Below are positions 1 through 64,000 of a DNA stretch of 64,000 bases, piece after piece. A program made the position numbers and the translations under genes. Within the stretch, counting starts at the first letter, position 1. Every line of letters starts with the position of its first letter. Source of the DNA: Bacillus sp. SJS (GTDB taxonomy: Bacteria > Bacillota > Bacilli > Bacillales > Bacillaceae); contig NZ_JAQV02000031.1 of the NCBI RefSeq assembly GCF_000732485.2, positions 62,001 through 126,000 of the forward strand. Direction: 5' to 3'. Under the pieces are notes generated by a model. It was not told the DNA's origin. It was given only the letters and a program-made list of their open reading frames with translations, and searched no databases.

Positions 1-2
1 GG

Positions 3-1253
3 CTGAATGGAACCGCAGATGCTTTTGATGCCAGAGGAAATAAAATCAATGCCGACTGGACTACAGGGAAAGTCGGAATGACGGGTGTTTCCTATAATGG
101 AACTCTTCCAAATGCAGTGGCCGCAACAGGTGTTAAAGGACTTAAAACGATTGTTCCTGTTGCAGCGATTTCCAGCTGGTATGATTATTACCGCAGCAAT
201 GGCGCGGTAACCGCTCCTGGAGGCTATCAGGGTGAAGATACAGACAATATGGCAGAGGCTATTTTGACCAGAGAGGATCCAGAGGTTTGCCGTCCTGTAA
301 TGGAAGAGCTTACAGAAGGGCAGGACCGGGAATCGGGAGATTATAATGCGTTTTGGAAAGCGCGTGATTATGCAAGCAAAGCTCACAACGTGAGAGCGAG
401 TGTCCTCGTCGTGCACGGATTAAATGACTGGAACGTTAAAACGAAGCAGTTTGCCCAGTGGTGGGAAGCGCTCGGCACTTACCATGTTCCGAGAAAGCTA
501 TGGCTCCATCAGGGAGGCCATGCTAATCCTTATTCCTTTAGAAAAGATGAATGGCTCACAACACTTAACAAATGGTTTGATTATTGGCTTTATGATGTAA
601 AAAATGATGTGATGAAACAGCCGATGGTTGATATTCAGCGCGAGGACAAGAGCTGGCATACCGAATCCAAATGGCCTGCAAAGAACACCTCAGACACGAA
701 GCTGTATTTTTCAAAACAAGCTGAAGGTGCAGGATTGATTGGATTACAGACATCTAAAAACGAGAATTCCATTCAAACCATTTTGGATGACGCGATGAAA
801 AAAGCGGAGGAACTTGCTGAAAATCCGAATGAGGAAAATGAAAACCGGCTTGCCTTTATGACGGGGGAGCTGAATAAACCGCTGCGGATCAGCGGTACAC
901 CGAAGATTACGATTCAAGCATCGCTAAGTAAGCCTGCTGCGAACCTCACTGCTTTACTAGTGGATTATGGACCTGACAATCAGGCAAATATCGTAACAAG
1001 AGGGTGGATGGATCCGCAGAACGTTCAATCGTCCTCAAAATCCAAGACTTTGATTCCTGGAAAATCCTATTCATTCAGCTGGAGCATGCAGCCGGATGAT
1101 TATGTATTTGAAAAGGGGCACAAGCTAGGCATTGTCATTCTCTCTAGTGATTATGAATATACAATCAGACCAAAAGCAGGCACGAAGATTGAAGTGAATA
1201 TGTCTAAGAGCCATCTGATTTTACCAGTTAAAAAAGGGGGAACAGGATTGTAA
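3..1253 (+). CDS. Xaa-Pro dipeptidyl-peptidase-like hydrolase (CocE/NonD, family S15), 5' truncated by window
   Basis: The reading frame is open from base 3, so the gene begins before the window. It has the alpha/beta-hydrolase catalytic triad of the S15/CocE family: the nucleophile in GVSYNG (Ser codon at 90), the acid in HGLNDW (Asp codon at 426) and the base in GGHAN (His codon at 519). A C-terminal jelly-roll domain follows (roughly from codon 860 nt on) and ends in a beta-rich segment, as in X-Pro dipeptidyl-peptidases. Members cleave X-Pro dipeptides or esters. A hairpin terminator follows directly, separating it from the MurNAc operon. The N-terminus and any signal peptide cannot be seen. 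The family is secure; the peptidase versus esterase activity is not. Confidence 0.82.
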   Translation: MNGTADAFDARGNKINADWTTGKVGMTGVSYNGTLPNAVAATGVKGLKTIVPVAAISSWYDYYRSNGAVTAPGGYQGEDTDNMAEAILTREDPEVCRPVMEELTEGQDRESGDYNAFWKARDYASKAHNVRASVLVVHGLNDWNVKTKQFAQWWEALGTYHVPRKLWLHQGGHANPYSFRKDEWLTTLNKWFDYWLYDVKNDVMKQPMVDIQREDKSWHTESKWPAKNTSDTKLYFSKQAEGAGLIGLQTSKNENSIQTILDDAMKKAEELAENPNEENENRLAFMTGELNKPLRISGTPKITIQASLSKPAANLTALLVDYGPDNQANIVTRGWMDPQNVQSSSKSKTLIPGKSYSFSWSMQPDDYVFEKGHKLGIVILSSDYEYTIRPKAGTKIEVNMSKSHLILPVKKGGTGL

Positions 1254-1261
1254 TTTCGACG

Positions 1262-1305
1262 AAAGGACTGGCAAAGGGTGAATATAACTCCAATGCCGGT
1301 CCTTT
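1262..1305 (+). terminator. Terminator of the S15 hydrolase gene
   Basis: Arms AAAGGACTGGCA (1262-1273) and TGCCGGTCCTTT (1294-1305) pair with one G-T, followed by ATGCTTTTT. It lies 8 nt after the stop codon. Confidence 0.7.
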
Positions 1306-1402
1306 ATGCTTTTTGATAAGGATAAAAAGTGTGGATTGTCCAATGTTTTGAAAGCTAATCGACCAAAACTAAAACAAAATTTCACTTTAATTAAAAAATA
1401 AT

Positions 1403-1431
1403 CGAAATAAATATTTAAATCAGCGTATAAT
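1403..1431 (+). promoter_or_regulatory. Candidate promoter of the murQ operon
   Basis: A perfect -10 TATAAT lies at 1426-1431, 60 nt before the murQ start. The hexamer at the expected -35 position (CGAAAT) is poor, and the upstream 60 nt are very AT-rich. Weak -35 promoters of this type often need an activator or are repressed. MurR, encoded in the operon, is the natural candidate, but no operator could be assigned with confidence. Confidence 0.4.
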
Positions 1432-1490
1432 CATGATAGGAAATGAATATTCAGAATACTAACGGTTCAAATCAGGAGGTAACAAGTTCG

Positions 1491-2414
1491 ATGGAAAAGC
1501 CTTTAAGACAACTAACGACTGAAAAACGCAATGAGCTTTCGATGAATATTGATACTGCGAATACAGCAGATGTATTAAAAATCATGAATGCTGAGGATAA
1601 GAAGGTTGCAGAAGCCGTCGAAAACGTTTTACCCGAGATCAGCAAAGCAGTAGAGTGTGCAGTGGATTCCTTTTTGAAGGGGGGAAGGCTGATTTACACC
1701 GGAGCTGGAACAAGCGGAAGGCTAGGAATTCTTGATGCGGTTGAATGTCCGCCAACGTTCCGTACATCACCAGAACAGGTAAGGGCTGTGATGGCAGGCG
1801 GGGAAGGAGCTTTTCTGAAGGCAGTGGAGGGTGCAGAGGATTCTCCGGAAGAAGGAAGAAAGGATCTTATGTCTCTTAATCTCACAGCAGCGGATACCGT
1901 TATTGGCATCGCAGCAAGCGGGAGAACGCCATATGTAGCCGGTGCTCTTGAATATGCCAGCGAAACGGGTGCCCATACGATTGCGCTATCTTGCAATGAA
2001 GACGCTTTCATTAGCGGATATGCTGAGCATCGGATTGAAGTGATTGTCGGACCCGAAGTGCTGACTGGATCAACAAGGCTAAAAGCAGCTACTGCACACA
2101 AAATGATTTTGAATATGATTTCTACCGCTTCAATGATCAGAATCGGGAAGGTGTACGAAAACCTGATGGTCGATGTGAACGTGAGCAATCACAAGCTTAA
2201 AGAGAGAGCGATTTCAATTATTGAAACCGTCACCTCGGTGCCCTACGAAACGGCAAAATCAATGCTTGAATCAGCCGATCTGCAAGTCAAAAAGGCGATT
2301 GTGATGATTAAAACCAATTCAGATGCTGAATCGGCACAGAAGCTGCTGGATCTGTCAGGAGGAAACGCCAGAAAAGCAATTACAGCATTTGCTGAAAAGG
2401 ATCTTTCTTCATGA
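1491..2414 (+). CDS. murQ: N-acetylmuramic acid 6-phosphate etherase
   Basis: MurQ cleaves the D-lactyl ether of MurNAc-6-phosphate, giving GlcNAc-6-phosphate and lactate in the cytoplasm. It is a SIS-fold protein: the sugar-phosphate loop [11 protein letters not shown] and the family segments [30 protein letters not shown] and MVDVNVSN are all present, with a C-terminal UBA-like helical tail. The start at 1491 is chosen because AGGAGG ends about 11 nt upstream and the resulting 307-residue protein matches family length; an in-frame ATG at 1443 has no ribosome site. It is the first gene of the operon and overlaps murR by ATGA. Confidence 0.96.
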
Positions 2415-3268
2415 CGAAAGGCGGTTTATCCATTATTCAGCAAACGATTGAACGTCTTCCGGAATCGGAGAGGAAGATCGCACAATATATCCTCGACAAT
2501 CCGCATGAAGCCGTAAACAGTACCGTAAGCCAAATCAGTGTTTCATCAAAAGCAAGCGGGGCTGCTGTCGTGAGATTATGCAAATCGCTCGGATTAAAAG
2601 GCTTCCAGGATTTAAAGCTTCGAATTGCCGGAGATCTTCTGAGGCCTGCCGAGCAGGGCTACCGTGATATTGAACCGGAGGAGCCGCTCTATTCAATCGC
2701 CATGAAAACAGCAAGTAACAGCATTCAGGCGATTACGGATACGTCTGAAATTCTGAATTACGATGAGCTGGAGAAAGCAGTTCAGCTCCTGACAGAAGCG
2801 AAAACTGTCCATTTTTATGGAGTGGGAGCCTCAGGGATTGTAGCTGCGGATGCCCAGCAAAAACTGCTTAGGATCAATAAAAATGCCACCGCCTTTGCAG
2901 ATTTGCATTTAGTTGCCACTTTGATTGCCAATGCGGATCAGAACGATGTGGTATTTGCGGTTTCTTATTCAGGAGAAACATCTGAAATTCTGCGAATCTT
3001 AAAACTCGCGAATGAAAAGGGGGTGAGGACGATTGGCCTTACACACTTCGGCCAATCCAGAATGACAGCATTATGCGATGTATGCCTTTATACATCAAGT
3101 TCGAACGAAGCACCTTTTAGAAGTGCAGCGACTTCCTCAAGGCTGTCCCAGCTCTACTTGATTGATGTCCTCTTTTTAGGGATGGCAGCCAATCAATACG
3201 GTGAAACAGTTCAGTATATTGATCATACGAGAGAAGCCATTCGTTCAATTACCAAAAAAGAAAAATAG
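2411..3268 (+). CDS. murR: MurR/RpiR-family transcriptional regulator of MurNAc catabolism
   Basis: A 285-residue RpiR-type regulator: an N-terminal helix-turn-helix domain (about residues 1-80, with [10 protein letters not shown] and [17 protein letters not shown]) and a C-terminal SIS domain (about 115-260, with FYGVGASG and [10 protein letters not shown]) that binds a phosphosugar. In the B. subtilis and E. coli systems the repressor responds to MurNAc-6-phosphate. The start ATG overlaps the murQ stop (ATGA), so translation is likely coupled. Being inside the operon suggests autoregulation. Confidence 0.93.
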
Positions 3269-3295
3269 AACAACTTCATTGGGGGAGGGTTTTTG

Positions 3296-4663
3296 ATGGG
3301 TAAAATGGATAAATCCAGTGTACTGGCAGCAGAAATTCTGGAGAAATTGGGAGGCAAGCATAACGTTATCTCCTATGCTCACTGCATGACACGACTCAGA
3401 GTAAAGGTTCAGAATGATTCTCTGGTAGACAGAGAAGGGATAAAAAGGATAGATGGCGTTTTCGGCCTTGTAGAAGAGGATACCTTTCAAATTATTGTCG
3501 GTCCCGGCACCGTAAATCAAGTTTCAGAGCAATTTGGGAGACTGACAGGTGAACGTGAGGAGCTGGATCTAAAGAAAGCAGCTGCATCGAACAAAGCTGA
3601 GATTAATAAAAAGAACGCAACTCCATTCAAACAGTTTCTCAGAAAAATTTCCAATATCTTCATTCCGCTGATTCCAGCACTTGTTGCTTCCGGACTCATA
3701 ACTGGTATTTCCAAAGCCATTATTCAGGCTGGCTGGCTGGATGAAAAATCGCAAACGGCACTTATATTAACTGCAATTGGAAGCGGTTTATTTGCTTACC
3801 TTGGGATTCTTGTCGGTCACAATGCAGCCAAGGAGTTTGGCGGATCCCCGGCACTCGGAGCTCTCGCAGGTATTTTGATCATTAACCCGGCAATAGCAGG
3901 CATTTCCCTCTTTGGTGAGAATTTGCTGCCTGGCCGCGGAGGTCTCGTTGGGGTCTTATTTGCCGCTATCTTTATAGCGATTGTAGAGCAAAGAGTCCGC
4001 AAATTTGTTCCGAAGTCACTCGATATTATCATTACCCCGACCATTGCATTGCTCGTAACCGGATTGGTTACGTACATTGTGTTCATGCCTGTAGGAGGCT
4101 GGATTTCTGAAGGCATCACAAAAGGATTGCTCACTGTGTTAGATGTAGGAGGTCCTGGAGCAGGATTCGTTCTAGGCGCCACATTCCTGCCGCTCGTCGT
4201 TACCGGTCTTCATCAAGGGCTGACTCCCGTTCATTTGGAATTGATCAGTTCAATTGGCGATGATCCGCTTCTTCCAATTCTTGCAATGGGTGGAGCTGGC
4301 CAAGTAGGTGCTGCATTTGCTATTTTTGCTAAAACAAAGAAAAAACGTTTGAAACGGGCGATTGGCGGAGGTCTTCCTGCAGGGATGCTTGGAATCGGCG
4401 AACCCTTAATTTTCGGTGTAACCCTTCCACTAGGCAGGCCATTCCTTACCGCATGTCTAGGAGCTGGAGTAGGTGGAGCATTTCAGGCGTACTTTAATGT
4501 AGCGACAACAAGCATTGGCGTTTCCGGGCTGCCCCTCGCCTTTCTGATTCCGCTTAACGAAATCGTGCTTTACTTGATTGGGCTGCTGATTTCTTATGCT
4601 GCGGGATTCCTTATCACTTATTTCTTTGGGTTTAAGGATGAAATGGCAAGTGAATTCGCATGA
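3296..4663 (+). CDS. murP: PTS EIIBC component, N-acetylmuramic acid (or MurNAc-disaccharide) specific
   Basis: A phosphotransferase-system permease that imports and phosphorylates MurNAc-type sugars. The EIIB domain occupies residues 1-90, with the phosphocysteine in SYAHCMTRLRV. The EIIC domain (about 110-455) has about ten hydrophobic segments and the conserved GIGEPLIFGVTLP loop. There is no EIIA domain, so it must use a general EIIA-Glc. ATG 3296 is preceded by GGGGGAGGG; an alternative TTG lies one codon upstream. The stop overlaps the next gene (ATGA). Context between murR and mupG fixes the substrate class better than sequence alone. Confidence 0.92.
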   Translation: MGKMDKSSVLAAEILEKLGGKHNVISYAHCMTRLRVKVQNDSLVDREGIKRIDGVFGLVEEDTFQIIVGPGTVNQVSEQFGRLTGEREELDLKKAAASNKAEINKKNATPFKQFLRKISNIFIPLIPALVASGLITGISKAIIQAGWLDEKSQTALILTAIGSGLFAYLGILVGHNAAKEFGGSPALGALAGILIINPAIAGISLFGENLLPGRGGLVGVLFAAIFIAIVEQRVRKFVPKSLDIIITPTIALLVTGLVTYIVFMPVGGWISEGITKGLLTVLDVGGPGAGFVLGATFLPLVVTGLHQGLTPVHLELISSIGDDPLLPILAMGGAGQVGAAFAIFAKTKKKRLKRAIGGGLPAGMLGIGEPLIFGVTLPLGRPFLTACLGAGVGGAFQAYFNVATTSIGVSGLPLAFLIPLNEIVLYLIGLLISYAAGFLITYFFGFKDEMASEFA

Positions 4664-5676
4664 TTGGGATATCCTTCTATCTGCATGATGAATGTCCAGA
4701 AGAACGAATCAGGGAAGCGGGGAGACTGGGGGTAAAGCAGGCCTTTACCTCCCTGCACATCCCGGAGGATAAGGGAGATCTCGCAGGAAAAGCGAAACAG
4801 CTTCTTCAAACAGCCAAGGAAGCAGGTGTTCAGGTTTTTGCAGATGTATCTGCAGGAACTCCTGCCAAGCTTGGTGCAGCCTCGATATATGATCTGAAAG
4901 ATCTTGGGGTAAACGGACTTCGGCTTGATGATGGATTTGGATTAGAAGAAATGGCGGAGATCAGCCATGAGTTTTCGATTGCCATCAATGCCAGTATTCT
5001 TTTTGAAAGGGAGCTTATGGATCTGCTTTCCTGCGGGGTCCTGCCAGAGTCCCTTTTAGCATGGCACAATTTTTATCCTCGGAGAGAGACTGGGCTGGAT
5101 GATTCTTTTTATAAAAAGCAAAACCTCCTTTTTAAACAATACGGGATTCCAACCGCTGCCTTCATACCTGGCAGAGGAGAAAAGCGGGGACCATTATTTG
5201 AAGGCTTGCCGACATTGGAAAAACACCGTGCGGCAAATCCTCTGCATGCAGCAATTGAGCTGGATCAAATGGACACAGATCATATTTATATCGGAGATGC
5301 CGATTTTGGGGGAGAGCTTCTGGAGGATCTCTTGCTTTACTCAAAGGAAAACACAATAAAACTTAGAATCTCATCAACTCTCAATTTGAATGAGAAGTAT
5401 GAGGTAAGACCGGATCTTTCAAGGGATGTCATTCGTTTGCTGCACACAAGAACAAACCGATCTATACCTCCGCTGCCAGCCGGACCAAGAAGCAAAGGGG
5501 CCATTACGATGGATAACGATTTATACGGCAGATACCGCGGAGAAGTTCAGATTGTTAAACACGACTTGCCTGGGGATGAACGGGTCAATATTATCGGCAG
5601 AATTTCAGCTTCAGAGCAGCCGCTGCTTGAGCTGATTCAGCCCGGACAGACTCTGCTGCTAATAAAAGACTCATAG
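4660..5676 (+). CDS. mupG: 6-phospho-N-acetylmuramidase, DUF871 family
   Basis: A 338-residue DUF871 protein: an N-terminal TIM-barrel (about 1-235, with GISFYLHD at the start, LRLDDGFG and WHNFYPRRETGLD) and a C-terminal cyclophilin-like domain (about 245-338, from IPPLPAGPR and IT MDNDLYGRYRGE onward). Staphylococcal MupG, the characterised member, hydrolyses MurNAc-6-phosphate-GlcNAc inside the cell. Its place directly after murP (ATGA overlap) fits hydrolysis of an imported, phosphorylated disaccharide. In the B. subtilis ybb cluster this slot is not occupied by such a gene as far as I recall. Confidence 0.88.
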   Translation: MIGISFYLHDECPEERIREAGRLGVKQAFTSLHIPEDKGDLAGKAKQLLQTAKEAGVQVFADVSAGTPAKLGAASIYDLKDLGVNGLRLDDGFGLEEMAEISHEFSIAINASILFERELMDLLSCGVLPESLLAWHNFYPRRETGLDDSFYKKQNLLFKQYGIPTAAFIPGRGEKRGPLFEGLPTLEKHRAANPLHAAIELDQMDTDHIYIGDADFGGELLEDLLLYSKENTIKLRISSTLNLNEKYEVRPDLSRDVIRLLHTRTNRSIPPLPAGPRSKGAITMDNDLYGRYRGEVQIVKHDLPGDERVNIIGRISASEQPLLELIQPGQTLLLIKDS

Positions 5677-5701
5677 AATAAGTGACAAGGGGATGGGGAA
5701 A

Positions 5702-7063
5702 TTGAAACGAAAAACAATAGGTTCTTTGCTGACGATTGCAATGATTGCACCGGCCGCTGTTCCTGCACAGGCGCTGAACACACCTCCACACACGATACAG
5801 GCGCAGGCGCATCAAAAAGCCTCTACACTTAAACAGGTAAAGAGACCGGAAGAAGCCGGTTTTTCCTCATTTGGACTAAAGAAGGTGGACAAGCTGATTC
5901 AGGATGAAATCATCCAGGGTTTCCCAGGGGCCGCTCTCATTGTTATTAAAGACGGCAAAATCGTGAAAAACGAAGCCTATGGCTATAAAAAGAAATATAC
6001 CGGTCTTGCACTTTTAGAGCGACCGGAAAAGATGAAACGGGATACCTTGTTTGACCTTGCTTCCAATACGAAAATGTATGCGGCGAATTTCGCCCTGCAG
6101 CGGCTTGTATCGGAAGGGAAGATTAATCTGGAGGACAAAATTCAAACGTATATACCGGAATTCCGTGATCAGGAAACCGATGTGATCAAAGGGAAGAATA
6201 CTTTAAGGATCATCGATGTCCTGCATCACACAGCCGGATTTCCGCCTGACCCGCAATACCACAACCCGAACGTATCCAAAAACCTATTCTCGCAGGACCG
6301 GGATCTGACCATCAAAATGATTTCGAGAACACCGCTGACCTATCAGCCCGGAACAAAAAACATCTATAGTGATGTTGACTATATGCTGCTTGGGACCATT
6401 ATTGAGAAAGTAACCGGAAAACAGCTTGATGAATATGTGGAAAAACACTTATACAAGCCTCTTGGACTGAAAAACACCGTTTTCAATCCTCTTCTAAAGG
6501 GATTCAAACCGAAGGATGCTGCAGCAACAGAGCTTATGGGGAATACGCGCGATGGTGTAATTGATTTTCCGAATATTCGTAAATATACCCTTCAGGGTGA
6601 AGTGCATGATGAAAAAGCATTTTATTCAATGGGAGGGGTGTCAGGGCATGCCGGGCTGTTTTCCAATACCCGGGATATGGCAGTTCTGCTTCAAACCATG
6701 CTCAATGGCGGAAGCTACGGCAATCAGCAGCTATTCAGCCAAAAAACAGCCAAAGAATTTGTCCAGCCATCTCCAATGAATCCCACATACGGACTAGGGT
6801 GGAGATTGAATGGCAATGAAAGCATGGAGTGGATGTTCGGACCCTATGCGAGTGACACAGCTTTTGGCCATACAGGTTGGACAGGTACCGTTACAATCCT
6901 TGATCCAAAGTACAATCTGGGAATAGTTCTCCTAACAAATAAAAAGCATTCACCGCTCGCGGACCCTGCTAGCGATTCAAACACTTTCCAAGGAGACCAG
7001 TTTCAGACTGGAAAATATGGAAGTGTCGTAACAGCTGTCTATGAAGCGATGCTGAAAAAGTAA
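5702..7063 (+). CDS. amiE: Secreted serine beta-lactamase-fold amidase/esterase (AmiE/YbbE-like)
   Basis: An N-terminal signal peptide (positive KRK, then a hydrophobic stretch ending near PAQA) precedes a class C beta-lactamase / penicillin-binding fold. The SxxK nucleophile is in DLASNTKMY, the Tyr motif in IYSDVDYML, and the third motif in FGHTGWTG. In B. subtilis the orthologue lies in the same muropeptide operon and is assigned to removal of peptide side chains from MurNAc. The start is ambiguous: TTG 5702 sits 8-9 nt after AAGGGG, whereas ATG 5693 abuts it. TTG is preferred, giving 453 residues. It lies 25 nt after mupG. Confidence 0.85.
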
Positions 7064-7082
7064 CAGGATTCCTAACTCTTTT

Positions 7083-7096
7083 AGAAAGCGCTTACT
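7083..7096 (+). promoter_or_regulatory. Candidate cre (CcpA) site upstream of nagZ
   Basis: AGAAAGCGCTTACT matches the Bacillus cre consensus TGWAARCGYTWWCW at 13 of 14 positions. It lies in the only sizable gap within the operon, 44 nt before nagZ, so it would act on nagZ-namZ or as a roadblock within the operon. Confidence 0.55.
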
Positions 7097-7139
7097 TAAA
7101 GCGTTCTATGTAAATACTAAACCTAACAAGGAGGACTTT

Positions 7140-9092
7140 ATGAAGAAAACCCATCTTTTAACGTATGGTTTGGTCTCCGCTCTCATGTTAACTGCATTTT
7201 CAGGATTGAAGCCTGATGCAAAAGTAAAAGCAGACAATGTCAGCACTCCTTCAGCCGCGGAACAAATAGTGGATGGAATGTCTCTTGAAGAAAAGGTCGG
7301 CCAAATGCTGATGCCTGATTTCCGCAACTGGCAGAAGCAAGGGGAAAGCAAAATGACCGGCTTAACCGAAATGAATGATGAAGTCGGAAGCATCATTGAG
7401 AAGTACCATCTTGGCGGCGTCATTTTATTTGCCGAAAATGTAGTGGATACTGAGCAGACTGTAAGACTTGCAGATGGTCTTCAAAATGCGAGCAAGAACA
7501 TCCCGCTTTTTGTCACGATTGATCAGGAAGGCGGCATTGTGACAAGACTGCAATCGGGAACGAATCTGCCAGGAAACATGGCACTCGGTGCAGGGAGAAG
7601 CTTGAAAAATGCCTATAACACAGGATCAATCGTCGGGAAAGAGCTTCATTCCCTGGGCATCAACGTCAATTTTGCTCCATCTCTGGATGTAAATAACAAT
7701 CCCGGCAATCCAGTTATCGGGGTCCGCTCCTTTGGCAGCAGCCCTGAGCTGGTTGCTTCCCTCGGCCTTCAGACAATCAAAGGCCTGCAGGATCAGAACA
7801 TGGCTACGACGGCAAAGCATTTCCCGGGACACGGGGATACAGCAGTTGATTCCCATTACGGTCTTCCGATGGTCACACATGATAAAGAACGATTAAAAAA
7901 AGTAGAATTGTATCCTTTTCAAAAAGCGATCGATGCCAACGTCGATATGATTATGACTGCACATGTTCAATTCCCTGCGATTGACGATACCACATACAAA
8001 AGCAAAAAGGACGGCCAGCAGATTATGGTTCCTGCGACGCTATCACGCAAAGTGCTGACAGATCTGCTAAGAGATGAAATGGGCTTTAAGGGAGTCGTTG
8101 TTACTGACGCACTGAACATGAAAGCCATCGCTGATAACTTTGGCCAAAAAGAAGCGGTGATCCTCGCCATTAAATCCGGCGTGGACATTGCTCTGATGCC
8201 AGCACCGGTTACGTCTATTGCAACAGAAAAGAATTTGACAGAAGTATATAACGGGGTCATAGATGCAGTAAAATCCGGAGATATTCCAATGAGTGAGATC
8301 GATGATTCCGTTGAACGGATTCTCGATTTGAAAATGAAGCGCGGCATCTATCAGCCTGAAGGTTCGAACCAGGAAGATGCACTGGAAGCCAGGATTGCCA
8401 ATGCCAAAAAAATGGTCGGCAGCATGAAGCATTACCATTTAGAAAAGAAAATGGCATTAGACGCGGTGACACTTCTGAAAAATGAGGACGAAACCCTGCC
8501 GTTTAAACCGAAAAAGAACGAAAAAGTCCTGATCCTTGCACCATTTGAAGATCAGGCGGAAGCAATGAGAAGGTCCATTCACGAGCTGTACTCCAAACAG
8601 AGAATAAACAAAGTACAAGTGGAAAGTCTGATTTTTTCCGGAAAAGTATTTGATCAAGAAACCGCTGAGAAAATTGATGAAGCGGATTTTATCATTACCG
8701 GTTCCTATGTCGTGAAAAATGATCCGGCCGTTAATGATGGGGTTATTGATGATACGGTGAAAGATTCAAGCAAATGGGCAACTGTCTTTCCGAGAGCGGT
8801 TATGAACTACTCTCTGAAAAACAGCAAGAAATTTGTCCTGATGAGCCTGCGGAATCCTTACGATGCCGCTAATTTTGAAGAAGCGAAAGCGGTCTTGGCT
8901 GTTTACGGATTTAAAGGATATACAGACGGCCGGTTCCGTCAGCCGAACATTCCAGCGGGAATTGAAACGATCTTCGGATTATCTGAGCCTAAAGGAAAAC
9001 TGCCGGTCGGCATTCCTTCCGTTACGCATCCAAATGACATTCTTTATCCATACGGATACGGTTTAAAATTCAATGGAAAACCACTAAAATAA
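7140..9092 (+). CDS. nagZ: Secreted exo-beta-N-acetylglucosaminidase, glycoside hydrolase family 3
   Basis: A 650-residue GH3 enzyme with a signal peptide ([10 protein letters not shown]..., cleavage near KVKA). The catalytic barrel (about 40-400) carries KHFPGHGDT followed by VDSHYGLP, the Asp-His dyad typical of NagZ, and [10 protein letters not shown] with the nucleophile Asp. A second alpha/beta domain (about 440-640) gives the two-domain, roughly 640-residue form of Bacillus NagZ rather than the short Gram-negative form. It removes terminal GlcNAc from muropeptides outside the cell. The start has a perfect AAGGAGG 6 nt upstream. It is followed by namZ after 22 nt. Confidence 0.95.
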
Positions 9093-9114
9093 GCAAACGG
9101 GAGAGGACTCGCTT

Positions 9115-10350
9115 ATGAAAAAAATACTATTCGCCCTGATTGCCGGAATACTGGCAATCGGGATGGCTACATCGGTGGATGCTTCCCTTTTCGGACATAA
9201 AAAAGAGAAGAAGGTGCATACTGGCGCCGAGCTGCTGCTGAAGGAACAAAAAAGCCTGATTAAAGGGAAGCGTGTAGGCCTGATAACAAATCCTACCGGA
9301 GTAGACCGGAATCTTACAAGCGTTGTCGATCTGCTTGCACAGGATAAAGACATTAAGCTGACCGCTCTTTTTGGTCCTGAGCATGGGGTGCGGGGAGATG
9401 CGCAGGCTGGCCAGTATGTGGAGTATTACATCGATGAAAAGACAGGAGTGCCGGTATACAGCCTTTATGGGCAAACGAAAAAGCCAACACAAGAGATGCT
9501 CAAAAACGTGGATGTGCTGGTTTTTGATATTCAGGATGTCGGCTCCCGCTACTACACATACATTTACACGATGGCTTATGCGATGGAAGCGGCGAAAGAA
9601 AACAACATTCCGTTTATCGTTTTGGACCGGCCGAACCCGCTTGGCGGAATTCAAACAGACGGACCTGTTCTTGAACCGGCTTTCTCTTCATTTGTAGGAA
9701 AATACCCGATTCCTTTAAAACACGGGATGACGGTTGGAGAACTGGCAAAGCTCTTTAACAGTGAATTTACAATCGGTGCTGACCTGAAAGTAGTGAAAAT
9801 GAAGGGCTGGAAGAGAAGCATGGACTTTGATGATACCCATCTTCCATTCGTCATGCCGTCACCGAACATGCCGACACTTGAAACCGCCATCGTTTACCCG
9901 GCAACCGGCATGATTGAAGGGACCAATCTTTCAGAAGGGAGGGGAACTACGAAACCGTTTGAACTGGTTGGTGCGCCGTTTATTAACAGCGATAAACTGG
10001 CTGGAAAACTGAACAGCTTGAAGCTGCCGGGTGTATCGTTTAGAGCAGCATCTTTCAATCCTACGTTTTCGAAGCACACGGGCAAGCTTTCACACGGGGT
10101 ACAGCTCTACGTGACTGACCGGAAGAAGTTTAAAGCAGTCAAAACAGGCTTATCCATCGTGAAAACTGTAAAAGACATGTATCCGAATGAATTTCAGTTT
10201 TTAGCAGCCGATAATTTTAATCTTCTGCTTGGAAACAGCTGGGTGAAGGAAATGCTGTTAAACGGAGCTTCCGTTGAAGAGATCGAGAAGAAGTATGAAG
10301 AGGAAAGAACAAAATTCTTGGATATTCGGGAGAAATATATGCTGTATTAA
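9115..10350 (+). CDS. namZ: Exo-beta-N-acetylmuramidase NamZ (DUF1343)
   Basis: A 411-residue secreted DUF1343 protein (signal peptide, cleavage near VDA-S). Family segments include GLITNPTGVD, LFGPEHGVRGDAQAG, FDIQDVGSRYYTY, VLDRPNPLGG and EGTNLSEGRGTTKPFE. Characterised NamZ removes MurNAc from the non-reducing end of peptidoglycan, complementing NagZ and AmiE. Bases 9893-10056 are identical to 14866-15029 downstream, after which the two copies diverge (12 of about 101 residues differ to the end). The 3' third here may therefore have been replaced by recombination when the island inserted. The gene remains full length. Confidence 0.93.
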   Translation: MKKILFALIAGILAIGMATSVDASLFGHKKEKKVHTGAELLLKEQKSLIKGKRVGLITNPTGVDRNLTSVVDLLAQDKDIKLTALFGPEHGVRGDAQAGQYVEYYIDEKTGVPVYSLYGQTKKPTQEMLKNVDVLVFDIQDVGSRYYTYIYTMAYAMEAAKENNIPFIVLDRPNPLGGIQTDGPVLEPAFSSFVGKYPIPLKHGMTVGELAKLFNSEFTIGADLKVVKMKGWKRSMDFDDTHLPFVMPSPNMPTLETAIVYPATGMIEGTNLSEGRGTTKPFELVGAPFINSDKLAGKLNSLKLPGVSFRAASFNPTFSKHTGKLSHGVQLYVTDRKKFKAVKTGLSIVKTVKDMYPNEFQFLAADNFNLLLGNSWVKEMLLNGASVEEIEKKYEEERTKFLDIREKYMLY

Positions 10351-10353
10351 ATA

Positions 10354-10379
10354 GGAGGACTCCTTAACGGGGTCCTCTC
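10354..10379 (+). terminator. Degenerate namZ terminator
   Basis: Arms GGAGGACTCC and GGGGTCCTC form a hairpin just after the namZ stop, but the run of T is missing (CTCTAATG follows). The matching hairpin after the downstream namZ fragment keeps a T-tract. Confidence 0.5.
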
Positions 10380-10449
10380 TAATGAAGGATATTGTCATGA
10401 AAGCAGCGTTTATTCTTAACATGCAGATTTTATGGCGATTTTCTCTCTT

Positions 10450-10995
10450 TTATATTTGAAAATTTCTAAACTTTTTGTTTATCCAATTAAAGAAGGAATA
10501 TCCTATGATTAATCCAATGAAGTTTAGAACTACATCATCAATATCAATTCCTCTACTACCCAGTTTTAAGTAAAATAGAAAAAACTGGCCAACTTCTATT
10601 GCAATGGGGAGAAGCAAACTAATAAAAAATATTTTTTTCCAATTTATTTTTTTTGAATATAAAGGTAAAAGAAAGCCTAAAGGAAGAGTGAGTAAAATAT
10701 TACCAATTAAGTTTGTGATTACGACTTTTGTAGGTATAGATGAATTTAATGCAGACCTTATATATTCGATAATTGTTTTAAAAGGTATAAAATTAATCGA
10801 AAGATAATTAAATTGAGGAGCAGGAATGATCCAAACAAAATATAATAAATAAATAATATAAGTAATAAAAACGATACGAATACATTCTATCTTCCACTTA
10901 ATTCTGAACTTTTGAATAAGCATTAAACGCAATATTACATAGGTTAAAAGTAATGGAACAACAAAGATGTATAAAGGTTCTAATAATCTTATCAT
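10450..10995 (-). CDS. VanZ-like membrane protein
   Basis: A 181-residue, very AT-rich gene with about five hydrophobic segments. The VanZ signature is present: NLIGNILLTLPLGFLLPL, then EVGQFFL and GSRGIDIDDVVLNFIG. VanZ proteins confer low-level teicoplanin tolerance in enterococci, but most family members have no known function. The start at 10995 is chosen because TTGAGGT lies 8 nt upstream; an ATG 45 nt earlier lacks a ribosome site. It is the first gene of an AT-rich island between two copies of the namZ 3' end, and is convergent with namZ. Confidence 0.85.
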   Translation of the reverse strand: MIRLLEPLYIFVVPLLLTYVILRLMLIQKFRIKWKIECIRIVFITYIIYLLYFVWIIPAPQFNYLSINFIPFKTIIEYIRSALNSSIPTKVVITNLIGNILLTLPLGFLLPLYSKKINWKKIFFISLLLPIAIEVGQFFLFYLKLGSRGIDIDDVVLNFIGLIIGYSFFNWINKKFRNFQI

Positions 10996-11038
10996 AGATG
11001 ATACCTCAATATTATTTATTAACAAATTATTTATTAAC

Positions 11039-11075
11039 AAAGGAGCATGGTTCTTAAAAAATCATACTCCTTTTT
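11039..11075 (-). terminator. Terminator of the small secreted protein gene
   Basis: AAAGGAGCATG (from 11039) pairs with CATACTCCTTTTT (11063-11075). On the reverse strand it follows the stop of the gene at 11094. It could also act on the forward strand. Confidence 0.55.
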
Positions 11076-11093
11076 AGAAGGGTTAGCAATTAC

Positions 11094-11492
11094 TTATTGA
11101 TTTATAGTACCCGAGCCTTTTACTCTGCTTGCATATCCAGTATCGTCATTTTTATCAACATTAACTGTGTATGTACCACTGCTAACAGTGCCGAACGATT
11201 TAGTGTAGCTAGAACCATCTGCCAACATTTGAGCACTGTATTTAGTGAACAAGCTTTTATAAATTTGAACAGTATAACGGGACTTTTTAGATTGTACATC
11301 CCCTGCAGAATTATACGTATTTCCTTTTGCGGTTGTAGATGTAGATTTATTAGCTAATGAATGTTCTTTGCTGCCACTTACACTTGAAGAGATATCAAAG
11401 GAATATGTCCCGCTATAAGCACTAACGATGCTTGGAATAGCTATTCCTAAAGCCAAGGTACTTGCGGCAATAATTTTTTTACTTTTTTTCAA
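11094..11492 (-). CDS. Small secreted protein of unknown function
   Basis: 132 residues starting at TTG (AGGAGG 8 nt upstream). A clear signal peptide (KKSKK, then IIAASTLALGIAIPSIV, cleavage after SAY or nearby) leaves about 105 residues that are rich in Ser, Thr, Gly, Lys and Tyr, have no Cys or Trp, and look beta-sheet-like (alternating GTYSF, RYTVQIY, GTYTVNVD). The family is not recognised. It diverges from a two-gene ABC transporter, so a secreted bacteriocin-like or envelope-active protein handled by that transporter is possible, but there is no leader motif or Cys pattern to prove it. Base composition matches the island. Confidence 0.7.
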   Translation of the reverse strand: MKKSKKIIAASTLALGIAIPSIVSAYSGTYSFDISSSVSGSKEHSLANKSTSTTAKGNTYNSAGDVQSKKSRYTVQIYKSLFTKYSAQMLADGSSYTKSFGTVSSGTYTVNVDKNDDTGYASRVKGSGTINQ

Positions 11493-11518
11493 TATAATTT
11501 CCTCCTAATCCATATTTT

Positions 11519-11547
11519 GTATTACAATAATAAACAAGTATTTTCAA
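11519..11547 (-). promoter_or_regulatory. Promoter of the small secreted protein gene
   Basis: On the reverse strand, -35 TTGAAA (11547-11542) and -10 TAATAC (11524-11519) are separated by 17 nt. It leads into AGGAGG and the TTG start at 11492. Confidence 0.5.
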
Positions 11548-11594
11548 CATTTTTTTAAATGATGAATCATAATCTACTAATGGGGGTCTATTCT

Positions 11595-12278
11595 TTGACA
11601 ACTGGAATATTAAAAGCCACTGGAATTACAAAAAAATATAGTCAGGTCCATAAAAATGTACTAGAATCAACGAGTTTCTCTATTGAGGCAGGTTCTATCC
11701 ATGTAATTGAAGGTAAGAGCGGATCAGGTAAATCCACTTTTTTAAGCATAATTGGCGGTATGGAATATCCTTCCAGCGGAAAGGTCTATTATAAGAATGA
11801 ATCTTTATACGATTTATCTGACTCTAAGCAAGCTGTTATAAGAGGAAAAAAATTTGGTTTTATTTTTCAATCATTTCAATTAATTCCTGAGTTAACTGCA
11901 TGGGAAAATATAACACTTCCATTAATGTTAATGAAGCGTACGGATAGATTTGAAGAAAGAGTAAAGGAGCTAGCAGTTGAGTTGGGAATCAGCTCGCAAT
12001 TAGATAAGCGACCAAGCTTTTTATCTGGGGGGGAACAGCAAAGAGTGGCTATAGCAAGAGCATTAATTACTGAACCGGAGATAATATTTGCAGATGAACC
12101 TACGGGGAATTTGGACCAAACCACTACAAGAAGTATCATAAAATTATTTACTAAATTGAATAAGGAAAAAAAGTTATCTATAGTCATCGTTACTCATGAA
12201 AAAAATCTTTTTGAGGCTCCTCATCAATTATACACCATGAAAAATGGGGTTTTAGAGGGGATAGACAAAAATGTTTGA
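11595..12278 (+). CDS. ABC transporter ATP-binding protein (LolD/MacB type)
   Basis: A 227-residue ATPase with Walker A GKSGSGKSTF, Q-loop FIFQSFQLIP, signature LSGGEQQRVAIARAL, Walker B IIFADEPTGNLD and H-loop VTHEK. The GNLD after Walker B places it in the MacB/LolD/BceA group that pairs with FtsX-type permeases. The start TTG 11595 is preferred because ATGGGGG ends 7 nt before it; an ATG at 11559 has no ribosome site. The stop overlaps the permease start by 8 nt, so the pair is translationally coupled. Probably exports, extracts or removes a peptide or lipid rather than importing. Confidence 0.9.
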   Translation: MTTGILKATGITKKYSQVHKNVLESTSFSIEAGSIHVIEGKSGSGKSTFLSIIGGMEYPSSGKVYYKNESLYDLSDSKQAVIRGKKFGFIFQSFQLIPELTAWENITLPLMLMKRTDRFEERVKELAVELGISSQLDKRPSFLSGGEQQRVAIARALITEPEIIFADEPTGNLDQTTTRSIIKLFTKLNKEKKLSIVIVTHEKNLFEAPHQLYTMKNGVLEGIDKNV

Positions 12279-14718
12279 ATTAGCTTTTAAATTGTTACTC
12301 TCAAGGAAAAAGTGGCTCTTTTTAATGATAATTACCTTAGCTATTATAATTTCCTCGACTCTTTCTATATTCACAGCATCAGAAGCCATAAGAGATGGTC
12401 TCTTAAATAAAGGGTATTCCCAATATGGAAAACATAGTGGGGGACTAGTAGAGGTGAAAGCATCAAAAGAGGAGTTAAAAGGAAAAGTACAAATGATTGG
12501 ATCTTACAATTTAGTAGATTCTTATCCTTTGAATAATAAAGGGAAATTAGCGACTATAGGATGGATGGATAAAGATGCTATAAACCTCGCTAATTTAAGT
12601 CTCTTGGAAGGACGTTTCCCTAAAGGAAAAGGTGAAGTTGCTATTGAATCAGCTTATTTAAATCTAATTCATAGCAATTGGGCAATCGGAGACACAATAA
12701 CCTTACAGGGGAAAAATAAAAAATGGACAGTTAAGTTAGTTGGTGTTATTTCTAATTATTCCTCGAAATGGTATGTGCCTATTCATTTAGACCAAGGAGT
12801 AAATGCATTCCCTAATATTTTTATAAGCAATACTGAGTCGGAAATTAGTTTAAATCATAACTTTTTAATTAATATGGGGAATGATAAAAAGAAGTCAATG
12901 GCAAAAATGGAGGAACTTTTAGCAGAGTATAAAAATAATGGGTTTGTAAATAACAAGTTATTTCTGGACGGACTTAGGGATTATGATACTATTAGATATT
13001 TATCCATTTCATTCCAAGTAATACTTTTACTGATTTCTATTTTTTCTTTAGTAAGTATGTTTACCTACTACAATAAGCTGCAGTTACAAAAAATGGGGAT
13101 TTTAAGAGCGATTGGTTTTAAAGTTAATAACTTATTTCTTATTTATATATACGAAGTTACTATTCTGTTTTTTACGAGTCTAGCCATATCTTTTCCAATT
13201 CTACCCCTTTTTAAATCGCTTATTATAAAAATGACCTATACAGGCAGTTCGACAGCCCCATTTACTTCCTTTTTTACATATGCTTTTATCATTACTTTTC
13301 TTTTACTATTATTTTTATTAGTATTGTCAATTTTTTGTTATTCATTATTTCGTGCCAAACACAATTCTGTAAAAACTTTAATGTCAGGTATTACAAGATC
13401 GCCTGTTAATCATGCTTTTTTAAAAAGCAAAATAAGGTTATTCGCAATAAAACAACTGGCTAGACAATTGTTTTTGTATCCAAAAGAATTCATTTTCACT
13501 GTGTGCGTCCTAACTTTTTCAATTTTAACGCTTTTGTTTTCCATAGTTTTACAGAAAGAATCTGATGGAATTTGGGATGCAGAGGAATATTATTATTTAA
13601 GTGCTCAAGAAATTTATGGCTTCGACACTGTTGATAATCTTCCTGTTCTCTTAAAACAAGGTTTAACTTTTTCAGATGAAGATGCAAAAAAGATAGCCCA
13701 GATCTCTGGAGTTAAACATCTAGAAAAAAACCCCTTTATGGTGGATGTTGTCCCTTTAATTAAATCAAATCAGATGACTCCCTCAATTATTAATTGGATT
13801 CAAAAATACGGCGTTGACATAAAATATGGCGATAAACAGATAGTGCCGAATGTTAGATATGAGGTTGTAGACAAGCAAGCATTCGAAATGATTTATCCAA
13901 AAGGGGATTATGAAAAGTTCAAAGGTAAAGTTATGTTATTTATTCCTAATACTGATGGTAATCAAGATAATCTAAAAATGCTTAAAGGTGAAAAAATAAG
14001 TTTTGTTAAATTAAAGAAAGAAAAAGGCAGTATACAAGAAAATGAAAAACAATTTGTTGTGTATGATGTAATAAATCAACCCCTTGTTAAAAAAATTAGC
14101 GGATTAAAGAATATAGAATATGACAATTTTACAATATTAATTGATAAAGAAAGTTTTGAGGAATATAAGTTTTTTAATGGCTATTTCGAATTTAAAATCT
14201 ATTTAGACAAGAACTTAACTAATAATGACTTTAAGAAAATAGACAGTCATATTAATCAACTAATTGCGACTGTACCGGGTAGTTTTTTTCAAAATATACC
14301 AGAGTTTATTCAAAAGGATACCCAAATTACATCACTGCTTAGTTTTCTTGGAAAATTTGCTTTTATTATTGCGTCTGTTTTATCTATTTTAAGCATGACT
14401 ATAGTTGTTTTTAGTAAATATCAACTTCAAAAGAAAGAATGGGGAATTTATTTGTCAATGGGAATGTCTAAGAAAACAATTTATTACTTTTTAACGCTTG
14501 AAATGCTCATATATTTGTTATTGTCAATAATACTAAGCTTTGTTATTTATATATCAATATTATATTCAGCTAATTTGGTTTACCCCGTATCCTCATATTT
14601 TATTTATTTTTTCAATTCAATTATGTTTGTATTACTTCTGATAGTTATTGGAAGTTCCATTATGTACGGGAAAATTGTTAAGAAATCCATATCTTCAATG
14701 TTAAGAGAGGTGGAATAG
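12271..14718 (+). CDS. Large FtsX-like ABC permease
   Basis: 815 residues with the double-FtsX plan. There is an N-terminal TM helix (about 15-35), an extracellular domain, three TM helices near 245-370 (QVILLLISIFSLVSMFTYY and following), a second membrane helix near 410-430, a second extracellular domain of about 230 residues, and a closing three-helix FtsX block (about 690-805). LGILRAIG-like text occurs as KMGILRAIGFK and again as WGIYLSMGMSK. It forms a transporter with the preceding ATPase. The size resembles permeases of antimicrobial peptide detoxification, adhesin or bacteriocin export systems. The substrate is unknown. The gene is strongly AT-rich. Confidence 0.86.
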   Translation: MFELAFKLLLSRKKWLFLMIITLAIIISSTLSIFTASEAIRDGLLNKGYSQYGKHSGGLVEVKASKEELKGKVQMIGSYNLVDSYPLNNKGKLATIGWMDKDAINLANLSLLEGRFPKGKGEVAIESAYLNLIHSNWAIGDTITLQGKNKKWTVKLVGVISNYSSKWYVPIHLDQGVNAFPNIFISNTESEISLNHNFLINMGNDKKKSMAKMEELLAEYKNNGFVNNKLFLDGLRDYDTIRYLSISFQVILLLISIFSLVSMFTYYNKLQLQKMGILRAIGFKVNNLFLIYIYEVTILFFTSLAISFPILPLFKSLIIKMTYTGSSTAPFTSFFTYAFIITFLLLLFLLVLSIFCYSLFRAKHNSVKTLMSGITRSPVNHAFLKSKIRLFAIKQLARQLFLYPKEFIFTVCVLTFSILTLLFSIVLQKESDGIWDAEEYYYLSAQEIYGFDTVDNLPVLLKQGLTFSDEDAKKIAQISGVKHLEKNPFMVDVVPLIKSNQMTPSIINWIQKYGVDIKYGDKQIVPNVRYEVVDKQAFEMIYPKGDYEKFKGKVMLFIPNTDGNQDNLKMLKGEKISFVKLKKEKGSIQENEKQFVVYDVINQPLVKKISGLKNIEYDNFTILIDKESFEEYKFFNGYFEFKIYLDKNLTNNDFKKIDSHINQLIATVPGSFFQNIPEFIQKDTQITSLLSFLGKFAFIIASVLSILSMTIVVFSKYQLQKKEWGIYLSMGMSKKTIYYFLTLEMLIYLLLSIILSFVIYISILYSANLVYPVSSYFIYFFNSIMFVLLLIVIGSSIMYGKIVKKSISSMLREVE

Positions 14719-14865
14719 GATCATAATAAGAATGTAAGCTTGCTTATTAATACCAGCTGCCTTAATATGCTGCTCTCTTATTCCACAAACGGGTGTATAT
14801 GGCAGGTGCATTACGCGTTAGCGTTCATATTGAATTTTTTAATAATTTTATAGTCTCTTTATCAT
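14719..14865 (+). other. Right boundary segment of the AT-rich island
   Basis: No gene is visible. The segment shifts from AT-rich island sequence to a patch around 14780-14830 with higher GC, which includes ACGCGTTAGCG. It then ends abruptly at the first base identical to namZ (14866). There is no transposase, integrase or obvious terminal repeat. Confidence 0.4.
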
Positions 14866-15323
14866 TTTACCCGGCAACCGGCATGATTGAAGGGACCAAT
14901 CTTTCAGAAGGGAGGGGAACTACGAAACCGTTTGAACTGGTTGGTGCGCCGTTTATTAACAGCGATAAACTGGCTGGAAAACTGAACAGCTTGAAGCTGC
15001 CGGGTGTATCGTTTAGAGCAGCATCTTTCACTCCGACATTTTCAAAACACAGCGGCAAGCTTTCACATGGGGTACAGCTCTACGTAACCGACCGGAAGAA
15101 GTTTAAAGCAGTCAAAACAGGCTTATCCATCGTGAAAACTGTAAAAGACATGTACCCGGAAGATTTTCAGTTTTTCGCAGCGGACAATTTTAACCTTTTG
15201 CTCGGAAACAGATGGGTGAAGGATATGCTGGTAGAGGGAGCATCCGTTGAAGAGATTGAAAAGAAATATGAAGAAGAAAGAACGAGATTTATGGATATTC
15301 GGGAGAAGTATTTGCTGTATTAA
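14866..15323 (+). pseudogene. Duplicate 3' fragment of namZ
   Basis: This is the C-terminal 152 codons of namZ with no start region. The first 164 bases (14866-15029) are identical to 9893-10056 at a constant offset of 4973. From there to the stop the two diverge at many third positions and at 12 residues, without any insertion or deletion. No ribosome site or promoter precedes it, so it is unlikely to be translated. It is either the displaced original 3' end of namZ or a piece of a donor allele. Confidence 0.9.
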
Positions 15324-15326
15324 ACT

Positions 15327-15353
15327 GGAGGACTCCTTACCGGGGTCTTTTTT
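15327..15353 (+). terminator. Terminator after the namZ fragment
   Basis: GGAGGACTCC (15327-15336) and GGGGTC (15342-15347) form the stem and TTTTTTT follows. It is homologous to 10354-10379 but retains the T-tract. Confidence 0.7.
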
Positions 15354-15419
15354 TCATAGGTCTGCTTCACCTTTATATGGCAAAATCCCTAACACACACA
15401 GAAAAATTTTTCATACCGA

Positions 15420-15449
15420 TTGACAGACAGAAACGCCTAGACATAGAAT
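15420..15449 (+). promoter_or_regulatory. Promoter of the hut operon
   Basis: -35 TTGACA (15420-15425) and -10 TAGAAT (15444-15449) are 18 nt apart. A loose CodY-like sequence (AAAATTCAGAAAAAA at 15474-15488, 11 of 15 positions) overlaps the leader. B. subtilis hut is CodY-controlled, so this is plausible but weak. Confidence 0.65.
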
Positions 15450-15499
15450 GAAAGAAGATATTAGTTAATAGTGAAAATTCAGAAAAAATGAGGTTACCT

Positions 15500-15937
15500 A
15501 TGACTCTGGAAGCTCAAATTGGAAAATACGCTTTGCTTCTGGCATCCCTGACCGATGAGGAATTGGCACTGCTTAAGCCATCATTTCATAAAATAAGGTA
15601 TTGTCAGGGCAAAGTGGGATCGATGAATATGCAGAAAGTCATCGCGGCAGTTGAGACCGCCGCAAAACGGAACGAACTCATTCTTGATAACTGCTACCGG
15701 GAAACTCATGCGCTTTATCATGCTGTTTTAGAAGGGATTGAAGGGGTTACCCGGGGTCAGCCTTCCATTGGCGAGATGAGCCGGACGGTAGGATTGCGGT
15801 TTGCCATTGTAAGGGGCAGGCCATATGCAGAGGAATCAGAAGGAGAATGGATTGCGGTCGCATTTTATGGAACGATCGGCGCCCCTATAAAAGGGCTCGA
15901 ACATGAAACAGCTGGTCTAGGAATTAATCATATATGA
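15500..15937 (+). CDS. hutP: Hut operon positive regulatory protein (RNA-binding antiterminator)
   Basis: 145 residues. HutP binds L-histidine and Mg2+ and then binds NAG-repeat RNA to prevent termination ahead of hutH. Conserved parts are [25 protein letters not shown] with the metal-binding His pair, [11 protein letters not shown] and the C-terminal [17 protein letters not shown] 15500 is chosen because GAGGT lies 6 nt upstream and because the product then begins MTLEAQIGK, like B. subtilis MTLHKERRIGR. An ATG at 15488 would place the ribosome site inside the gene. The target terminator lies immediately downstream. Confidence 0.95.
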
Positions 15938-15951
15938 AGAAACATTGCCTA

Positions 15952-16013
15952 TAGTTCATAAGTCATGAGGAGGCGATGATGGTGTTTTGCATGCCATTGT
16001 CGTCTCTTTTTTT
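15952..16013 (+). terminator. HutP-controlled intrinsic terminator between hutP and hutH
   Basis: A 13-bp stem (15970-15982 with 15994-16006, three wobble or mismatch positions) is followed by nine T. Just before the stem are spaced NAG triplets: TAG (15952-15954), AAG (15960-15962) and GAG (15967-15969). These resemble the HutP target of NAG triplets about 4 nt apart. In B. subtilis HutP destabilises such a terminator when histidine is present. Confidence 0.7.
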
Positions 16014-16030
16014 ATTTAGGAGGGATGAAG

Positions 16031-17550
16031 ATGGTGGTTTTAACGGGTGAAACGTTAACTCTTGATGACATCAGGAAAATCTGCTTCGAAGGGGAACGAA
16101 TCGTTCTCAAGCCGGAAAGCATGCGTAAAGTAGAACAAAGCAGAGAAGCAGTTTTGAAAATTGTCTCAGATAAAAAGACGGTTTATGGAATCAATACGGG
16201 ATTCGGCAAATTCAGTGATGTTGTGATTGGTGAGGATGATGTCAATGAGCTGCAGCTGAACTTAATTCGCTCGCATGCATGCGGGGTGGGAGATCCGTTT
16301 CCGGAGCAGGTTTCAAGAGCGATGGTCCTCCTGCGATTAAATGCACTGTTAAAGGGTTTTTCGGGAATCCGTCCCATTTTGGCAGAGCTGCTCGCTGAAC
16401 TGCTCAATCAGCACATTCATCCAGTCATTCCGCAGCAGGGATCTTTAGGCGCTTCAGGCGATCTTGCACCGCTCTCCCATCTAGCCCTTGTCCTAATTGG
16501 AGAAGGCAAGGTTTTTTATTCTGGAAACGTATGTAAAGCTTCTGAAGCCTTTCAGCATACAGGCCTTTCACCGCTTATATTGGAAGCGAAAGAAGGTCTC
16601 GCATTAATTAATGGAACCCAGGCGATGACCGCAATGGGGGTGATCAGCTATCTGGAGGCAGAACAGCTTGCCCTGCAAAGCGAAATGATCGCATCGCTTA
16701 CAATGGAGGGTCTGGAAGGGATTATGGATGCCTTTCACCCTGCCATCCATGAAGCTAGAGGATTTCCGCAGCAATCAGCCGTTGCGGAACGGATGAGAAA
16801 CACGTTAGCTGGAAGCAAATTAGTGACAAGGCAGGGAGAAAAAAGGGTTCAGGACGCTTATTCATTAAGATGTATCCCCCAGGTGCACGGAGCTTCCTGG
16901 CAGGCTCTGGATTATGTGAAAGAAAAACTTGAAGTTGAAATCAACGCAGCAACCGATAATCCATTGATTTTTGACGGCGGCCAAACGGTGATATCGGGAG
17001 GTAATTTCCATGGGCAGCCCATTGCCCTTGCTATGGATTTTATGAAAATAGCGATGGCGGAGTTTGCGAGTATTTCAGAGCGGAGAATCGAACGGCTCGT
17101 GAATCCTCAGCTCAATGATTTGCCCGCCTTTTTAAGTGCTCAGCCCGGACTTCAATCAGGTGCGATGATTATGCAGTATTGTGCTGCCTCGCTTGTCTCG
17201 GAAAACAAAACACTGGCCCATCCGGCAAGTGTGGACTCCATCCCGTCATCAGCGAATCAGGAAGACCATGTCAGCATGGGAACCATTGCTGCCCGCCACT
17301 GCTTCAGCATCATTCAGAATGTACGGAGAGTGCTTGCCATCGAGTGCATTTGTGCGCTTCAAGCCGTTCAATACCGGGGGATTGAACAAATGGCGGACGC
17401 TACACGTGCTTTTTATGATGAAGCAAGAAAAATTGTCCCTTCTATTACGCAAGACCGGGTATTTTCGGAAGATATAGAAAACATGACGGAATGGCTAAAA
17501 AAAAATAAAGCCGGATGGACAGCTTTAAACGAAGGAAGGGAGCTTGAGAG

Positions 17551-17569
<19 letters not shown>
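16031..17569 (+). CDS. hutH: Histidine ammonia-lyase
   Basis: 512 residues. HutH deaminates L-histidine to urocanate, the first step of the pathway. The MIO cofactor triad Ala-Ser-Gly lies in [14 protein letters not shown], and [31 protein letters not shown] and [12 protein letters not shown] are all conserved. ATG 16031 is used because AGGAGGG lies 6 nt upstream; ATG 16025 abuts it. The 3' end overlaps hutU by 19 nt. Confidence 0.97.
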
Positions 17570-21414
<3,845 letters not shown>

Positions 21415-21447
21415 CGCAGCAGGAGTTTGCCGGGACCCCAAAACACA

Positions 21448-21485
21448 AAAGGCTCAGATTGCTTAAGCAGCCTATCTGAGCCTTT
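21448..21485. terminator. Bidirectional terminator between hutG and the steT-like gene
   Basis: A perfect 12-bp stem AAAGGCTCAGAT (21448-21459) / ATCTGAGCCTTT (21474-21485) lies between convergent genes. Confidence 0.9.
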
Positions 21486-21494
21486 GTCCTTTCA

Positions 21495-22832
21495 TCATTC
21501 ATTTATATGCTTGCTGCGCATTCCGTAGTAAACTGGAAGACCCAGAGCCGTTAACGCTAATCCGCATAATGCGAGCACGGGCTGCGTTAAAAGGGTATTG
21601 ATAACGATGAACAGTCCTCCAAGGATGGCAATAACCGGCAGCAAGGGATAGAGCGGCACTTTGTAAGGACGCACAAGTTTTGGCTCCCGCTTGCGCAGGA
21701 TCACGACCGCCGCAAATGTCATCGTATAGAATATCCAAATCACAAAAATGAGCATGTCTGTCAGCGTGTTGAATCCGCCAATAAACATCATGATAATGGC
21801 GATAACAAGAATAAAAATTCCAGAATTATAAGGAACCCTGCTTTTGTCAGAAAGCTTAGCAAACCATTTGCTGAACGGCAGCTTATTTTCCATAGCCATC
21901 GCATATGGGACACGCATTCCTGTCATCACATATCCGTTGATGGAACCAAAAACGGATATAAGGATGCCGATGCTGACGAGTTTTCCGCCCATAGAACCGA
22001 ATATGAGCTGTGCCGCGTCTGAAGCAGGTGTATCCGTACCAGCAAGGGAAGATGCAGACATCACCATTAAAAAGGCAACATTGATCAGCAAATAAATAGC
22101 CATAACCGCGGATAAGCCCAAAATGATGGCTTTCGGTAAATCCTTCTTCGGATTCCGCATTTCCCCTGCGATATTTCCAACGAGAATCCACCCATCATAA
22201 GCAAACATCGTAGCAAGCAAACCCGCTCCAAGTGCCGTTAAAAAAGAGGATTGCTCCGGTCCGGGTTCAACAGGAAACAATTGGAAGGGCGCGCTTCCTT
22301 CATGCAGCAGACCAAAAATAATGATGAGCGCTAAAGGAATTAATTTGCAAATCGTGGCCACGGTTTGAATTCCTCCGGCAGCCTTTGCTCCAAGAAAATT
22401 CAGCAGGGTTAAAAAGATGGCGGTTGCGGCTGCAATCCCAACAATCAGCATTTTATGATCATTTGCAGCCAGGCCAAACAAACTGACGGTTTGAGTTCCA
22501 AAGATGATAGCCAATGCCGCAATATTTGCGGGAAAATAAATGACCGTTTGAGCCCACCCAAGCAAAAAGGCTGTTAAGTTGCCGTATGTACGCTTTAAAT
22601 AGGCCATCATCCCGCCAGTTTCCGGAATGGCTGCAGAAAGTTCCGCTGCTGTCAGTCCGGCACAAATGGTCAGTACGCCGCCAATAAACCAGGCAAGTAA
22701 TCCTAAGCTTGCCGAGCCGGTTGAACTATAAACCGCTGTCGGCTTAAAAAACACGCCGGCTCCAATCACAGTTCCTATCACTGTCGTTAAAGCGGCAAGA
22801 AAACCAATTTCCTTCTTTAACTGATGCTGCAA
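21495..22832 (-). CDS. steT: SteT-like amino acid exchanger (APC superfamily, LAT type)
   Basis: About 445 residues with 12 hydrophobic segments. The first carries the APC substrate motif GTVIGAGVFFKP, then GGVLTICAGLTAAELSA and later FAYDGWILVGNIAGEM, where the equivalent residues in B. subtilis SteT are well conserved. SteT exchanges serine, threonine and aromatic amino acids. The start TTG 22832 lies 8 nt after AGGAG; GTG 22841 overlaps it. It faces hutG across a shared terminator and could move histidine-pathway substrates or products, but that is only an inference from position. Confidence 0.85.
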   Translation of the reverse strand: MQHQLKKEIGFLAALTTVIGTVIGAGVFFKPTAVYSSTGSASLGLLAWFIGGVLTICAGLTAAELSAAIPETGGMMAYLKRTYGNLTAFLLGWAQTVIYFPANIAALAIIFGTQTVSLFGLAANDHKMLIVGIAAATAIFLTLLNFLGAKAAGGIQTVATICKLIPLALIIIFGLLHEGSAPFQLFPVEPGPEQSSFLTALGAGLLATMFAYDGWILVGNIAGEMRNPKKDLPKAIILGLSAVMAIYLLINVAFLMVMSASSLAGTDTPASDAAQLIFGSMGGKLVSIGILISVFGSINGYVMTGMRVPYAMAMENKLPFSKWFAKLSDKSRVPYNSGIFILVIAIIMMFIGGFNTLTDMLIFVIWIFYTMTFAAVVILRKREPKLVRPYKVPLYPLLPVIAILGGLFIVINTLLTQPVLALCGLALTALGLPVYYGMRSKHINE

Positions 22833-23045
22833 TGTAACCACTCCTATTTTCGTCTCTAATGGATTATTTTGTGAAAATAATCACAAAAACATTCAAAAAA
22901 AATAAAAATTTTTATTATTTCAACATTCCTAATGGGGATAAGCAATGCGTGTCAAATTTTAGCACAACTAAGAAGATGAAACAATGAAAATTTAAACAGG
23001 AAAAAAATATGAAAAAAAAGCGCTCTGTTTATAATGATTTTTTGG

Positions 23046-23051
23046 TATAAT
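23046..23051 (+). promoter_or_regulatory. Candidate -10 of hemAT
   Basis: TATAAT at 23046-23051, 34 nt before the start; another TATAAT lies at 23030-23035. No good TTGACA is spaced to either. B. subtilis hemAT uses SigD, but no convincing SigD promoter was found. Confidence 0.3.
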
Positions 23052-23084
23052 TCACCAGAATAAACTCAAAGCAGGAGGAACATC

Positions 23085-24380
23085 ATGATCTTTAAAAAAC
23101 AAAGACAAAAGTTGGAACAGCCCGAATCGATCAGAGAAGAGAAAGAACTTATAACAATCAATCCAAACATTGAAACAATGAAACAAATACAAATGATAGA
23201 CCTGAAAGACGAAGATTTGCAAGTCATTAGAAGCTTGCGTCAAGCTGCAGAAACGAATATATCTGAAATCGTTGACAGATTCTATAAAACTTTAGGGCAT
23301 CAAAAGTCATTGCTCACTATTATCGAGGATCACAGCTCAATAGAACGATTAAAAAAAACACTCAAACAGCATATTATCGAAATATTTGAAGGAGAGATCA
23401 CGGACACTTATATCGAAAAAAGAGTGCGCATCGCTCATGTACATGTCAAAATCGGATTAGAATCAAAATGGTATATGTGTGCGTTTCAGGATCTATTTTT
23501 ATCTATCATCAGCTTAATTGAGCAGACGGATCTGGAGAATGATGATAAGCTGAAAGCCGTAAAGGCTGTATCAAAGATTCTAAATCTTGAGCAGCAATTA
23601 GTGCTGGAGGCTTATGATGCTGAAACGGCAAGATTGAAACAGCAAGCAGAAGAAGAAAAAAAGCTGATTAGAGAAAATGTTTCCAGCGCCTCTCAAAATC
23701 TGGCGGCTATTTCAGAAGAAACCAATGCAGCCTTCCAGCAGCTGGAATCTCAGGCGAAAGCTATCGTATCCCTTGCAAACAGCGCTGCTGACCTATCTGC
23801 GCTGACGGAGGAAAGGGCGGCCTTTGGAAAAGAGCAGCTAAACAAGCAGAATTCAAATATGGTAAACATACAAAGTTCAGTTGAAGACATATCGCAGGAT
23901 ACAGCAGTGCTTTTGGACATCTCGAAAAGAATGCAGGAAATCGTTGCAATCGTTACAGGCATTGCAGATCAGACTAATTTGCTTTCACTGAATGCAGCGA
24001 TAGAAGCTGCGAGAGCCGGGGAGCAGGGGAAGGGGTTTGCGGTTGTGGCAGGAGAAGTCCGCAAGCTTTCTGAGCAGACCAAAAAATCAGTCGAGAATGT
24101 TTCTGCTTTAATTATGAATACTAATTCACAAACTGAAAAGCTTACCCAATCACTTGGGAAAATAACGGCAGCGGTTCAAACAGGCAATACCAGCATGAAA
24201 GAAACGAAAAATCACTTTGAACAGATTTTAACTGCGATGGCGGAAACTAAGCTGCAAAATGATAAGATTGAAATTGAATTAACCAGCTTCAATGAAGTGG
24301 TTCTGGATCTGGGGAAAGCATTTCATGAGGTTGCTTTCTCAGCGGACAGGCTTACCAGTATTACTCAGGAAATGGACTAA
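23085..24380 (+). CDS. hemAT: Heme-based aerotactic transducer (globin-coupled chemoreceptor)
   Basis: 431 residues, soluble, with no membrane helix. Residues about 35-185 are a globin-coupled sensor domain, with the proximal histidine in [12 protein letters not shown] (about residue 118-120). A coiled coil leads to a methyl-accepting chemotaxis domain (about 240-431) with the highly conserved hairpin tip segment [17 protein letters not shown] and [13 protein letters not shown]. HemAT binds O2 and signals through CheA. AGGAGG lies upstream of the ATG. A strong terminator follows, so it is monocistronic. Confidence 0.95.
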
Positions 24381-24435
24381 GCTGCAGGAAAGAAAGTGAA
24401 CCCTTCTTCGTTTTATTCTCATGATTTGATCTGTA

Positions 24436-24471
24436 AAAAGAGGTGTCTGCAACGAAGCAGACACCTCTTTT
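24436..24471 (+). terminator. Terminator after hemAT
   Basis: A perfect 15-bp stem (24436-24450 with 24457-24471) around AACGAA, ending in TTTT. It can also serve the convergent small gene at 24490. Confidence 0.9.
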
Positions 24472-24489
24472 CATTATCTCTGACCTTGC

Positions 24490-24753
24490 CTAGCTTTCAC
24501 GCACAAATACAGCAAGGCCGAAAACACCGAGTCTTTCACTTGTAATCTGCTCAAAGCCATTTGATCGCAGACATTCTGCCGCATCCCGATAGCGCATACC
24601 ATTTTGAAGCAAACGCTGGCAAGGCTTAGCGCTTCCAATTACAGAAGCTTCAACAATGGTCCGCGGTGCACGGCGGTCCAATGGATTTCGCTGCCATAGA
24701 ATCGTTACAGAGTCAGGAGGCTTTGGTATTGATACACTTTGATTGCCTATCAT
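24490..24753 (-). CDS. Conserved-looking small protein, unknown function
   Basis: 87 residues beginning MIGNQSVSIPKPPDSV after ATG 24753 (AAAGAGG 5 nt upstream). GTG 24759 is an alternative. It is soluble, with no signal peptide, two Cys (KPCQRLL and AAECLRS), and two repeated mixed alpha/beta segments. The gene is not recognised. It ends at the bidirectional hemAT terminator. The good ribosome site and the end at a terminator argue for a real gene. Confidence 0.6.
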   Translation of the reverse strand: MIGNQSVSIPKPPDSVTILWQRNPLDRRAPRTIVEASVIGSAKPCQRLLQNGMRYRDAAECLRSNGFEQITSERLGVFGLAVFVRES

Positions 24754-24759
24754 TATCAC

Positions 24760-25108
24760 CTCTTTTCATTCCATCTATTTTAGTAAATGAAAGAACAGGG
24801 AGGTTGCTTGTACAGGAGCTTATTTTTTAAAAAAATGGCGATGTAACCGCCGCAATTAATGGATTCACACTTGTTCATGAAGCGGAATGCGGGAGAACCC
24901 TCTTAAGAAGCTGGATTGGTACACCAGCAGCGGGTATGAACCCCAAGCTAAACAAAGGTAAAGATAAAAAAGACTGCGGGCAATGGAACACCCCGCATCA
25001 TTCGTGAATCGCTGTGGCGGTATTGCTCTTTCTCCATGAACTAAAAAGATAGTCCTTTTTTTGAAAGAAGTGGAGACCAGTCACCCCATATAGCCGTTAT
25101 TAGACGGT
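24760..25108. other. Intergenic stretch between the small gene and the ger operon
   Basis: About 350 nt without a confident gene. A forward open frame of about 57 codons (from about 24837 to a TGA near 25005) reads sensibly (for example GFTLVHEAECGRTLL) but has no start with a ribosome site. It may be a gene remnant. No clear terminator for the ger operon was found here. Confidence 0.35.
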
Positions 25109-26182
25109 TCATTCCATAATGCCGGCATGAAGAATGGTTACCTTTACATTAACGTCAATTGGCATTTTGTCATATTGCTGATCCCATTCCTTTTTTGAAA
25201 AAGACCGGTTTTGCATCGCTTTCCGTTTCAGCCCAATTGGATCAACTTGGTTTTCCTTAAACGATTGAATCAGCTGCTTTATTTTGGTTCTGACTTTTTT
25301 ATCTGTCGCTAATTCAATTCTGCGCATAACATCCTTGTTTGTCATTCTAAGCCCGCCGCCCTCTGAAATTCTTCCTTTTACCTCCAGATTGAGTTCGGCA
25401 TAATAATGAGCCCCTTTTTTCTTTATTTTTAGATCAGGTTTTGAAAAAAGGTTTTCGATTGAAAGATTCTTTCCTTTATAGCTGACTTCAAAAATTCCCT
25501 TCTCGATTTTGTCGCTTGTCATTTTTAAATAATAGGCATCTTCAGCACTGATTTTCTGTACCAGCTTGTCCGCTTTAAAAATACCAATACCCGTAATAAT
25601 GAGCTTGCTGTCAAATTGACGGACAATCGGCATAAAAGCATCCAGTCCTTTTCCGTAATAACGGTATAAAAAACCATGCAGATTGGTTTTTGGAAGGGAT
25701 TGCTCCATACTTTGCTGAATCAGATCAAAAATATAATTAGATGTGGGGATGGTGGTGCTGTAGTTTGCTTTGATGATTTCCTGCGCACTTTTTTCAGCAA
25801 GCGCCAAATAGATATCCCGTCCAATTTCAGGATCCCGCTGTAAGTTATCAAGAAGCGCGGCAATTCCATGCTCAGCCAGGGTCTCGCTAAATAAAACCAC
25901 TCCCACACGCCCGATCACGATCGGTTTTGTTGTTTCATTTTGAAGCTTCTGCCGGATTTGTTTGCTTGTGTGGCCTGAAGCTGAAAAGGATTCATCTGAG
26001 GGAAGGGATTGCTGGCCATGTGGAATAGAAGTGGAACCTCCCGTACCAAGGATGACATCGTCATCAACATAATCATATCCAATCGTTTTAATGAGCTGCA
26101 GTTCTTCTAAAATTTGCTGTTGTGGAATGCACCCGCTCAAAGCCAGAGCAGATGAAAACAAGATAAGGACTGTCTTTTTCAT
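25109..26182 (-). CDS. Spore germinant receptor lipoprotein subunit, GerAC family
   Basis: 357 residues with a lipoprotein signal (MKKTVLILFSS, lipobox LSGC), followed by an N-terminal domain and a C-terminal GerAC domain (about 190-350). C subunits anchor in the outer face of the inner spore membrane and are needed for germinant response. Start 26182 is chosen because it gives the normal lipoprotein N-terminus, has AAGGAAGAG upstream and overlaps the preceding B-subunit stop as ATGA. A longer in-frame start at 26215 would add 11 unlikely residues. Confidence 0.93.
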   Translation of the reverse strand: MKKTVLILFSSALALSGCIPQQQILEELQLIKTIGYDYVDDDVILGTGGSTSIPHGQQSLPSDESFSASGHTSKQIRQKLQNETTKPIVIGRVGVVLFSETLAEHGIAALLDNLQRDPEIGRDIYLALAEKSAQEIIKANYSTTIPTSNYIFDLIQQSMEQSLPKTNLHGFLYRYYGKGLDAFMPIVRQFDSKLIITGIGIFKADKLVQKISAEDAYYLKMTSDKIEKGIFEVSYKGKNLSIENLFSKPDLKIKKKGAHYYAELNLEVKGRISEGGGLRMTNKDVMRRIELATDKKVRTKIKQLIQSFKENQVDPIGLKRKAMQNRSFSKKEWDQQYDKMPIDVNVKVTILHAGIME

Positions 26183-27273
26183 TGAGCTCTTCCTTTTTTT
26201 ATAAATAGATGACATAGATACAAAAAGGGAATATACACATAGGCGATATAAAATCCTGCTGTATTGGCATAGAAATTTAGCTGATCAATCTGTGGACGCT
26301 CGGTAATCATAATAGACAGCGCTAAGATGACGATGGCCACTCCTCTCAGCGAGATCCGCTGCGTCATGAATGTGAACCGGTTTAATGCTCTGCTTGCTGC
26401 CCAAAGACCGAGTGCGATATTTGAGATAACAACAAACAGCCAGGCCGCGATGCCTATATACTCAAAACGTTCGATGATAACCAGGTCAACAATTTTCCAA
26501 AGCGTTAAAGTAGACCAGATCGTGGTCCGAAGCTGATCCTGATCAAAATACACAAAGGAAGTAAATATGGTAAGCAAATAAACGCCTATTGTTACCAGGA
26601 TACTATAGTAAGCCCATTTTTCCGATTTGGGGCCGTTTTTAATAAAAGGATAGAAAATCAAAATCATTTCATAGCCTAAATAATTGAGCGTCATCGTTTG
26701 TGAGGCTTCCAGAATATCCGGAATGGAATGCGAAAAAATTGGAAGAAGGTTCCCGATATGGGCTTCTTTCAGCGGGAAATACTTGACGAATAGGAGCGGA
26801 ATGGAGTAAATCACACTTAAAAAGCAAATTCCGGTTACGACCCTGAATCCGTTCGTAACAAACGAATAGGCCAAAAGCAAGATTAAGACGACAAAAATCC
26901 AATGGTACGTTTCTGGAAACATCCAAACTTGAATAACCTCTACATATGTCCTCAAATTCAGAAGGACTAAAAGTGAGGCATAACCGACAAAAAGAGTATT
27001 CAGAAGATTCCCTGCGTATTTGCCAAAAATCCGATGGTGAATGGAGATGATATCGTTACCTTCTTTTGTCAATATTCGATAGCACAGCCACATGACCCCC
27101 ATGATCGATAGCCCCGAAAGGATAACCGATATCCACGCATCATGTCCTGCTGACTTGGCCACATACCGCTCGAAGCCCAGGACTGCGACGCCTATTTGCT
27201 GAGAGTGAATGAGATAGAAAACAAAAAAAGGGGAGACTTGTTTGTTTTCAGGCAGAGATAGGGTGTTCACCAA
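26179..27273 (-). CDS. Spore germinant receptor membrane subunit, GerAB family
   Basis: 364 residues, ten predicted hydrophobic segments, of the APC-related GerAB family. It begins with the usual short polar stretch and QVSPFFVFYLIHSQQIGVAVLGFERY, includes WISVILSG and an SMIM-like ITERPQID near the end. GerAB subunits bind amino acid germinants in characterised receptors. The start is TTG 27273 (or GTG 27270) behind AAGGAGGG. It is the second gene of the operon, 12 nt after the A subunit. Confidence 0.93.
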   Translation of the reverse strand: MVNTLSLPENKQVSPFFVFYLIHSQQIGVAVLGFERYVAKSAGHDAWISVILSGLSIMGVMWLCYRILTKEGNDIISIHHRIFGKYAGNLLNTLFVGYASLLVLLNLRTYVEVIQVWMFPETYHWIFVVLILLLAYSFVTNGFRVVTGICFLSVIYSIPLLFVKYFPLKEAHIGNLLPIFSHSIPDILEASQTMTLNYLGYEMILIFYPFIKNGPKSEKWAYYSILVTIGVYLLTIFTSFVYFDQDQLRTTIWSTLTLWKIVDLVIIERFEYIGIAAWLFVVISNIALGLWAASRALNRFTFMTQRISLRGVAIVILALSIMITERPQIDQLNFYANTAGFYIAYVYIPFLYLCHLFIKKGRAQ

Positions 27274-27285
27274 AAGCTCCCTCCT

Positions 27286-28782
27286 TTATGTTTCTTCTAT
27301 ATCAGGCTTTCTTCGCTTTGGCGGCGGCTCAAACCTGAATGGATTTGGTGACCGCATTTGCTGCGGCTTCTTTCCCTGCATCCGAAACGGCAGCCTGAAA
27401 AGGGAATCCTTTAAATCGCGCCATCTGGCGGGATAAACAGGGGCAATATAGGGCCTGCCAAAAGAGGAAAGACTGAGAATGTGGCTGATAAAAAATCCAA
27501 AGCATACGAAAACCCCGAAAATTCCCCACAGCTGTCCGCAAACAATAAACGGGAAACGAATAAGGCGGATCGTATTTCCCATTTGATAGATCGGAGTGGT
27601 AAAGGAAGCTAATGCGGCCAGTGCTACAATAATAAGCAGGACATTACTCGTCAGCCCCGCTTCGACTGCTGCCGTTCCAATCACGATACCGCCGACGATC
27701 CCGATGGTCTGTCCGATTTTTTGCGGAAGCCTGGCTCCTGCTTCACGCAAAAGCTCAATGGTCAGTTCTAAAATAATGGCCTCTATAATCGGAGGAAAAG
27801 GAATTCCGCTTCTTGAAGCAATGAGCGGATCAAGCAGATTGGATGGAATCATTTCGTAGTGATAGGTTAAAACCGCGACATACAAGGAAGTGGAAACAAC
27901 TGAAAAAAACACGGCAAAAAGCCGGATGAGCCGAAATACGGAAGCTACTGGCCATGGAAGAAAATAATCTTCAAAAGCAGAAAAAAATTCGATTAAGGTG
28001 GTAGGGCTTAACAGGGCATGAGGCGAGCCATCAACGAATACGGCGATTTTCCCCTCTGCCACCTCGCTTGATACCCGGTCTGGTCTTTCAGTATCCATCA
28101 TTTGCGGAAATGGTGACGTGCTGTTGTTGGATATAAGCTGTAAAATAAACGAGCTATCTGCTATTTGATCAAATTGTATATTCTTTATATGGGTAAGGAT
28201 GGTTTCTGCATTGGCGGGATTTGCAGCATCCTCCAAATAAACAACCGCAACACGTGTTTTAGAAATTGTGCCGACCTTTGTTTCCTGAATGATTAGCTTC
28301 CTTGTGGGCATTCTTTTGCGAATCAAATTCAGGTTCGAGTCAATCGCTTCCACAAAAGCTTCTTTAGGTCCGACCACACTGTATTCTACTTCGGGCTGGC
28401 CAATCGGTCTTTTTTCAATTAATGGAGCAGCTGTCAAAAGCGCTTCGGATGACTCTTTTCCTGGAAGAATCAACACGTGACCTCGTACAAGGAATTCTTC
28501 AGCTTCATCAGGATTATCCGTAATTTTTGAATCATCAATCGGAAGGTTTGACTTCAGCTTATACAAAGAATGGTTATGATTAGAATTCTGAACGATTGGC
28601 AAAATGAGTTGATGCAGGGTTTTTTTATTCGTAATGGATTGATAGTAGTGGATGCTGAATGAAGTGCCGTTAATCTCCTCTGAAACGAAATCAGAGGACT
28701 TTCTGCAGCTATCCAGCAAATCGGCAATCGTTCGAATTTGATGATTTGCATGAGCGGAATTTTGCTGTGATTGGGTTTCCAT
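27286..28782 (-). CDS. Spore germinant receptor A subunit, GerAA family
   Basis: 498 residues. A large hydrophilic N-terminal region (about 1-240) contains VRGHVLILPG and EVEYSVVGPKEAFVE, characteristic of GerAA, then DRVSSEVAEGKIAVFVDGSP. About four to five membrane segments follow (about 290-450) and a short basic, proline-rich tail. The start has GAAGGAG upstream. In the forespore-expressed ger operons transcription is by SigG; on the reverse strand a CATAATT with a poor upstream partner lies about 60 nt before the ATG, which is not enough to assign a promoter. The germinant cannot be told from sequence. Confidence 0.94.
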   Translation of the reverse strand: METQSQQNSAHANHQIRTIADLLDSCRKSSDFVSEEINGTSFSIHYYQSITNKKTLHQLILPIVQNSNHNHSLYKLKSNLPIDDSKITDNPDEAEEFLVRGHVLILPGKESSEALLTAAPLIEKRPIGQPEVEYSVVGPKEAFVEAIDSNLNLIRKRMPTRKLIIQETKVGTISKTRVAVVYLEDAANPANAETILTHIKNIQFDQIADSSFILQLISNNSTSPFPQMMDTERPDRVSSEVAEGKIAVFVDGSPHALLSPTTLIEFFSAFEDYFLPWPVASVFRLIRLFAVFFSVVSTSLYVAVLTYHYEMIPSNLLDPLIASRSGIPFPPIIEAIILELTIELLREAGARLPQKIGQTIGIVGGIVIGTAAVEAGLTSNVLLIIVALAALASFTTPIYQMGNTIRLIRFPFIVCGQLWGIFGVFVCFGFFISHILSLSSFGRPYIAPVYPARWRDLKDSLFRLPFRMQGKKPQQMRSPNPFRFEPPPKRRKPDIEET

Positions 28783-28876
28783 ATAATCTCCTTCTAAAGG
28801 CTGCTGCTCCGTTTAGCTTGCAGAAAAAGAAGGGGAATTATGCAAAACATGACAATTTTATGGGTTTCCTCTTTAT

Positions 28877-28903
28877 TTGACATAATACCCAAGCAGGTAT
28901 AAT
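28877..28903 (+). promoter_or_regulatory. cstR promoter with CstR-like operator in the spacer
   Basis: -35 TTGACA (28877-28882) and -10 TATAAT (28898-28903) are only 15 nt apart. The inverted repeat ATACC-N6-GGTAT (28885-28900) fills the spacer, so a bound repressor would block RNA polymerase: autoregulation. Confidence 0.7.
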
Positions 28904-28954
28904 ATATGCTTACTTCATTTCCTTCAAATGAGGAGAAACAAGGAGGAGAAATTA

Positions 28955-29215
28955 ATGGAATATGATAAAAATACATTAAACCGTCTGAAAAGAATTGAGG
29001 GACAGCTCAAAGGGGTCATTGGCATGATGGAACAGGGGAAAGACTGCCGGGAAATCGTCACTCAGCTGTCAGCTGCGAGGAACGCAATTGACCGGACAAT
29101 GGGAGTAATCGTCAGTCAAAATCTGGAGGAATGCGTCAGGGAAAACATCGCGAAAGGTGAATCAACGGACCATTTAGTGAAACAGGCTGTAGAATTATTA
29201 GTTAAAAGCAGGTAA
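28955..29215 (+). CDS. cstR: Persulfide-sensing repressor CstR (CsoR family)
   Basis: 86 residues, all-helical CsoR/DUF156 fold. The two reactive cysteines are in EQGKDCREI and NLEECVREN. The histidine that CsoR uses for copper is absent, since the segment before the second Cys reads SQNLEEC as in staphylococcal CstR. This points to sensing of persulfide or polysulfide rather than copper. The start at 28955 gives the family length and has AGGAGG about 6 nt upstream. It lies ahead of a sulfur-handling operon and its own promoter has an operator. Confidence 0.93.
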   Translation: MEYDKNTLNRLKRIEGQLKGVIGMMEQGKDCREIVTQLSAARNAIDRTMGVIVSQNLEECVRENIAKGESTDHLVKQAVELLVKSR

Positions 29216-29226
29216 AGACTTTGAGG

Positions 29227-29271
29227 TTGACAAAACAAAAGCAATTTTGTATTGTTATACCCACAGGGGTA
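29227..29271 (+). promoter_or_regulatory. Promoter of the yrkE operon with CstR-like operator 1
   Basis: -35 TTGACA (29227-29232), 17 nt, -10 TATTGT (29250-29255). The repeat TATACCC-ACA-GGGGTA (29256-29271) begins directly after the -10 and would overlap the transcription start. Confidence 0.7.
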
Positions 29272-29298
29272 CCTTACCTGTTTATTTTTTTGCAAAAA

Positions 29299-29318
29299 AT
29301 ATACCCCTACAGGTATAT
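29299..29318 (+). promoter_or_regulatory. CstR-like operator 2
   Basis: A perfect inverted repeat with arms ATATACC and GGTATAT and the 6-nt centre CCTACA. Confidence 0.65.
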
Positions 29319-29352
29319 TTTTTATTAATCAATATCTTTTTTTTGAGTTTTT

Positions 29353-29370
29353 ATATACCTATAGGGGTAA
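29353..29370 (+). promoter_or_regulatory. CstR-like operator 3
   Basis: ATATACC-N6-GGTAA (ATATACCTATAGGGGTAA) lies 20 nt before yrkE, close to its ribosome site. It matches the other operators in the ATACC-N6-GGTAT core. Confidence 0.6.
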
Positions 29371-29390
29371 TTAAAAAAGGAGGCAATAAT

Positions 29391-29870
29391 ATGTCTGAAC
29401 GAAAAAAAACAACCATTATCCTTTTCAGCGGTGATTACGATAAGGCAATGGCTGCTTACATTATTGCAAATGGAGCAGCCGTCTATGATCATGAGGTTAC
29501 CATCTTTCATACATTCTGGGGGCTGAATGCATTAAGGAAAGATGAACCTTACCACGGCAAGAAAGGCGTTTTTGAAAAGATGTTTGCTAAAATGATGCCC
29601 CGCGGTGCTGACAAGATGGGGATTTCAAAGATGAACTTTGCAGGCATTGGACCTAAAATGATCAAGCATGTCATAAAGAAGCATCATGCCATGACCCTTC
29701 CTCAGCTGATTGACATGGCACAGGAACAGAATATTAAACTGATTGCATGCACCATGACGATGGATTTGCTCGGACTTCAGCAGGGAGAACTGCTTGAAAA
29801 TATTGAGTATGCCGGTGTCGCTGCCTACCTTGGGGATGCAGAAAATGGACATGTAAATCTTTTTATTTAA
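29391..29870 (+). CDS. yrkE: DsrE/DsrF-like sulfur-relay protein (YrkE)
   Basis: 159 residues of the DsrE2/DsrE-like family. It opens with TTIILFSGDYDKAMAAYIIA, has a basic amphipathic middle (MFAKMMPRGADKMG), and carries the single conserved cysteine in KLIACTMTMDLLG, which would carry a persulfide. Such proteins pass sulfane sulfur to TusA or rhodanese partners, both encoded just downstream. The ATG at 29391 follows AAAAAGGAGG. An upstream in-frame start is excluded because it would lie in the operator region. Confidence 0.88.
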   Translation: MSERKKTTIILFSGDYDKAMAAYIIANGAAVYDHEVTIFHTFWGLNALRKDEPYHGKKGVFEKMFAKMMPRGADKMGISKMNFAGIGPKMIKHVIKKHHAMTLPQLIDMAQEQNIKLIACTMTMDLLGLQQGELLENIEYAGVAAYLGDAENGHVNLFI

Positions 29871-29887
29871 ATAGAGGAGGTATGAAA

Positions 29888-30454
29888 ATGAATTCGATTA
29901 AATCAGATGTGGTATTGGATGCAAAAGGGCTTGCGTGCCCAATGCCGATTGTTAAAACGAAAAAGGCGATGGCTAGTCTTTTGTCAGGACAAGTACTGGA
30001 AGTACAGGCAACAGATAAAGGGTCCAAAGCAGATTTGAAGGCATGGGCAGAGAGCGCAGGCCATCAATATATCGGTACGGTAGCAAACAGAGATGTATTA
30101 AAGCATTTTCTCAGGAAGTCCGCTGATGAGGAAGCGAAAAATCGATTCTCCAGAACGATCCATAACGAGGAACTTCTGCTTAAACTCAATCCAAATTCCG
30201 ATGCGGTCGTTTTGGATGTCAGGGAGGAAGCAGAATTTGCATTCAGCCACATACCCAATGCGGTATCTATACCCCTGGGGGAATTAAAAGAACGGGTAAG
30301 TGAACTTGACCATAAAGCAGCCATTTATGTTGTTTGCCGAACCGGCAGCAGGAGTGATCTGGCCGCGCAGCAGCTCGAATCAGCAGGTTTTCAAAACGTA
30401 TATAATGTCGTCCCGGGCATGAGCAAGTGGACTGGGGAGACAACAGGGCTATAA
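29888..30454 (+). CDS. yrkF: TusA-rhodanese fusion protein (YrkF)
   Basis: 188 residues. Residues about 6-78 are a TusA domain with the [12 protein letters not shown] motif. Residues about 90-185 are a rhodanese domain with the active-site loop CRTGSRSD. The protein joins two sulfur-carrier activities and resembles parts of staphylococcal CstA. ATG 29888 has GAGGAGG 7 nt upstream; ATG 29882 is too close. It lies 17 nt after yrkE in the persulfide operon. Confidence 0.92.
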
Positions 30455-30495
30455 AAAAATTTTTGTTCACAAATACGGTAGGGGGTATTATATAT

Positions 30496-31623
30496 ATGTC
30501 ATACATTCCACTAACAGCTAAAGAAGTTGCGAAAAAAGTAATCCGAAAAGATTCGCTTTTTATCTTAGACGTTCGAAATCAAAACGATTTTAGTGATTGG
30601 AAAATCGAAGGTGAAAACTTCGAGTACCTAAATGTGCCTTACTTTGATCTATTAGATGGCATTGAAGGAATTCTGGAAAAACTGCCAAAAGATAAGGATG
30701 TGCTTGTCGTTTGTGCAAAAGAAGGATCCTCTGTCATGGTAGCAGATATGCTTGCTGATGCGGGAAGAGATGTGTTTTATCTGGAAGGAGGCATGAAGGC
30801 ATGGAGCGAGCACTTGGAACCGGTAAAAGCTGGTGACTTGCTGGGGGTAGGAGAAATTTATCAATTTGTACGCCTCGGCAAAGGGTGCCTCTCCTATATG
30901 ATTCTGTCAAACGGTGAGGCGGCTGTTATTGACGCAACGAGGATGACAGATGTTTTCACAGAGTTTGCGAGGCAGGCAGGTGCCGAAATCAAGCATGTAT
31001 TTGATACTCATCTTCATGCAGATCACATATCCGGCGGCAGGAAAATTGCTGAAAAAACGAATGCGGCATACTGGCTCCCTCCCAAGGATGCAGAGAAAGC
31101 TGCGTTTTCGTATCACCCACTTAAGGATGGTATGAAAATCAAAATTGGCAGCACGGAGATGAGTATTGAGGCCATGTACACACCTGGCCATACCATTGGT
31201 TCCACATCCTTTATTATTGACGGCATGTATCTATTATCGGGTGATATCCTCTTTATCGATTCAATCGGCAGACCGGACTTGGCAGGTCTTGCAGAGGATT
31301 GGGTCAGCGACTTAAGAGAGTCTTTGTATACCCGGTATGGAAAGCTTTCTGAAGACCTGCTAGTCCTGCCAGCCCACTTTATGCAGATCAGTGAATTAAA
31401 CAAAGATGGATCTGTTGGAAAAAAGCTAGGAACATTAAAGGAAAAAAATCATGGTTTGAATATCCGTGATGAGAAGGAGTTCAGAGAACTTGTTACAGAA
31501 AACCTTCCTCCTCAGCCGAACGCCTATCAGGAAATACGCGAAATGAACATGGGTAGAATCAGCCCGGATGAAGAAACGCAGCGGGACATGGAAATGGGAC
31601 CGAACCGCTGTGCCGTTAGATAA
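30496..31623 (+). CDS. yrkH: Rhodanese-metallo-beta-lactamase protein, CstB/persulfide-dioxygenase-like (YrkH)
   Basis: 375 residues. An N-terminal rhodanese domain (about 1-115) has the catalytic Cys in VVCAKEGSS. It is followed by a metallo-beta-lactamase domain (about 118-330) with [30 protein letters not shown] and LPAH, giving one mononuclear iron site as in ETHE1-type persulfide dioxygenases. Staphylococcal CstB combines similar activities. ATG 30496 has AGGGGG upstream. The rhodanese precedes the MBL domain here. Role: oxidation of low-molecular-weight persulfides to sulfite or thiosulfate (inferred). Confidence 0.9.
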
Positions 31624-31651
31624 TGGATAGAAAAAAAGGAGAGATAATTTC

Positions 31652-31879
31652 ATGAATTCACATAAAGTGCTTGATGCAAAAGGGCTCGCTTGTCCAATGC
31701 CGATCGTGAAAACAAAAAAAGCGATGAATGATTTAGAGAAGGGTCAGATTTTAGAGGTTCACGCTACCGATAAAGGGGCAAAAGCGGATCTCGCTGCCTG
31801 GACTGCATCAGGCGGACATGAATTATTGGAAACAGCCGCTGAAGGAGAAGTTCTAAAGTTTTGGATTCAAAAAGGATAA
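31652..31879 (+). CDS. yrkI: TusA-like sulfur carrier (YrkI)
   Basis: 75 residues, a single TusA domain with [12 protein letters not shown]. The N-terminal half is very like the TusA half of the fusion protein two genes upstream, so one probably arose by duplication. Its ribosome site is AAGGAGAG. The intergenic gap to the next gene holds a short imperfect hairpin (about 31887-31910). Confidence 0.93.
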   Translation: MNSHKVLDAKGLACPMPIVKTKKAMNDLEKGQILEVHATDKGAKADLAAWTASGGHELLETAAEGEVLKFWIQKG

Positions 31880-31929
31880 AGAAGAGAGGGACCTGAAAGG
31901 GTTCCTCATTTCTTAGGGAGGAACCAAAC

Positions 31930-32700
31930 ATGGAATTTATCCTTGTTATTTTTCTAATTGGAATGGCGGGAGCCTTTATTTCTGGAATGCTCGGAATTGG
32001 GGGATCTATTATTAATTATCCAATGCTTCTCCTCATCCCTCCACTTATTGGAGTTCACGGCTTCACGGCACATGAGGTATCGGGAGTCAGTGCCATACAG
32101 GTGATGGCTGCATCCATTGCAGCGGTATGGTCCTATAAAAAAGGCAGCTATTTGCATAAGCCGCTAATTGCTTATATGGGAAGCGGCATCCTTGCCGGAA
32201 GCTTATTGGGGAGCTTTTTATCTATTTACATGTCAGAAAACGGAGTCAATATGATTTACGGCGTCCTAGCTTTAATTGCAGCCTTAATGATGTTTATTTC
32301 CAAAAAAGAGGGGAATGATTTGAAAGTAGATGAAGTGGATTTTCATAAGGGGATCGCTGTTGGTTTATCGATACTTACAGGGATTGGCAGCGGGATTGTG
32401 GGTGCTGGCGGAGCCTTTCTTCTTGTGCCGATTATGCTGTCTGTGCTGAAAATACCGATTCGGGTTACGATTGCTTCCTCTTTGGCCGTAACGTTTATTT
32501 CTTCCGACGGAACCACTGCAGGCAAAATGGTCACTGGACAAATTGATTACTTTCCGGCTTCCATACTTGTGATTGCAAGTTTGCTTGCCGCACCGCTTGG
32601 AGTAAAAGCAGGCCAAAAGATTTCGGCTAAATATCTTCAAGCAGCCCTGGCCATCCTTATAACCGCTGCGGCTATTAAGATATGGTCCGGACTTTTTTAA
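31930..32700 (+). CDS. yrkJ: TauE/SafE-family sulfur compound permease (YrkJ)
   Basis: 256 residues with eight hydrophobic segments in two related halves, each with a glycine-rich opening (GAFISGMLGIGGS and GIGSGIVGAGGAF). TauE/SafE proteins are thought to move sulfite, sulfonates, thiosulfate or related anions. At the end of the persulfide operon it probably exports or imports a sulfur oxyanion made by YrkH. AGGGAGG precedes the ATG. Confidence 0.9.
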   Translation: MEFILVIFLIGMAGAFISGMLGIGGSIINYPMLLLIPPLIGVHGFTAHEVSGVSAIQVMAASIAAVWSYKKGSYLHKPLIAYMGSGILAGSLLGSFLSIYMSENGVNMIYGVLALIAALMMFISKKEGNDLKVDEVDFHKGIAVGLSILTGIGSGIVGAGGAFLLVPIMLSVLKIPIRVTIASSLAVTFISSDGTTAGKMVTGQIDYFPASILVIASLLAAPLGVKAGQKISAKYLQAALAILITAAAIKIWSGLF

Positions 32701-32744
32701 AATATAGAAAGAGAGCCATACTATTGGAAAAGGGAGCTGAATGA

Positions 32745-33170
32745 ATGAAAACGACCATAACATGGGACGGGAACCTTGCGTTTGGCGGTCTATCGCCATC
32801 CGGACATGAAATTAAGATGGATGCAGGACAGGAAACAGGCGGAGTAAACAGCGGGCCGAGGCCAACAGAGCTGCTGCTCCACGCAGTAGCCGGCTGTACA
32901 GGAATTGATATCGTCCTGATTTTGAAAAAAATGCGTCTGGAGCCTGTTAATTTTCAAATGGACGTTGAAGGTACACGAGCTGATGAGCATCCGAAAAGAT
33001 TTACGGACCTTCACATCCATTACGCCTTTGAAGGAGAGCTTCCGGAAGAAAAAGTGGCTCATGCCATTCAGTTATCTAAAGATAAATATTGTTCCGTTTC
33101 CCATTCCCTTAATGCAAATCTTTCTGTTAGCTACTCCATTAATGGAAAACGAGGAAGCAAAGAATTATAA
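32745..33170 (+). CDS. OsmC-family peroxidase-like protein
   Basis: 141 residues of the OsmC/Ohr fold. Two cysteines in the expected places (AVAGCTGIDIV about residue 50 and KDKYCSVSHSL about 115) form the thiol peroxidase pair. The family member closest by eye is the YhfA type. As the last gene behind the persulfide genes (44 nt gap), it may reduce organic peroxides or persulfides. ATG 32745 has AAGGGAGCTGA upstream; an overlapping out-of-frame ATG lies at 32741. Confidence 0.85.
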   Translation: MKTTITWDGNLAFGGLSPSGHEIKMDAGQETGGVNSGPRPTELLLHAVAGCTGIDIVLILKKMRLEPVNFQMDVEGTRADEHPKRFTDLHIHYAFEGELPEEKVAHAIQLSKDKYCSVSHSLNANLSVSYSINGKRGSKEL

Positions 33171-33210
33171 GAACATTTGTTCTTGTGACGAAAAAAGGGC
33201 ATTTAAATAA

Positions 33211-33248
33211 AAAAACAGTCTCTCACTGGACCGGAGAGACTGTTTTTT
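33211..33248. terminator. Bidirectional terminator between osmC-like gene and satP
   Basis: AAAAACAGTCTCTC (33211-33224) pairs with GAGAGACTGTTTTTT (33234-33248). Confidence 0.9.
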
Positions 33249-33250
33249 CG

Positions 33251-33868
33251 TTATTTTTTAAAAATGCCAAACGGTTTTCCGACCGGCAGAAACTCTCGTC
33301 CAAAATGAGGGTTTAATACTGCAGCAGCGGATCCGTAAAAGGACACAAGTGCGATCAGCATTTCGGAAACTGCAGCAAGCATATGTGTCGCTTCATGCAT
33401 GACTCCAAAAGTGCTTAAAGATAACCCAATAAATAAGAAATCAATAAGAACGAAAATAGTAAATAGCACTTTGTGGGTTTCCATAGCCCCGACCGTCATG
33501 AATAAACTAAAAATCAAATACCCGATAAAAGCCATTCCAAGCTGCTTTGAATCAACCCCGGCAGCCAGTTCTTCCCCGAAAACACCAAGCTGCATAAGCC
33601 ATGAACCAGCAACACCGAGCCAAAACAGGCCAAATGCTCCGAATGCCGTTGAACCGAAAGTGTTGTTGTGCTTTGCATCCTGAACGCAGGCAAACAACTG
33701 AGCAAATCCTCCAAGGAATATTGCCCAAGGGATAATAAAGGAAAGTCCTTCCGTTAACCCGAGTTTTTGTGATGAAGCGACTAGTGTTACCATAGCGAGT
33801 CCAAAAAGACCAATTGCCGAAGGATCGGCCGTTGAAATTTTTACTTGCTGCACATTCTGATTGTTCAA
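33251..33868 (-). CDS. Acetate uptake transporter, GPR1/FUN34/YaaH (SatP) family
   Basis: 205 residues, six hydrophobic segments. The family opening DPSAIGLFGLAMVTL and the segments AIFLGGFAQLFA and GSTAFGAFGLFWLG are present. SatP is an acetate/succinate-proton symporter. The start is a TTG at 33868 with AGGAGG 6 nt upstream; no ATG is available at that place, and upstream in-frame starts run through the promoter. It has a good SigA promoter and a candidate cre site upstream. Confidence 0.88.
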   Translation of the reverse strand: MNNQNVQQVKISTADPSAIGLFGLAMVTLVASSQKLGLTEGLSFIIPWAIFLGGFAQLFACVQDAKHNNTFGSTAFGAFGLFWLGVAGSWLMQLGVFGEELAAGVDSKQLGMAFIGYLIFSLFMTVGAMETHKVLFTIFVLIDFLFIGLSLSTFGVMHEATHMLAAVSEMLIALVSFYGSAAAVLNPHFGREFLPVGKPFGIFKK

Positions 33869-33902
33869 GATGAACCTCCTAAAAATTAATACATACTTGA
33901 AC

Positions 33903-33931
33903 AAAATACAGGATTCAAAGAGGGGTGTCAA
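33903..33931 (-). promoter_or_regulatory. satP promoter
   Basis: On the reverse strand, -35 TTGACA (33931-33926) and -10 TATTTT (33908-33903) are separated by 17 nt. Confidence 0.7.
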
Positions 33932-33954
33932 TTTAATTTTGAAAGAACGGAAAT

Positions 33955-33968
33955 AGTAATCGTTTACA
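33955..33968 (-). promoter_or_regulatory. Candidate cre (CcpA) site upstream of satP
   Basis: TGTAAACGATTACT on the reverse strand matches the cre consensus at 13 of 14 positions. It lies 24 nt upstream of the -35, the arrangement seen at CcpA-activated acetate genes such as ackA. Confidence 0.5.
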
Positions 33969-34195
33969 TCTTGCTCTTGCTTACAATTATAGAGATTCTT
34001 CCTCATTTGCCATCCAAAAAAACAATTGGGTTTAATCCGATGATAAAAAAGAACCAATTAGAACCCTGGATTTACTATTTTTAGAATTTTTAGATATTTT
34101 ACTCTTTTACATCTTAAACACTAAATTTTTTCTCCCCTCTTTTTTTCAGGCTTCTAGAGCTCCTCGACAATTAAATAGTGGAATCGGACCAAAAT

Positions 34196-34212
34196 TTGGC
34201 ATGATTTTTGCA
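34196..34212 (+). promoter_or_regulatory. Sigma-54 (SigL) promoter upstream of the cyanophycinase genes
   Basis: TTGGCA (34196-34201) and TTGCA (34208-34212) put the GG and GC dinucleotides exactly 12 nt apart, as in the -24/-12 consensus TGGCAC-N5-TTGCW (one mismatch, T for C at the last base of TGGCAC). The palindrome CCAAAATTTGG overlaps its left side. No SigA promoter of comparable quality lies in the leader. No RocR-like upstream repeat was recognised. Confidence 0.65.
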
Positions 34213-34271
34213 TGTTTTAAGATTGAAAGTGAAAGGAGCAAGTAAAATTTTAATGATGGGGAGCTGGAGAA

Positions 34272-35297
34272 ATGAACAAATTTGTGAAGTCGTGTTTAGC
34301 GGGATGCTTACTAGCTTTATCTGTGCAAGGGATATCTGCGCAGGCCGCAGCGGGTGACTATTCGTATTACAGCTATGGAAACACCGGCAACGTATCCGCT
34401 GTCACTTCGTATGGAATTAACCTGATGGGCGGCGGTACAGATGTTGATGAAGCCATGCTATGGATGGCCAGGAAAGCCAATCGTGGAGACTTTGTGGTGA
34501 TCCGGACTTCTGGAACAGACGGCTATAACCAGTATTTATACGATTTGGCCCAAACCAATAACGCCAAGCTGGATTCGGTTGAAACGATCCTTCTGAATAA
34601 CCGCTATGCTTCTTCCGATTCATTTGTTTTAGATAAAGTCAGCAAAGCGGAAGCGGTATTTTTCGCAGGAGGAGATCAGTTCAATTATACGGATTTCATC
34701 AAGAACACTCCGCTGGAAGACGTGATCAATCAGCTTATCCAAAAAAATGTTCCGATAGGCGGAACAAGTGCAGGACTTGCTATCCAAGGTGAGTTTATCT
34801 ATGACGCTAAGAACGGTTCGGTCTATTCAGATGAAGCACTGAACAATCCGAATAACCGCTACATGACGTTCACACGTGATTTCCTGGCGAATCGTTATTT
34901 AACAAGCACCATAACTGATTCACACTTTGAACAGAGAGACCGTATGGGAAGATTTATTGGATTTTTATCAAGAAATGTATCAGACGGATGGACGAGTCAG
35001 GCAAAAGGCATTGCGGTTAATGAACAAACGGCTTTGCTAGTAGAAAGTGACGGTACAGCAAAGGTTGTGGCACAGCCAGGCGGAACGAAGCAATCTGTTT
35101 ATGCAGCGAGAACGTCCTCTGCTCCTTCAAGCGGCTATGGAAATGCTTTAACCATCAGGGACGTGAACGTCATCAAACTGCGGCCGGGCAATACGTTTAA
35201 TTTGCAGACATGGTCAAGTTCCAATGGATATTCTTATAAGCTGTCTTCTCAAAACGGAGTCTTAACATCTTCGAGCGGTTCACTATACGGAAACTAA
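34272..35297 (+). CDS. Secreted cyanophycinase-like serine peptidase (family S51)
   Basis: 341 residues. A signal peptide (cleavage near AQAAA) is followed by a class I glutamine-amidotransferase-like S51 fold. The nucleophile is Ser166 in IGGTSAGLAI, with FFAGGDQFNYTDF before it and TDSHFEQRDRMGR after it. It lacks the double-domain form of the next gene. Cyanophycinases cleave beta-Asp-Arg from cyanophycin; extracellular versions (CphE) feed on environmental polymer. The C-terminal 60 residues (SSGYGNALT to the end) are Ser/Tyr/Asn-rich. ATG follows GGAGCTGGAG. It lies 19 nt before the tandem-domain gene. Confidence 0.87.
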   Translation: MNKFVKSCLAGCLLALSVQGISAQAAAGDYSYYSYGNTGNVSAVTSYGINLMGGGTDVDEAMLWMARKANRGDFVVIRTSGTDGYNQYLYDLAQTNNAKLDSVETILLNNRYASSDSFVLDKVSKAEAVFFAGGDQFNYTDFIKNTPLEDVINQLIQKNVPIGGTSAGLAIQGEFIYDAKNGSVYSDEALNNPNNRYMTFTRDFLANRYLTSTITDSHFEQRDRMGRFIGFLSRNVSDGWTSQAKGIAVNEQTALLVESDGTAKVVAQPGGTKQSVYAARTSSAPSSGYGNALTIRDVNVIKLRPGNTFNLQTWSSSNGYSYKLSSQNGVLTSSSGSLYGN

Positions 35298-35316
35298 AGA
35301 ATAAGGGGGACGTGTC

Positions 35317-37839
35317 ATGAAAAAAAGGTTCAGCCTGTTTGCTGCCGCCTGTTTATTCGCATCAACAATGAGTTTTCCGGCAGCGAATGCAAGTCAAATC
35401 GTGAGCAATTCGATTAAAGGAAGTCTTGTTATTACCGGCGGGTCTCTAGGGAGCAGCAATGCAGCCGTCTATCAATCATTTATTAAACTGGCAGGCGGAG
35501 AAAACCAGGCAAAAATCGGGATTGTTCCAGCAGCAAGCGGGAAGCTGAAATCTTCGAAAGACTTCAAAGCGGACCTAGAGAAATATGGGGTAAAGTCAGA
35601 AAACATTGAGGTTCTTCCCCTGTCCAATCACGATTTCAGCGATACGGATTTTGATGAACTCAAATGGAAGAACAATGTGAATAACAAAGAACTGGCAGAT
35701 CAAATCAAAAACTTTACAGCGATTTGGTTTGTTGGCGGCGATCAGCTTCGCATTACCGAGACATTAACAGATAAGAAGGGGAAAAATTCAAGCGTACTTG
35801 ATGCGATTTGGACGATGTATAAAAAAGGCGGTGTCATAGGAGGAACAAGCGCCGGGGCGGCCATTATGAGTGATGTCATGATTACGGGCGGTGATAGCCT
35901 CGGAGGATTGAAGGGAGAATTTACAGAGAAAGATGAGCCCCTTCAAAATAAAGAATATGAAAAAGTTTACATTGAAAGAGGACTCGGATTTTTTCCATAT
36001 GGAATCGTCGATCAGCACTTTGATGAAAGAGCAAGACTTGGCCGGCTTGCGGCTGCCGCTGTTAAATACGAAAAACGGAAGGACCTGTATAACTCGTATG
36101 GAATTGATGAAGATACTGCCCTGATTGTTCATAACCGGGAGAAAAAAGCAGAGATTGTGGGACGAGGCGGCGTAACCGTCATTGACACAAGCAAAGCAAA
36201 GCCTGCAAGCAAAAAAGTTCATCCGGTTAAAAATGTTTCCGTCAGCTTTCTATCACCAGGAGACCAAATTAATCTTCAAACGAAGGAAATGACCATCAAT
36301 CCGGATAAAGACGCGACGAAAGGCTATGAATACTATGAGTTCAAACCTTTGGATGCCACAGGATTATTGACGCCATATGGAAGATTAAAGCCGTATCTGG
36401 CCTATTCTCTAACGGATAATTCATCCACTCAATCTGTAAAAAGCTATTTGTATGACAGCAAAGGGAAAGGCTACGCCTTAACTTTCAGTAAAACAGCATC
36501 AACAAATGGATACTGGGGCTACCAGGACGGTCAGAAAGATGATTATTCCATCACCAATGTAAAGCTTGATGCCGTTCCGGTTTCGGTCAAGTTTAAGAAA
36601 GATAAAACGGCCTTTAAAAACTATAAACCATCAAATTTCAAGGTTCCAGACAAAGTAAACCGCGGAGATATTTCAGGTAATCTCGTTATAGCTGGAGGTG
36701 CACTCGGTTCAAGCAATGAAGCCGTTTATAAGAAGTTCTTAGATCTTGCCGGAGGAAATTCAAAAGCGAAAATCGGGATTATTCCTGCTGCGAGCGGAAG
36801 CTTAAGTTCTTCGAATGCCTTTAAAAAGGATTTAATCAAATACGGGGTCAAAGAAGATCAAATGAAGATCCTTCCTATTTCCTCCCACGATTTTAAAGGA
36901 ACAGCAGAAGATGAATCCAAGTGGGAGGAAAACAGGAACAGTGATGAAACAGCCGCAGCTATAAAAGAACTCAATGCCATTTGGTTTGTCGGAGGTGATC
37001 AAACGTCCATCACAGAAGCGTTATTCAATCCGGATCAGACGGAATCCAAAGCCTTATCTGCTATATGGGACATATATAAAAAGGGAGCTGTTTTAGGCGG
37101 AACGAGTGCCGGGGCAGCGATCATGAGCGACGTCATGCTTGCAGGCGGAGGCAGCCTGGATACCCTATCAAAAGGATTTACTGATACGTACAACGGAATG
37201 GAACAGCAGGAGGGAGGTCCCGCATATTTGGAGAGAGGCCTCGGCTTTTTCCAAAATGGGATCATTGATCAGCACTTTGACAATAAATCGAGACTTGGCA
37301 GACTGATTGCAACAGCGTATGACAAAGGGGACCGAAGCCAGCTTTCCTATGGAATTGATGAAGATACGGCTATGGTGGTCAATAATAAAGAACAAAAAGT
37401 GGAAGTTGTTGGACGGGCTGGATTAACAGTCGTTGATTTATCGAAAGCAGAGAAGAAAAAAGGCCATTTTAAGAACATTGCCATCTCGGCGCTTGCAGAG
37501 GGGGATTCGGTGGATTTGAAACAAAAGACATTTGCCATCAGCCCGCATAAAGACTCAACCAAAGGCTATGAATACGGGGATTTCAAAGCCGCTCCCCATT
37601 CAGGAGTCCTTACTCCGCACGGCACTTTAAAGAACTATCTGTCCTACAATCTGGTGGATAACAGCGGGGAGAATATAGTAAAAAGCTATGCATTCCATCA
37701 AGGAAAAGGAGTCGAACTGGTCTTCCGTAAAACAGAAACTACGGACGGGTTCTGGGGATACAAAGATGGAGGAAAGGACGATTATTCGGTAACCAATGTA
37801 GTACTGGATATACATCCTGTTTCTGTTCGATTGAAGTAA
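35317..37839 (+). CDS. Secreted tandem-domain cyanophycinase-like peptidase
   Basis: 840 residues: a signal peptide, then two copies of a roughly 410-residue unit (about 33-440 and 451-840) with high mutual similarity. Each has LVI.GG.LGSSN, FVGGDQ, GGTSAGAAIMSDVM (Ser178 and Ser597), GLGFF..GI.DQHF, GIDEDTA and a C-terminal beta domain ending in D.WGY.DG.KDDYS.TNV. Both active sites look intact. This is an internal gene duplication and fusion. Together with the upstream gene, three S51 catalytic units are secreted. Polymer specificity is inferred from the family only. A terminator follows. Confidence 0.88.
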   Translation: MKKRFSLFAAACLFASTMSFPAANASQIVSNSIKGSLVITGGSLGSSNAAVYQSFIKLAGGENQAKIGIVPAASGKLKSSKDFKADLEKYGVKSENIEVLPLSNHDFSDTDFDELKWKNNVNNKELADQIKNFTAIWFVGGDQLRITETLTDKKGKNSSVLDAIWTMYKKGGVIGGTSAGAAIMSDVMITGGDSLGGLKGEFTEKDEPLQNKEYEKVYIERGLGFFPYGIVDQHFDERARLGRLAAAAVKYEKRKDLYNSYGIDEDTALIVHNREKKAEIVGRGGVTVIDTSKAKPASKKVHPVKNVSVSFLSPGDQINLQTKEMTINPDKDATKGYEYYEFKPLDATGLLTPYGRLKPYLAYSLTDNSSTQSVKSYLYDSKGKGYALTFSKTASTNGYWGYQDGQKDDYSITNVKLDAVPVSVKFKKDKTAFKNYKPSNFKVPDKVNRGDISGNLVIAGGALGSSNEAVYKKFLDLAGGNSKAKIGIIPAASGSLSSSNAFKKDLIKYGVKEDQMKILPISSHDFKGTAEDESKWEENRNSDETAAAIKELNAIWFVGGDQTSITEALFNPDQTESKALSAIWDIYKKGAVLGGTSAGAAIMSDVMLAGGGSLDTLSKGFTDTYNGMEQQEGGPAYLERGLGFFQNGIIDQHFDNKSRLGRLIATAYDKGDRSQLSYGIDEDTAMVVNNKEQKVEVVGRAGLTVVDLSKAEKKKGHFKNIAISALAEGDSVDLKQKTFAISPHKDSTKGYEYGDFKAAPHSGVLTPHGTLKNYLSYNLVDNSGENIVKSYAFHQGKGVELVFRKTETTDGFWGYKDGGKDDYSVTNVVLDIHPVSVRLK

Positions 37840-37849
37840 CGATTATGAG

Positions 37850-37878
37850 AATCAATCCTTAGCGGGATTGATTTTTTT
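37850..37878 (+). terminator. Terminator of the cyanophycinase operon
   Basis: AATCAATCC (37850-37858) and GGGATTGATT (37864-37873) form the stem, followed by TTTTTT. Confidence 0.85.
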
Positions 37879-38126
37879 TGCGAGCCAAGCATTGTATAGG
37901 CTAAATCCATATTGGCCGGTATTAAGAGACCTTTGAGTGAGTAAGACGGCTAATTTCAGAGCTATAATGAGGAGAATCCACCTTCCGCCCTTGGAGCCAC
38001 GTTTGTTTCAGCATCAGTGTATTTCTTTTGGGAATTGGTACTCAAAGCTTAAAGATACGGACTTCTGCTATAATTCAGGAAAAGATTAAACTATTAGGTA
38101 ATAGGAGCGAAAAGGGGGTATGGGAG

Positions 38127-38540
38127 ATGAAGATTCATAGAATGGATCATGTAGGAGTAATCGTCAATGATCTATCAGCTGCCAAGGAATTCTTTCTCGA
38201 TTTAGGTCTTGAAGTGCAAGGGGAATGGAAATCGGATGGAGAGTGGATGGGGTTACATGACGTTAAAGCAGGATGTATAGGGCTGGGGACGCCCGACGGT
38301 CAGGCATGGATAGAGCTAATCAAATACAATACACCATCAAATCAGCCGCCTCTTGCAAATACTCAGGGTATCCTGCACATTGCGTTTGCTGTGGAAGATA
38401 TTGAAGCCGTTGTGGGCAGATTGAAAAAGAAAGGAACGGAATTCATCAAAGAAATTCAAAACTATGAAGATAGATATAAGTTATGCTACTGTCGCGGACC
38501 TGAGGGGATTATTGTAGAGCTGGCGGAGCGAATTAAATGA
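38127..38540 (+). CDS. VOC/glyoxalase-family protein
   Basis: 137 residues, two beta-alpha-beta-beta-beta modules: MKIHRMDHVGVIVNDL with the first metal-ligand His, EWMGL and WIELI, then ILHIAFAVEDIEAVV and GIIVELAE with His and Glu ligands. The pattern is that of metal-dependent vicinal-oxygen-chelate enzymes such as glyoxalase I, methylmalonyl-CoA epimerase or fosfomycin/bleomycin-resistance relatives; the exact substrate is not known. ATG 38127 is 6-10 nt after GGGGG. It is monocistronic with its own terminator. Confidence 0.8.
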   Translation: MKIHRMDHVGVIVNDLSAAKEFFLDLGLEVQGEWKSDGEWMGLHDVKAGCIGLGTPDGQAWIELIKYNTPSNQPPLANTQGILHIAFAVEDIEAVVGRLKKKGTEFIKEIQNYEDRYKLCYCRGPEGIIVELAERIK

Positions 38541-38582
38541 AATGCCGCTTTTAATTGCTTATACACAAATCATACTGGAGGG

Positions 38583-38620
38583 GAAAACACCGGCTGCTTT
38601 TCAAGTACCGGTGTTTTCTC
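38583..38620 (+). terminator. Terminator after the VOC gene
   Basis: GAAAACACCGG (38583-38593) pairs with CCGGTGTTTTC (38608-38618). It is symmetrical and may work both ways. Confidence 0.85.
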
Positions 38621-38786
38621 ATCTTCTTTTCCGTTGTAAGCGGTTTATAAAAATAGTAAAATTTGAACAGATTTTTTTCAAACTGTACTAAAGCAATGTT
38701 AAACTTATTCATAGAATCACCTTTTTGCAGAAAGCTATCGCTCTTATGACGAAAAACCGTACATAAAATGTAAGGAGGAGTTACTT

Positions 38787-39785
38787 GTGGTATACCAAGC
38801 AGCGGAAAACCGCTATGAAAAAATGAAATATAACAGATGCGGCCAATCAGGTCTGCTCCTGCCAGCCATTTCCCTTGGACTGTGGCATAATTTCGGAGGC
38901 GTTGATCCATTTGAAAATGGCCGGGCGATGCTGAGAAGAGCATTTGACTTAGGGATTACCCATTTCGACCTTGCCAACAATTATGGTCCCCCGGCTGGAT
39001 CTGCTGAAGAGATGTTTGGAAGCGTTTTTAAAACAGACTTTGCCCCATACCGGGATGAAATGATCATCTCAACTAAAGCGGGATACTACATGTGGCCTGG
39101 CCCTTATGGAGAATGGGGATCTAAGAAATATTTAACAGCAAGCATTGATCAAAGCTTAAAACGGATGGGCCTTGATTATGTCGATATCTTTTACTCCCAC
39201 CGTCCGGATCCGAACACGCCGCTTGAGGAAACGATGGGTGCCCTTGATTCGATTGTGAAGCAAGGAAAAGCGCTGTATGCAGGCATCTCCAGCTACAGTG
39301 CAGAAGAAACAGCCGAAGCAGTAAACATTATGAATAGACTTGGAACCCCCATCTTGATTCATCAGCCGAGTTATTCCATGCTGAACCGCTGGATTGAGGA
39401 CGGACTTCAGGATGTACTGCATGACAATGGAGTCGGGTCTATTGCATTTTGCCCTTTGGCACAGGGACTGCTGACGAAGAAATATTTAGAAGGCATTCCG
39501 GCTGATTCAAGAGCTGCCAAACCGAGCGGGGCGTTAGGGGAAGAAGCAGTAACGGATACCGTGATTGAAAGTGTAAAAGAACTGAATGCACTTGCTGCTG
39601 AACGCGGACAAAGCCTTGCGCAGATGGCTTTGGCATGGGTCCTTCGCGGCGGGAAAGTGACTTCTGCTTTAATTGGAGCAAGCAGGGTTAGCCAAATTGA
39701 AGAAAATGTGGCCGCACTGGAGAATTTAGATTTTACAGATGAAGAATTAACGAAGATTGATTCGATTTTGTTAAAAAGCGAATGA
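38787..39785 (+). CDS. Aldo/keto reductase, YghZ-like (AKR14 type)
   Basis: 332 residues, TIM barrel. Catalytic tetrad parts are visible: DLANNYG (Asp, Tyr), STKAGYYMWPGPYG (Lys) and DIFYSHRPD (His). The C-terminal NADPH site ALIGASRVSQIEENV is typical. The close resemblance to YghZ, which reduces L-glyceraldehyde 3-phosphate and methylglyoxal, suggests carbonyl detoxification. The start is GTG 38787 with AAGGAGGAG 7 nt upstream. It is monocistronic. Confidence 0.88.
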   Translation: MVYQAAENRYEKMKYNRCGQSGLLLPAISLGLWHNFGGVDPFENGRAMLRRAFDLGITHFDLANNYGPPAGSAEEMFGSVFKTDFAPYRDEMIISTKAGYYMWPGPYGEWGSKKYLTASIDQSLKRMGLDYVDIFYSHRPDPNTPLEETMGALDSIVKQGKALYAGISSYSAEETAEAVNIMNRLGTPILIHQPSYSMLNRWIEDGLQDVLHDNGVGSIAFCPLAQGLLTKKYLEGIPADSRAAKPSGALGEEAVTDTVIESVKELNALAAERGQSLAQMALAWVLRGGKVTSALIGASRVSQIEENVAALENLDFTDEELTKIDSILLKSE

Positions 39786-39801
39786 ATTTTGTTCTAAATG
39801 G

Positions 39802-39829
39802 AACAGCAGGCATATTCAAGCCTGCTGTT
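39802..39829 (+). terminator. Terminator after the aldo/keto reductase
   Basis: AACAGCAGGC (39802-39811) pairs with GCCTGCTGTT (39820-39829), followed by ATTTTG. Confidence 0.85.
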
Positions 39830-39959
39830 ATTTTGTTTGTATAAAGCAGATGTAATGTGAAGAAAAGATTACCTACTAAAGGAAATTATCTGAAAGTCCA
39901 GAAAAAGGATCAGAATAATAGTGAGTGAATTGATAAAGTAATATATTTTACAAACTACC

Positions 39960-39988
39960 TTGACAATCACAGTAGTGTGGCATATCAT
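39960..39988 (+). promoter_or_regulatory. Promoter of the padR-ABC operon
   Basis: -35 TTGACA (39960-39965) and -10 TATCAT (39983-39988) are exactly 17 nt apart, 20 nt before padR. No clear ATGT/ACAT PadR operator was found. Confidence 0.75.
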
Positions 39989-40008
39989 GCAAATATGGAG
40001 GTGATTGT

Positions 40009-40338
40009 ATGAGCGAAAAGAAAATCACATCCGACTTGCTGCGGGGACATACGGATACGATGATTTTACGGCTTTTGAACGAAGCTGACCGCTACGGCTA
40101 TGAGATCGTCAAGCTGATTGCAGAGCGATCGGGTGGTGAGTATGAACTAAAAGAGGCTACGATGTATTCAAGCGTCCGGCGCCTTGAGGCGGACGGTGAT
40201 ATCGAGTGGTATTGGGGCAATGAATCTCAGGGGGGACGGCGGAAATATTTTAAAATTACCGAGAAGGGCAAGGCGGCTTATGACCGGAACAAAAGCAACT
40301 GGGAGTATGCAAAACGCGTACTTGAAAACTTATTATAG
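40009..40338 (+). CDS. PadR-family transcriptional regulator
   Basis: 109 residues, a winged-helix PadR of the short subfamily. It has LLRGHTDTMILRLL, ATMYSSVRRLEADG (recognition helix) and SQGGRRKYFKITEKGKAAY (wing). PadR regulators of this class normally repress the transporter operon they head and are released by the transported compound. AGGTGATT lies 5-8 nt before the ATG. It is the first gene of a four-gene operon. Confidence 0.92.
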   Translation: MSEKKITSDLLRGHTDTMILRLLNEADRYGYEIVKLIAERSGGEYELKEATMYSSVRRLEADGDIEWYWGNESQGGRRKYFKITEKGKAAYDRNKSNWEYAKRVLENLL

Positions 40339-40351
40339 GAGGCTTGAAGGG

Positions 40352-41218
40352 ATGAATGAGAAACTGAACAACTATTTGGACGGTGTTTTCGCGCCGTATG
40401 ATGGGGTAAAGAGTGTGACTGAATTGAGGGAAGATCTGCTTTCTGATTTGCAGGAGCGGTTCCGCGATCTTAAAGCCGAGGGCAAGGACGATGAGACAGC
40501 GTTTCAGATTACCATTGACAGCATCGGCGATATTGAAGAAACGGTTCAGGATGTAGCTAACCTAACCCGGTCGCTAGAAAGGCAGGTTGTAACAAACTTT
40601 AGCGCGAGTAACCTGTCAAAGAGTGATTTTGCGGGCGTTACCGCTCATAAAGGGCAATTTAACGGCAGTGCGCTTCATGGTTCAAATTTTTCTGGCGCAG
40701 ATCTAACCGGCAGCTCGTTTAAAGGCAGCGATGTTCGTGAAGCAAATTTTGATGGCGCAAATCTGACCGACTGCAGCCTCTCCGCCCTGGACCTTAGGGA
40801 TTCAAGTTTTAAAAGATCAATCCTTGTACGCACAAACATCAGTAAATCTGGACTTAACGGAGTAATATTCAAAGATGTAACCATGACCGATGTGATATTG
40901 TCCATGACCGACCTGAGAAAAACAACCTTTGAAAACTGTATCTTTGACGGGGTGGACTTCAAACAATCGGATCTGCGGGGTCTGAGTTTTGACGGGCAAA
41001 CGTTTATCGGGGTCAATTTTGGCAAGGCGGCGGTAAACGATGTTTCGTTTAAAGGAGCGACACTTAGGAACGTATCTTTTCTTCCGGGTTTTACATTGAC
41101 TAAGAAATATTACCGTGCCATTAAAACCATCTGCTTTGAAGGCGCTATGATGGATAAGTTGACCTATGCTTCACTCAAAGGGATAGAGGCTGATTTGTCA
41201 AAGGTTACAGTCAGATAA
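40352..41218 (+). CDS. HAAS-domain pentapeptide-repeat protein
   Basis: 288 residues. Residues 1-75 resemble the HAAS/DUF1700 helical domain (NNYLDGVF, ELREDLLSDLQERFRDLKAEGKDDETAFQ split into helices, then SIGDIEET) that commonly partners PadR. Residues about 85-245 are a pentapeptide-repeat beta-helix (for example NFSGADLTG, NFDGANLTD), and a short helical tail follows. There is no membrane segment. Most HAAS partners are membrane proteins, so a soluble beta-helix here is unusual. Some pentapeptide proteins (Qnr, McbG, AlbG) protect DNA gyrase, but many do not. AGGAGGCTTGAAGGG precedes ATG 40352. Confidence 0.85.
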   Translation: MNEKLNNYLDGVFAPYDGVKSVTELREDLLSDLQERFRDLKAEGKDDETAFQITIDSIGDIEETVQDVANLTRSLERQVVTNFSASNLSKSDFAGVTAHKGQFNGSALHGSNFSGADLTGSSFKGSDVREANFDGANLTDCSLSALDLRDSSFKRSILVRTNISKSGLNGVIFKDVTMTDVILSMTDLRKTTFENCIFDGVDFKQSDLRGLSFDGQTFIGVNFGKAAVNDVSFKGATLRNVSFLPGFTLTKKYYRAIKTICFEGAMMDKLTYASLKGIEADLSKVTVR

Positions 41219-41230
41219 GGAGGGGTAAAT

Positions 41231-41992
41231 ATGCAAAACAATTCCATCCAAGTAAGAGGACTGAAAAAGTCTTATAGACAGCTTGAAGTTTTGCAAGGCG
41301 TAGATTTCGAGGTGGAAAAGGGCAGTATTTTCGCCCTGCTTGGCTCCAATGGTGCAGGTAAAACAACAGTAGTCAAAATCCTCACTACGCTGCTCACACA
41401 TGACAGCGGAAGCGCCACAGTAAACGGATTTGATGTTGCGCTAAACCCCGAAAATGTTCGGCAGGGGATCAGTCTTACTGGTCAATTTGCCGCCGTTGAC
41501 GAGATTTTAACAGGACGGGAAAACCTGATCATGATTGCCAAGCTGCGTTACCTCACAAATCCGCGCCAGATTTCGGAAGACTTGCTTAAGCGCTTCAGTC
41601 TCTCAGACGCGGCCGACCGCAGGGTCTCAACCTATTCGGGGGGGATGCGCCGCAGGCTTGACATCGCCTTGAGCTTAATTGGAAATCCCGAAATCATTTT
41701 CCTCGACGAACCAACGACCGGACTTGATCCTGAGGCGCGCCTCGAAGTGTGGAAGATTGTCAAGGAGCTTGCCGAAGCCGGCACGACGGTATTCCTAACC
41801 ACGCAGTATTTGGAGGAGGCAGAGCAGATTGCAAACCGAATTGCCATCCTTCACGAGGGAAGGATTATCGCCAGTGGAAATCTCTCAGAGTTAAAAGCAC
41901 GGTTCCCGGCAGCAAAGGTAGAGTATGTTGAAAAACAGCCGACATTAGAGGAAATCTTTCTCGCAATCACCGGCAAAAAGGAGGAAGTGTAA
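41231..41992 (+). CDS. ABC transporter ATP-binding protein, DrrA type
   Basis: 253 residues. Walker A LLGSNGAGKTTVVKIL, signature YSGGMRRRLDIALSL, Walker B IIFLDEPTTGLD and H-loop FLTTQYLEEAE (Gln in place of the His, as in DrrA-type proteins). The tail after residue 215 is the DrrA C-terminal domain (VEKQPTLEEIFLAIT). The group exports antibiotics such as daunorubicin. It lies 12 nt after the pentapeptide gene and is joined to the permease without a gap. Confidence 0.93.
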   Translation: MQNNSIQVRGLKKSYRQLEVLQGVDFEVEKGSIFALLGSNGAGKTTVVKILTTLLTHDSGSATVNGFDVALNPENVRQGISLTGQFAAVDEILTGRENLIMIAKLRYLTNPRQISEDLLKRFSLSDAADRRVSTYSGGMRRRLDIALSLIGNPEIIFLDEPTTGLDPEARLEVWKIVKELAEAGTTVFLTTQYLEEAEQIANRIAILHEGRIIASGNLSELKARFPAAKVEYVEKQPTLEEIFLAITGKKEEV

Positions 41993-42760
41993 ATGGAGGG
42001 GCTAAAGAAACATTTTTTCAGTGATTTAGGTGTGATGCTAGGACGCTCCTTGCGCCATATTTCCCGCAGCGTGGACACCATTATTTCAGTCACCATCATG
42101 CCGATTGCGTTATTATTGCTTTTCGTTTATGTGTTTGGCGGTGCCATTCAAACCGGCTCGGACAATTATGTCAATTACCTTCTGCCCGGTATTTTACTGA
42201 TTGCTATTGCCAGCGGCATATCCTACACGGCTTTCCGCCTGTTTACCGATGTCCAGCGGGGCATATTCGAGCGGTTTCATACGATGCCGATATCACGTTC
42301 CACACTCCTATGGGGGCATGTACTAACCTCGCTTGTATCCAACGCTCTTTCGGTTTTCGTTATTATACTTGTTGCATTCATAATGGGATTTCGATCACCA
42401 GCGGGAATCCTCTCATGGCTTGCAGTAGCAGGCATCCTTGCGCTGTTTACCCTTGCATTAACATGGGTGGCAGCGATTGCCGGACTGTCCGCAAAATCAG
42501 TCGATGGTGCAAGCGCCTTTTCCTACCCAATTATTTTCCTTCCTTTTATCAGCTCAGCGTTTGTGCCGACTGAGTCGATGCCGCCAATCGTTCGCGCATT
42601 TGCCGAAAACCAGCCTGTCACCTCAATCGTGGAAGCGATTCGTGCTCTGCTTTCTAATCAGCCGGTGGGCAATGATATATGGGTCGCCCTTGCATGGTGC
42701 GCCGGAATTTTGCTGGCAGCCTATTTCTTTGCAATGAGAGTGTACAAAAAACGAGTGTGA
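41993..42760 (+). CDS. ABC-2 permease, DrrB type
   Basis: 255 residues with six hydrophobic segments of the ABC-2 family: an N-terminal membrane helix in VTIMPIALLLLFVYVFG, GERFHTMPISRSTLLWGHV-like text (FERFHTMPISR) and PIIFLPFISSAFVPTESMP with the conserved late loop. It forms the efflux channel with the ATPase immediately upstream (one stop-start junction). Probably exports a drug-like or lipid compound; the substrate is unknown. Confidence 0.92.
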   Translation: MEGLKKHFFSDLGVMLGRSLRHISRSVDTIISVTIMPIALLLLFVYVFGGAIQTGSDNYVNYLLPGILLIAIASGISYTAFRLFTDVQRGIFERFHTMPISRSTLLWGHVLTSLVSNALSVFVIILVAFIMGFRSPAGILSWLAVAGILALFTLALTWVAAIAGLSAKSVDGASAFSYPIIFLPFISSAFVPTESMPPIVRAFAENQPVTSIVEAIRALLSNQPVGNDIWVALAWCAGILLAAYFFAMRVYKKRV

Positions 42761-42828
42761 AATTGATTTAAGAAGCAACAAGCTATGCAAGCTCAGCTTT
42801 TTATAAAATTTAAATATGGATTAAGGAA

Positions 42829-42870
42829 AACGCCAAGCCGGGAGACATAATTATAGGTTTGGCGTTCATT
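42829..42870 (+). terminator. Terminator of the padR-ABC operon
   Basis: AACGCCAAGCC (42829-42839) pairs with GGTTTGGCGTT (42856-42866), then CATTTTTG. Confidence 0.8.
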
Positions 42871-42954
42871 TTTGTTATAAGATCCTAATGGGAGTGAAGG
42901 TTACTCACTAACCCCCATGCCATGAGGAACGTGTCAGTTTTCGCTGCAAAACAT

Positions 42955-43002
42955 AAAAAAAGCCTGTGTTCTTAAGGTCAATCCTAAGAAATCAGGCTTT
43001 TT
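42955..43002. terminator. Second hairpin terminator before helD
   Basis: AAAAAGCCTG and TTCTTAAGG pair with CCTAAGAA and CAGGCTTTTT around a short loop. A second stop for read-through from the ABC operon. Confidence 0.75.
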
Positions 43003-43159
43003 ACTGTAATTAAGCTATTTCATATATGCGCGCTTCCTGCAAAAGACATATTTTCATCATAGAGAGCATAGGGAAAACACATTGATAAACAGGAGAAACT
43101 ATGGTAGATTTAAAGGGATATATCATCAAAATTATTTTAGAGTAAATTATCCCTATAAT

Positions 43160-43176
43160 AATTATATATTATAATT
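43160..43176 (+). promoter_or_regulatory. Palindrome overlapping the likely helD promoter
   Basis: A perfect palindrome AATTATA-TAT-TATAATT (43160-43176) contains a -10-like TATAAT and lies about 45 nt before the helD start. It might be a promoter alone or an operator. Confidence 0.4.
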
Positions 43177-43219
43177 CACTTTCCAGTCAACCCCTATTTT
43201 TAGAAAAGGAGTGTTTGGT

Positions 43220-45541
43220 ATGAATATGGATATTCGCCAGGAGCAAGAACGGGTGAACCGTGTAATGGAAACCATAACAGATCAAATGAATCGATTGGAG
43301 GGCGAAATTTCGAGGCGCCGGAAGGAAGTAGTGGATATCCGCAAGCACTTTTGGGATGAAATTAAGGTGAATCTTGATACGTTTGACGATTATCTTGAGA
43401 CCATTATCGGTTTGAGACAAGAGGCTCAAGCTTTATCCGTTAGCCAAAGCACCCACAAGCATGCATCTAAAAGGTTATCTGCGCTGCAGCGTATGAAGGA
43501 AATTCCATATTTCGGGCGGATTGATTTTATGGAAGAAGGTACTTCACCTGCGGAACGAATTTATATCGGCATTTCTACACTCACGGATACAAGCGGAGAA
43601 CATTTCCTTATTTACGATTGGAGAGCACCCATCTCAAGTGTCTACTACGATTGCGCGCCAGGACCTGCCGCGTACGCTACACCTGGAGGTGACATAAAGG
43701 GAGTACTTGAGAAAAAGTGGCAATACCTCATTCGCGGCGGCACGATTGAATCGATGTTCGATACAAGTCTGACAATTGGTGACGAAATTTTACAGCAAGT
43801 GCTCGGTAAAGGTACTGACAAACAAATGCATAGTATAGTAGCTACCATTCAACAAGAGCAAAACCGGATCATTCGGCATGATCGCGGGAGGATGCTTATC
43901 GTACACGGCGCTGCAGGAAGCGGTAAGACATCAGCTGCTCTGCAGAGGATTGCGTACCTGCTTTATAAATATAGAGAAATGCTAAATGCCGATCAAATCA
44001 TTCTTTTTTCACCAAATTCGATGTTTAATAGCTACGTATCGAATGTATTGCCGGAGCTCGGGGAAGAGAATATGCAGCAGGCTACCTTCCAGGAATACTT
44101 GGACTACCGTCTGGAAAGGGAATTTCAAATAGAAAACCCATATGATCAGCTGGAATACGTTCTGACTGCAGCGGATAACCCGTTGTACAAAACGAGGATA
44201 TCAGGAATCCGGTTCAAGGCTGCTGCTCATTTTTATGAGGCCATTCAATTATACAGGGAGTCGCTCGAGTCATCAGGAATGATTTTTAAAGAGATAATTT
44301 TCAGAGGGAAGCCGCTAACTACTGCAAAACAAATCGAAGAAAGGTTTTATACAAGCGACTCCACGCTTCGTTTTCACAACAGGCTTGAGAAATTGAAGGA
44401 TTGGCTCATGAAGCAAATAGATGAAGCCGAGAATCATGAACAGATGAAGCCATGGGTTCAGGAGGAAATCGAACTGCTTAGCAACGAGGAGTATCATAAG
44501 GCGTATACCTATTTAGCCAAAAAGCGGGGCTATACAGGCGAGTCTATTCATGATTATGAGATGGAGCCTAAATTGCTGGCCCGCTTAATTGTCCGTCAGA
44601 AGTTAAAGCCTTTGCGAAAACGGATTAAGGCTTTTCGTTTCGTTAACATCAAGGAAATCTATAAACATTTTTTTACCGATCCGAGCAAGATCAACCAATG
44701 GATGGATGGGGAGGCACCAGAAGAATGGGCGGATATTTGCCAATTGACAGTGAGAATGCTGAATGAAAATAGACTATTATACGAGGATGCTACTCCATAT
44801 TTGCTATTGAAAGAGCTCATTCAAGGCTTTCAGACGAACATTTCAATTAAACATGTCATTGTCGATGAGGCGCAGGATTATTCTCCATTTCAGTTTGAGT
44901 TTATTAAACGATTATTTCCTTCAGCAAGAATGACTGTACTAGGTGATTTTAATCAAGCCATATTCACTCACGCAAACGAAATGACTGGTTTTCAAACGCT
45001 TACCAGCTTATATGGCCCTGATGAAACCTTTGCGATCAATTTAACCCGCAGCTACAGATCCACGAAACCAATCGTCGAATTTACACGCACACTCGTACCG
45101 AACGGCGAAGAAATTACTCCTTTTGAACGCGATGGCGGGAAACCGGAATTGACCCAAGTATCCAATCCATCCGATTTACATCGCTCCATAGCTTCCAAAA
45201 TTGCAGAATTGCGGAAACAAAAACGCGGCACTATAGCGGTTATTTGCAAATCTGCCGCTGAAAGTGCAGCTGCATACGAGTCTTTGAACGGGATAGATGG
45301 AATTAAGCTTATGAAGAGCGGGTCGATGGACTATGAGCAAGGCGTTATCGTGATCCCGGCGTATTTAGCAAAAGGAATCGAATTTGACGCGGTTATTATT
45401 TATAACGCTTCAGCGGACGTATATGGGGATGAGAGCCTGCGGAGACTGTTTTATACCGCATGCACCAGGGCAATGCATGATTTGCAGCTGTACAGTGTTG
45501 GCGAACCGAGTCCATTTCTATGCGATTTTAAGCCAAAATAA
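43220..45541 (+). CDS. helD: RNA polymerase recycling motor HelD (UvrD-like helicase)
   Basis: 773 residues, the length of B. subtilis HelD. An N-terminal coiled coil (about 1-75) that inserts in the RNAP secondary channel is followed by a superfamily 1 motor: Walker A HGAAGSGKTSAALQ, Walker B VDEAQDYSPFQ, motif III-like VLGDFNQAI, RSYRST and KGIEFDAVI. HelD frees stalled RNA polymerase using ATP. ATG 43220 has AAAAGGAG 8 nt before it; GTG 43211 overlaps the ribosome site. Monocistronic with its own terminator. Confidence 0.92.
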   Translation: MNMDIRQEQERVNRVMETITDQMNRLEGEISRRRKEVVDIRKHFWDEIKVNLDTFDDYLETIIGLRQEAQALSVSQSTHKHASKRLSALQRMKEIPYFGRIDFMEEGTSPAERIYIGISTLTDTSGEHFLIYDWRAPISSVYYDCAPGPAAYATPGGDIKGVLEKKWQYLIRGGTIESMFDTSLTIGDEILQQVLGKGTDKQMHSIVATIQQEQNRIIRHDRGRMLIVHGAAGSGKTSAALQRIAYLLYKYREMLNADQIILFSPNSMFNSYVSNVLPELGEENMQQATFQEYLDYRLEREFQIENPYDQLEYVLTAADNPLYKTRISGIRFKAAAHFYEAIQLYRESLESSGMIFKEIIFRGKPLTTAKQIEERFYTSDSTLRFHNRLEKLKDWLMKQIDEAENHEQMKPWVQEEIELLSNEEYHKAYTYLAKKRGYTGESIHDYEMEPKLLARLIVRQKLKPLRKRIKAFRFVNIKEIYKHFFTDPSKINQWMDGEAPEEWADICQLTVRMLNENRLLYEDATPYLLLKELIQGFQTNISIKHVIVDEAQDYSPFQFEFIKRLFPSARMTVLGDFNQAIFTHANEMTGFQTLTSLYGPDETFAINLTRSYRSTKPIVEFTRTLVPNGEEITPFERDGGKPELTQVSNPSDLHRSIASKIAELRKQKRGTIAVICKSAAESAAAYESLNGIDGIKLMKSGSMDYEQGVIVIPAYLAKGIEFDAVIIYNASADVYGDESLRRLFYTACTRAMHDLQLYSVGEPSPFLCDFKPK

Positions 45542-45563
45542 TAATAATGCAACGCGAAATAAG

Positions 45564-45603
45564 AACGGATATAAAGGGGAATTTCCTTTTATATTCGTTT
45601 TTA
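45564..45603 (+). terminator. helD terminator
   Basis: AACGGATATAAAGG (45564-45577) pairs with CCTTTTATATTCGTT (45585-45599), with one or two mismatches, then TTTTT. Confidence 0.75.
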
Positions 45604-45654
45604 TCTTGTAAAAGAAGATCGGAGTAGCAAGAACTTCAATTCAAAGCAAAATAA

Positions 45655-45683
45655 TGGAAAATAAGAACGTTTGTTCGTATAAT
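45655..45683 (+). promoter_or_regulatory. Promoter with LexA-like box
   Basis: -10 TATAAT (45678-45683) and a weak -35 TGGAAA (45655-45660) are 17 nt apart. The 45664-45677 segment reads CGAACAAACGTTCT on the reverse strand, 13 of 14 to the Bacillus LexA consensus CGAACRNRYGTTYC. It sits in the spacer, where LexA would block RNA polymerase. Confidence 0.55.
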
Positions 45684-45722
45684 AAGGAGGTAGAAGTATT
45701 TACTATTGGGGGATGATAGTAG

Positions 45723-46295
45723 ATGGGAAATGAGAAAAAGCGCAGAAATGGCAGAAAGAGAACAATGGAAATTGAAGATATGATTAAACTATATCAGGAA
45801 GGGAAGGGTACTAAAGAAATAGCAGAGGCAGCAAACGTTTCCCAAGGCTATGTCCGGCTGATTTTCAGATAGCATAATGTGACTTTAAGGCCTTTCGGAC
45901 ATTGGCACAGAAAATACCTGTTGAACGAACACTATTTTAAAACATGGTCTAACAACATGGCTTACATACTGGGATTTTTCTACGCAGATGGCTTTATTGC
46001 AAGTGCGCAGCAAACAGTCAGCTTTGCTCAAAAAGATAAAACGATACTGGAGCAGATTAAAAAGGAAATGCAATCAGATCAAGTTTTATACCAAAACAAG
46101 CAAACCGGCGTGTTTATGCTGAATTTGAACAGCAAAATTATGAAGGATGGTTTGATTCAGTTATTTGGTATTTCATCTAAAAAGTCGGTTGAAGCAACTT
46201 TTCCCAAAGTTCCTGAGAAATATTTAAACCATTTTATAAGAGGAAATTTTTATGGCAATGGAAAAACAAACTATAAGGGTTATTTTGCAAGGTAA
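45723..46295 (+). pseudogene. Broken HTH / LAGLIDADG-endonuclease-like gene
   Basis: ATG 45723 opens a 49-codon frame with a basic start (GNEKKRRNGRKR) and a helix-turn-helix (IEDMIKLYQEGKGTKEIAE then VSQGYVRLIF). It stops at TAG 45870-45872, then continues in the same frame to 46295. The continuation has a LAGLIDADG-like YILGFFYADGFI and a second, altered motif in HFIRGNFYGNG, and ends soon after it, where homing endonucleases normally have 50-70 more residues. So it has one nonsense codon and is truncated. AAGGAGG lies far upstream of the ATG and GGGGG lies near it. Confidence 0.75.
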
Positions 46296-47076
46296 GAATT
46301 AGCTGCAGAATAAAGCAAAGGATCTAAGATTAAATAAGAAATAAGTATAGCGGAGAAGATAGAAGACAGGGCTGCAATTATGATCTCATTATTCAACTTT
46401 ATCAGTTTACATAATATATCTTCTAGTCAGTTCTATAAATAATTCATTTTTTGTCTCAATACCCAAGTATACTTAAGATAATGAGACAAAACGAAATTTC
46501 AAACCCAATTTTTTATCCAGTTCAATATCAATCAGTATCTTTTTTTACTATCTGTTTATAATTAAATCTGTCTTCGATTAATTCTTTAATTTTTATCTGC
46601 TTATTAATCGTCTGAAATGTCCTGCAGCCATCCATTAGGATCATACAGATTTTCTCGCTGAGCCGCTTTAATCTGGAAATTCCCTTCAGTAAATCTTCCA
46701 GTTTAATGACAATATCACCATTTAAAAAATTTCCGTTTTAGTATCCAGCTATATAACCCTATATGAAATTTTCAACCTGCAGTTTGCTATATATAAATGT
46801 TCCCGCTTTTTTCCTTATTAATGCTCCAGGATTCTGAATTGCATGTGCCGGAATTAAGCACAGCTGTCAGATCTACAGCCGTTTAGGATCCCAAAGTGTA
46901 AATCCGGTAAAAAGGCCAGCCATTTCAATTGCTGATCTTTTCATGTAATTCTCAGAGCTTTTTCATCATTTTAAACACATAATTATATATTGTTGGAAGA
47001 CGTTTATCAGCGTTCTCCTTCCTCTTCTCTTGCCATGTAAGATATGAAAACTTCTAAATTTGCTGCAAACTATAGG
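46296..47076. other. AT-rich decayed stretch
   Basis: About 780 nt without a convincing gene. On the reverse strand one open frame (46737-46528, about 69 codons, LEDLLKGISRLKRLSEK and onward) reads like protein but has no initiation site; it may be a gene remnant. No terminal repeats or transposase are visible. With the broken endonuclease gene it looks like the remains of an accessory insertion. Confidence 0.4.
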
Positions 47077-47118
47077 AAAAAGCCTGCAGAAATATTAAAA
47101 ATTCCTGCAGGCTTTTTT
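47077..47118 (-). terminator. trhO terminator
   Basis: AAAAAGCCTGCAG (47077-47089) pairs with CTGCAGGCTTTTT (47105-47117), just after the trhO stop on the reverse strand. Confidence 0.85.
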
Positions 47119-47125
47119 ATTTGAT

Positions 47126-48100
47126 TCAGCTCATCACTGGCATAGTATTCTCTTGCTTAAGCTCTTCCAGTTTACGGCGAATATCGTCTTCGCTCAGGTT
47201 GTGTGCCTCTACATAAAGGTTACGCGGGTGTACAAGGCATTCCTCAGAGCAGCTGCGGTAATGCTTTTCTTCATTTTCTACGGAAGCTAATATTTGCTTG
47301 TTGCAGACTGGGTTTGCACAATTTGTATATCTTTCACATGGTTCGCCTGTAAAATAGTCTTTGCCGACGATGACATGCTCTTTGCGGTTAACCGGAACAC
47401 TGATGCGTTCATCGAAAACATAGCATTGTCCATCCCACAGGTCGCCTTGAACTTCAGCGTCCTTGCCGTATGTGACAATTCCTCCGTGAAGCTGGGCAAC
47501 ATCCTCAAAGCCTTCTTTCAAAAGGAAACCGGAGAACTTTTCACAGCGAATTCCGCCTGTGCAATAGGTAAGGATTTTTTTGCCTTCCAGAAGCTCCTTA
47601 TTTTCGCGAATCCAATCAGGAAGCTCACGGAAAGCGTGAATATCAGGCTTTATTGCGCCTCTAAAATGTCCCAGATCATATTCATAATCGTTCCGTGCAT
47701 CAAGAACAATGGTATCTTCCTGCTGTAATGCCTCATGGAACTCTTTAGGACTGTAATACTTCCCGGTAATTTCTTTAGGATTCACATCATCCTCAAGACG
47801 CAGCGTCACCAATTCCTTTCTCGGGCGAACGTGCATCTTTTTGAATGCATGCTGATCGGCTTCATCGATTTTAAAAACCATATCCGCAAAACGGGCATCG
47901 TTTTTCATTGCATTCATATAGGCTTCCGTTTGCTCGAATGAGCCGGAAACCGTTCCGTTGATTCCCTCATTTGCTACAAGAATACGGCCTTTAAGCTCCA
48001 GCTCCTTGCAGAATGCCAAATGGCTTGCAGCGAACTCTTCAGGGTCTTCTATTGTTACATAGTTGTAATACAGCAATACTCTGTATGGTTTGGTTGACAT
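47126..48100 (-). CDS. trhO: tRNA uridine(34) hydroxylase (rhodanese family)
   Basis: 324 residues. TrhO hydroxylates U34 of some tRNAs using O2, the first step to 5-methoxyuridine. It has an N-terminal acylphosphatase-like domain ([23 protein letters not shown]), a central rhodanese domain with the active Cys in [13 protein letters not shown], and a Cys-rich C-terminal region ([13 protein letters not shown] and CSEECL) that may bind zinc. ATG has AGGTGATAA upstream. It is monocistronic. Confidence 0.93.
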
Positions 48101-48246
48101 ATATTATCACCTGTCTATTTATATTTGCAAGATATAAATGCTCGAGGTCAGTTTATCTTAGCAACAGTATATTCTAAAGGTTTTTTTCTCTTTTATCAAG
48201 TTTTTTTCTATTCTGAAAAAGAAATATGACGGAATCCCTGTCGGTT

Positions 48247-49038
48247 CTAGTCCTCTTTGTAAACAAGCTGGGCTCTTTTGTTAAAAAACAGCTTTGTCCC
48301 AAGCTGGATGAAAAGAATCACGCACAGTGCCGTACTGCCCGTAATGCTTAACAAAACAACAATTTGGTACTCAATAGCAACAAGAGGACTTGCACCTGCA
48401 AGAATTTGTCCAGTCATCATGCCTGGTAGAAAGACAATTCCCATTCCGAGCATGTTGTTCAATGTGGGCAAAATAGCGGAATCAAATGCAGAATTGACAA
48501 TCGATTTCGAAGCATCCTCAGGCTTAGCTCCGAGCATCAGCGCTCCTTCTACATAATTCTTTTGTTTCCTCATGCCTTCTGTCATGTTCTTCACCCCTAA
48601 TGTAATTCCAGTCATGGAGTTTCCGATGATCATTCCCGCTATCGGAATGAAGTAACGCGGTTCATACCATGGTTCAAAGTGAACCACGACAAAATTGAAG
48701 AACAGAAGGCTTGCAATGGATCCTGAAAACATGGAAATGGCGATAACGGATTTCATTTTTTTGGATAAGTATTCATCGATTTGCCGGTAGATATTAATAA
48801 TAGCGAAGGTTTCCATAATCAAAACAATCAGAATGGATATAAACGGATTTGGTTTTTCAAATATGTATGTGAGGATGTAGCCTACTAAAATTAGCTGCAC
48901 AGACATTCTTGTAGTGGCTATAATAATTTTCCACTCTCGTCTGATTCCTCTTCTCTTCACAATGGCAAGAAGCAGTACAATAAACCCGTACGCAGCAATG
49001 AGTCTCCATAAGTCGATATTTATCATGTTATCCTTCAT
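48247..49038 (-). CDS. fetB: FetB-like ABC permease (YbbM/YjkA family)
   Basis: 263 residues with about six to seven hydrophobic segments of the UPF0014/FetB family. Conserved parts are MIIGNSMTGITLGVKNM, EGALMLGAKPEDA, LNNMLGMGIVFLPGMMTGQILAG and SPLVAIEYQIVV. E. coli FetAB exports iron and gives peroxide tolerance. The ATPase gene upstream overlaps its start by 11 nt, so the pair is co-translated. Confidence 0.9.
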   Translation of the reverse strand: MKDNMINIDLWRLIAAYGFIVLLLAIVKRRGIRREWKIIIATTRMSVQLILVGYILTYIFEKPNPFISILIVLIMETFAIINIYRQIDEYLSKKMKSVIAISMFSGSIASLLFFNFVVVHFEPWYEPRYFIPIAGMIIGNSMTGITLGVKNMTEGMRKQKNYVEGALMLGAKPEDASKSIVNSAFDSAILPTLNNMLGMGIVFLPGMMTGQILAGASPLVAIEYQIVVLLSITGSTALCVILFIQLGTKLFFNKRAQLVYKED

Positions 49039-49660
49039 TTGTCTTGTCCCTTTTTTGCTTTTTTAATGTGATGATGGCATCACTGTATTTCTCTGCAATT
49101 TCATTAGAATGGGTGACCATAATGACTGTCTTTCCTTTTACGGCTTCTAGAAACGTCCGAACTATTTCATCCTCGGTGCCTTCATCCAAAGCGGAAGTAG
49201 GCTCATCCAGCAGAAAGCACTCAGGTTCCATTAAATACACGCGAGCCAGCGCAAGCCTTTGTTTCTCTCCGCCTGATAAATCTTCAGCGGATTGATCCAG
49301 TTCCTTATCCAGTTTTACAAGCGCTAAGACATTTTTAAGTGCATCCGTTGAAGCGGGCATTTTTTCAGAAAAGATTCTTCCAATCTGCAGATTGTCCTCA
49401 ACCGATCCTTCAAAAATAACAGGCTGCTGGGCAAGCATGACCACTTCCCTTCGATGGGTTATGGCGTTTACCTCACTAAAGTCACTGTTCTTATATTGAA
49501 TTCTCCCGCTGTCGGGTGATAGAAGAATATTCAGCATTTTCAGCAGAGTAGATTTTCCCGCGCCGCTTTCTCCAATAATGCTTGTTACCTTTCCTTCTTC
49601 CATCTCCATATGGCTGATGGACAGTATGTCTTTATATACAAGATTTGAAATCTGAAACAT
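49028..49660 (-). CDS. fetA: FetA-like ABC ATPase (YbbL/YjkB family)
   Basis: 210 residues, a compact ATPase. Walker A IIGESGAGKSTLLK, Q-loop MLAQQPVIF, signature DLSGGEKQRLALARVY, Walker B CFLLDEPTSALDEGT and H-loop MVTHSN. Start 49660 (MFQISNL) is chosen because GAAAGGTCACGG lies upstream and the length is normal; an in-frame start at 49714 is less likely. It partners the FetB-like permease, with an overlap of 11 nt. Confidence 0.9.
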   Translation of the reverse strand: MFQISNLVYKDILSISHMEMEEGKVTSIIGESGAGKSTLLKMLNILLSPDSGRIQYKNSDFSEVNAITHRREVVMLAQQPVIFEGSVEDNLQIGRIFSEKMPASTDALKNVLALVKLDKELDQSAEDLSGGEKQRLALARVYLMEPECFLLDEPTSALDEGTEDEIVRTFLEAVKGKTVIMVTHSNEIAEKYSDAIITLKKQKRDKTNEG

Positions 49661-49735
49661 TCCGTGACCTTCTTTCTTCCCGCTCTTTCTGCTTATTCTA
49701 AAGCATTTTTCCACTCTTTTGCGAAAGATAAACTA

Positions 49736-49767
49736 AAAGAGCGCTGTTTTATCATAACAGCGCTCTT
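49736..49767 (-). terminator. alsT-like gene terminator
   Basis: AAAGAGCGCTGTT (49736-49748) pairs with AACAGCGCTCTT (49756-49767). Reverse-strand T-rich sequence follows. It separates the symporter from fetA. Confidence 0.85.
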
Positions 49768-49773
49768 CAGTCT

Positions 49774-51189
49774 TTACTTATCCAGTCGATTTTCATTCCA
49801 TGCTTCAATGTTTTTCAAGCCCGCCACTGACTTTTCTGTAAATACCGGTTCGATTCCTTCTCTGCGCTGTTTCAGATAATGATTCATCACCTTTACCGCA
49901 ATTCCAGCGAGCAGAGTAATGGCTACCAGGTTAACGATTGCCATCGTGCCCATAAATACATCAGCAAGATCCCAAACAATCTTGAAGCCTGAAACGGATC
50001 CAAAAACGACCATAATAAGAACAGCTATTCTGTAAACCAAAAGCCAGTTCTTGTTTGTATTCATGAATTCAATATTCGTTTCACCGTAATAATAATTCCC
50101 AATTATTGAGCTGTAAGCAAATAAGAAAATACTGACTGCAACGAAAATCTGCGCCCATCCTCCAATATGATGGCTCAATGCTGCTTGTGTAAGCTGAATG
50201 CCTTCCAAGTCTGCATTTGGTGTCAAATCATAAAGAAGAATCATGAATGCTGTTGCGCTGCAAACCATTATCGTATCAAAAAATACACCAAGGGATTGAA
50301 TAAAGCCCTGTTTTGCCGGATGAGATACATGTGCGGTGGCTGCCGCATTAGGTGCGCTCCCCATCCCCGCTTCGTTGGAAAACAATCCGCGTTTAATTCC
50401 TTGCATCATTGCTGCACCAATAGCTCCGCCTGCTGCAGAGTCTAAGCCTAATGCAGAAGAGAAAATATGCCCGATGACTGCAGGCACCTGTGTAATGTTT
50501 ATGATTACGACGAACAGTGCGACTAAAATATACAGTCCTGCCATAACCGGTACGATCAGCTGAGTAGCAGCCACAATTCGCTTTAGTCCCCCAAAAATGA
50601 TAAACGCTGTGATGATAACCAAAACACCGGCCATGACCGATTTGTTTACATTAAATGCGGATTCGAATGCAAGAGAGATTGTGTTCGCTTGGACGGCATT
50701 AAAGATAAGTCCGAAACATAGTGTGATCAAAATGGCAAACAGAATGCCCATCCATCTCTGCCCAAGGGCCCTCTCCATGTAGTAGGCTGGACCGCCGCGG
50801 TACTGATCCCCGTCTTTCACTTTATAAACCTGAGCAAGCGTGCTTTCAACGAATGCAGTTGCCATTCCAATTAGCGCTATAAGCCACATCCAGAAAACCG
50901 CTCCAGGACCGCCTAATGCGATGGCAATAGCTACACCGGCAATGTTCCCTGTTCCTACCCGTGAAGCGGCACTTATAAAGAATGCCTGCAAAGAAGAAAC
51001 TCCTTTGCCTCCTTCGCCTGAAGTCATGTTTTTATCACCCAGCAGTTTAATCATTTCTCCAAAATGGCGAAATTGAACAAACTTTGTACGAATGGTAAAA
51101 AATATTCCTAATATGATGAGCATATAAATTAATAATTTACTCCACAGTAAATCAAGATACCCATAAAATAATCCGTTGATAAATTCCAT
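49774..51189 (-). CDS. alsT: Sodium:alanine/glycine or glutamine symporter, AGCS family (AlsT/GlnT-like)
   Basis: 471 residues with eleven or more hydrophobic segments. The AGCS signature is clear in SRVGTGNIAGVAIAIALGGPGAVFWMW, DQYRGGPAYYMERALG and GLFSNEAGMGSAPNAAATA. The family couples amino acid uptake to Na+ or H+. Next to parE-parC as in B. subtilis alsT, which handles alanine or glutamine. A GlnR/TnrA-type operator lies upstream. GGAGG precedes the ATG. Confidence 0.92.
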   Translation of the reverse strand: MEFINGLFYGYLDLLWSKLLIYMLIILGIFFTIRTKFVQFRHFGEMIKLLGDKNMTSGEGGKGVSSLQAFFISAASRVGTGNIAGVAIAIALGGPGAVFWMWLIALIGMATAFVESTLAQVYKVKDGDQYRGGPAYYMERALGQRWMGILFAILITLCFGLIFNAVQANTISLAFESAFNVNKSVMAGVLVIITAFIIFGGLKRIVAATQLIVPVMAGLYILVALFVVIINITQVPAVIGHIFSSALGLDSAAGGAIGAAMMQGIKRGLFSNEAGMGSAPNAAATAHVSHPAKQGFIQSLGVFFDTIMVCSATAFMILLYDLTPNADLEGIQLTQAALSHHIGGWAQIFVAVSIFLFAYSSIIGNYYYGETNIEFMNTNKNWLLVYRIAVLIMVVFGSVSGFKIVWDLADVFMGTMAIVNLVAITLLAGIAVKVMNHYLKQRREGIEPVFTEKSVAGLKNIEAWNENRLDK

Positions 51190-51214
51190 ATAAAGCCTCC
51201 AATATGTATTATCA

Positions 51215-51231
51215 TGTCAGAAAACCTAACA
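51215..51231 (-). promoter_or_regulatory. GlnR/TnrA box upstream of alsT
   Basis: TGTCA-N7-TAACA fits the consensus TGTNAN7TNACA exactly and lies inside a larger imperfect repeat (TCATGT ... ACATGA). It is 26 nt before the alsT start, suggesting nitrogen control. B. subtilis alsT is in the TnrA/GlnR regulons as I recall. Confidence 0.7.
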
Positions 51232-51337
51232 TGACCTGATTTATTATATCAAATGAATAAGCATTGTCCAGATTTTTTTTCTTTCCAACCCTCTTGTATC
51301 ATGCTAGAATACCCATATTAGGAGGTGATGGGACGCC

Positions 51338-51664
51338 ATGTTTCGTTATACGGTTATTCTTTTCATGTTTACCCTATCAGCACTCCTCATGACAAATGTT
51401 CACTTTCAACATAGTGACGGAGCTTCACATAAAATGATTGAAGAAGGATCCATTCAGATTAGTGAGCCAGACCTGCATGCGGCAGATCATGATAAGGTTA
51501 TTCCGTATCCGGTTCATTCTTATTCATTATTAGCTGCTCAAGTTGTTTTGCTGACCAGTTTAATGATCCTTTCAATAAAAAGGAAAAGTCAGCTGCAGTA
51601 TTTTCTCATGGCTGTCTTCTATCAGTCTTCTTACTTTCGAACATTCGCGCGCATTCATGCATAG
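51338..51664 (+). CDS. Small membrane protein, unknown function
   Basis: 108 residues with an N-terminal hydrophobic segment (about 4-20) and a second one (about 66-85) separated by an acidic, His-containing loop (MIEEGSIQISEPDLHAADHD). The C-terminus is FRTFARIHA. A near-perfect ribosome site AGGAGGTGATGG precedes the ATG. The family is not recognised. It diverges from alsT and lies just before a 38-codon membrane ORF, with which it may be co-transcribed. Confidence 0.6.
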   Translation: MFRYTVILFMFTLSALLMTNVHFQHSDGASHKMIEEGSIQISEPDLHAADHDKVIPYPVHSYSLLAAQVVLLTSLMILSIKRKSQLQYFLMAVFYQSSYFRTFARIHA

Positions 51665-51694
51665 GCAAAAATCTATGTAAAGGGGGCAAACCGA

Positions 51695-51811
51695 ATGTTC
51701 TGGTTAAGAGCAATCATGGTTTCCGGATTTTCTTTAACAGCTGCCACTCTGCTGTTTTATCAAGGAAACGAAATCATTCACGCGTTTATGAATCTATTTA
51801 CAGACAAATAA
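51695..51811 (+). CDS. Very small membrane protein (38 aa)
   Basis: ATG 51695 to TAA 51811: MFWLRAIMVSGF then a hydrophobic helix (SLTAATLLFYQGN) and an amphipathic end. AAAGGGGG lies 7-9 nt upstream. It is 30 nt after the previous small membrane gene and is followed by a strong terminator, so the two form a small operon. The role is unknown. Confidence 0.55.
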   Translation: MFWLRAIMVSGFSLTAATLLFYQGNEIIHAFMNLFTDK

Positions 51812-51824
51812 TCATTACAGAGAG

Positions 51825-51853
51825 AGCGGCACGTTAAACGTGCTGCTTTTCTT
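51825..51853 (+). terminator. Terminator of the small membrane protein operon
   Basis: AGCGGCACGT (51825-51834) pairs with ACGTGCTGCT (51838-51847), then TTTTC. It overlaps the 3' end of the convergent DUF1499 gene. Confidence 0.7.
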
Positions 51854-52205
51854 TTTCCTTAAAGCTCTGTAAAATCCGCTCCGCTCTCTTCCGATTCACA
51901 CCGAAGTCTGAATACCCCATTCTCGATGAGGATTTGATGTGAACCTTTTTGTTTTCGGCATCAAACCAAATTTCTACATCGTCCTTAAACCTTAGCCATT
52001 TCGTTTGGAAAATACAGCGGATGTAAACCGTATCCTCTTCTTCAATCGACACCCTGTCCATGGATAGCAATAGCTCCTTCATAATTGACATAGCTTCTCC
52101 TTCTGTAGAGGAGTATGAAGCTGGATGGATGTGCAGGGGCTTTTCCTGATTAAAAGTAGAAACGCAGTTTTTTGAGTTTTTCTTGCACGCATGAATTCGA
52201 TTCAT
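51834..52205 (-). CDS. DUF1499-family protein
   Basis: 123 residues. The DUF1499 pattern is seen: KNCVSTFNQ near the N-terminus, IHPASYSS, a central TVYIRCIFQT, FKDDVEIWFD and the C-terminal SSSRMGYSDFGVNRKRAERI. Function is unknown; members occur in bacteria and chloroplast lineages. The 3' end overlaps the terminator of the convergent small-membrane operon. It follows parC on the same strand after a terminator. Confidence 0.82.
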   Translation of the reverse strand: MNRIHACKKNSKNCVSTFNQEKPLHIHPASYSSTEGEAMSIMKELLLSMDRVSIEEEDTVYIRCIFQTKWLRFKDDVEIWFDAENKKVHIKSSSRMGYSDFGVNRKRAERILQSFKEKEKQHV

Positions 52206-52278
52206 ATCGTTCCCTCCCTATCGTTCTTCTCCATTTATTCCCTTGCGGCAGAGGAAGGAAACTTCAGCCAAAAGAAAA

Positions 52279-52301
52279 GCCTGAGATTCAGTCTCTCAGG
52301 C
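52279..52301 (-). terminator. parE-parC operon terminator
   Basis: GCCTGAGA (52279-52286) and TCTCAGGC (52294-52301) form the stem; on the reverse strand TTTTCTTTT follows. Confidence 0.8.
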
Positions 52302-52310
52302 ATTCGGTAT

Positions 52311-54743
52311 CTATTCTGTTATCCAGCCGTTCGTCCAAATTTCTGTAACGGTGCCGGCTTCGTGCTCATCCACAGCGAACGAACCGTTGCTGTAGCGGTC
52401 ATTGTTGCGGTAAGAGCTGGATCGCACAGACTCAACAAGTCCTTTTGCGGTTTTGAGGTAAATCATCACATCTTTATTCGTCAGGAAGGATCCCATCAGG
52501 CGATGAGGATTCTTCTTAAGCTCTCTCAGCATAATCAGGCCGCGCTTAGCCCGTGACGACCGCTCAAATTCTGCAGTCAGGTCCATTCGTTTTACAGCGC
52601 CTCTCTGGGTCACAACAAGAATGGATGGAGCTGTATTCTTCTCAAAAATCTGACCGCTGATTACATAATCGTCCGGCTTCAGGCTGATTCCTTTCACTCC
52701 CGCTGCCCTCGCACCTACTAAACTAACTTCCTCTTCGCCAAACCACAGACCGTATCCCACGTGTGTGGTGAGGAATATCTCGGATTGGCCATCGGTTAAG
52801 TGCAGATCAATCAGCTCATCATCTTCTTTTAAGTTAAGGGCGACGAGCGGTTTTGAATATCGCTGCGCCTTATAAGCCGTAAGCTCTGTTCTTTTCACCA
52901 TGCCGTTCTTCGTGATGAACAGCAAATATTGATGTTCCGTGAATTCTTTAACCGGTATCGCTTTCAATATGCATTCGTTCCGGTCAATTGGAATGATATT
53001 GGCGATATGCTGCCCCATGTCCTTCCAGCGGATATCAGGAAGAGAATGAACCGGACAATACAGGTAGCTGCCTTTGTTTGTAAAGAGAAGCAGAACATCC
53101 TTTGTATTCATCTCAAGCTGGGAGATCAGCCTGTCTTTTTCCTTCATTCCGAATTCCTGGCTTCTTGATGCGGAGAAGGAACGCTGGCTCGTCCGTTTGA
53201 TATAGCCATCCTTTGTCACGGTGACGATCACATCTTCAGACGCAACCATTACTTCAAGATTGATTTTAATCTCTTCAATTTCTGCTTCAATAATCGATCT
53301 GCGATCATCGTGATAGGTTTTCTTTAGTTTTTTCAAATCGGTCTTGATTACTTGAAATAGCGTTTTTTCATTGTTCAGAATTCCTTCAAGCTCAAGGATT
53401 TTGCGGTCAAGCTCACTCGCTTCTTCCCGAAGAGCGGTAATGTCGGTATTGGTCAGACGGTATAGCTGCAAGGTTACAATGGCTTCTGCCTGAGGCTCGG
53501 TAAAGCCGAAGGAAGCAATCAGGTTTTCTTTTGCATTCTTTTTATCTGTTGATGCACGGATAACCGAAATGACCTGATCCAGGATGGAAAGAGCCTTTAT
53601 AAGGCCATCCACGATGTGGTGGCGCTCTTTTGCTTTCCTCAGCTCATAAACAGACCGGTTCGTAATGACTTCCTTCTGATGGGCGATGTAGGCATCCAGG
53701 ATGGAGGGAAGCGTCATCAGTGTCGGTCTTCTTCCCGCGATGGCGACCATATTAAAATTATAAGGAATTTGCAGATCGCTGTTTTTGTAAAGATAATTCA
53801 GGACGCCGGCAGCATTGGCGTCTTTTTTTAGTTCAACAACAACACGCAGTCCGGTACGGTCGGTTTCATCGCGAACCTCAGAGATGCCTTCCACTTTCCG
53901 TTCAATCCGGAATTCATCCATTTTCTTAACGAGATTCGCTTTGTTAACCTCGTAAGGAATCTCAGTGATGACAATTTGCTGACGGCCGCCCTTAAGGTTC
54001 TCTATTTCTGCTTTACTGCGGATGATGATTTTGCCTTTTCCTGTTTCATAGGCTTTTTTAATACCCTCAATCCCCTGGATGATCCCGCCTGTAGGAAAAT
54101 CCGGTCCTTTAATGACTTCCATCAGATCGTCAACGGTGCACTCTGGATGATCAATGCGTTTAATGACAGCATCAATGACTTCCCCTAGGTGATGAGGAGG
54201 TATTTCTGTCGCATAGCCAGCTGAGATCCCAGTTGAACCGTTAACAAGAAGGTTCGGATATTTCGCAGGAAGAACGACGGGTTCTGCGCTTGTATCATCA
54301 AAGTTCGGAATAAATTCTACTGTTTCTTTATCAATATCTCTTAAGAGCTCAGAAGCGATAGCAGAAAGACGGGCTTCTGTATAACGCATCGCTGCAGGCG
54401 GGTCACCGTCCACACTTCCGTTGTTTCCGTGCATTTCCACTAACAGGTTCCGCACTTTCCAGTCCTGGCTCATCCGCACCATGGCCTCATATACGGAGGA
54501 GTCTCCATGCGGATGGTAGTTCCCGATAACATTACCGACCGTTTTAGCCGATTTTCTAAAGCCTTTTTCCTGGGTGTTTCCTTCTGCATACATCGCATAA
54601 AGAATCCTTCTTTGCACCGGCTTTAAACCATCTCGGGCATCCGGCAGGGCACGATCCTGAATAATGTATTTGCTGTAACGTCCGAAACGGTCGCCTAATA
54701 CTTCTTCTAATGGCAAGTCATGAAATTTTTCTGTTTGTGCCAT
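52311..54743 (-). CDS. parC: DNA topoisomerase IV subunit A
   Basis: 810 residues. ParC cuts and rejoins DNA and unlinks daughter chromosomes. The winged-helix/tower domain carries the catalytic Tyr in [11 protein letters not shown], the quinolone pocket reads [12 protein letters not shown] with Ser and Glu in their usual places, so there is no common resistance change. The C-terminal beta-pinwheel (about 490-800) contains repeated GA.G.K.. blades. It lies 3 nt after parE on the same strand. Confidence 0.97.
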
Positions 54744-54746
54744 AGA

Positions 54747-56711
54747 TTAATCCTCCTCTGCGACCGACAAATTTTCATTTTCCAAAATGTTGCTTTCATC
54801 TTCCAGGCCAAACGCAACATTGCGCTCAATCCATTTTCTTCGCGGCTCCACCTTGTCACCCATTAACGTTGTAACACGGCGCTCGGCTCTTGCTGCATCA
54901 TCAATTCTCACCCTGATGAGGGTCCGTGTTTCAGGGTTCATCGTCGTTTCCCACAGCTGATCAGCGTTCATTTCTCCAAGACCTTTATAACGCTGGATGA
55001 TGGTTCCGCGGCCGACTTTTTTTTGAACCACTTTAAGCTCTTCATCTGACCAGGCGTATTCTGCTATTTCTTTTCTGCCGGTGCCTTTGCTCACCTTGTA
55101 AAGCGGAGGAAGAGCGATAAAAACCTTCCCGGCTTCTATAAGCGGCTTCATATACCGGTAGAAAAAGGTGAGAAGAAGCACTTGAATATGCGCTCCGTCT
55201 GTATCGGCATCCGTCATAATGACCACTTTATCGTAATTAATGTCTTCAACCATAAATTCGGCACCGACGCCGCCTCCTATGGCATGAATAATGGTATTGA
55301 TTTCTTCGTTCTTAAATATATCCTGAAGCTTTGCCTTTTCCGTATTGATGACTTTTCCTCTTAAAGGAAGGACAGCCTGGAACTTCCGGTCCCGTCCCTG
55401 CTTCGCAGAGCCGCCGGCTGAATCTCCCTCCACGAGGTAAAGCTCATTCCTCTGCGGATTTCGGGACTGTGCTGGTGTCAATTTTCCGCTTAAATTCGTT
55501 TCAGAACGCTTTCTTTTCTTTCCGCTTCTTGCCTCTTCCCGGGCTTTACGGGCTGCTTCCCTTGCCTGGTACGCTTTAATGGATTTACGGACGAGCAGGG
55601 TGCTCGTTTCCGGATTTTCCTCAAAGAAGTAGGCCAGATGCTCAGAAACAATGGCATCAACAGCTGATCTTGCTTCGCTCGTACCAAGCTTGCCCTTCGT
55701 TTGTCCTTCAAATTGCAAAAGCTCTTCCGGAATTCTGACAGAAACAATTGCGGATAATCCCTCGCGAATGTCAGACCCTTCCAGGTTCTTATCCTTCTCT
55801 TTTAAGAGTCCTGCTTTTCTAGCATATTCATTGAATGCCCGGGTCATGGCAGTCTTGGCTCCTGCTTCGTGTGTGCCGCCGTCTTTTGTGCGGACATTGT
55901 TGACAAATGAGAGAATATTTTCGGAATATCCATCGTTAAACTGGAATGCAAACTCCGCTTCAATCCCGTTTTGAGTGCCCTCGAAGGACACCACCGGATT
56001 GAGAGAGTCTTTCTCTTCATTCAGGTATTCAACAAAGGCTTCAATTCCGGTTTCGTAAAAATACGTTTCCTCCAGCTGATCCCGCTCATCTTTCAGCTGA
56101 ATTTTAAACCCTTTCAGCAAAAAAGCAGATTCTCTTAAGCGTTCGCTTAGAGTTTCAAAATTATAGACCGTTGCACTGAATATGATCGGGTCCGGCTTAA
56201 AGTGGATTGTCGTACCGGTTTTATTCGTTTTCCCCTTTTTCTCCAGGGTCGTGACAGGCTTGCCGCCGTTTTCAAAACGCTGCTCATAAATAAAACCGTC
56301 CCGGCAAATGGTGACAGTCAGCCATTCAGACAGAGCGTTCACAACGGATGCCCCTACACCGTGAAGTCCGCCGCTCGTTTTATAGCCTCCCTGGCCAAAC
56401 TTACCGCCGGCATGAAGAACGGTTAAAATGACCTCCGGGGTGGGTTTCCCCATTTTGTGCATACCGGTAGGCATTCCCCGTCCTTTATCTTTAACGGAAA
56501 TGCTATTATCCTTGTGGATGATGACAGTGATTTCATCTCCATAGCCTGCAAGGGCCTCATCCACTGAGTTATCTACGATTTCATAAACAAGATGATGAAG
56601 CCCTCTGCTGTCGGTGCTTCCAATATACATTCCCGGCCGTTTTCTGACTGCATCCAGCCCTTCCAGCACTTGTATAGCATCATCGTTGTAGTCAAATTGC
56701 TGCTTAACCAA
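54747..56711 (-). CDS. parE: DNA topoisomerase IV subunit B
   Basis: 654 residues. The GHKL ATPase domain has YEIVDNSVDEALAG, KDKGRGMP and GGLHGVGASVVN. The TOPRIM domain starts at LVEGDSAGGSAKQGRD and has DADTDGAHI. The start is a TTG at 56711 (MVKQQFDYND), with AAAGGAG 8 nt upstream. It forms an operon with parC. A LexA-type box covers its start site region. Confidence 0.96.
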   Translation of the reverse strand: MVKQQFDYNDDAIQVLEGLDAVRKRPGMYIGSTDSRGLHHLVYEIVDNSVDEALAGYGDEITVIIHKDNSISVKDKGRGMPTGMHKMGKPTPEVILTVLHAGGKFGQGGYKTSGGLHGVGASVVNALSEWLTVTICRDGFIYEQRFENGGKPVTTLEKKGKTNKTGTTIHFKPDPIIFSATVYNFETLSERLRESAFLLKGFKIQLKDERDQLEETYFYETGIEAFVEYLNEEKDSLNPVVSFEGTQNGIEAEFAFQFNDGYSENILSFVNNVRTKDGGTHEAGAKTAMTRAFNEYARKAGLLKEKDKNLEGSDIREGLSAIVSVRIPEELLQFEGQTKGKLGTSEARSAVDAIVSEHLAYFFEENPETSTLLVRKSIKAYQAREAARKAREEARSGKKRKRSETNLSGKLTPAQSRNPQRNELYLVEGDSAGGSAKQGRDRKFQAVLPLRGKVINTEKAKLQDIFKNEEINTIIHAIGGGVGAEFMVEDINYDKVVIMTDADTDGAHIQVLLLTFFYRYMKPLIEAGKVFIALPPLYKVSKGTGRKEIAEYAWSDEELKVVQKKVGRGTIIQRYKGLGEMNADQLWETTMNPETRTLIRVRIDDAARAERRVTTLMGDKVEPRRKWIERNVAFGLEDESNILENENLSVAEED

Positions 56712-56756
56712 AGACTTGAACTCCTTTCAACCATCCGCTATCTTTCTCTCTTCACG

Positions 56757-56803
56757 AGAACGTGTGTTTCTATATTGTATCGCATGATCCGCTCTTTAGA
56801 CAA
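56757..56803 (-). promoter_or_regulatory. parE promoter with LexA-like box
   Basis: On the reverse strand, -35 TTGTCT (56803-56798), 18 nt, -10 TACAAT (56779-56774). The segment 56757-56770 (AGAACGTGTGTTTC) matches CGAACRNRYGTTYC at 13 of 14, directly downstream of the -10, over the start point. parEC is reported as SOS-regulated in B. subtilis. Confidence 0.6.
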
Positions 56804-57079
56804 GGTATGCCCTCCTGAGCATGGATCAACGCTTTATTTCATCCCTTTATTAATTAGAAAAATTTACATGAAAGGAATGTGTCCAAGCACTATTTTATCT
56901 TTTCCGCTGTATTTCGCAAACCTAAATTTGTCAGGAGCAGTGAATTTTCTTGAAAAAGCGATGAAAATGGATCTGTTTTATGAGGGAAATTGCTGCAGTT
57001 TTTCATGCTGAATGCAGGAAAAGGGAAAAAATGTGAGTAATGAGAAAGAAGGCCGCTCCATTGGAGAAGCGGGACTTCG

Positions 57080-57490
57080 TTATTTCGTCAGAGCATGTTC
57101 GACTTTAATGCAGCGGTCCATGATGACCGTGCAGCCTTTTTCCTTCAGCTTATGGTATGTCTCTTCATGAGCAACACCAAGCTGGGCCCAGAAGACCTTT
57201 GCATCAATCTGCAAAAATTCCTCTGCAACCCCAGGCAGAAATTCAGATCTTCGGAATACGTTCACGATATCTACCGGTCCTTCAATGCTTTTCAGATCAG
57301 GTACCGCTTTTACGCCAAGAGCTTCATCAATTGTGGGGTTAACCGGAATAATTTCATAGCCGGCTGCTTGCATTGCTTTGCTGACCATATAGGAGGTTCG
57401 GTTGGGGTCTGAGGAAAGCCCTACAACTGCAATTCGTTTGCTTGATTGTAATATTTTGCGAATCTCGTCTCTTGAAGGATTTTCAATCAT
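57080..57490 (-). CDS. CoA-binding domain protein (YccU/YneT family)
   Basis: 136 residues with a Rossmann CoA-binding fold: IAVVGLSSDPNRTSYMVSKAMQAAGY, VNPTIDEALGVKAVPDL and DIVNVFRRSEFLP, ending near GCTVIMDRCIKVEH. The protein is conserved in Bacilli and its enzyme role is not known. It lies between parE and plsY as in B. subtilis yneT. It has an imperfect hairpin with TTCTTTC just downstream. Confidence 0.88.
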   Translation of the reverse strand: MIENPSRDEIRKILQSSKRIAVVGLSSDPNRTSYMVSKAMQAAGYEIIPVNPTIDEALGVKAVPDLKSIEGPVDIVNVFRRSEFLPGVAEEFLQIDAKVFWAQLGVAHEETYHKLKEKGCTVIMDRCIKVEHALTK

Positions 57491-57642
57491 GTATGCTCAC
57501 TCCTTTTCTTATATTGTATAGAAGATTCAAGACTTTAAGCAAACGTAAGGTGAAAGAGATTTTCACTGGATGCTAGTTGAATAGCGCTTGTCATGATAAA
57601 CTATAAATAATTACAGTAAGAATTAAAGGAGTCCGGAAGTTC

Positions 57643-58236
57643 ATGATTATTGCGCTTATTATCATTATTGCTTATTTGCTTGGTTCCATTCCTTCTGGTC
57701 TCATTGTTGGAAAAGCCGGATACGGGATAGATATCCGGGAGCATGGGAGCGGGAACCTCGGCGGAACCAATACGTTCAGGACGCTTGGCGTAAAAGCGGG
57801 CTTGATTGTGACCCTCTCAGATATTTTAAAAGGAACAGCCGCCGCTTCCGTTCCTCTATGGTTCGGGAGTGAATTTCACCCGCTGCTTGCCGGAATTTTC
57901 GCTGTCATAGGACATATGTTTCCGGTATTCGCGAAATTCAAAGGCGGAAAAGCGGTAGCGACTTCAGGCGGGGTCCTCCTGTTCTACGCACCCGTTCTCT
58001 TTATCACGATGCTCGCCTTTTTCTTTATTCTTCTGCTGCTGACAAAGTATGTATCCCTGTCCTCCATGCTTTCAGGACTGTATGCTGTTGTCTTTTCTAT
58101 TGTTTTAGGAGATGTATGGCTAATTGCGATCACGTGTGTCATGACCTTTTTCGTCATCTATAGACATCGGGCAAACATTAGCCGAATCCGAAATGGCACA
58201 GAGCCTAAAGTCCGTTTCGGAAAAAAAGCAGTGTAG
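57643..58236 (+). CDS. plsY: Glycerol-3-phosphate acyltransferase PlsY
   Basis: 197 residues, five hydrophobic segments. PlsY transfers acyl from acyl-phosphate to glycerol-3-phosphate at the membrane, the first step of phospholipid synthesis. Signature segments: [50 protein letters not shown] and [17 protein letters not shown]. It diverges from the CoA-binding gene. AAAGGAG precedes the ATG. Confidence 0.96.
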
Positions 58237-58240
58237 CCTT

Positions 58241-58271
58241 AAGCTGTCCTTCAATGGGACAGCTTTTTTCT
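58241..58271 (+). terminator. plsY terminator
   Basis: AAGCTGTCC (58241-58249) pairs with GGGACAGCTT (58256-58265), then TTTTTC. Confidence 0.85.
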
Positions 58272-58351
58272 GCTCTTTTATTTCCATCGATGTTCCGATA
58301 TGATGAAACTAGAAATATTCAGAAATCTAACAAAGATAAGGAATAACGGCC

Positions 58352-59473
58352 ATGAAAAAAATACTAATAACCTGCTTGTTTATACTTGTTTGCATGACGG
58401 TATCTGCGTTCTTGTTATGGAACCGAAAAAGTGAGAAGCCGCGCCAAATTACGAAACAGCCCTCCAATCATTTATCTATTTCCTATAAGCCTTATAAAGC
58501 AGAAGCCACCCTTTCTGCTGCAGGTGATTTTCTTCTTCACAGCCAAGTCTATACAGACGCCCTAACTGGTAAAAATAAATACAATTTTAACTCGATGCTT
58601 GAAGAGATTCGTCCCTTCTTTAAAAATACAGATCTCGCATATATTAATCAGGAATCCATCCTTGGAGGTGCTTCACTCGGTTTGTCCTCCTACCCTTCGT
58701 TCAATTCGCCCTATGAAGCTGGAGACGCTCTAATAAATGCGGGAATCGATATCGTGAATATGGCGAACAATCATGCACTCGATAAAGGTCCTGCAGGCAT
58801 CTATAATGCGATTGCATACTATGAGAAAAAGGGGCTCCCTTACATTGGAGCCTATAAAAATTCAAGAGATTCCCTTACTCCGAGAGTCATTAATAAAAAT
58901 GGAATTAAATTTGGATTTGCAGGCTATACATATGGTACAAATGGAATTCCAGTTCCTTCAGGAAAGCGCTTCCTTGTTAATTTGATAGATGTTGAAAAAA
59001 TGAAGAGGGAGACGAAAGAAATAAAATCTTTATCTGATTTTGCCATTATCAGCGTACATTGGGGAGTGGAATATCAGCGGTTTCCGAATGAGGAGCAAAA
59101 GCGGATTGCGGCGATCCTGGCTGACGCAGGTGCAGATGTCGTTATTGGACACCATCCTCATGTCCTGCAGCCGATGGAATGGATTGAGAACGAGAACGGG
59201 CATCGAACGCTCGTTGTTTACTCCTTAGGGAACTTTCTGTCCGGTCAGCAGGGAGAATATAAAGATATCGGCGGTATTGTCCAAATTCCATTTACAAAAG
59301 AATCTACAGGTACATCTGTAAAGATATTCGTAGGGGATCCTGAATTCATTCCCACCATTGTAACCAGCAAGAACAAGAAACAATATCGGGTGAAGGTATT
59401 GAAAAGAGTCAACCCAAAGCTCAACCGTTCCATTGAAAATCACGTGCTCACGCCTCTTAAAACAAACAAATGA
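58352..59473 (+). CDS. CapA-family polyglutamate-synthesis-like / calcineurin-like phosphoesterase
   Basis: 373 residues with an N-terminal membrane anchor (about 5-22) and an extracellular CapA domain (about 48-310). The metallo-phosphoesterase-like ligands are in AAGDFLLH, INQES, NMANNHALDKG, SVHWGVEY and VIGHHPHVLQ. CapA/PgsA proteins take part in poly-gamma-glutamate synthesis, but no pgsB or pgsC is present here, so it is probably one of the stand-alone CapA proteins of unknown role. Its terminator overlaps the liaR end. Confidence 0.82.
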   Translation: MKKILITCLFILVCMTVSAFLLWNRKSEKPRQITKQPSNHLSISYKPYKAEATLSAAGDFLLHSQVYTDALTGKNKYNFNSMLEEIRPFFKNTDLAYINQESILGGASLGLSSYPSFNSPYEAGDALINAGIDIVNMANNHALDKGPAGIYNAIAYYEKKGLPYIGAYKNSRDSLTPRVINKNGIKFGFAGYTYGTNGIPVPSGKRFLVNLIDVEKMKRETKEIKSLSDFAIISVHWGVEYQRFPNEEQKRIAAILADAGADVVIGHHPHVLQPMEWIENENGHRTLVVYSLGNFLSGQQGEYKDIGGIVQIPFTKESTGTSVKIFVGDPEFIPTIVTSKNKKQYRVKVLKRVNPKLNRSIENHVLTPLKTNK

Positions 59474-59495
59474 GCCTGGCAAAGGGCTCATTTTT
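59471..59495. terminator. Shared terminator between capA-like gene and liaR
   Basis: TGAGCC (59471-59476) pairs with GGGCTCA (59484-59490), then TTTTT. It overlaps both stop regions. Confidence 0.7.
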
Positions 59496-60126
59496 ATTGA
59501 ATCAATTCATTTTTGAATGCATAAATGACCGCTTGGGTACGATCATGGACCTCCAGCTTGCTTAAAATATTGCTCACATGGACCTTTACTGTTTTCAAAG
59601 CAATGTATAACTCATCTGCCATTTCCTGATTGGATTTCCCCTGAGCCATTAAAAGCAAAATTTCCATTTCCCTTGCTGTCAGCTCATCATGAAGGTGCGA
59701 GCCTTGGGGCTGCCTCATTCTCTGCATCATTTTTCCGGTTACCTCCGGTTCAAGGATGGACTGCCCCTTATACGTTTCGCGGATGGCTCTCGCAATTTCG
59801 CTCGCCTTTGAGGTTTTAAGCATGTAGCTTGCAGCACCAGCCTGAAGAGCGGGGTAAACTTTTTCATCGTCCAGAAAGCTCGTTACGATAATGACCTTTG
59901 CCTCTGGCCAATCTCCGATAATTTTACGGGTTGCTTCAATCCCGTCCATTTCCTTCATAACAAGATCCATTAAAATGATGTCAGGCTTTAGTTTAAGGGC
60001 AAGTTCGTGAGCTTGGAGCCCATCCTCTGCCTCCCCTACAATTTCAATATCCGCCTGAGCGTTTAAATAAGAAGAAACCCCAATTCGGACCATTTCATGA
60101 TCATCTGCAAATAAAACGCGTATCAC
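59494..60126 (-). CDS. liaR: Response regulator LiaR (NarL/LuxR family)
   Basis: 210 residues: receiver (about 1-120, phospho-Asp in [13 protein letters not shown]) and LuxR-type HTH (about 145-205, [31 protein letters not shown]). LiaR activates liaI-liaH when lipid II cycle inhibitors or other envelope stress act. The start overlaps liaS by ATGA. Confidence 0.95.
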
Positions 60127-61172
60127 AACGTCTCTCCTCCCGTTTCCTGTTCAATCAGCGGAATTCGTACTTCTATCCGTGTTCCTTTGTTCGGCAGACT
60201 GATAATTTTAACAAGTCCCCCGAGCTCTGCTGCCCTTTCTTTAATATTCTGCAAGCCGTAGGAGCCGGTTTTTGCCTGCTCTACATCAAAGCCGATCCCG
60301 TCATCGGTTATCCTTAAGATGGCCATCTGCTCCCTTCTGATAAGCAGCACATCAAACTGTTCCGCTTTCGCATGCCTTAGTGTATTGGAAACAGACTCCT
60401 GCAGGATCCTGAATAAATGATCCTCCACCCCTTTAGGGAGTTTGAAAGATTCCAGTTTCCATGTCACCGTCATTGGAACTTTATGTATGAGCTCTGAAAG
60501 AAGTTCCTCTATTCCTTCTTTTAAAGTTTTTCCCTTCAAGGCAACGGGACGGAGATGCAGGAGCAGCGCCCTCATTTCAAGCTGGGATTGATGGATCATT
60601 TGCTCTGTCAGCTTCATTTGCTTTCGGGTCAATTCCGGGCTGCTTTCCCCCTCATTGATTGCCGACATCAGCATGGAGGCGGCAAATAGCTGCTGACTTA
60701 CGGAGTCATGCAGTTCCCGGGCCAATCTTTGTCGCTCCAGGGAAACCATCGCCTGTACCTGTTTTTCATGATCAACAGCTTTTTCATTGGCAGACTTTTG
60801 AAAGATTTTTATTTGTTCCGTTTGCTGCTTGTTCAGCCTGCCCAGTCCATCCCATATTTGCTGCAGCTCAGGTAATGAAGGCTTCTCAAATTCGGCGTTT
60901 GGATGTTTCCCGCTCTGGAGTTCCTGCAAATATAAGTTCATCATGTGAAGCTGTCTTTTCAGGCCGAATCCTGAAAAAAGTCCATAGCAGGCACCAGCCA
61001 GCATGCAAAGCAGCAGTGCGAACAAGATAAATGGAAGGTCTCCAATTTCTCTTTCCCACAGACTGGACCAATTATCGGGAGGGAACGTCATAAACCAGAC
61101 GCTGAATAAGGCGATAAACAGAATGAGGGAAAGAATGACTCCTGAAAAAATATGGCGGAGCAGTGTGCTCAT
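60123..61172 (-). CDS. liaS: Sensor histidine kinase LiaS
   Basis: 349 residues. Two membrane helices (about 12-30 and 45-65) with only a short external loop, as in intramembrane-sensing kinases, a HAMP-like linker, HisKA_3 with the phospho-His in [14 protein letters not shown] and an HATPase domain ([32 protein letters not shown]). It is held inactive by LiaF in B. subtilis. It overlaps liaF and liaR by ATGA junctions. Confidence 0.95.
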
Positions 61173-61903
61173 TTGCGTCTCACCTCGATATCCCCAACAA
61201 GGAAAGAGGTGTAAATCTTAAGTTTTTCCTTGGCATCCTTATAAGCCTCTGTTTCAAGAAAAATCGTTTTATTCATCTTTCTGGACTCTTTGTAATCCAG
61301 GACGTTTACCGCTCCTGCCATGACAGAATGTTTCAGAGAAACTTCTAATTCATAGGGAATATAAATTTGAACATTTCCAATAAACCCGCGGATAAAAATG
61401 ACGGCCTCCCCTTTTGGAAGCACCGTATTGGATAAATCAATCACGGTGTCGCCAATACCTGTTTGAATGTTAACGTCCTGCCATTCATAAATGTCTTCAG
61501 GTGTCTGCTGCCTTCCAAAAAGAATATTACTGAAAAGCGGCTTCTCCATGACAATACCCTCAACCGGATCCTTATCAAGCCGGATTGCGCTCTCAGGTAC
61601 TATCATCTGAGGTTTTTTCTGGCTCTGTACATACTGGTAAATGGCATATCCGAGCATCGCCAAAACTAAAAATTTAAAAGCAAAGGTATTCAGGAGAGTT
61701 AAGGTAAAGGAGATAATTCCAAACCAAAAGAGTAATTTCCCTTTTGAACGGGGCATTTTTTTTCGCCCGAAGTAGATGCATCCAATGGTGATGACTAGAA
61801 AAAAGACAGATCCTCCATCATGAAATGTGAACTCCAGCACTAAAAGGGCGATCCCGATAAGCAGGAATAAGTTAATGGTTTCGGTTTTTAGTTTGTCAAA
61901 AAT
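61169..61903 (-). CDS. liaF: LiaF, negative regulator of LiaSR
   Basis: 244 residues if it starts at an ATT codon (61903-61901). AAGGAGG ends 8 nt before this ATT and no ATG, GTG or TTG fits, whereas the first standard start (GTG 61840) is 63 nt in and without a ribosome site. The N-terminal region then has a complete first membrane helix (TINLFLLIGIALLVLE) plus two or three more, and the C-terminal cytoplasmic beta domain (about 140-240, DTVIDLSNTVLPKGEAV, FIGNVQIYIPYELEVSL) is typical of LiaF. It inhibits LiaS without stress. Confidence 0.85.
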   Translation of the reverse strand: MFDKLKTETINLFLLIGIALLVLEFTFHDGGSVFFLVITIGCIYFGRKKMPRSKGKLLFWFGIISFTLTLLNTFAFKFLVLAMLGYAIYQYVQSQKKPQMIVPESAIRLDKDPVEGIVMEKPLFSNILFGRQQTPEDIYEWQDVNIQTGIGDTVIDLSNTVLPKGEAVIFIRGFIGNVQIYIPYELEVSLKHSVMAGAVNVLDYKESRKMNKTIFLETEAYKDAKEKLKIYTSFLVGDIEVRRK

Positions 61904-61924
61904 GGCGATCGCCTCCTTATTGTG

Positions 61925-61950
61925 AAAAAGGCGCAGTACTGCGCCTTTTT
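61925..61950 (-). terminator. Strong hairpin between liaH and liaF
   Basis: A perfect 26-nt palindrome: AAAAAGGCGCAGT and ACTGCGCCTTTTT. It gives a hairpin with a T-tract on either strand. In B. subtilis a terminator here leaves liaIH as the main stress transcript. Confidence 0.9.
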
Positions 61951-61966
61951 AGGATACCACGTTTAT

Positions 61967-62614
61967 TTAGGATGGAGAATTCGTTTTTTGTAAGTTGAAT
62001 CCTTTTTCAAGTGCCTCCGTTTTAGCATCAATTGTACTTCTGTAGTAGTTGGTTTGAACCTGGTATTCAAGGCGGTCGATATATCGTTCCATTTCTTCAA
62101 AACGGCTGGATGAAGCCATTGATTCTTCTGAAGACTTCAGCACTTTATTCATTTTCGACTGAGCCCTTGCTGTGTTTTCCCTGCCCATTAATTCCATTCT
62201 TCGTAAATTCATATCCTTAAGTTTATGTTTCATTTCTTCGTATCTTTGTTCAAGCTGTTCAAGCTGAGCGGATGTCTCCCGTAAGGAATTAGTTAGACGC
62301 TGCTCCCGGTCCGTATACTGCTCATATTCTTTTTCAGCAAATTGCTTTAGCTCTGATTCCCCTGCCTGATCAGCGACTTCCGCCTGGTGTTTCCTTTTAG
62401 CCGCCATACGGGTCGCTTCTTGAAGCTCTCTTTTAAATTCGTCTTTCAGCTTATATTGCCTTTCAACAAGCCCTCTTACTTTTTCCGTTTCTTTCTCGCA
62501 TTCTCTTAAGTATTGATTGAGCATAGCAATTGGATTTTTCTCCTCTTTTTGATCAAGGATTTCATGCAGATCAGCTGTAATGCTTTCTTTTAATCTTGTG
62601 AACAAATTTGACAT
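61967..62614 (-). CDS. liaH: Phage-shock protein A homologue LiaH
   Basis: 215 residues, almost entirely coiled-coil helices (PspA/IM30/ESCRT-III family). It opens with LFTRLKESITADLHEILDQKEEKNPIAMLNQYLRE split over an amphipathic first helix. PspA-type proteins assemble at the membrane under stress. Its membrane anchor partner LiaI is the gene before it. Confidence 0.95.
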   Translation of the reverse strand: MSNLFTRLKESITADLHEILDQKEEKNPIAMLNQYLRECEKETEKVRGLVERQYKLKDEFKRELQEATRMAAKRKHQAEVADQAGESELKQFAEKEYEQYTDREQRLTNSLRETSAQLEQLEQRYEEMKHKLKDMNLRRMELMGRENTARAQSKMNKVLKSSEESMASSSRFEEMERYIDRLEYQVQTNYYRSTIDAKTEALEKGFNLQKTNSPS

Positions 62615-62632
62615 GTTTTTTTCCAGCCCTTC

Positions 62633-62983
62633 TTATTTGGATTTATTGATTTCAGACCATTGACGTTCAAAGTTGACAAAAGGATCATCTGAACGGTTTT
62701 CACGTTCCTGCTGCTTTCCTTTTAAGCTTTTAACAATCTTGATGAATGCGTACAATGCAGCCAGGCCGATAATCGCCGGAAAATTCGAAAGCGATGCACT
62801 CAAAGCAATGAGACCTCCTATTGCCCAGATGATTTTCTTACCCGTAGAATCTGTTTTCATAAATCCTTTAAATGCAAAGTACAATATAGCGGCGCTAATC
62901 GCCAAACCGATGATATGCCCTGTATTGGCAAGCAGTATTATACCTGCTATAAAGGCAGCCGCTATCAATCCCGCTCTTTTCAT
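62633..62983 (-). CDS. liaI: LiaI, small membrane anchor for LiaH
   Basis: 116 residues with about four hydrophobic segments (KRAGLIAAAFIAGIILL, GLAISAAILYFAFKG, IIWAIGGLIALSAS and PAIIGLAALYAFIKI) and a charged C-terminus (ENRSDDPFVNFERQW). ATG 62983 has GGGAGATG upstream; an in-frame ATG at 63001 lacks one. It heads the liaIH transcript. Confidence 0.9.
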   Translation of the reverse strand: MKRAGLIAAAFIAGIILLANTGHIIGLAISAAILYFAFKGFMKTDSTGKKIIWAIGGLIALSASLSNFPAIIGLAALYAFIKIVKSLKGKQQERENRSDDPFVNFERQWSEINKSK

Positions 62984-63035
62984 TTTTTCATCTCCCTTCA
63001 TGTATCTAGCTTACCTTCCCTGCCGTTTTTCTATA

Positions 63036-63094
63036 ATGATCCCTGGCCATATTTTAGTGTAAGACTTGAGGCGTAGCCCGAGTTAGACCTTGGC
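63036..63094 (-). promoter_or_regulatory. liaI promoter region with candidate LiaR box
   Basis: On the reverse strand, AGCCAAGG-TCTAA-CTCGGGCT (63094-63075) is an imperfect inverted repeat. A TAAAAT -10 lies about 40 nt downstream. The expected -35 is poor, consistent with an activator-dependent promoter. The LiaR consensus was not recalled exactly, so this is a candidate only. Confidence 0.4.
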
Positions 63095-63346
63095 TGATTG
63101 CTGTTATTACTGGTTGTTTTTTTATTATTATGATTATTTAGAACATAGTTTTTTTAGACATTCTAAAGGTGAATTGCTCCTGAAAATCTTCACTGTAGAA
63201 AAGGGTAGAAATTTCTTAAAGTGACTTACCGGACTGCCGTTTACCATATTTTTTAGCAAATCCGTTTATGCGCTGCAGTTCAACGGGTTAAGGAATAACG
63301 GTTTATAAAAGACTTGTATTAAGCCATCTCCTTTTGTACTAAGAAG
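63095..63346. other. Intergenic stretch between lia and sortase
   Basis: No gene, RNA or clear promoter was recognised; the sequence is AT-rich with short T-runs. Confidence 0.4.
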
Positions 63347-63377
63347 AAAAGCCTTCTTCCATTTGGAAGAAGGCTTT
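63347..63377. terminator. Terminator of the sortase gene
   Basis: AAAAGCCTTCTTCC (63347-63360) pairs with GGAAGAAGGCTTT (63365-63377) around ATTT. Confidence 0.9.
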
Positions 63378-63379
63378 GT

Positions 63380-63997
63380 TCAGCTGTTTTTTAGTTTTGT
63401 ATAAACAACAAGCCGTTCAAGGTGTGTTTTTTTGCGTTTGTCAAACGTTCCGGTGCACGTAATCAGATTGAGTCTGGGCTCATTCGTCCGGCCGAAAATG
63501 GATTGAATCGGTGCACGTTCATAAGGGTATGATTCAACCTTTTCAACAACAAACGTGCGGCTTTCTCCATTTGCATCCAAAACGGCTAATTCATCTCCGC
63601 TTTTCAGTTTTTTTAAATTGAAAAATACGGCTGGTCCCGTTTTGTTATCGACATGGCCGGCTATGACGGCATTGCCGGATGCACCAGGACGTGCCCCTTG
63701 CTTATACCATGCTGCATTCTGATCATCCTTTGGAACATCCATTGTTCCATCGCTTAAAAGGCCGGCTTTCTCAACCTTTGCATTGATTCCCAGTGCAGGA
63801 ATTGATAGGGTTACGGGCGTTAAGCCTTCCTCAGGCTTTCGAACAGGTGCTTGAGAGCTTGAGGAAGCCTTCAAAGATTTAGTTTCAATCGGTATGGTTT
63901 TACCCGGCTGAGGCATTCCTTCTTTTTCCTGAACTCCGCTGCATCCAGCCAGGAAAAGAATCAGAGCAATGTTACTGAGTGCTTTTTTTCTTACCAT
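63380..63997 (-). CDS. Class F-like sortase with lipoprotein signal
   Basis: 205 residues. A lipobox LAGC (about residue 16-19) replaces the usual sortase membrane helix, followed by a Ser/Pro-rich linker (about 25-60) and a sortase domain (about 63-205). Catalytic residues are visible: His in VIAGHVDNK, Cys in LITCTGTF and Arg in HLERLVVYT. Sequence-level resemblance is to the class F group. No LPXTG substrate is encoded in the window. The start ATG at 63997 is 3 nt from the window edge; a longer protein cannot be excluded. Confidence 0.85.
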   Translation of the reverse strand: MVRKKALSNIALILFLAGCSGVQEKEGMPQPGKTIPIETKSLKASSSSQAPVRKPEEGLTPVTLSIPALGINAKVEKAGLLSDGTMDVPKDDQNAAWYKQGARPGASGNAVIAGHVDNKTGPAVFFNLKKLKSGDELAVLDANGESRTFVVEKVESYPYERAPIQSIFGRTNEPRLNLITCTGTFDKRKKTHLERLVVYTKLKNS

Positions 63998-64000
63998 AAA

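Follow-up and report, generated by a model that had tools for sequence, protein, structure and literature searches.

In Bacillus sp. SJS, four genes lying together in an acquired island are best explained as a horizontally mobile module, which encodes a 132-residue secreted protein without a known family (SP), a VanZ protein, an ABC ATPase and an FtsX-type permease. We read SP as a bacteriocin-like protein directed at the cell envelope, made by the module and tolerated with the ABC pair and VanZ as self-protection, and we put the probability of this reading at roughly 0.45; that SP kills, what it would target and how the other genes would protect the producer are inferences. A preliminary description had placed the four genes in an island, and this is borne out: all four are confirmed as ORFs at the positions it gave, Pfam supports VanZ, ABC_tran and FtsX, and the GC content of the island is 0.30 versus 0.44 in the rest of the window (the whole 64,000-nucleotide stretch of DNA analysed). 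The features are as follows.

9115..10350, plus strand: ORF that we take to be namZ (ybbC), the intact left neighbour of the island
10375..14865: acquired island, 4,491 bp, 30% GC
10450..10995, minus strand: VanZ-1 type membrane protein, 181 aa (PF04892, 1.7e-21); the ATG at 10995 is its likely start, in agreement with homologues (the ORF reaches 11040)
11039..11073, minus strand: hairpin directly 3′ of the SP gene, between it and VanZ, a probable terminator (–14.7 kcal/mol, z –3.8)
11094..11492, minus strand: SP, 132 aa with a mature part of ∼107 aa, an ORF without a known family
11595..12278, plus strand: ABC ATPase, 227 aa from the TTG at 11595, the start that homologues suggest (ORF 11559..12278 from ATG; PF00005, 2.7e-33)
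12271..14718, plus strand: FtsX-type permease, 815 aa (PF02687, 8.8e-15, two stretches)
14866..15325, plus strand: second copy of the 3′-terminal 460 bp of namZ, bordering the island on its right, an insertion scar

Homology to the same-species genome G076 ends at 10374 and restarts at 14866, and in G076, the one same-species genome searched, namZ adjoins hutP and the island is absent. Between B. paralicheniformis and B. glycinifermentans the synonymous divergence is 0.25–0.33 across all four module genes versus ∼1.2 in two flanking genes, with similar protein identities for module and flank, while between B. changyiensis and Bacillus sp. WMMC1349 it is 0.09–0.25 for the module versus 0.22 for the flanking helicase. 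The former of these two species pairs suggests that the four genes were exchanged jointly.

The preliminary description had asked beforehand whether the neighbourhood recurs in other genomes, and it does: SP and the ABC pair recur together and VanZ is usually present. Within the family, SP and the permease occupy the identical 5 of 80 genomes (chance probability 4e-8 assuming independent genomes, which these are not fully). All searches combined gave 16 genomes with the permease, in which SP is intact in 12, broken in two (G129 and Heyndrickxia coagulans, where remnants lie beside the retained ABC) and not found at the locus in two (G1174 and G976, which keep ABC and VanZ; search within 13-kb stretches); VanZ is present in 12. 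SP always has an ABC pair of the same family adjoining it or one gene away and was never found without one. For the six genomes first reached via the permease (Ornithinibacillus, Bacillus sp. V3-13, H. coagulans, G877, G1174 and G976), SP is intact in three, truncated in one and not found at the locus in two. The spread of the module is sporadic and varies among strains, and B. changyiensis has two SP paralogues with one ABC where WMMC1349 has a single SP. Among the 12 genomes in which SP is intact, six have it divergent from the ABC genes. Gene order and strand are variable, as might be expected of genes that are neighbours by chance, but this explanation is contradicted by the identical genome sets and by the recurrence of the same gene set in several genera, and is extremely improbable.

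The SP gene starts with TTG, preceded by AGGAGG. By inspection, all 13 SP proteins have a hydrophobic N-terminus followed by a small-x-Ala site and a mature part of 103–113 aa, and this signal-peptide-like N-terminus points to Sec rather than to export by the ABC pair. Cys is missing from all 13, and the claim that SP lacks both Cys and Trp holds for the mature part of the window protein. Twelve of the 13 carry a net positive charge, the exception being an acidic Paenibacillus SP (net –4), and the C-terminal residue is an invariant Gln. Structure prediction, one of the checks that had been proposed, returned an all-beta model. That SP belongs to no recognised family also stands, as Pfam at E up to 1 gave no family match for the window SP and Pfam, NCBIfam and PDB (by sequence) gave nothing credible. 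The matches that did arise are not common to the members and were taken as chance, such as TIGR01200 for the window SP (E 0.031), Big_5 in two of the 13 (E 0.012), and DUF4179 (E 0.0065) and TorE (E 0.00098) in one each. The hairpin behind the gene is not among the entries of a simple terminator scan.

The ATPase has Walker A, LSGGEQQR and Walker B motifs, and its ORF overlaps that of the permease by 8 bp. Judged by hydropathy alone, the permease crosses the membrane ∼8 times and carries two large domains on its outer side. PF02687 is its sole Pfam match at E up to 1, the three NCBIfam hits are all below the model cut-off with none of them DUF1430 or bacteriocin-associated, and it has weak hits to the structures of MacB, YbbP and YtrF (E 0.001–0.008); PADLOC matches are confined to the ATPase. 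With its FtsX domain, extracytoplasmic domains and MacB-like ATPase the pair belongs with the MacB/type VII ABC superfamily (MacB, LolCDE, YtrF, YbbP), from which the permease differs in being duplicated within one 815-aa chain.

The window VanZ combines PF04892 with DxDDxxxN at 151 and ExxQ at 134, the two motifs given for VanZ-1 proteins in the accessible part of PMC12419801, and is thus of the VanZ-1 type. Of 10 VanZ proteins from such modules, seven have an exact DxDDxxxN and three lack it. In contrast to other VanZ-1 proteins, the module VanZ is linked to SP and ABC with no van cluster. VanZ proteins are widespread. By linking one of them to a single small folded secreted protein and a single ABC pair, the module offers a defined natural system for asking what VanZ does.

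In the mechanism that we propose, SP would leave the cell via Sec, be trimmed after the AxA-type site, fold into a beta-sandwich of ∼107 residues, Cys-free and mostly cationic, and bind related bacteria at a target on their surface or among their cell-wall precursors. The ATPase, together with the double-domain FtsX permease, as a MacB/LolCDE-type mechanotransmission machine, would strip SP from the target in the producer itself or fend it off, and VanZ would alter or withdraw undecaprenyl-linked precursors, leaving less of the target exposed. One close counterpart is the lactococcin 972/streptococcin B type of locus (PF09683, a DUF1430-type permease and an ATPase), where, as in the module, a small Sec-type secreted protein adjoins an ABC pair whose permease is large and multi-pass, and where the structural gene can be lost with the ABC retained. 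This is the case for 157 of 571 pneumococci, which keep scbBC only according to the accessible text of PMC11796350. Three lactococcin 972 matches were fetched; one has an internal stop with intact permease and ATPase ORFs, and the other two loci are laid out like the module, with a small secreted-type protein, a 728- or 763-aa permease and an ATPase. SP shares with lactococcin 972, by inspection, a signal peptide and a small mature protein; mature Lcn972 is shorter, at 66 aa, and its fold is a beta-sandwich. The dissimilarity of SP to lactococcin 972 noted in the preliminary description is upheld, as PF09683 at E up to 1 matches none of the 13 SP proteins and a profile comparison with two lactococcin 972 proteins gave no similarity (probability 1.6%). 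The permeases differ as well (DUF1430 versus FtsX), VanZ is an addition in the module, and a 72-column membrane stretch alone aligns between the module permease and three lactococcin-type permeases (probability 88%). The best reading by analogy is that the module may work like the lactococcin 972 system yet lies outside it by sequence.

Several observations argue for a bacteriocin: SP and the permease share their five genomes and SP never occurs without ABC; ABC outlives SP in 2 of 16 genomes, as in streptococcin B and lactococcin 972; the spread is sporadic, with two SP paralogues on one ABC; SP is positively charged and Cys-free; it has its own terminator-like hairpin and is divergent from ABC in half of the intact loci; and two lactococcin 972 loci are similarly arranged. 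Against it, SP is not the fastest-evolving part, whereas an arms-race toxin would be expected to be more variable (over 12 genomes, mean pairwise identity is 38% in SP, 31% in the permease and, from fewer pairs, 36% in VanZ). The acidic Paenibacillus SP, the two genomes with ABC and VanZ and no SP at the locus, the low synonymous divergence in only one of two pairs and the inexact VanZ motif in three of 10 proteins also count against it, as does the existence of a resistance module of identical gene composition. This last is Lactococcus lactis YsaDCB/YsaA/TCS-G, grouped with B. subtilis YxdLM-YxeA, which system according to the accessible text of PMC7438565 comprises a 119-aa secreted protein of the YxeA family (YsaD), a BceAB-type ABC pair (YsaCB) and a VanZ (YsaA). 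There, ysaDCB, tested as a peptide-resistance factor, raised the IC50 of bacitracin and Lcn972 5-fold in trans, ysaD appeared dispensable for resistance and altered signalling, and YsaD/YxeA was proposed as a secreted modulator of the transporter YsaCB/YxdLM.

By this precedent the module could instead detoxify foreign antimicrobial peptides, its FtsX-type ABC freeing cell-wall precursors from them, VanZ lowering their binding and SP acting as a secreted modulator of the transporter, an alternative that we regard as possible if somewhat doubtful. It agrees with the four genomes of 16 in which ABC is retained and SP is not intact, with the covariation of SP and permease identities (Spearman 0.66 over genome pairs that are not independent) and with the reduction of teicoplanin binding by VanZ, whose resistance mechanism was stated as unknown in 2020 (accessible text of PMC7146870). 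However, none of the 13 SP proteins matches the YxeA model TIGR01655 at E up to 1, and the permease, with ∼8 membrane segments and two large loops by hydropathy, is unlike BceB with its 10 membrane helices and single large loop. Furthermore, ysaD is the first gene of its ABC operon whereas the window SP is divergent from ABC with its own hairpin, and no two-component system lies beside the window module (by eye) or among the 10 flanking proteins of eight loci scanned with Pfam, the flanks of the other loci having been checked by eye only. The module interpretation of the preliminary description stands in part: it holds for the lack of a known SP family in the libraries searched, the recurrence of SP with ABC and usually VanZ and its distance from lactococcin 972, and the antibiotic-tolerance alternative that it named stays a close rival owing to the YsaDCB/YsaA composition. 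It is unlikely that SP is a cargo or adaptor that the ABC pair extracts or positions on the envelope for housekeeping or adhesion, with VanZ tuning exopolysaccharide or peptidoglycan precursors. Returning to the bacteriocin, we tentatively suggest that SP may found a new bacteriocin class in Bacillales, with folded, Cys-free proteins that leave via Sec and with protection by a double-domain FtsX ABC and a VanZ acting on lipid-linked cell-wall precursors; if so, VanZ would have a place in nature as an enzyme of bacteriocin immunity. An antibacterial SP would provide a new bacteriocin scaffold, and otherwise ABC transporters of the resistance type would gain a new secreted partner in SP.

A description of the module is absent from the literature searched, which mostly excludes subscription papers. 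A query combining VanZ, FtsX, bacteriocin, ABC transporter and Bacillus gave no match, one combining VanZ, FtsX, secreted and operon retrieved a paper on phage shock proteins, and the accessible parts of PMC12328743 (TMcins) and PMC9067509 hold nothing closer to the module. A phage search gave no match and neither did viral contigs, the latter searched with one protein as query, which picks up close relatives only; among plasmids, one record matched, a Paenibacillus megaplasmid. A single peptide pattern scan returned 10 loci, seven of them previously reached. In a phylum sample of 398 genomes, the SP profile matched at least one, the window genome, and the permease profile (A3, built from permeases adjoining SP, or the SP remnant in G129) at least seven, of which five were kept; with up to 10 SP and up to two permease candidates scored per genome in samples above the family level, these counts are lower bounds. 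The two genomes dropped, G991 and G920, gave partial matches of 93 and 76 bits where the best match of the others is at least 453 bits, and look like ordinary sensing modules, as response regulator- and kinase-like ORFs adjoin their ABC (by eye). A regulator-like ORF is also seen ∼4.5 kb past the Ornithinibacillus permease (locus L024).

Within the island, the secreted protein (SP) is 132 residues long and is read leftward from a TTG start preceded by AGGAGG. By inspection its N-terminus resembles a signal peptide with a V-S-A site, leaving a mature protein of about 107 residues that contains neither Cys nor Trp. Downstream on the same strand, past a stable hairpin (z -3.8), lies a VanZ gene whose product belongs to VanZ-1 and keeps both the DxDDxxxN and the ExxQ motif. 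The opposite strand carries the ATPase and an 815-residue permease (the ABC pair), the reading frames of which share 8 bp. Pfam finds two FtsX stretches in the permease and hydropathy gives it about 8 membrane segments and two large outer domains; both proteins belong to the MacB/type VII superfamily.

The preliminary description had assigned the secreted protein to no recognised family and had set it apart from lactococcin 972, and both statements are borne out. SP matched no family in Pfam or NCBIfam and had no relative in the PDB by sequence, and within the database and literature searches made the family around which the module is built was found undescribed. A lactococcin 972 locus was rejected, as PF09683 was present in none of 13 SP proteins and the module has no DUF1430 permease, the DUF1430 cut-off being passed by one of two lactococcin-type permeases scanned and missed by the other. 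Compared by profile with two lactococcin 972 proteins, SP reached a probability of 1.6%, and three lactococcin-type permeases align with that of the module over a 72-column membrane stretch only. A BceAB module with its two-component system was ruled out by the three features tested (two-component system, permease domains, secreted protein).

The stretch carrying these genes and its right edge are as follows:
10375-14865, island, 4,491 bp, 30% GC versus 44% in the rest of the window
14866-15325, duplicate of the final 460 bp of namZ, right edge of the island

The neighbours are genes that we take to be namZ (ybbC) on one side and hutP on the other. In a genome of the same species (G076) hutP directly follows namZ with nothing of the island between them, and its alignment with the window breaks off at 10374 and picks up again at 14866; the 4,491-bp stretch is therefore an acquired, strain-variable island. 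The first ~165 bp of the second namZ copy are identical to the intact copy and the remainder has diverged, a pattern that suggests homologous recombination with incoming DNA. As other ORFs fill the same gap in two congeners (L061 2801-4480 and L060 4342-4785), the gap may be an insertion hot spot.

All genome counts in the recurrence searches take in the window genome. Within the family, SP searches hit 5 of the 80 genomes; the order sample yielded at least 5 of 397, including a remnant, and the phylum sample at least 1 of 398, and among plasmids SP was found on one Paenibacillus megaplasmid. The permease profile matched the identical five family genomes, at least 6/397 in the order sample and at least 7/398 in the class sample, two of these last being dropped as members of another family. 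Scanning the genome_contigs collection with a single permease-anchored peptide pattern returned 10 loci, 7 of them known beforehand, and in all 10 an SP homologue, truncated in one case, lies next to the ATPase. The neighbourhood of SP and ABC thus repeats across genomes, which the preliminary description, correct in its observation, had named as its key test; the genes form a genuine mobile set.

Carriers in Bacillus are B. paralicheniformis, B. glycinifermentans, B. changyiensis, Bacillus sp. WMMC1349 and Bacillus sp. V3-13; in other genera they are Aeribacillus composti, Heyndrickxia ginsengihumi, H. coagulans (SP truncated), Ornithinibacillus bavariensis, Pallidibacillus pasinlerensis and Paenibacillus cellulosilyticus. 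Together with the window genome and the sampled genomes G129, G877, G1174 and G976 this makes 16, with SP intact in 12, a remnant in two (H. coagulans, G129) and not found at the locus, where it was looked for, in G1174 and G976. VanZ is present in 12 of the 16, counting that of Pallidibacillus, cut by a contig end, and the longer VanZ protein of G1174 and G976; it is a remnant in Ornithinibacillus and was not found in H. coagulans, G129 and G877, the G877 contig stopping 555 bp past the permease. At locus L020 an intact ABC pair lies downstream of an SP remnant (8651-9060) that is broken by stops and shifts of frame. Two loci of one genus (L054 2530-8995, L056 3100-7615) hold the ABC pair without SP at the locus, followed by a VanZ of 460 residues (458 in L056) with a long C-terminal extension; by eye an ECF-sigma-like gene lies upstream in L054, and in L056 the permease is broken into two ORFs.

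When B. paralicheniformis is compared with B. glycinifermentans, synonymous divergence is 0.25-0.33 across the four module genes, far below the flanking CitT-like transporter (1.18) and helicase (1.28), which suggests that the whole set, VanZ included, was exchanged as a unit and more recently than its flanks. A second pair, B. changyiensis and WMMC1349, shows no such contrast (module 0.09-0.25, flanking helicase 0.22).

The signal-peptide-like N-terminus points to Sec as the export route of SP, which makes it unlikely that the ABC pair is needed for membrane crossing. MacB-type transporters work at the outer face of the membrane. Among them, LolCDE is described as extracting lipoproteins and YknXYZ as protecting against the SDP toxin (PMC5985334). 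The ABC pair would pull SP off an outer-face target, and VanZ would act on the undecaprenyl-linked head groups on which VanZ is predicted to act (PMC12419801); VanZ has also been shown to lower lipoglycopeptide binding (PMC7146870). Together, ABC and VanZ would fit self-protection against a secreted envelope-binding protein. SP was never seen without the ABC pair, and the ABC pair persists where SP decays. Streptococcin B has the same asymmetry, with 157 of 571 pneumococci retaining only scbBC; the same source states that what the B and C proteins do has been verified for no lactococcin 972 locus (PMC11796350). Locus L067 (5093-8210) is another instance of an ABC pair retained without an intact structural gene, as its lactococcin 972 match has an internal stop and the adjoining permease and ATPase ORFs are intact.

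We infer a bacteriocin-like system with a probability of roughly 0.45, somewhat ahead of a resistance module. Counted against it is that SP evolves no faster than the permease, mean identities being 38% for SP, 31% for the permease, 36% for VanZ and 54% for the ATPase. A close rival, only modestly less probable, is a peptide-detoxification module like Lactococcus YsaDCB with YsaA, which has the same composition of small secreted protein, ABC and VanZ, and whose secreted YsaD is described as apparently dispensable for resistance and as modulating signalling (PMC7438565). The module differs from it in that no two-component system was seen adjoining the module in the window and scanned flanks, or by eye in the other flanks, the permease is two-domain by hydropathy, and SP is unrelated to the secreted protein of YsaDCB, but the rival is still not far behind.

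Gene order varies among the 12 loci with intact SP, SP being divergent from the ABC pair in six (window, V3-13, Ornithinibacillus, Pallidibacillus, Aeribacillus and H. ginsengihumi) and running the same way as the pair in the remaining six. In Paenibacillus the VanZ gene separates SP from the ATPase; in G877 (L055 3517-4806) this position is taken by an ORF for a 429-residue membrane protein that has no Pfam match and whose N-terminus presumably resembles HAAS domains. B. changyiensis (L010 5118-6862) has two tandem SP paralogues, 64% identical, ahead of one ABC pair, and WMMC1349 has a single SP that is 94% identical to the distal paralogue, with an ATPase that is 96% identical.
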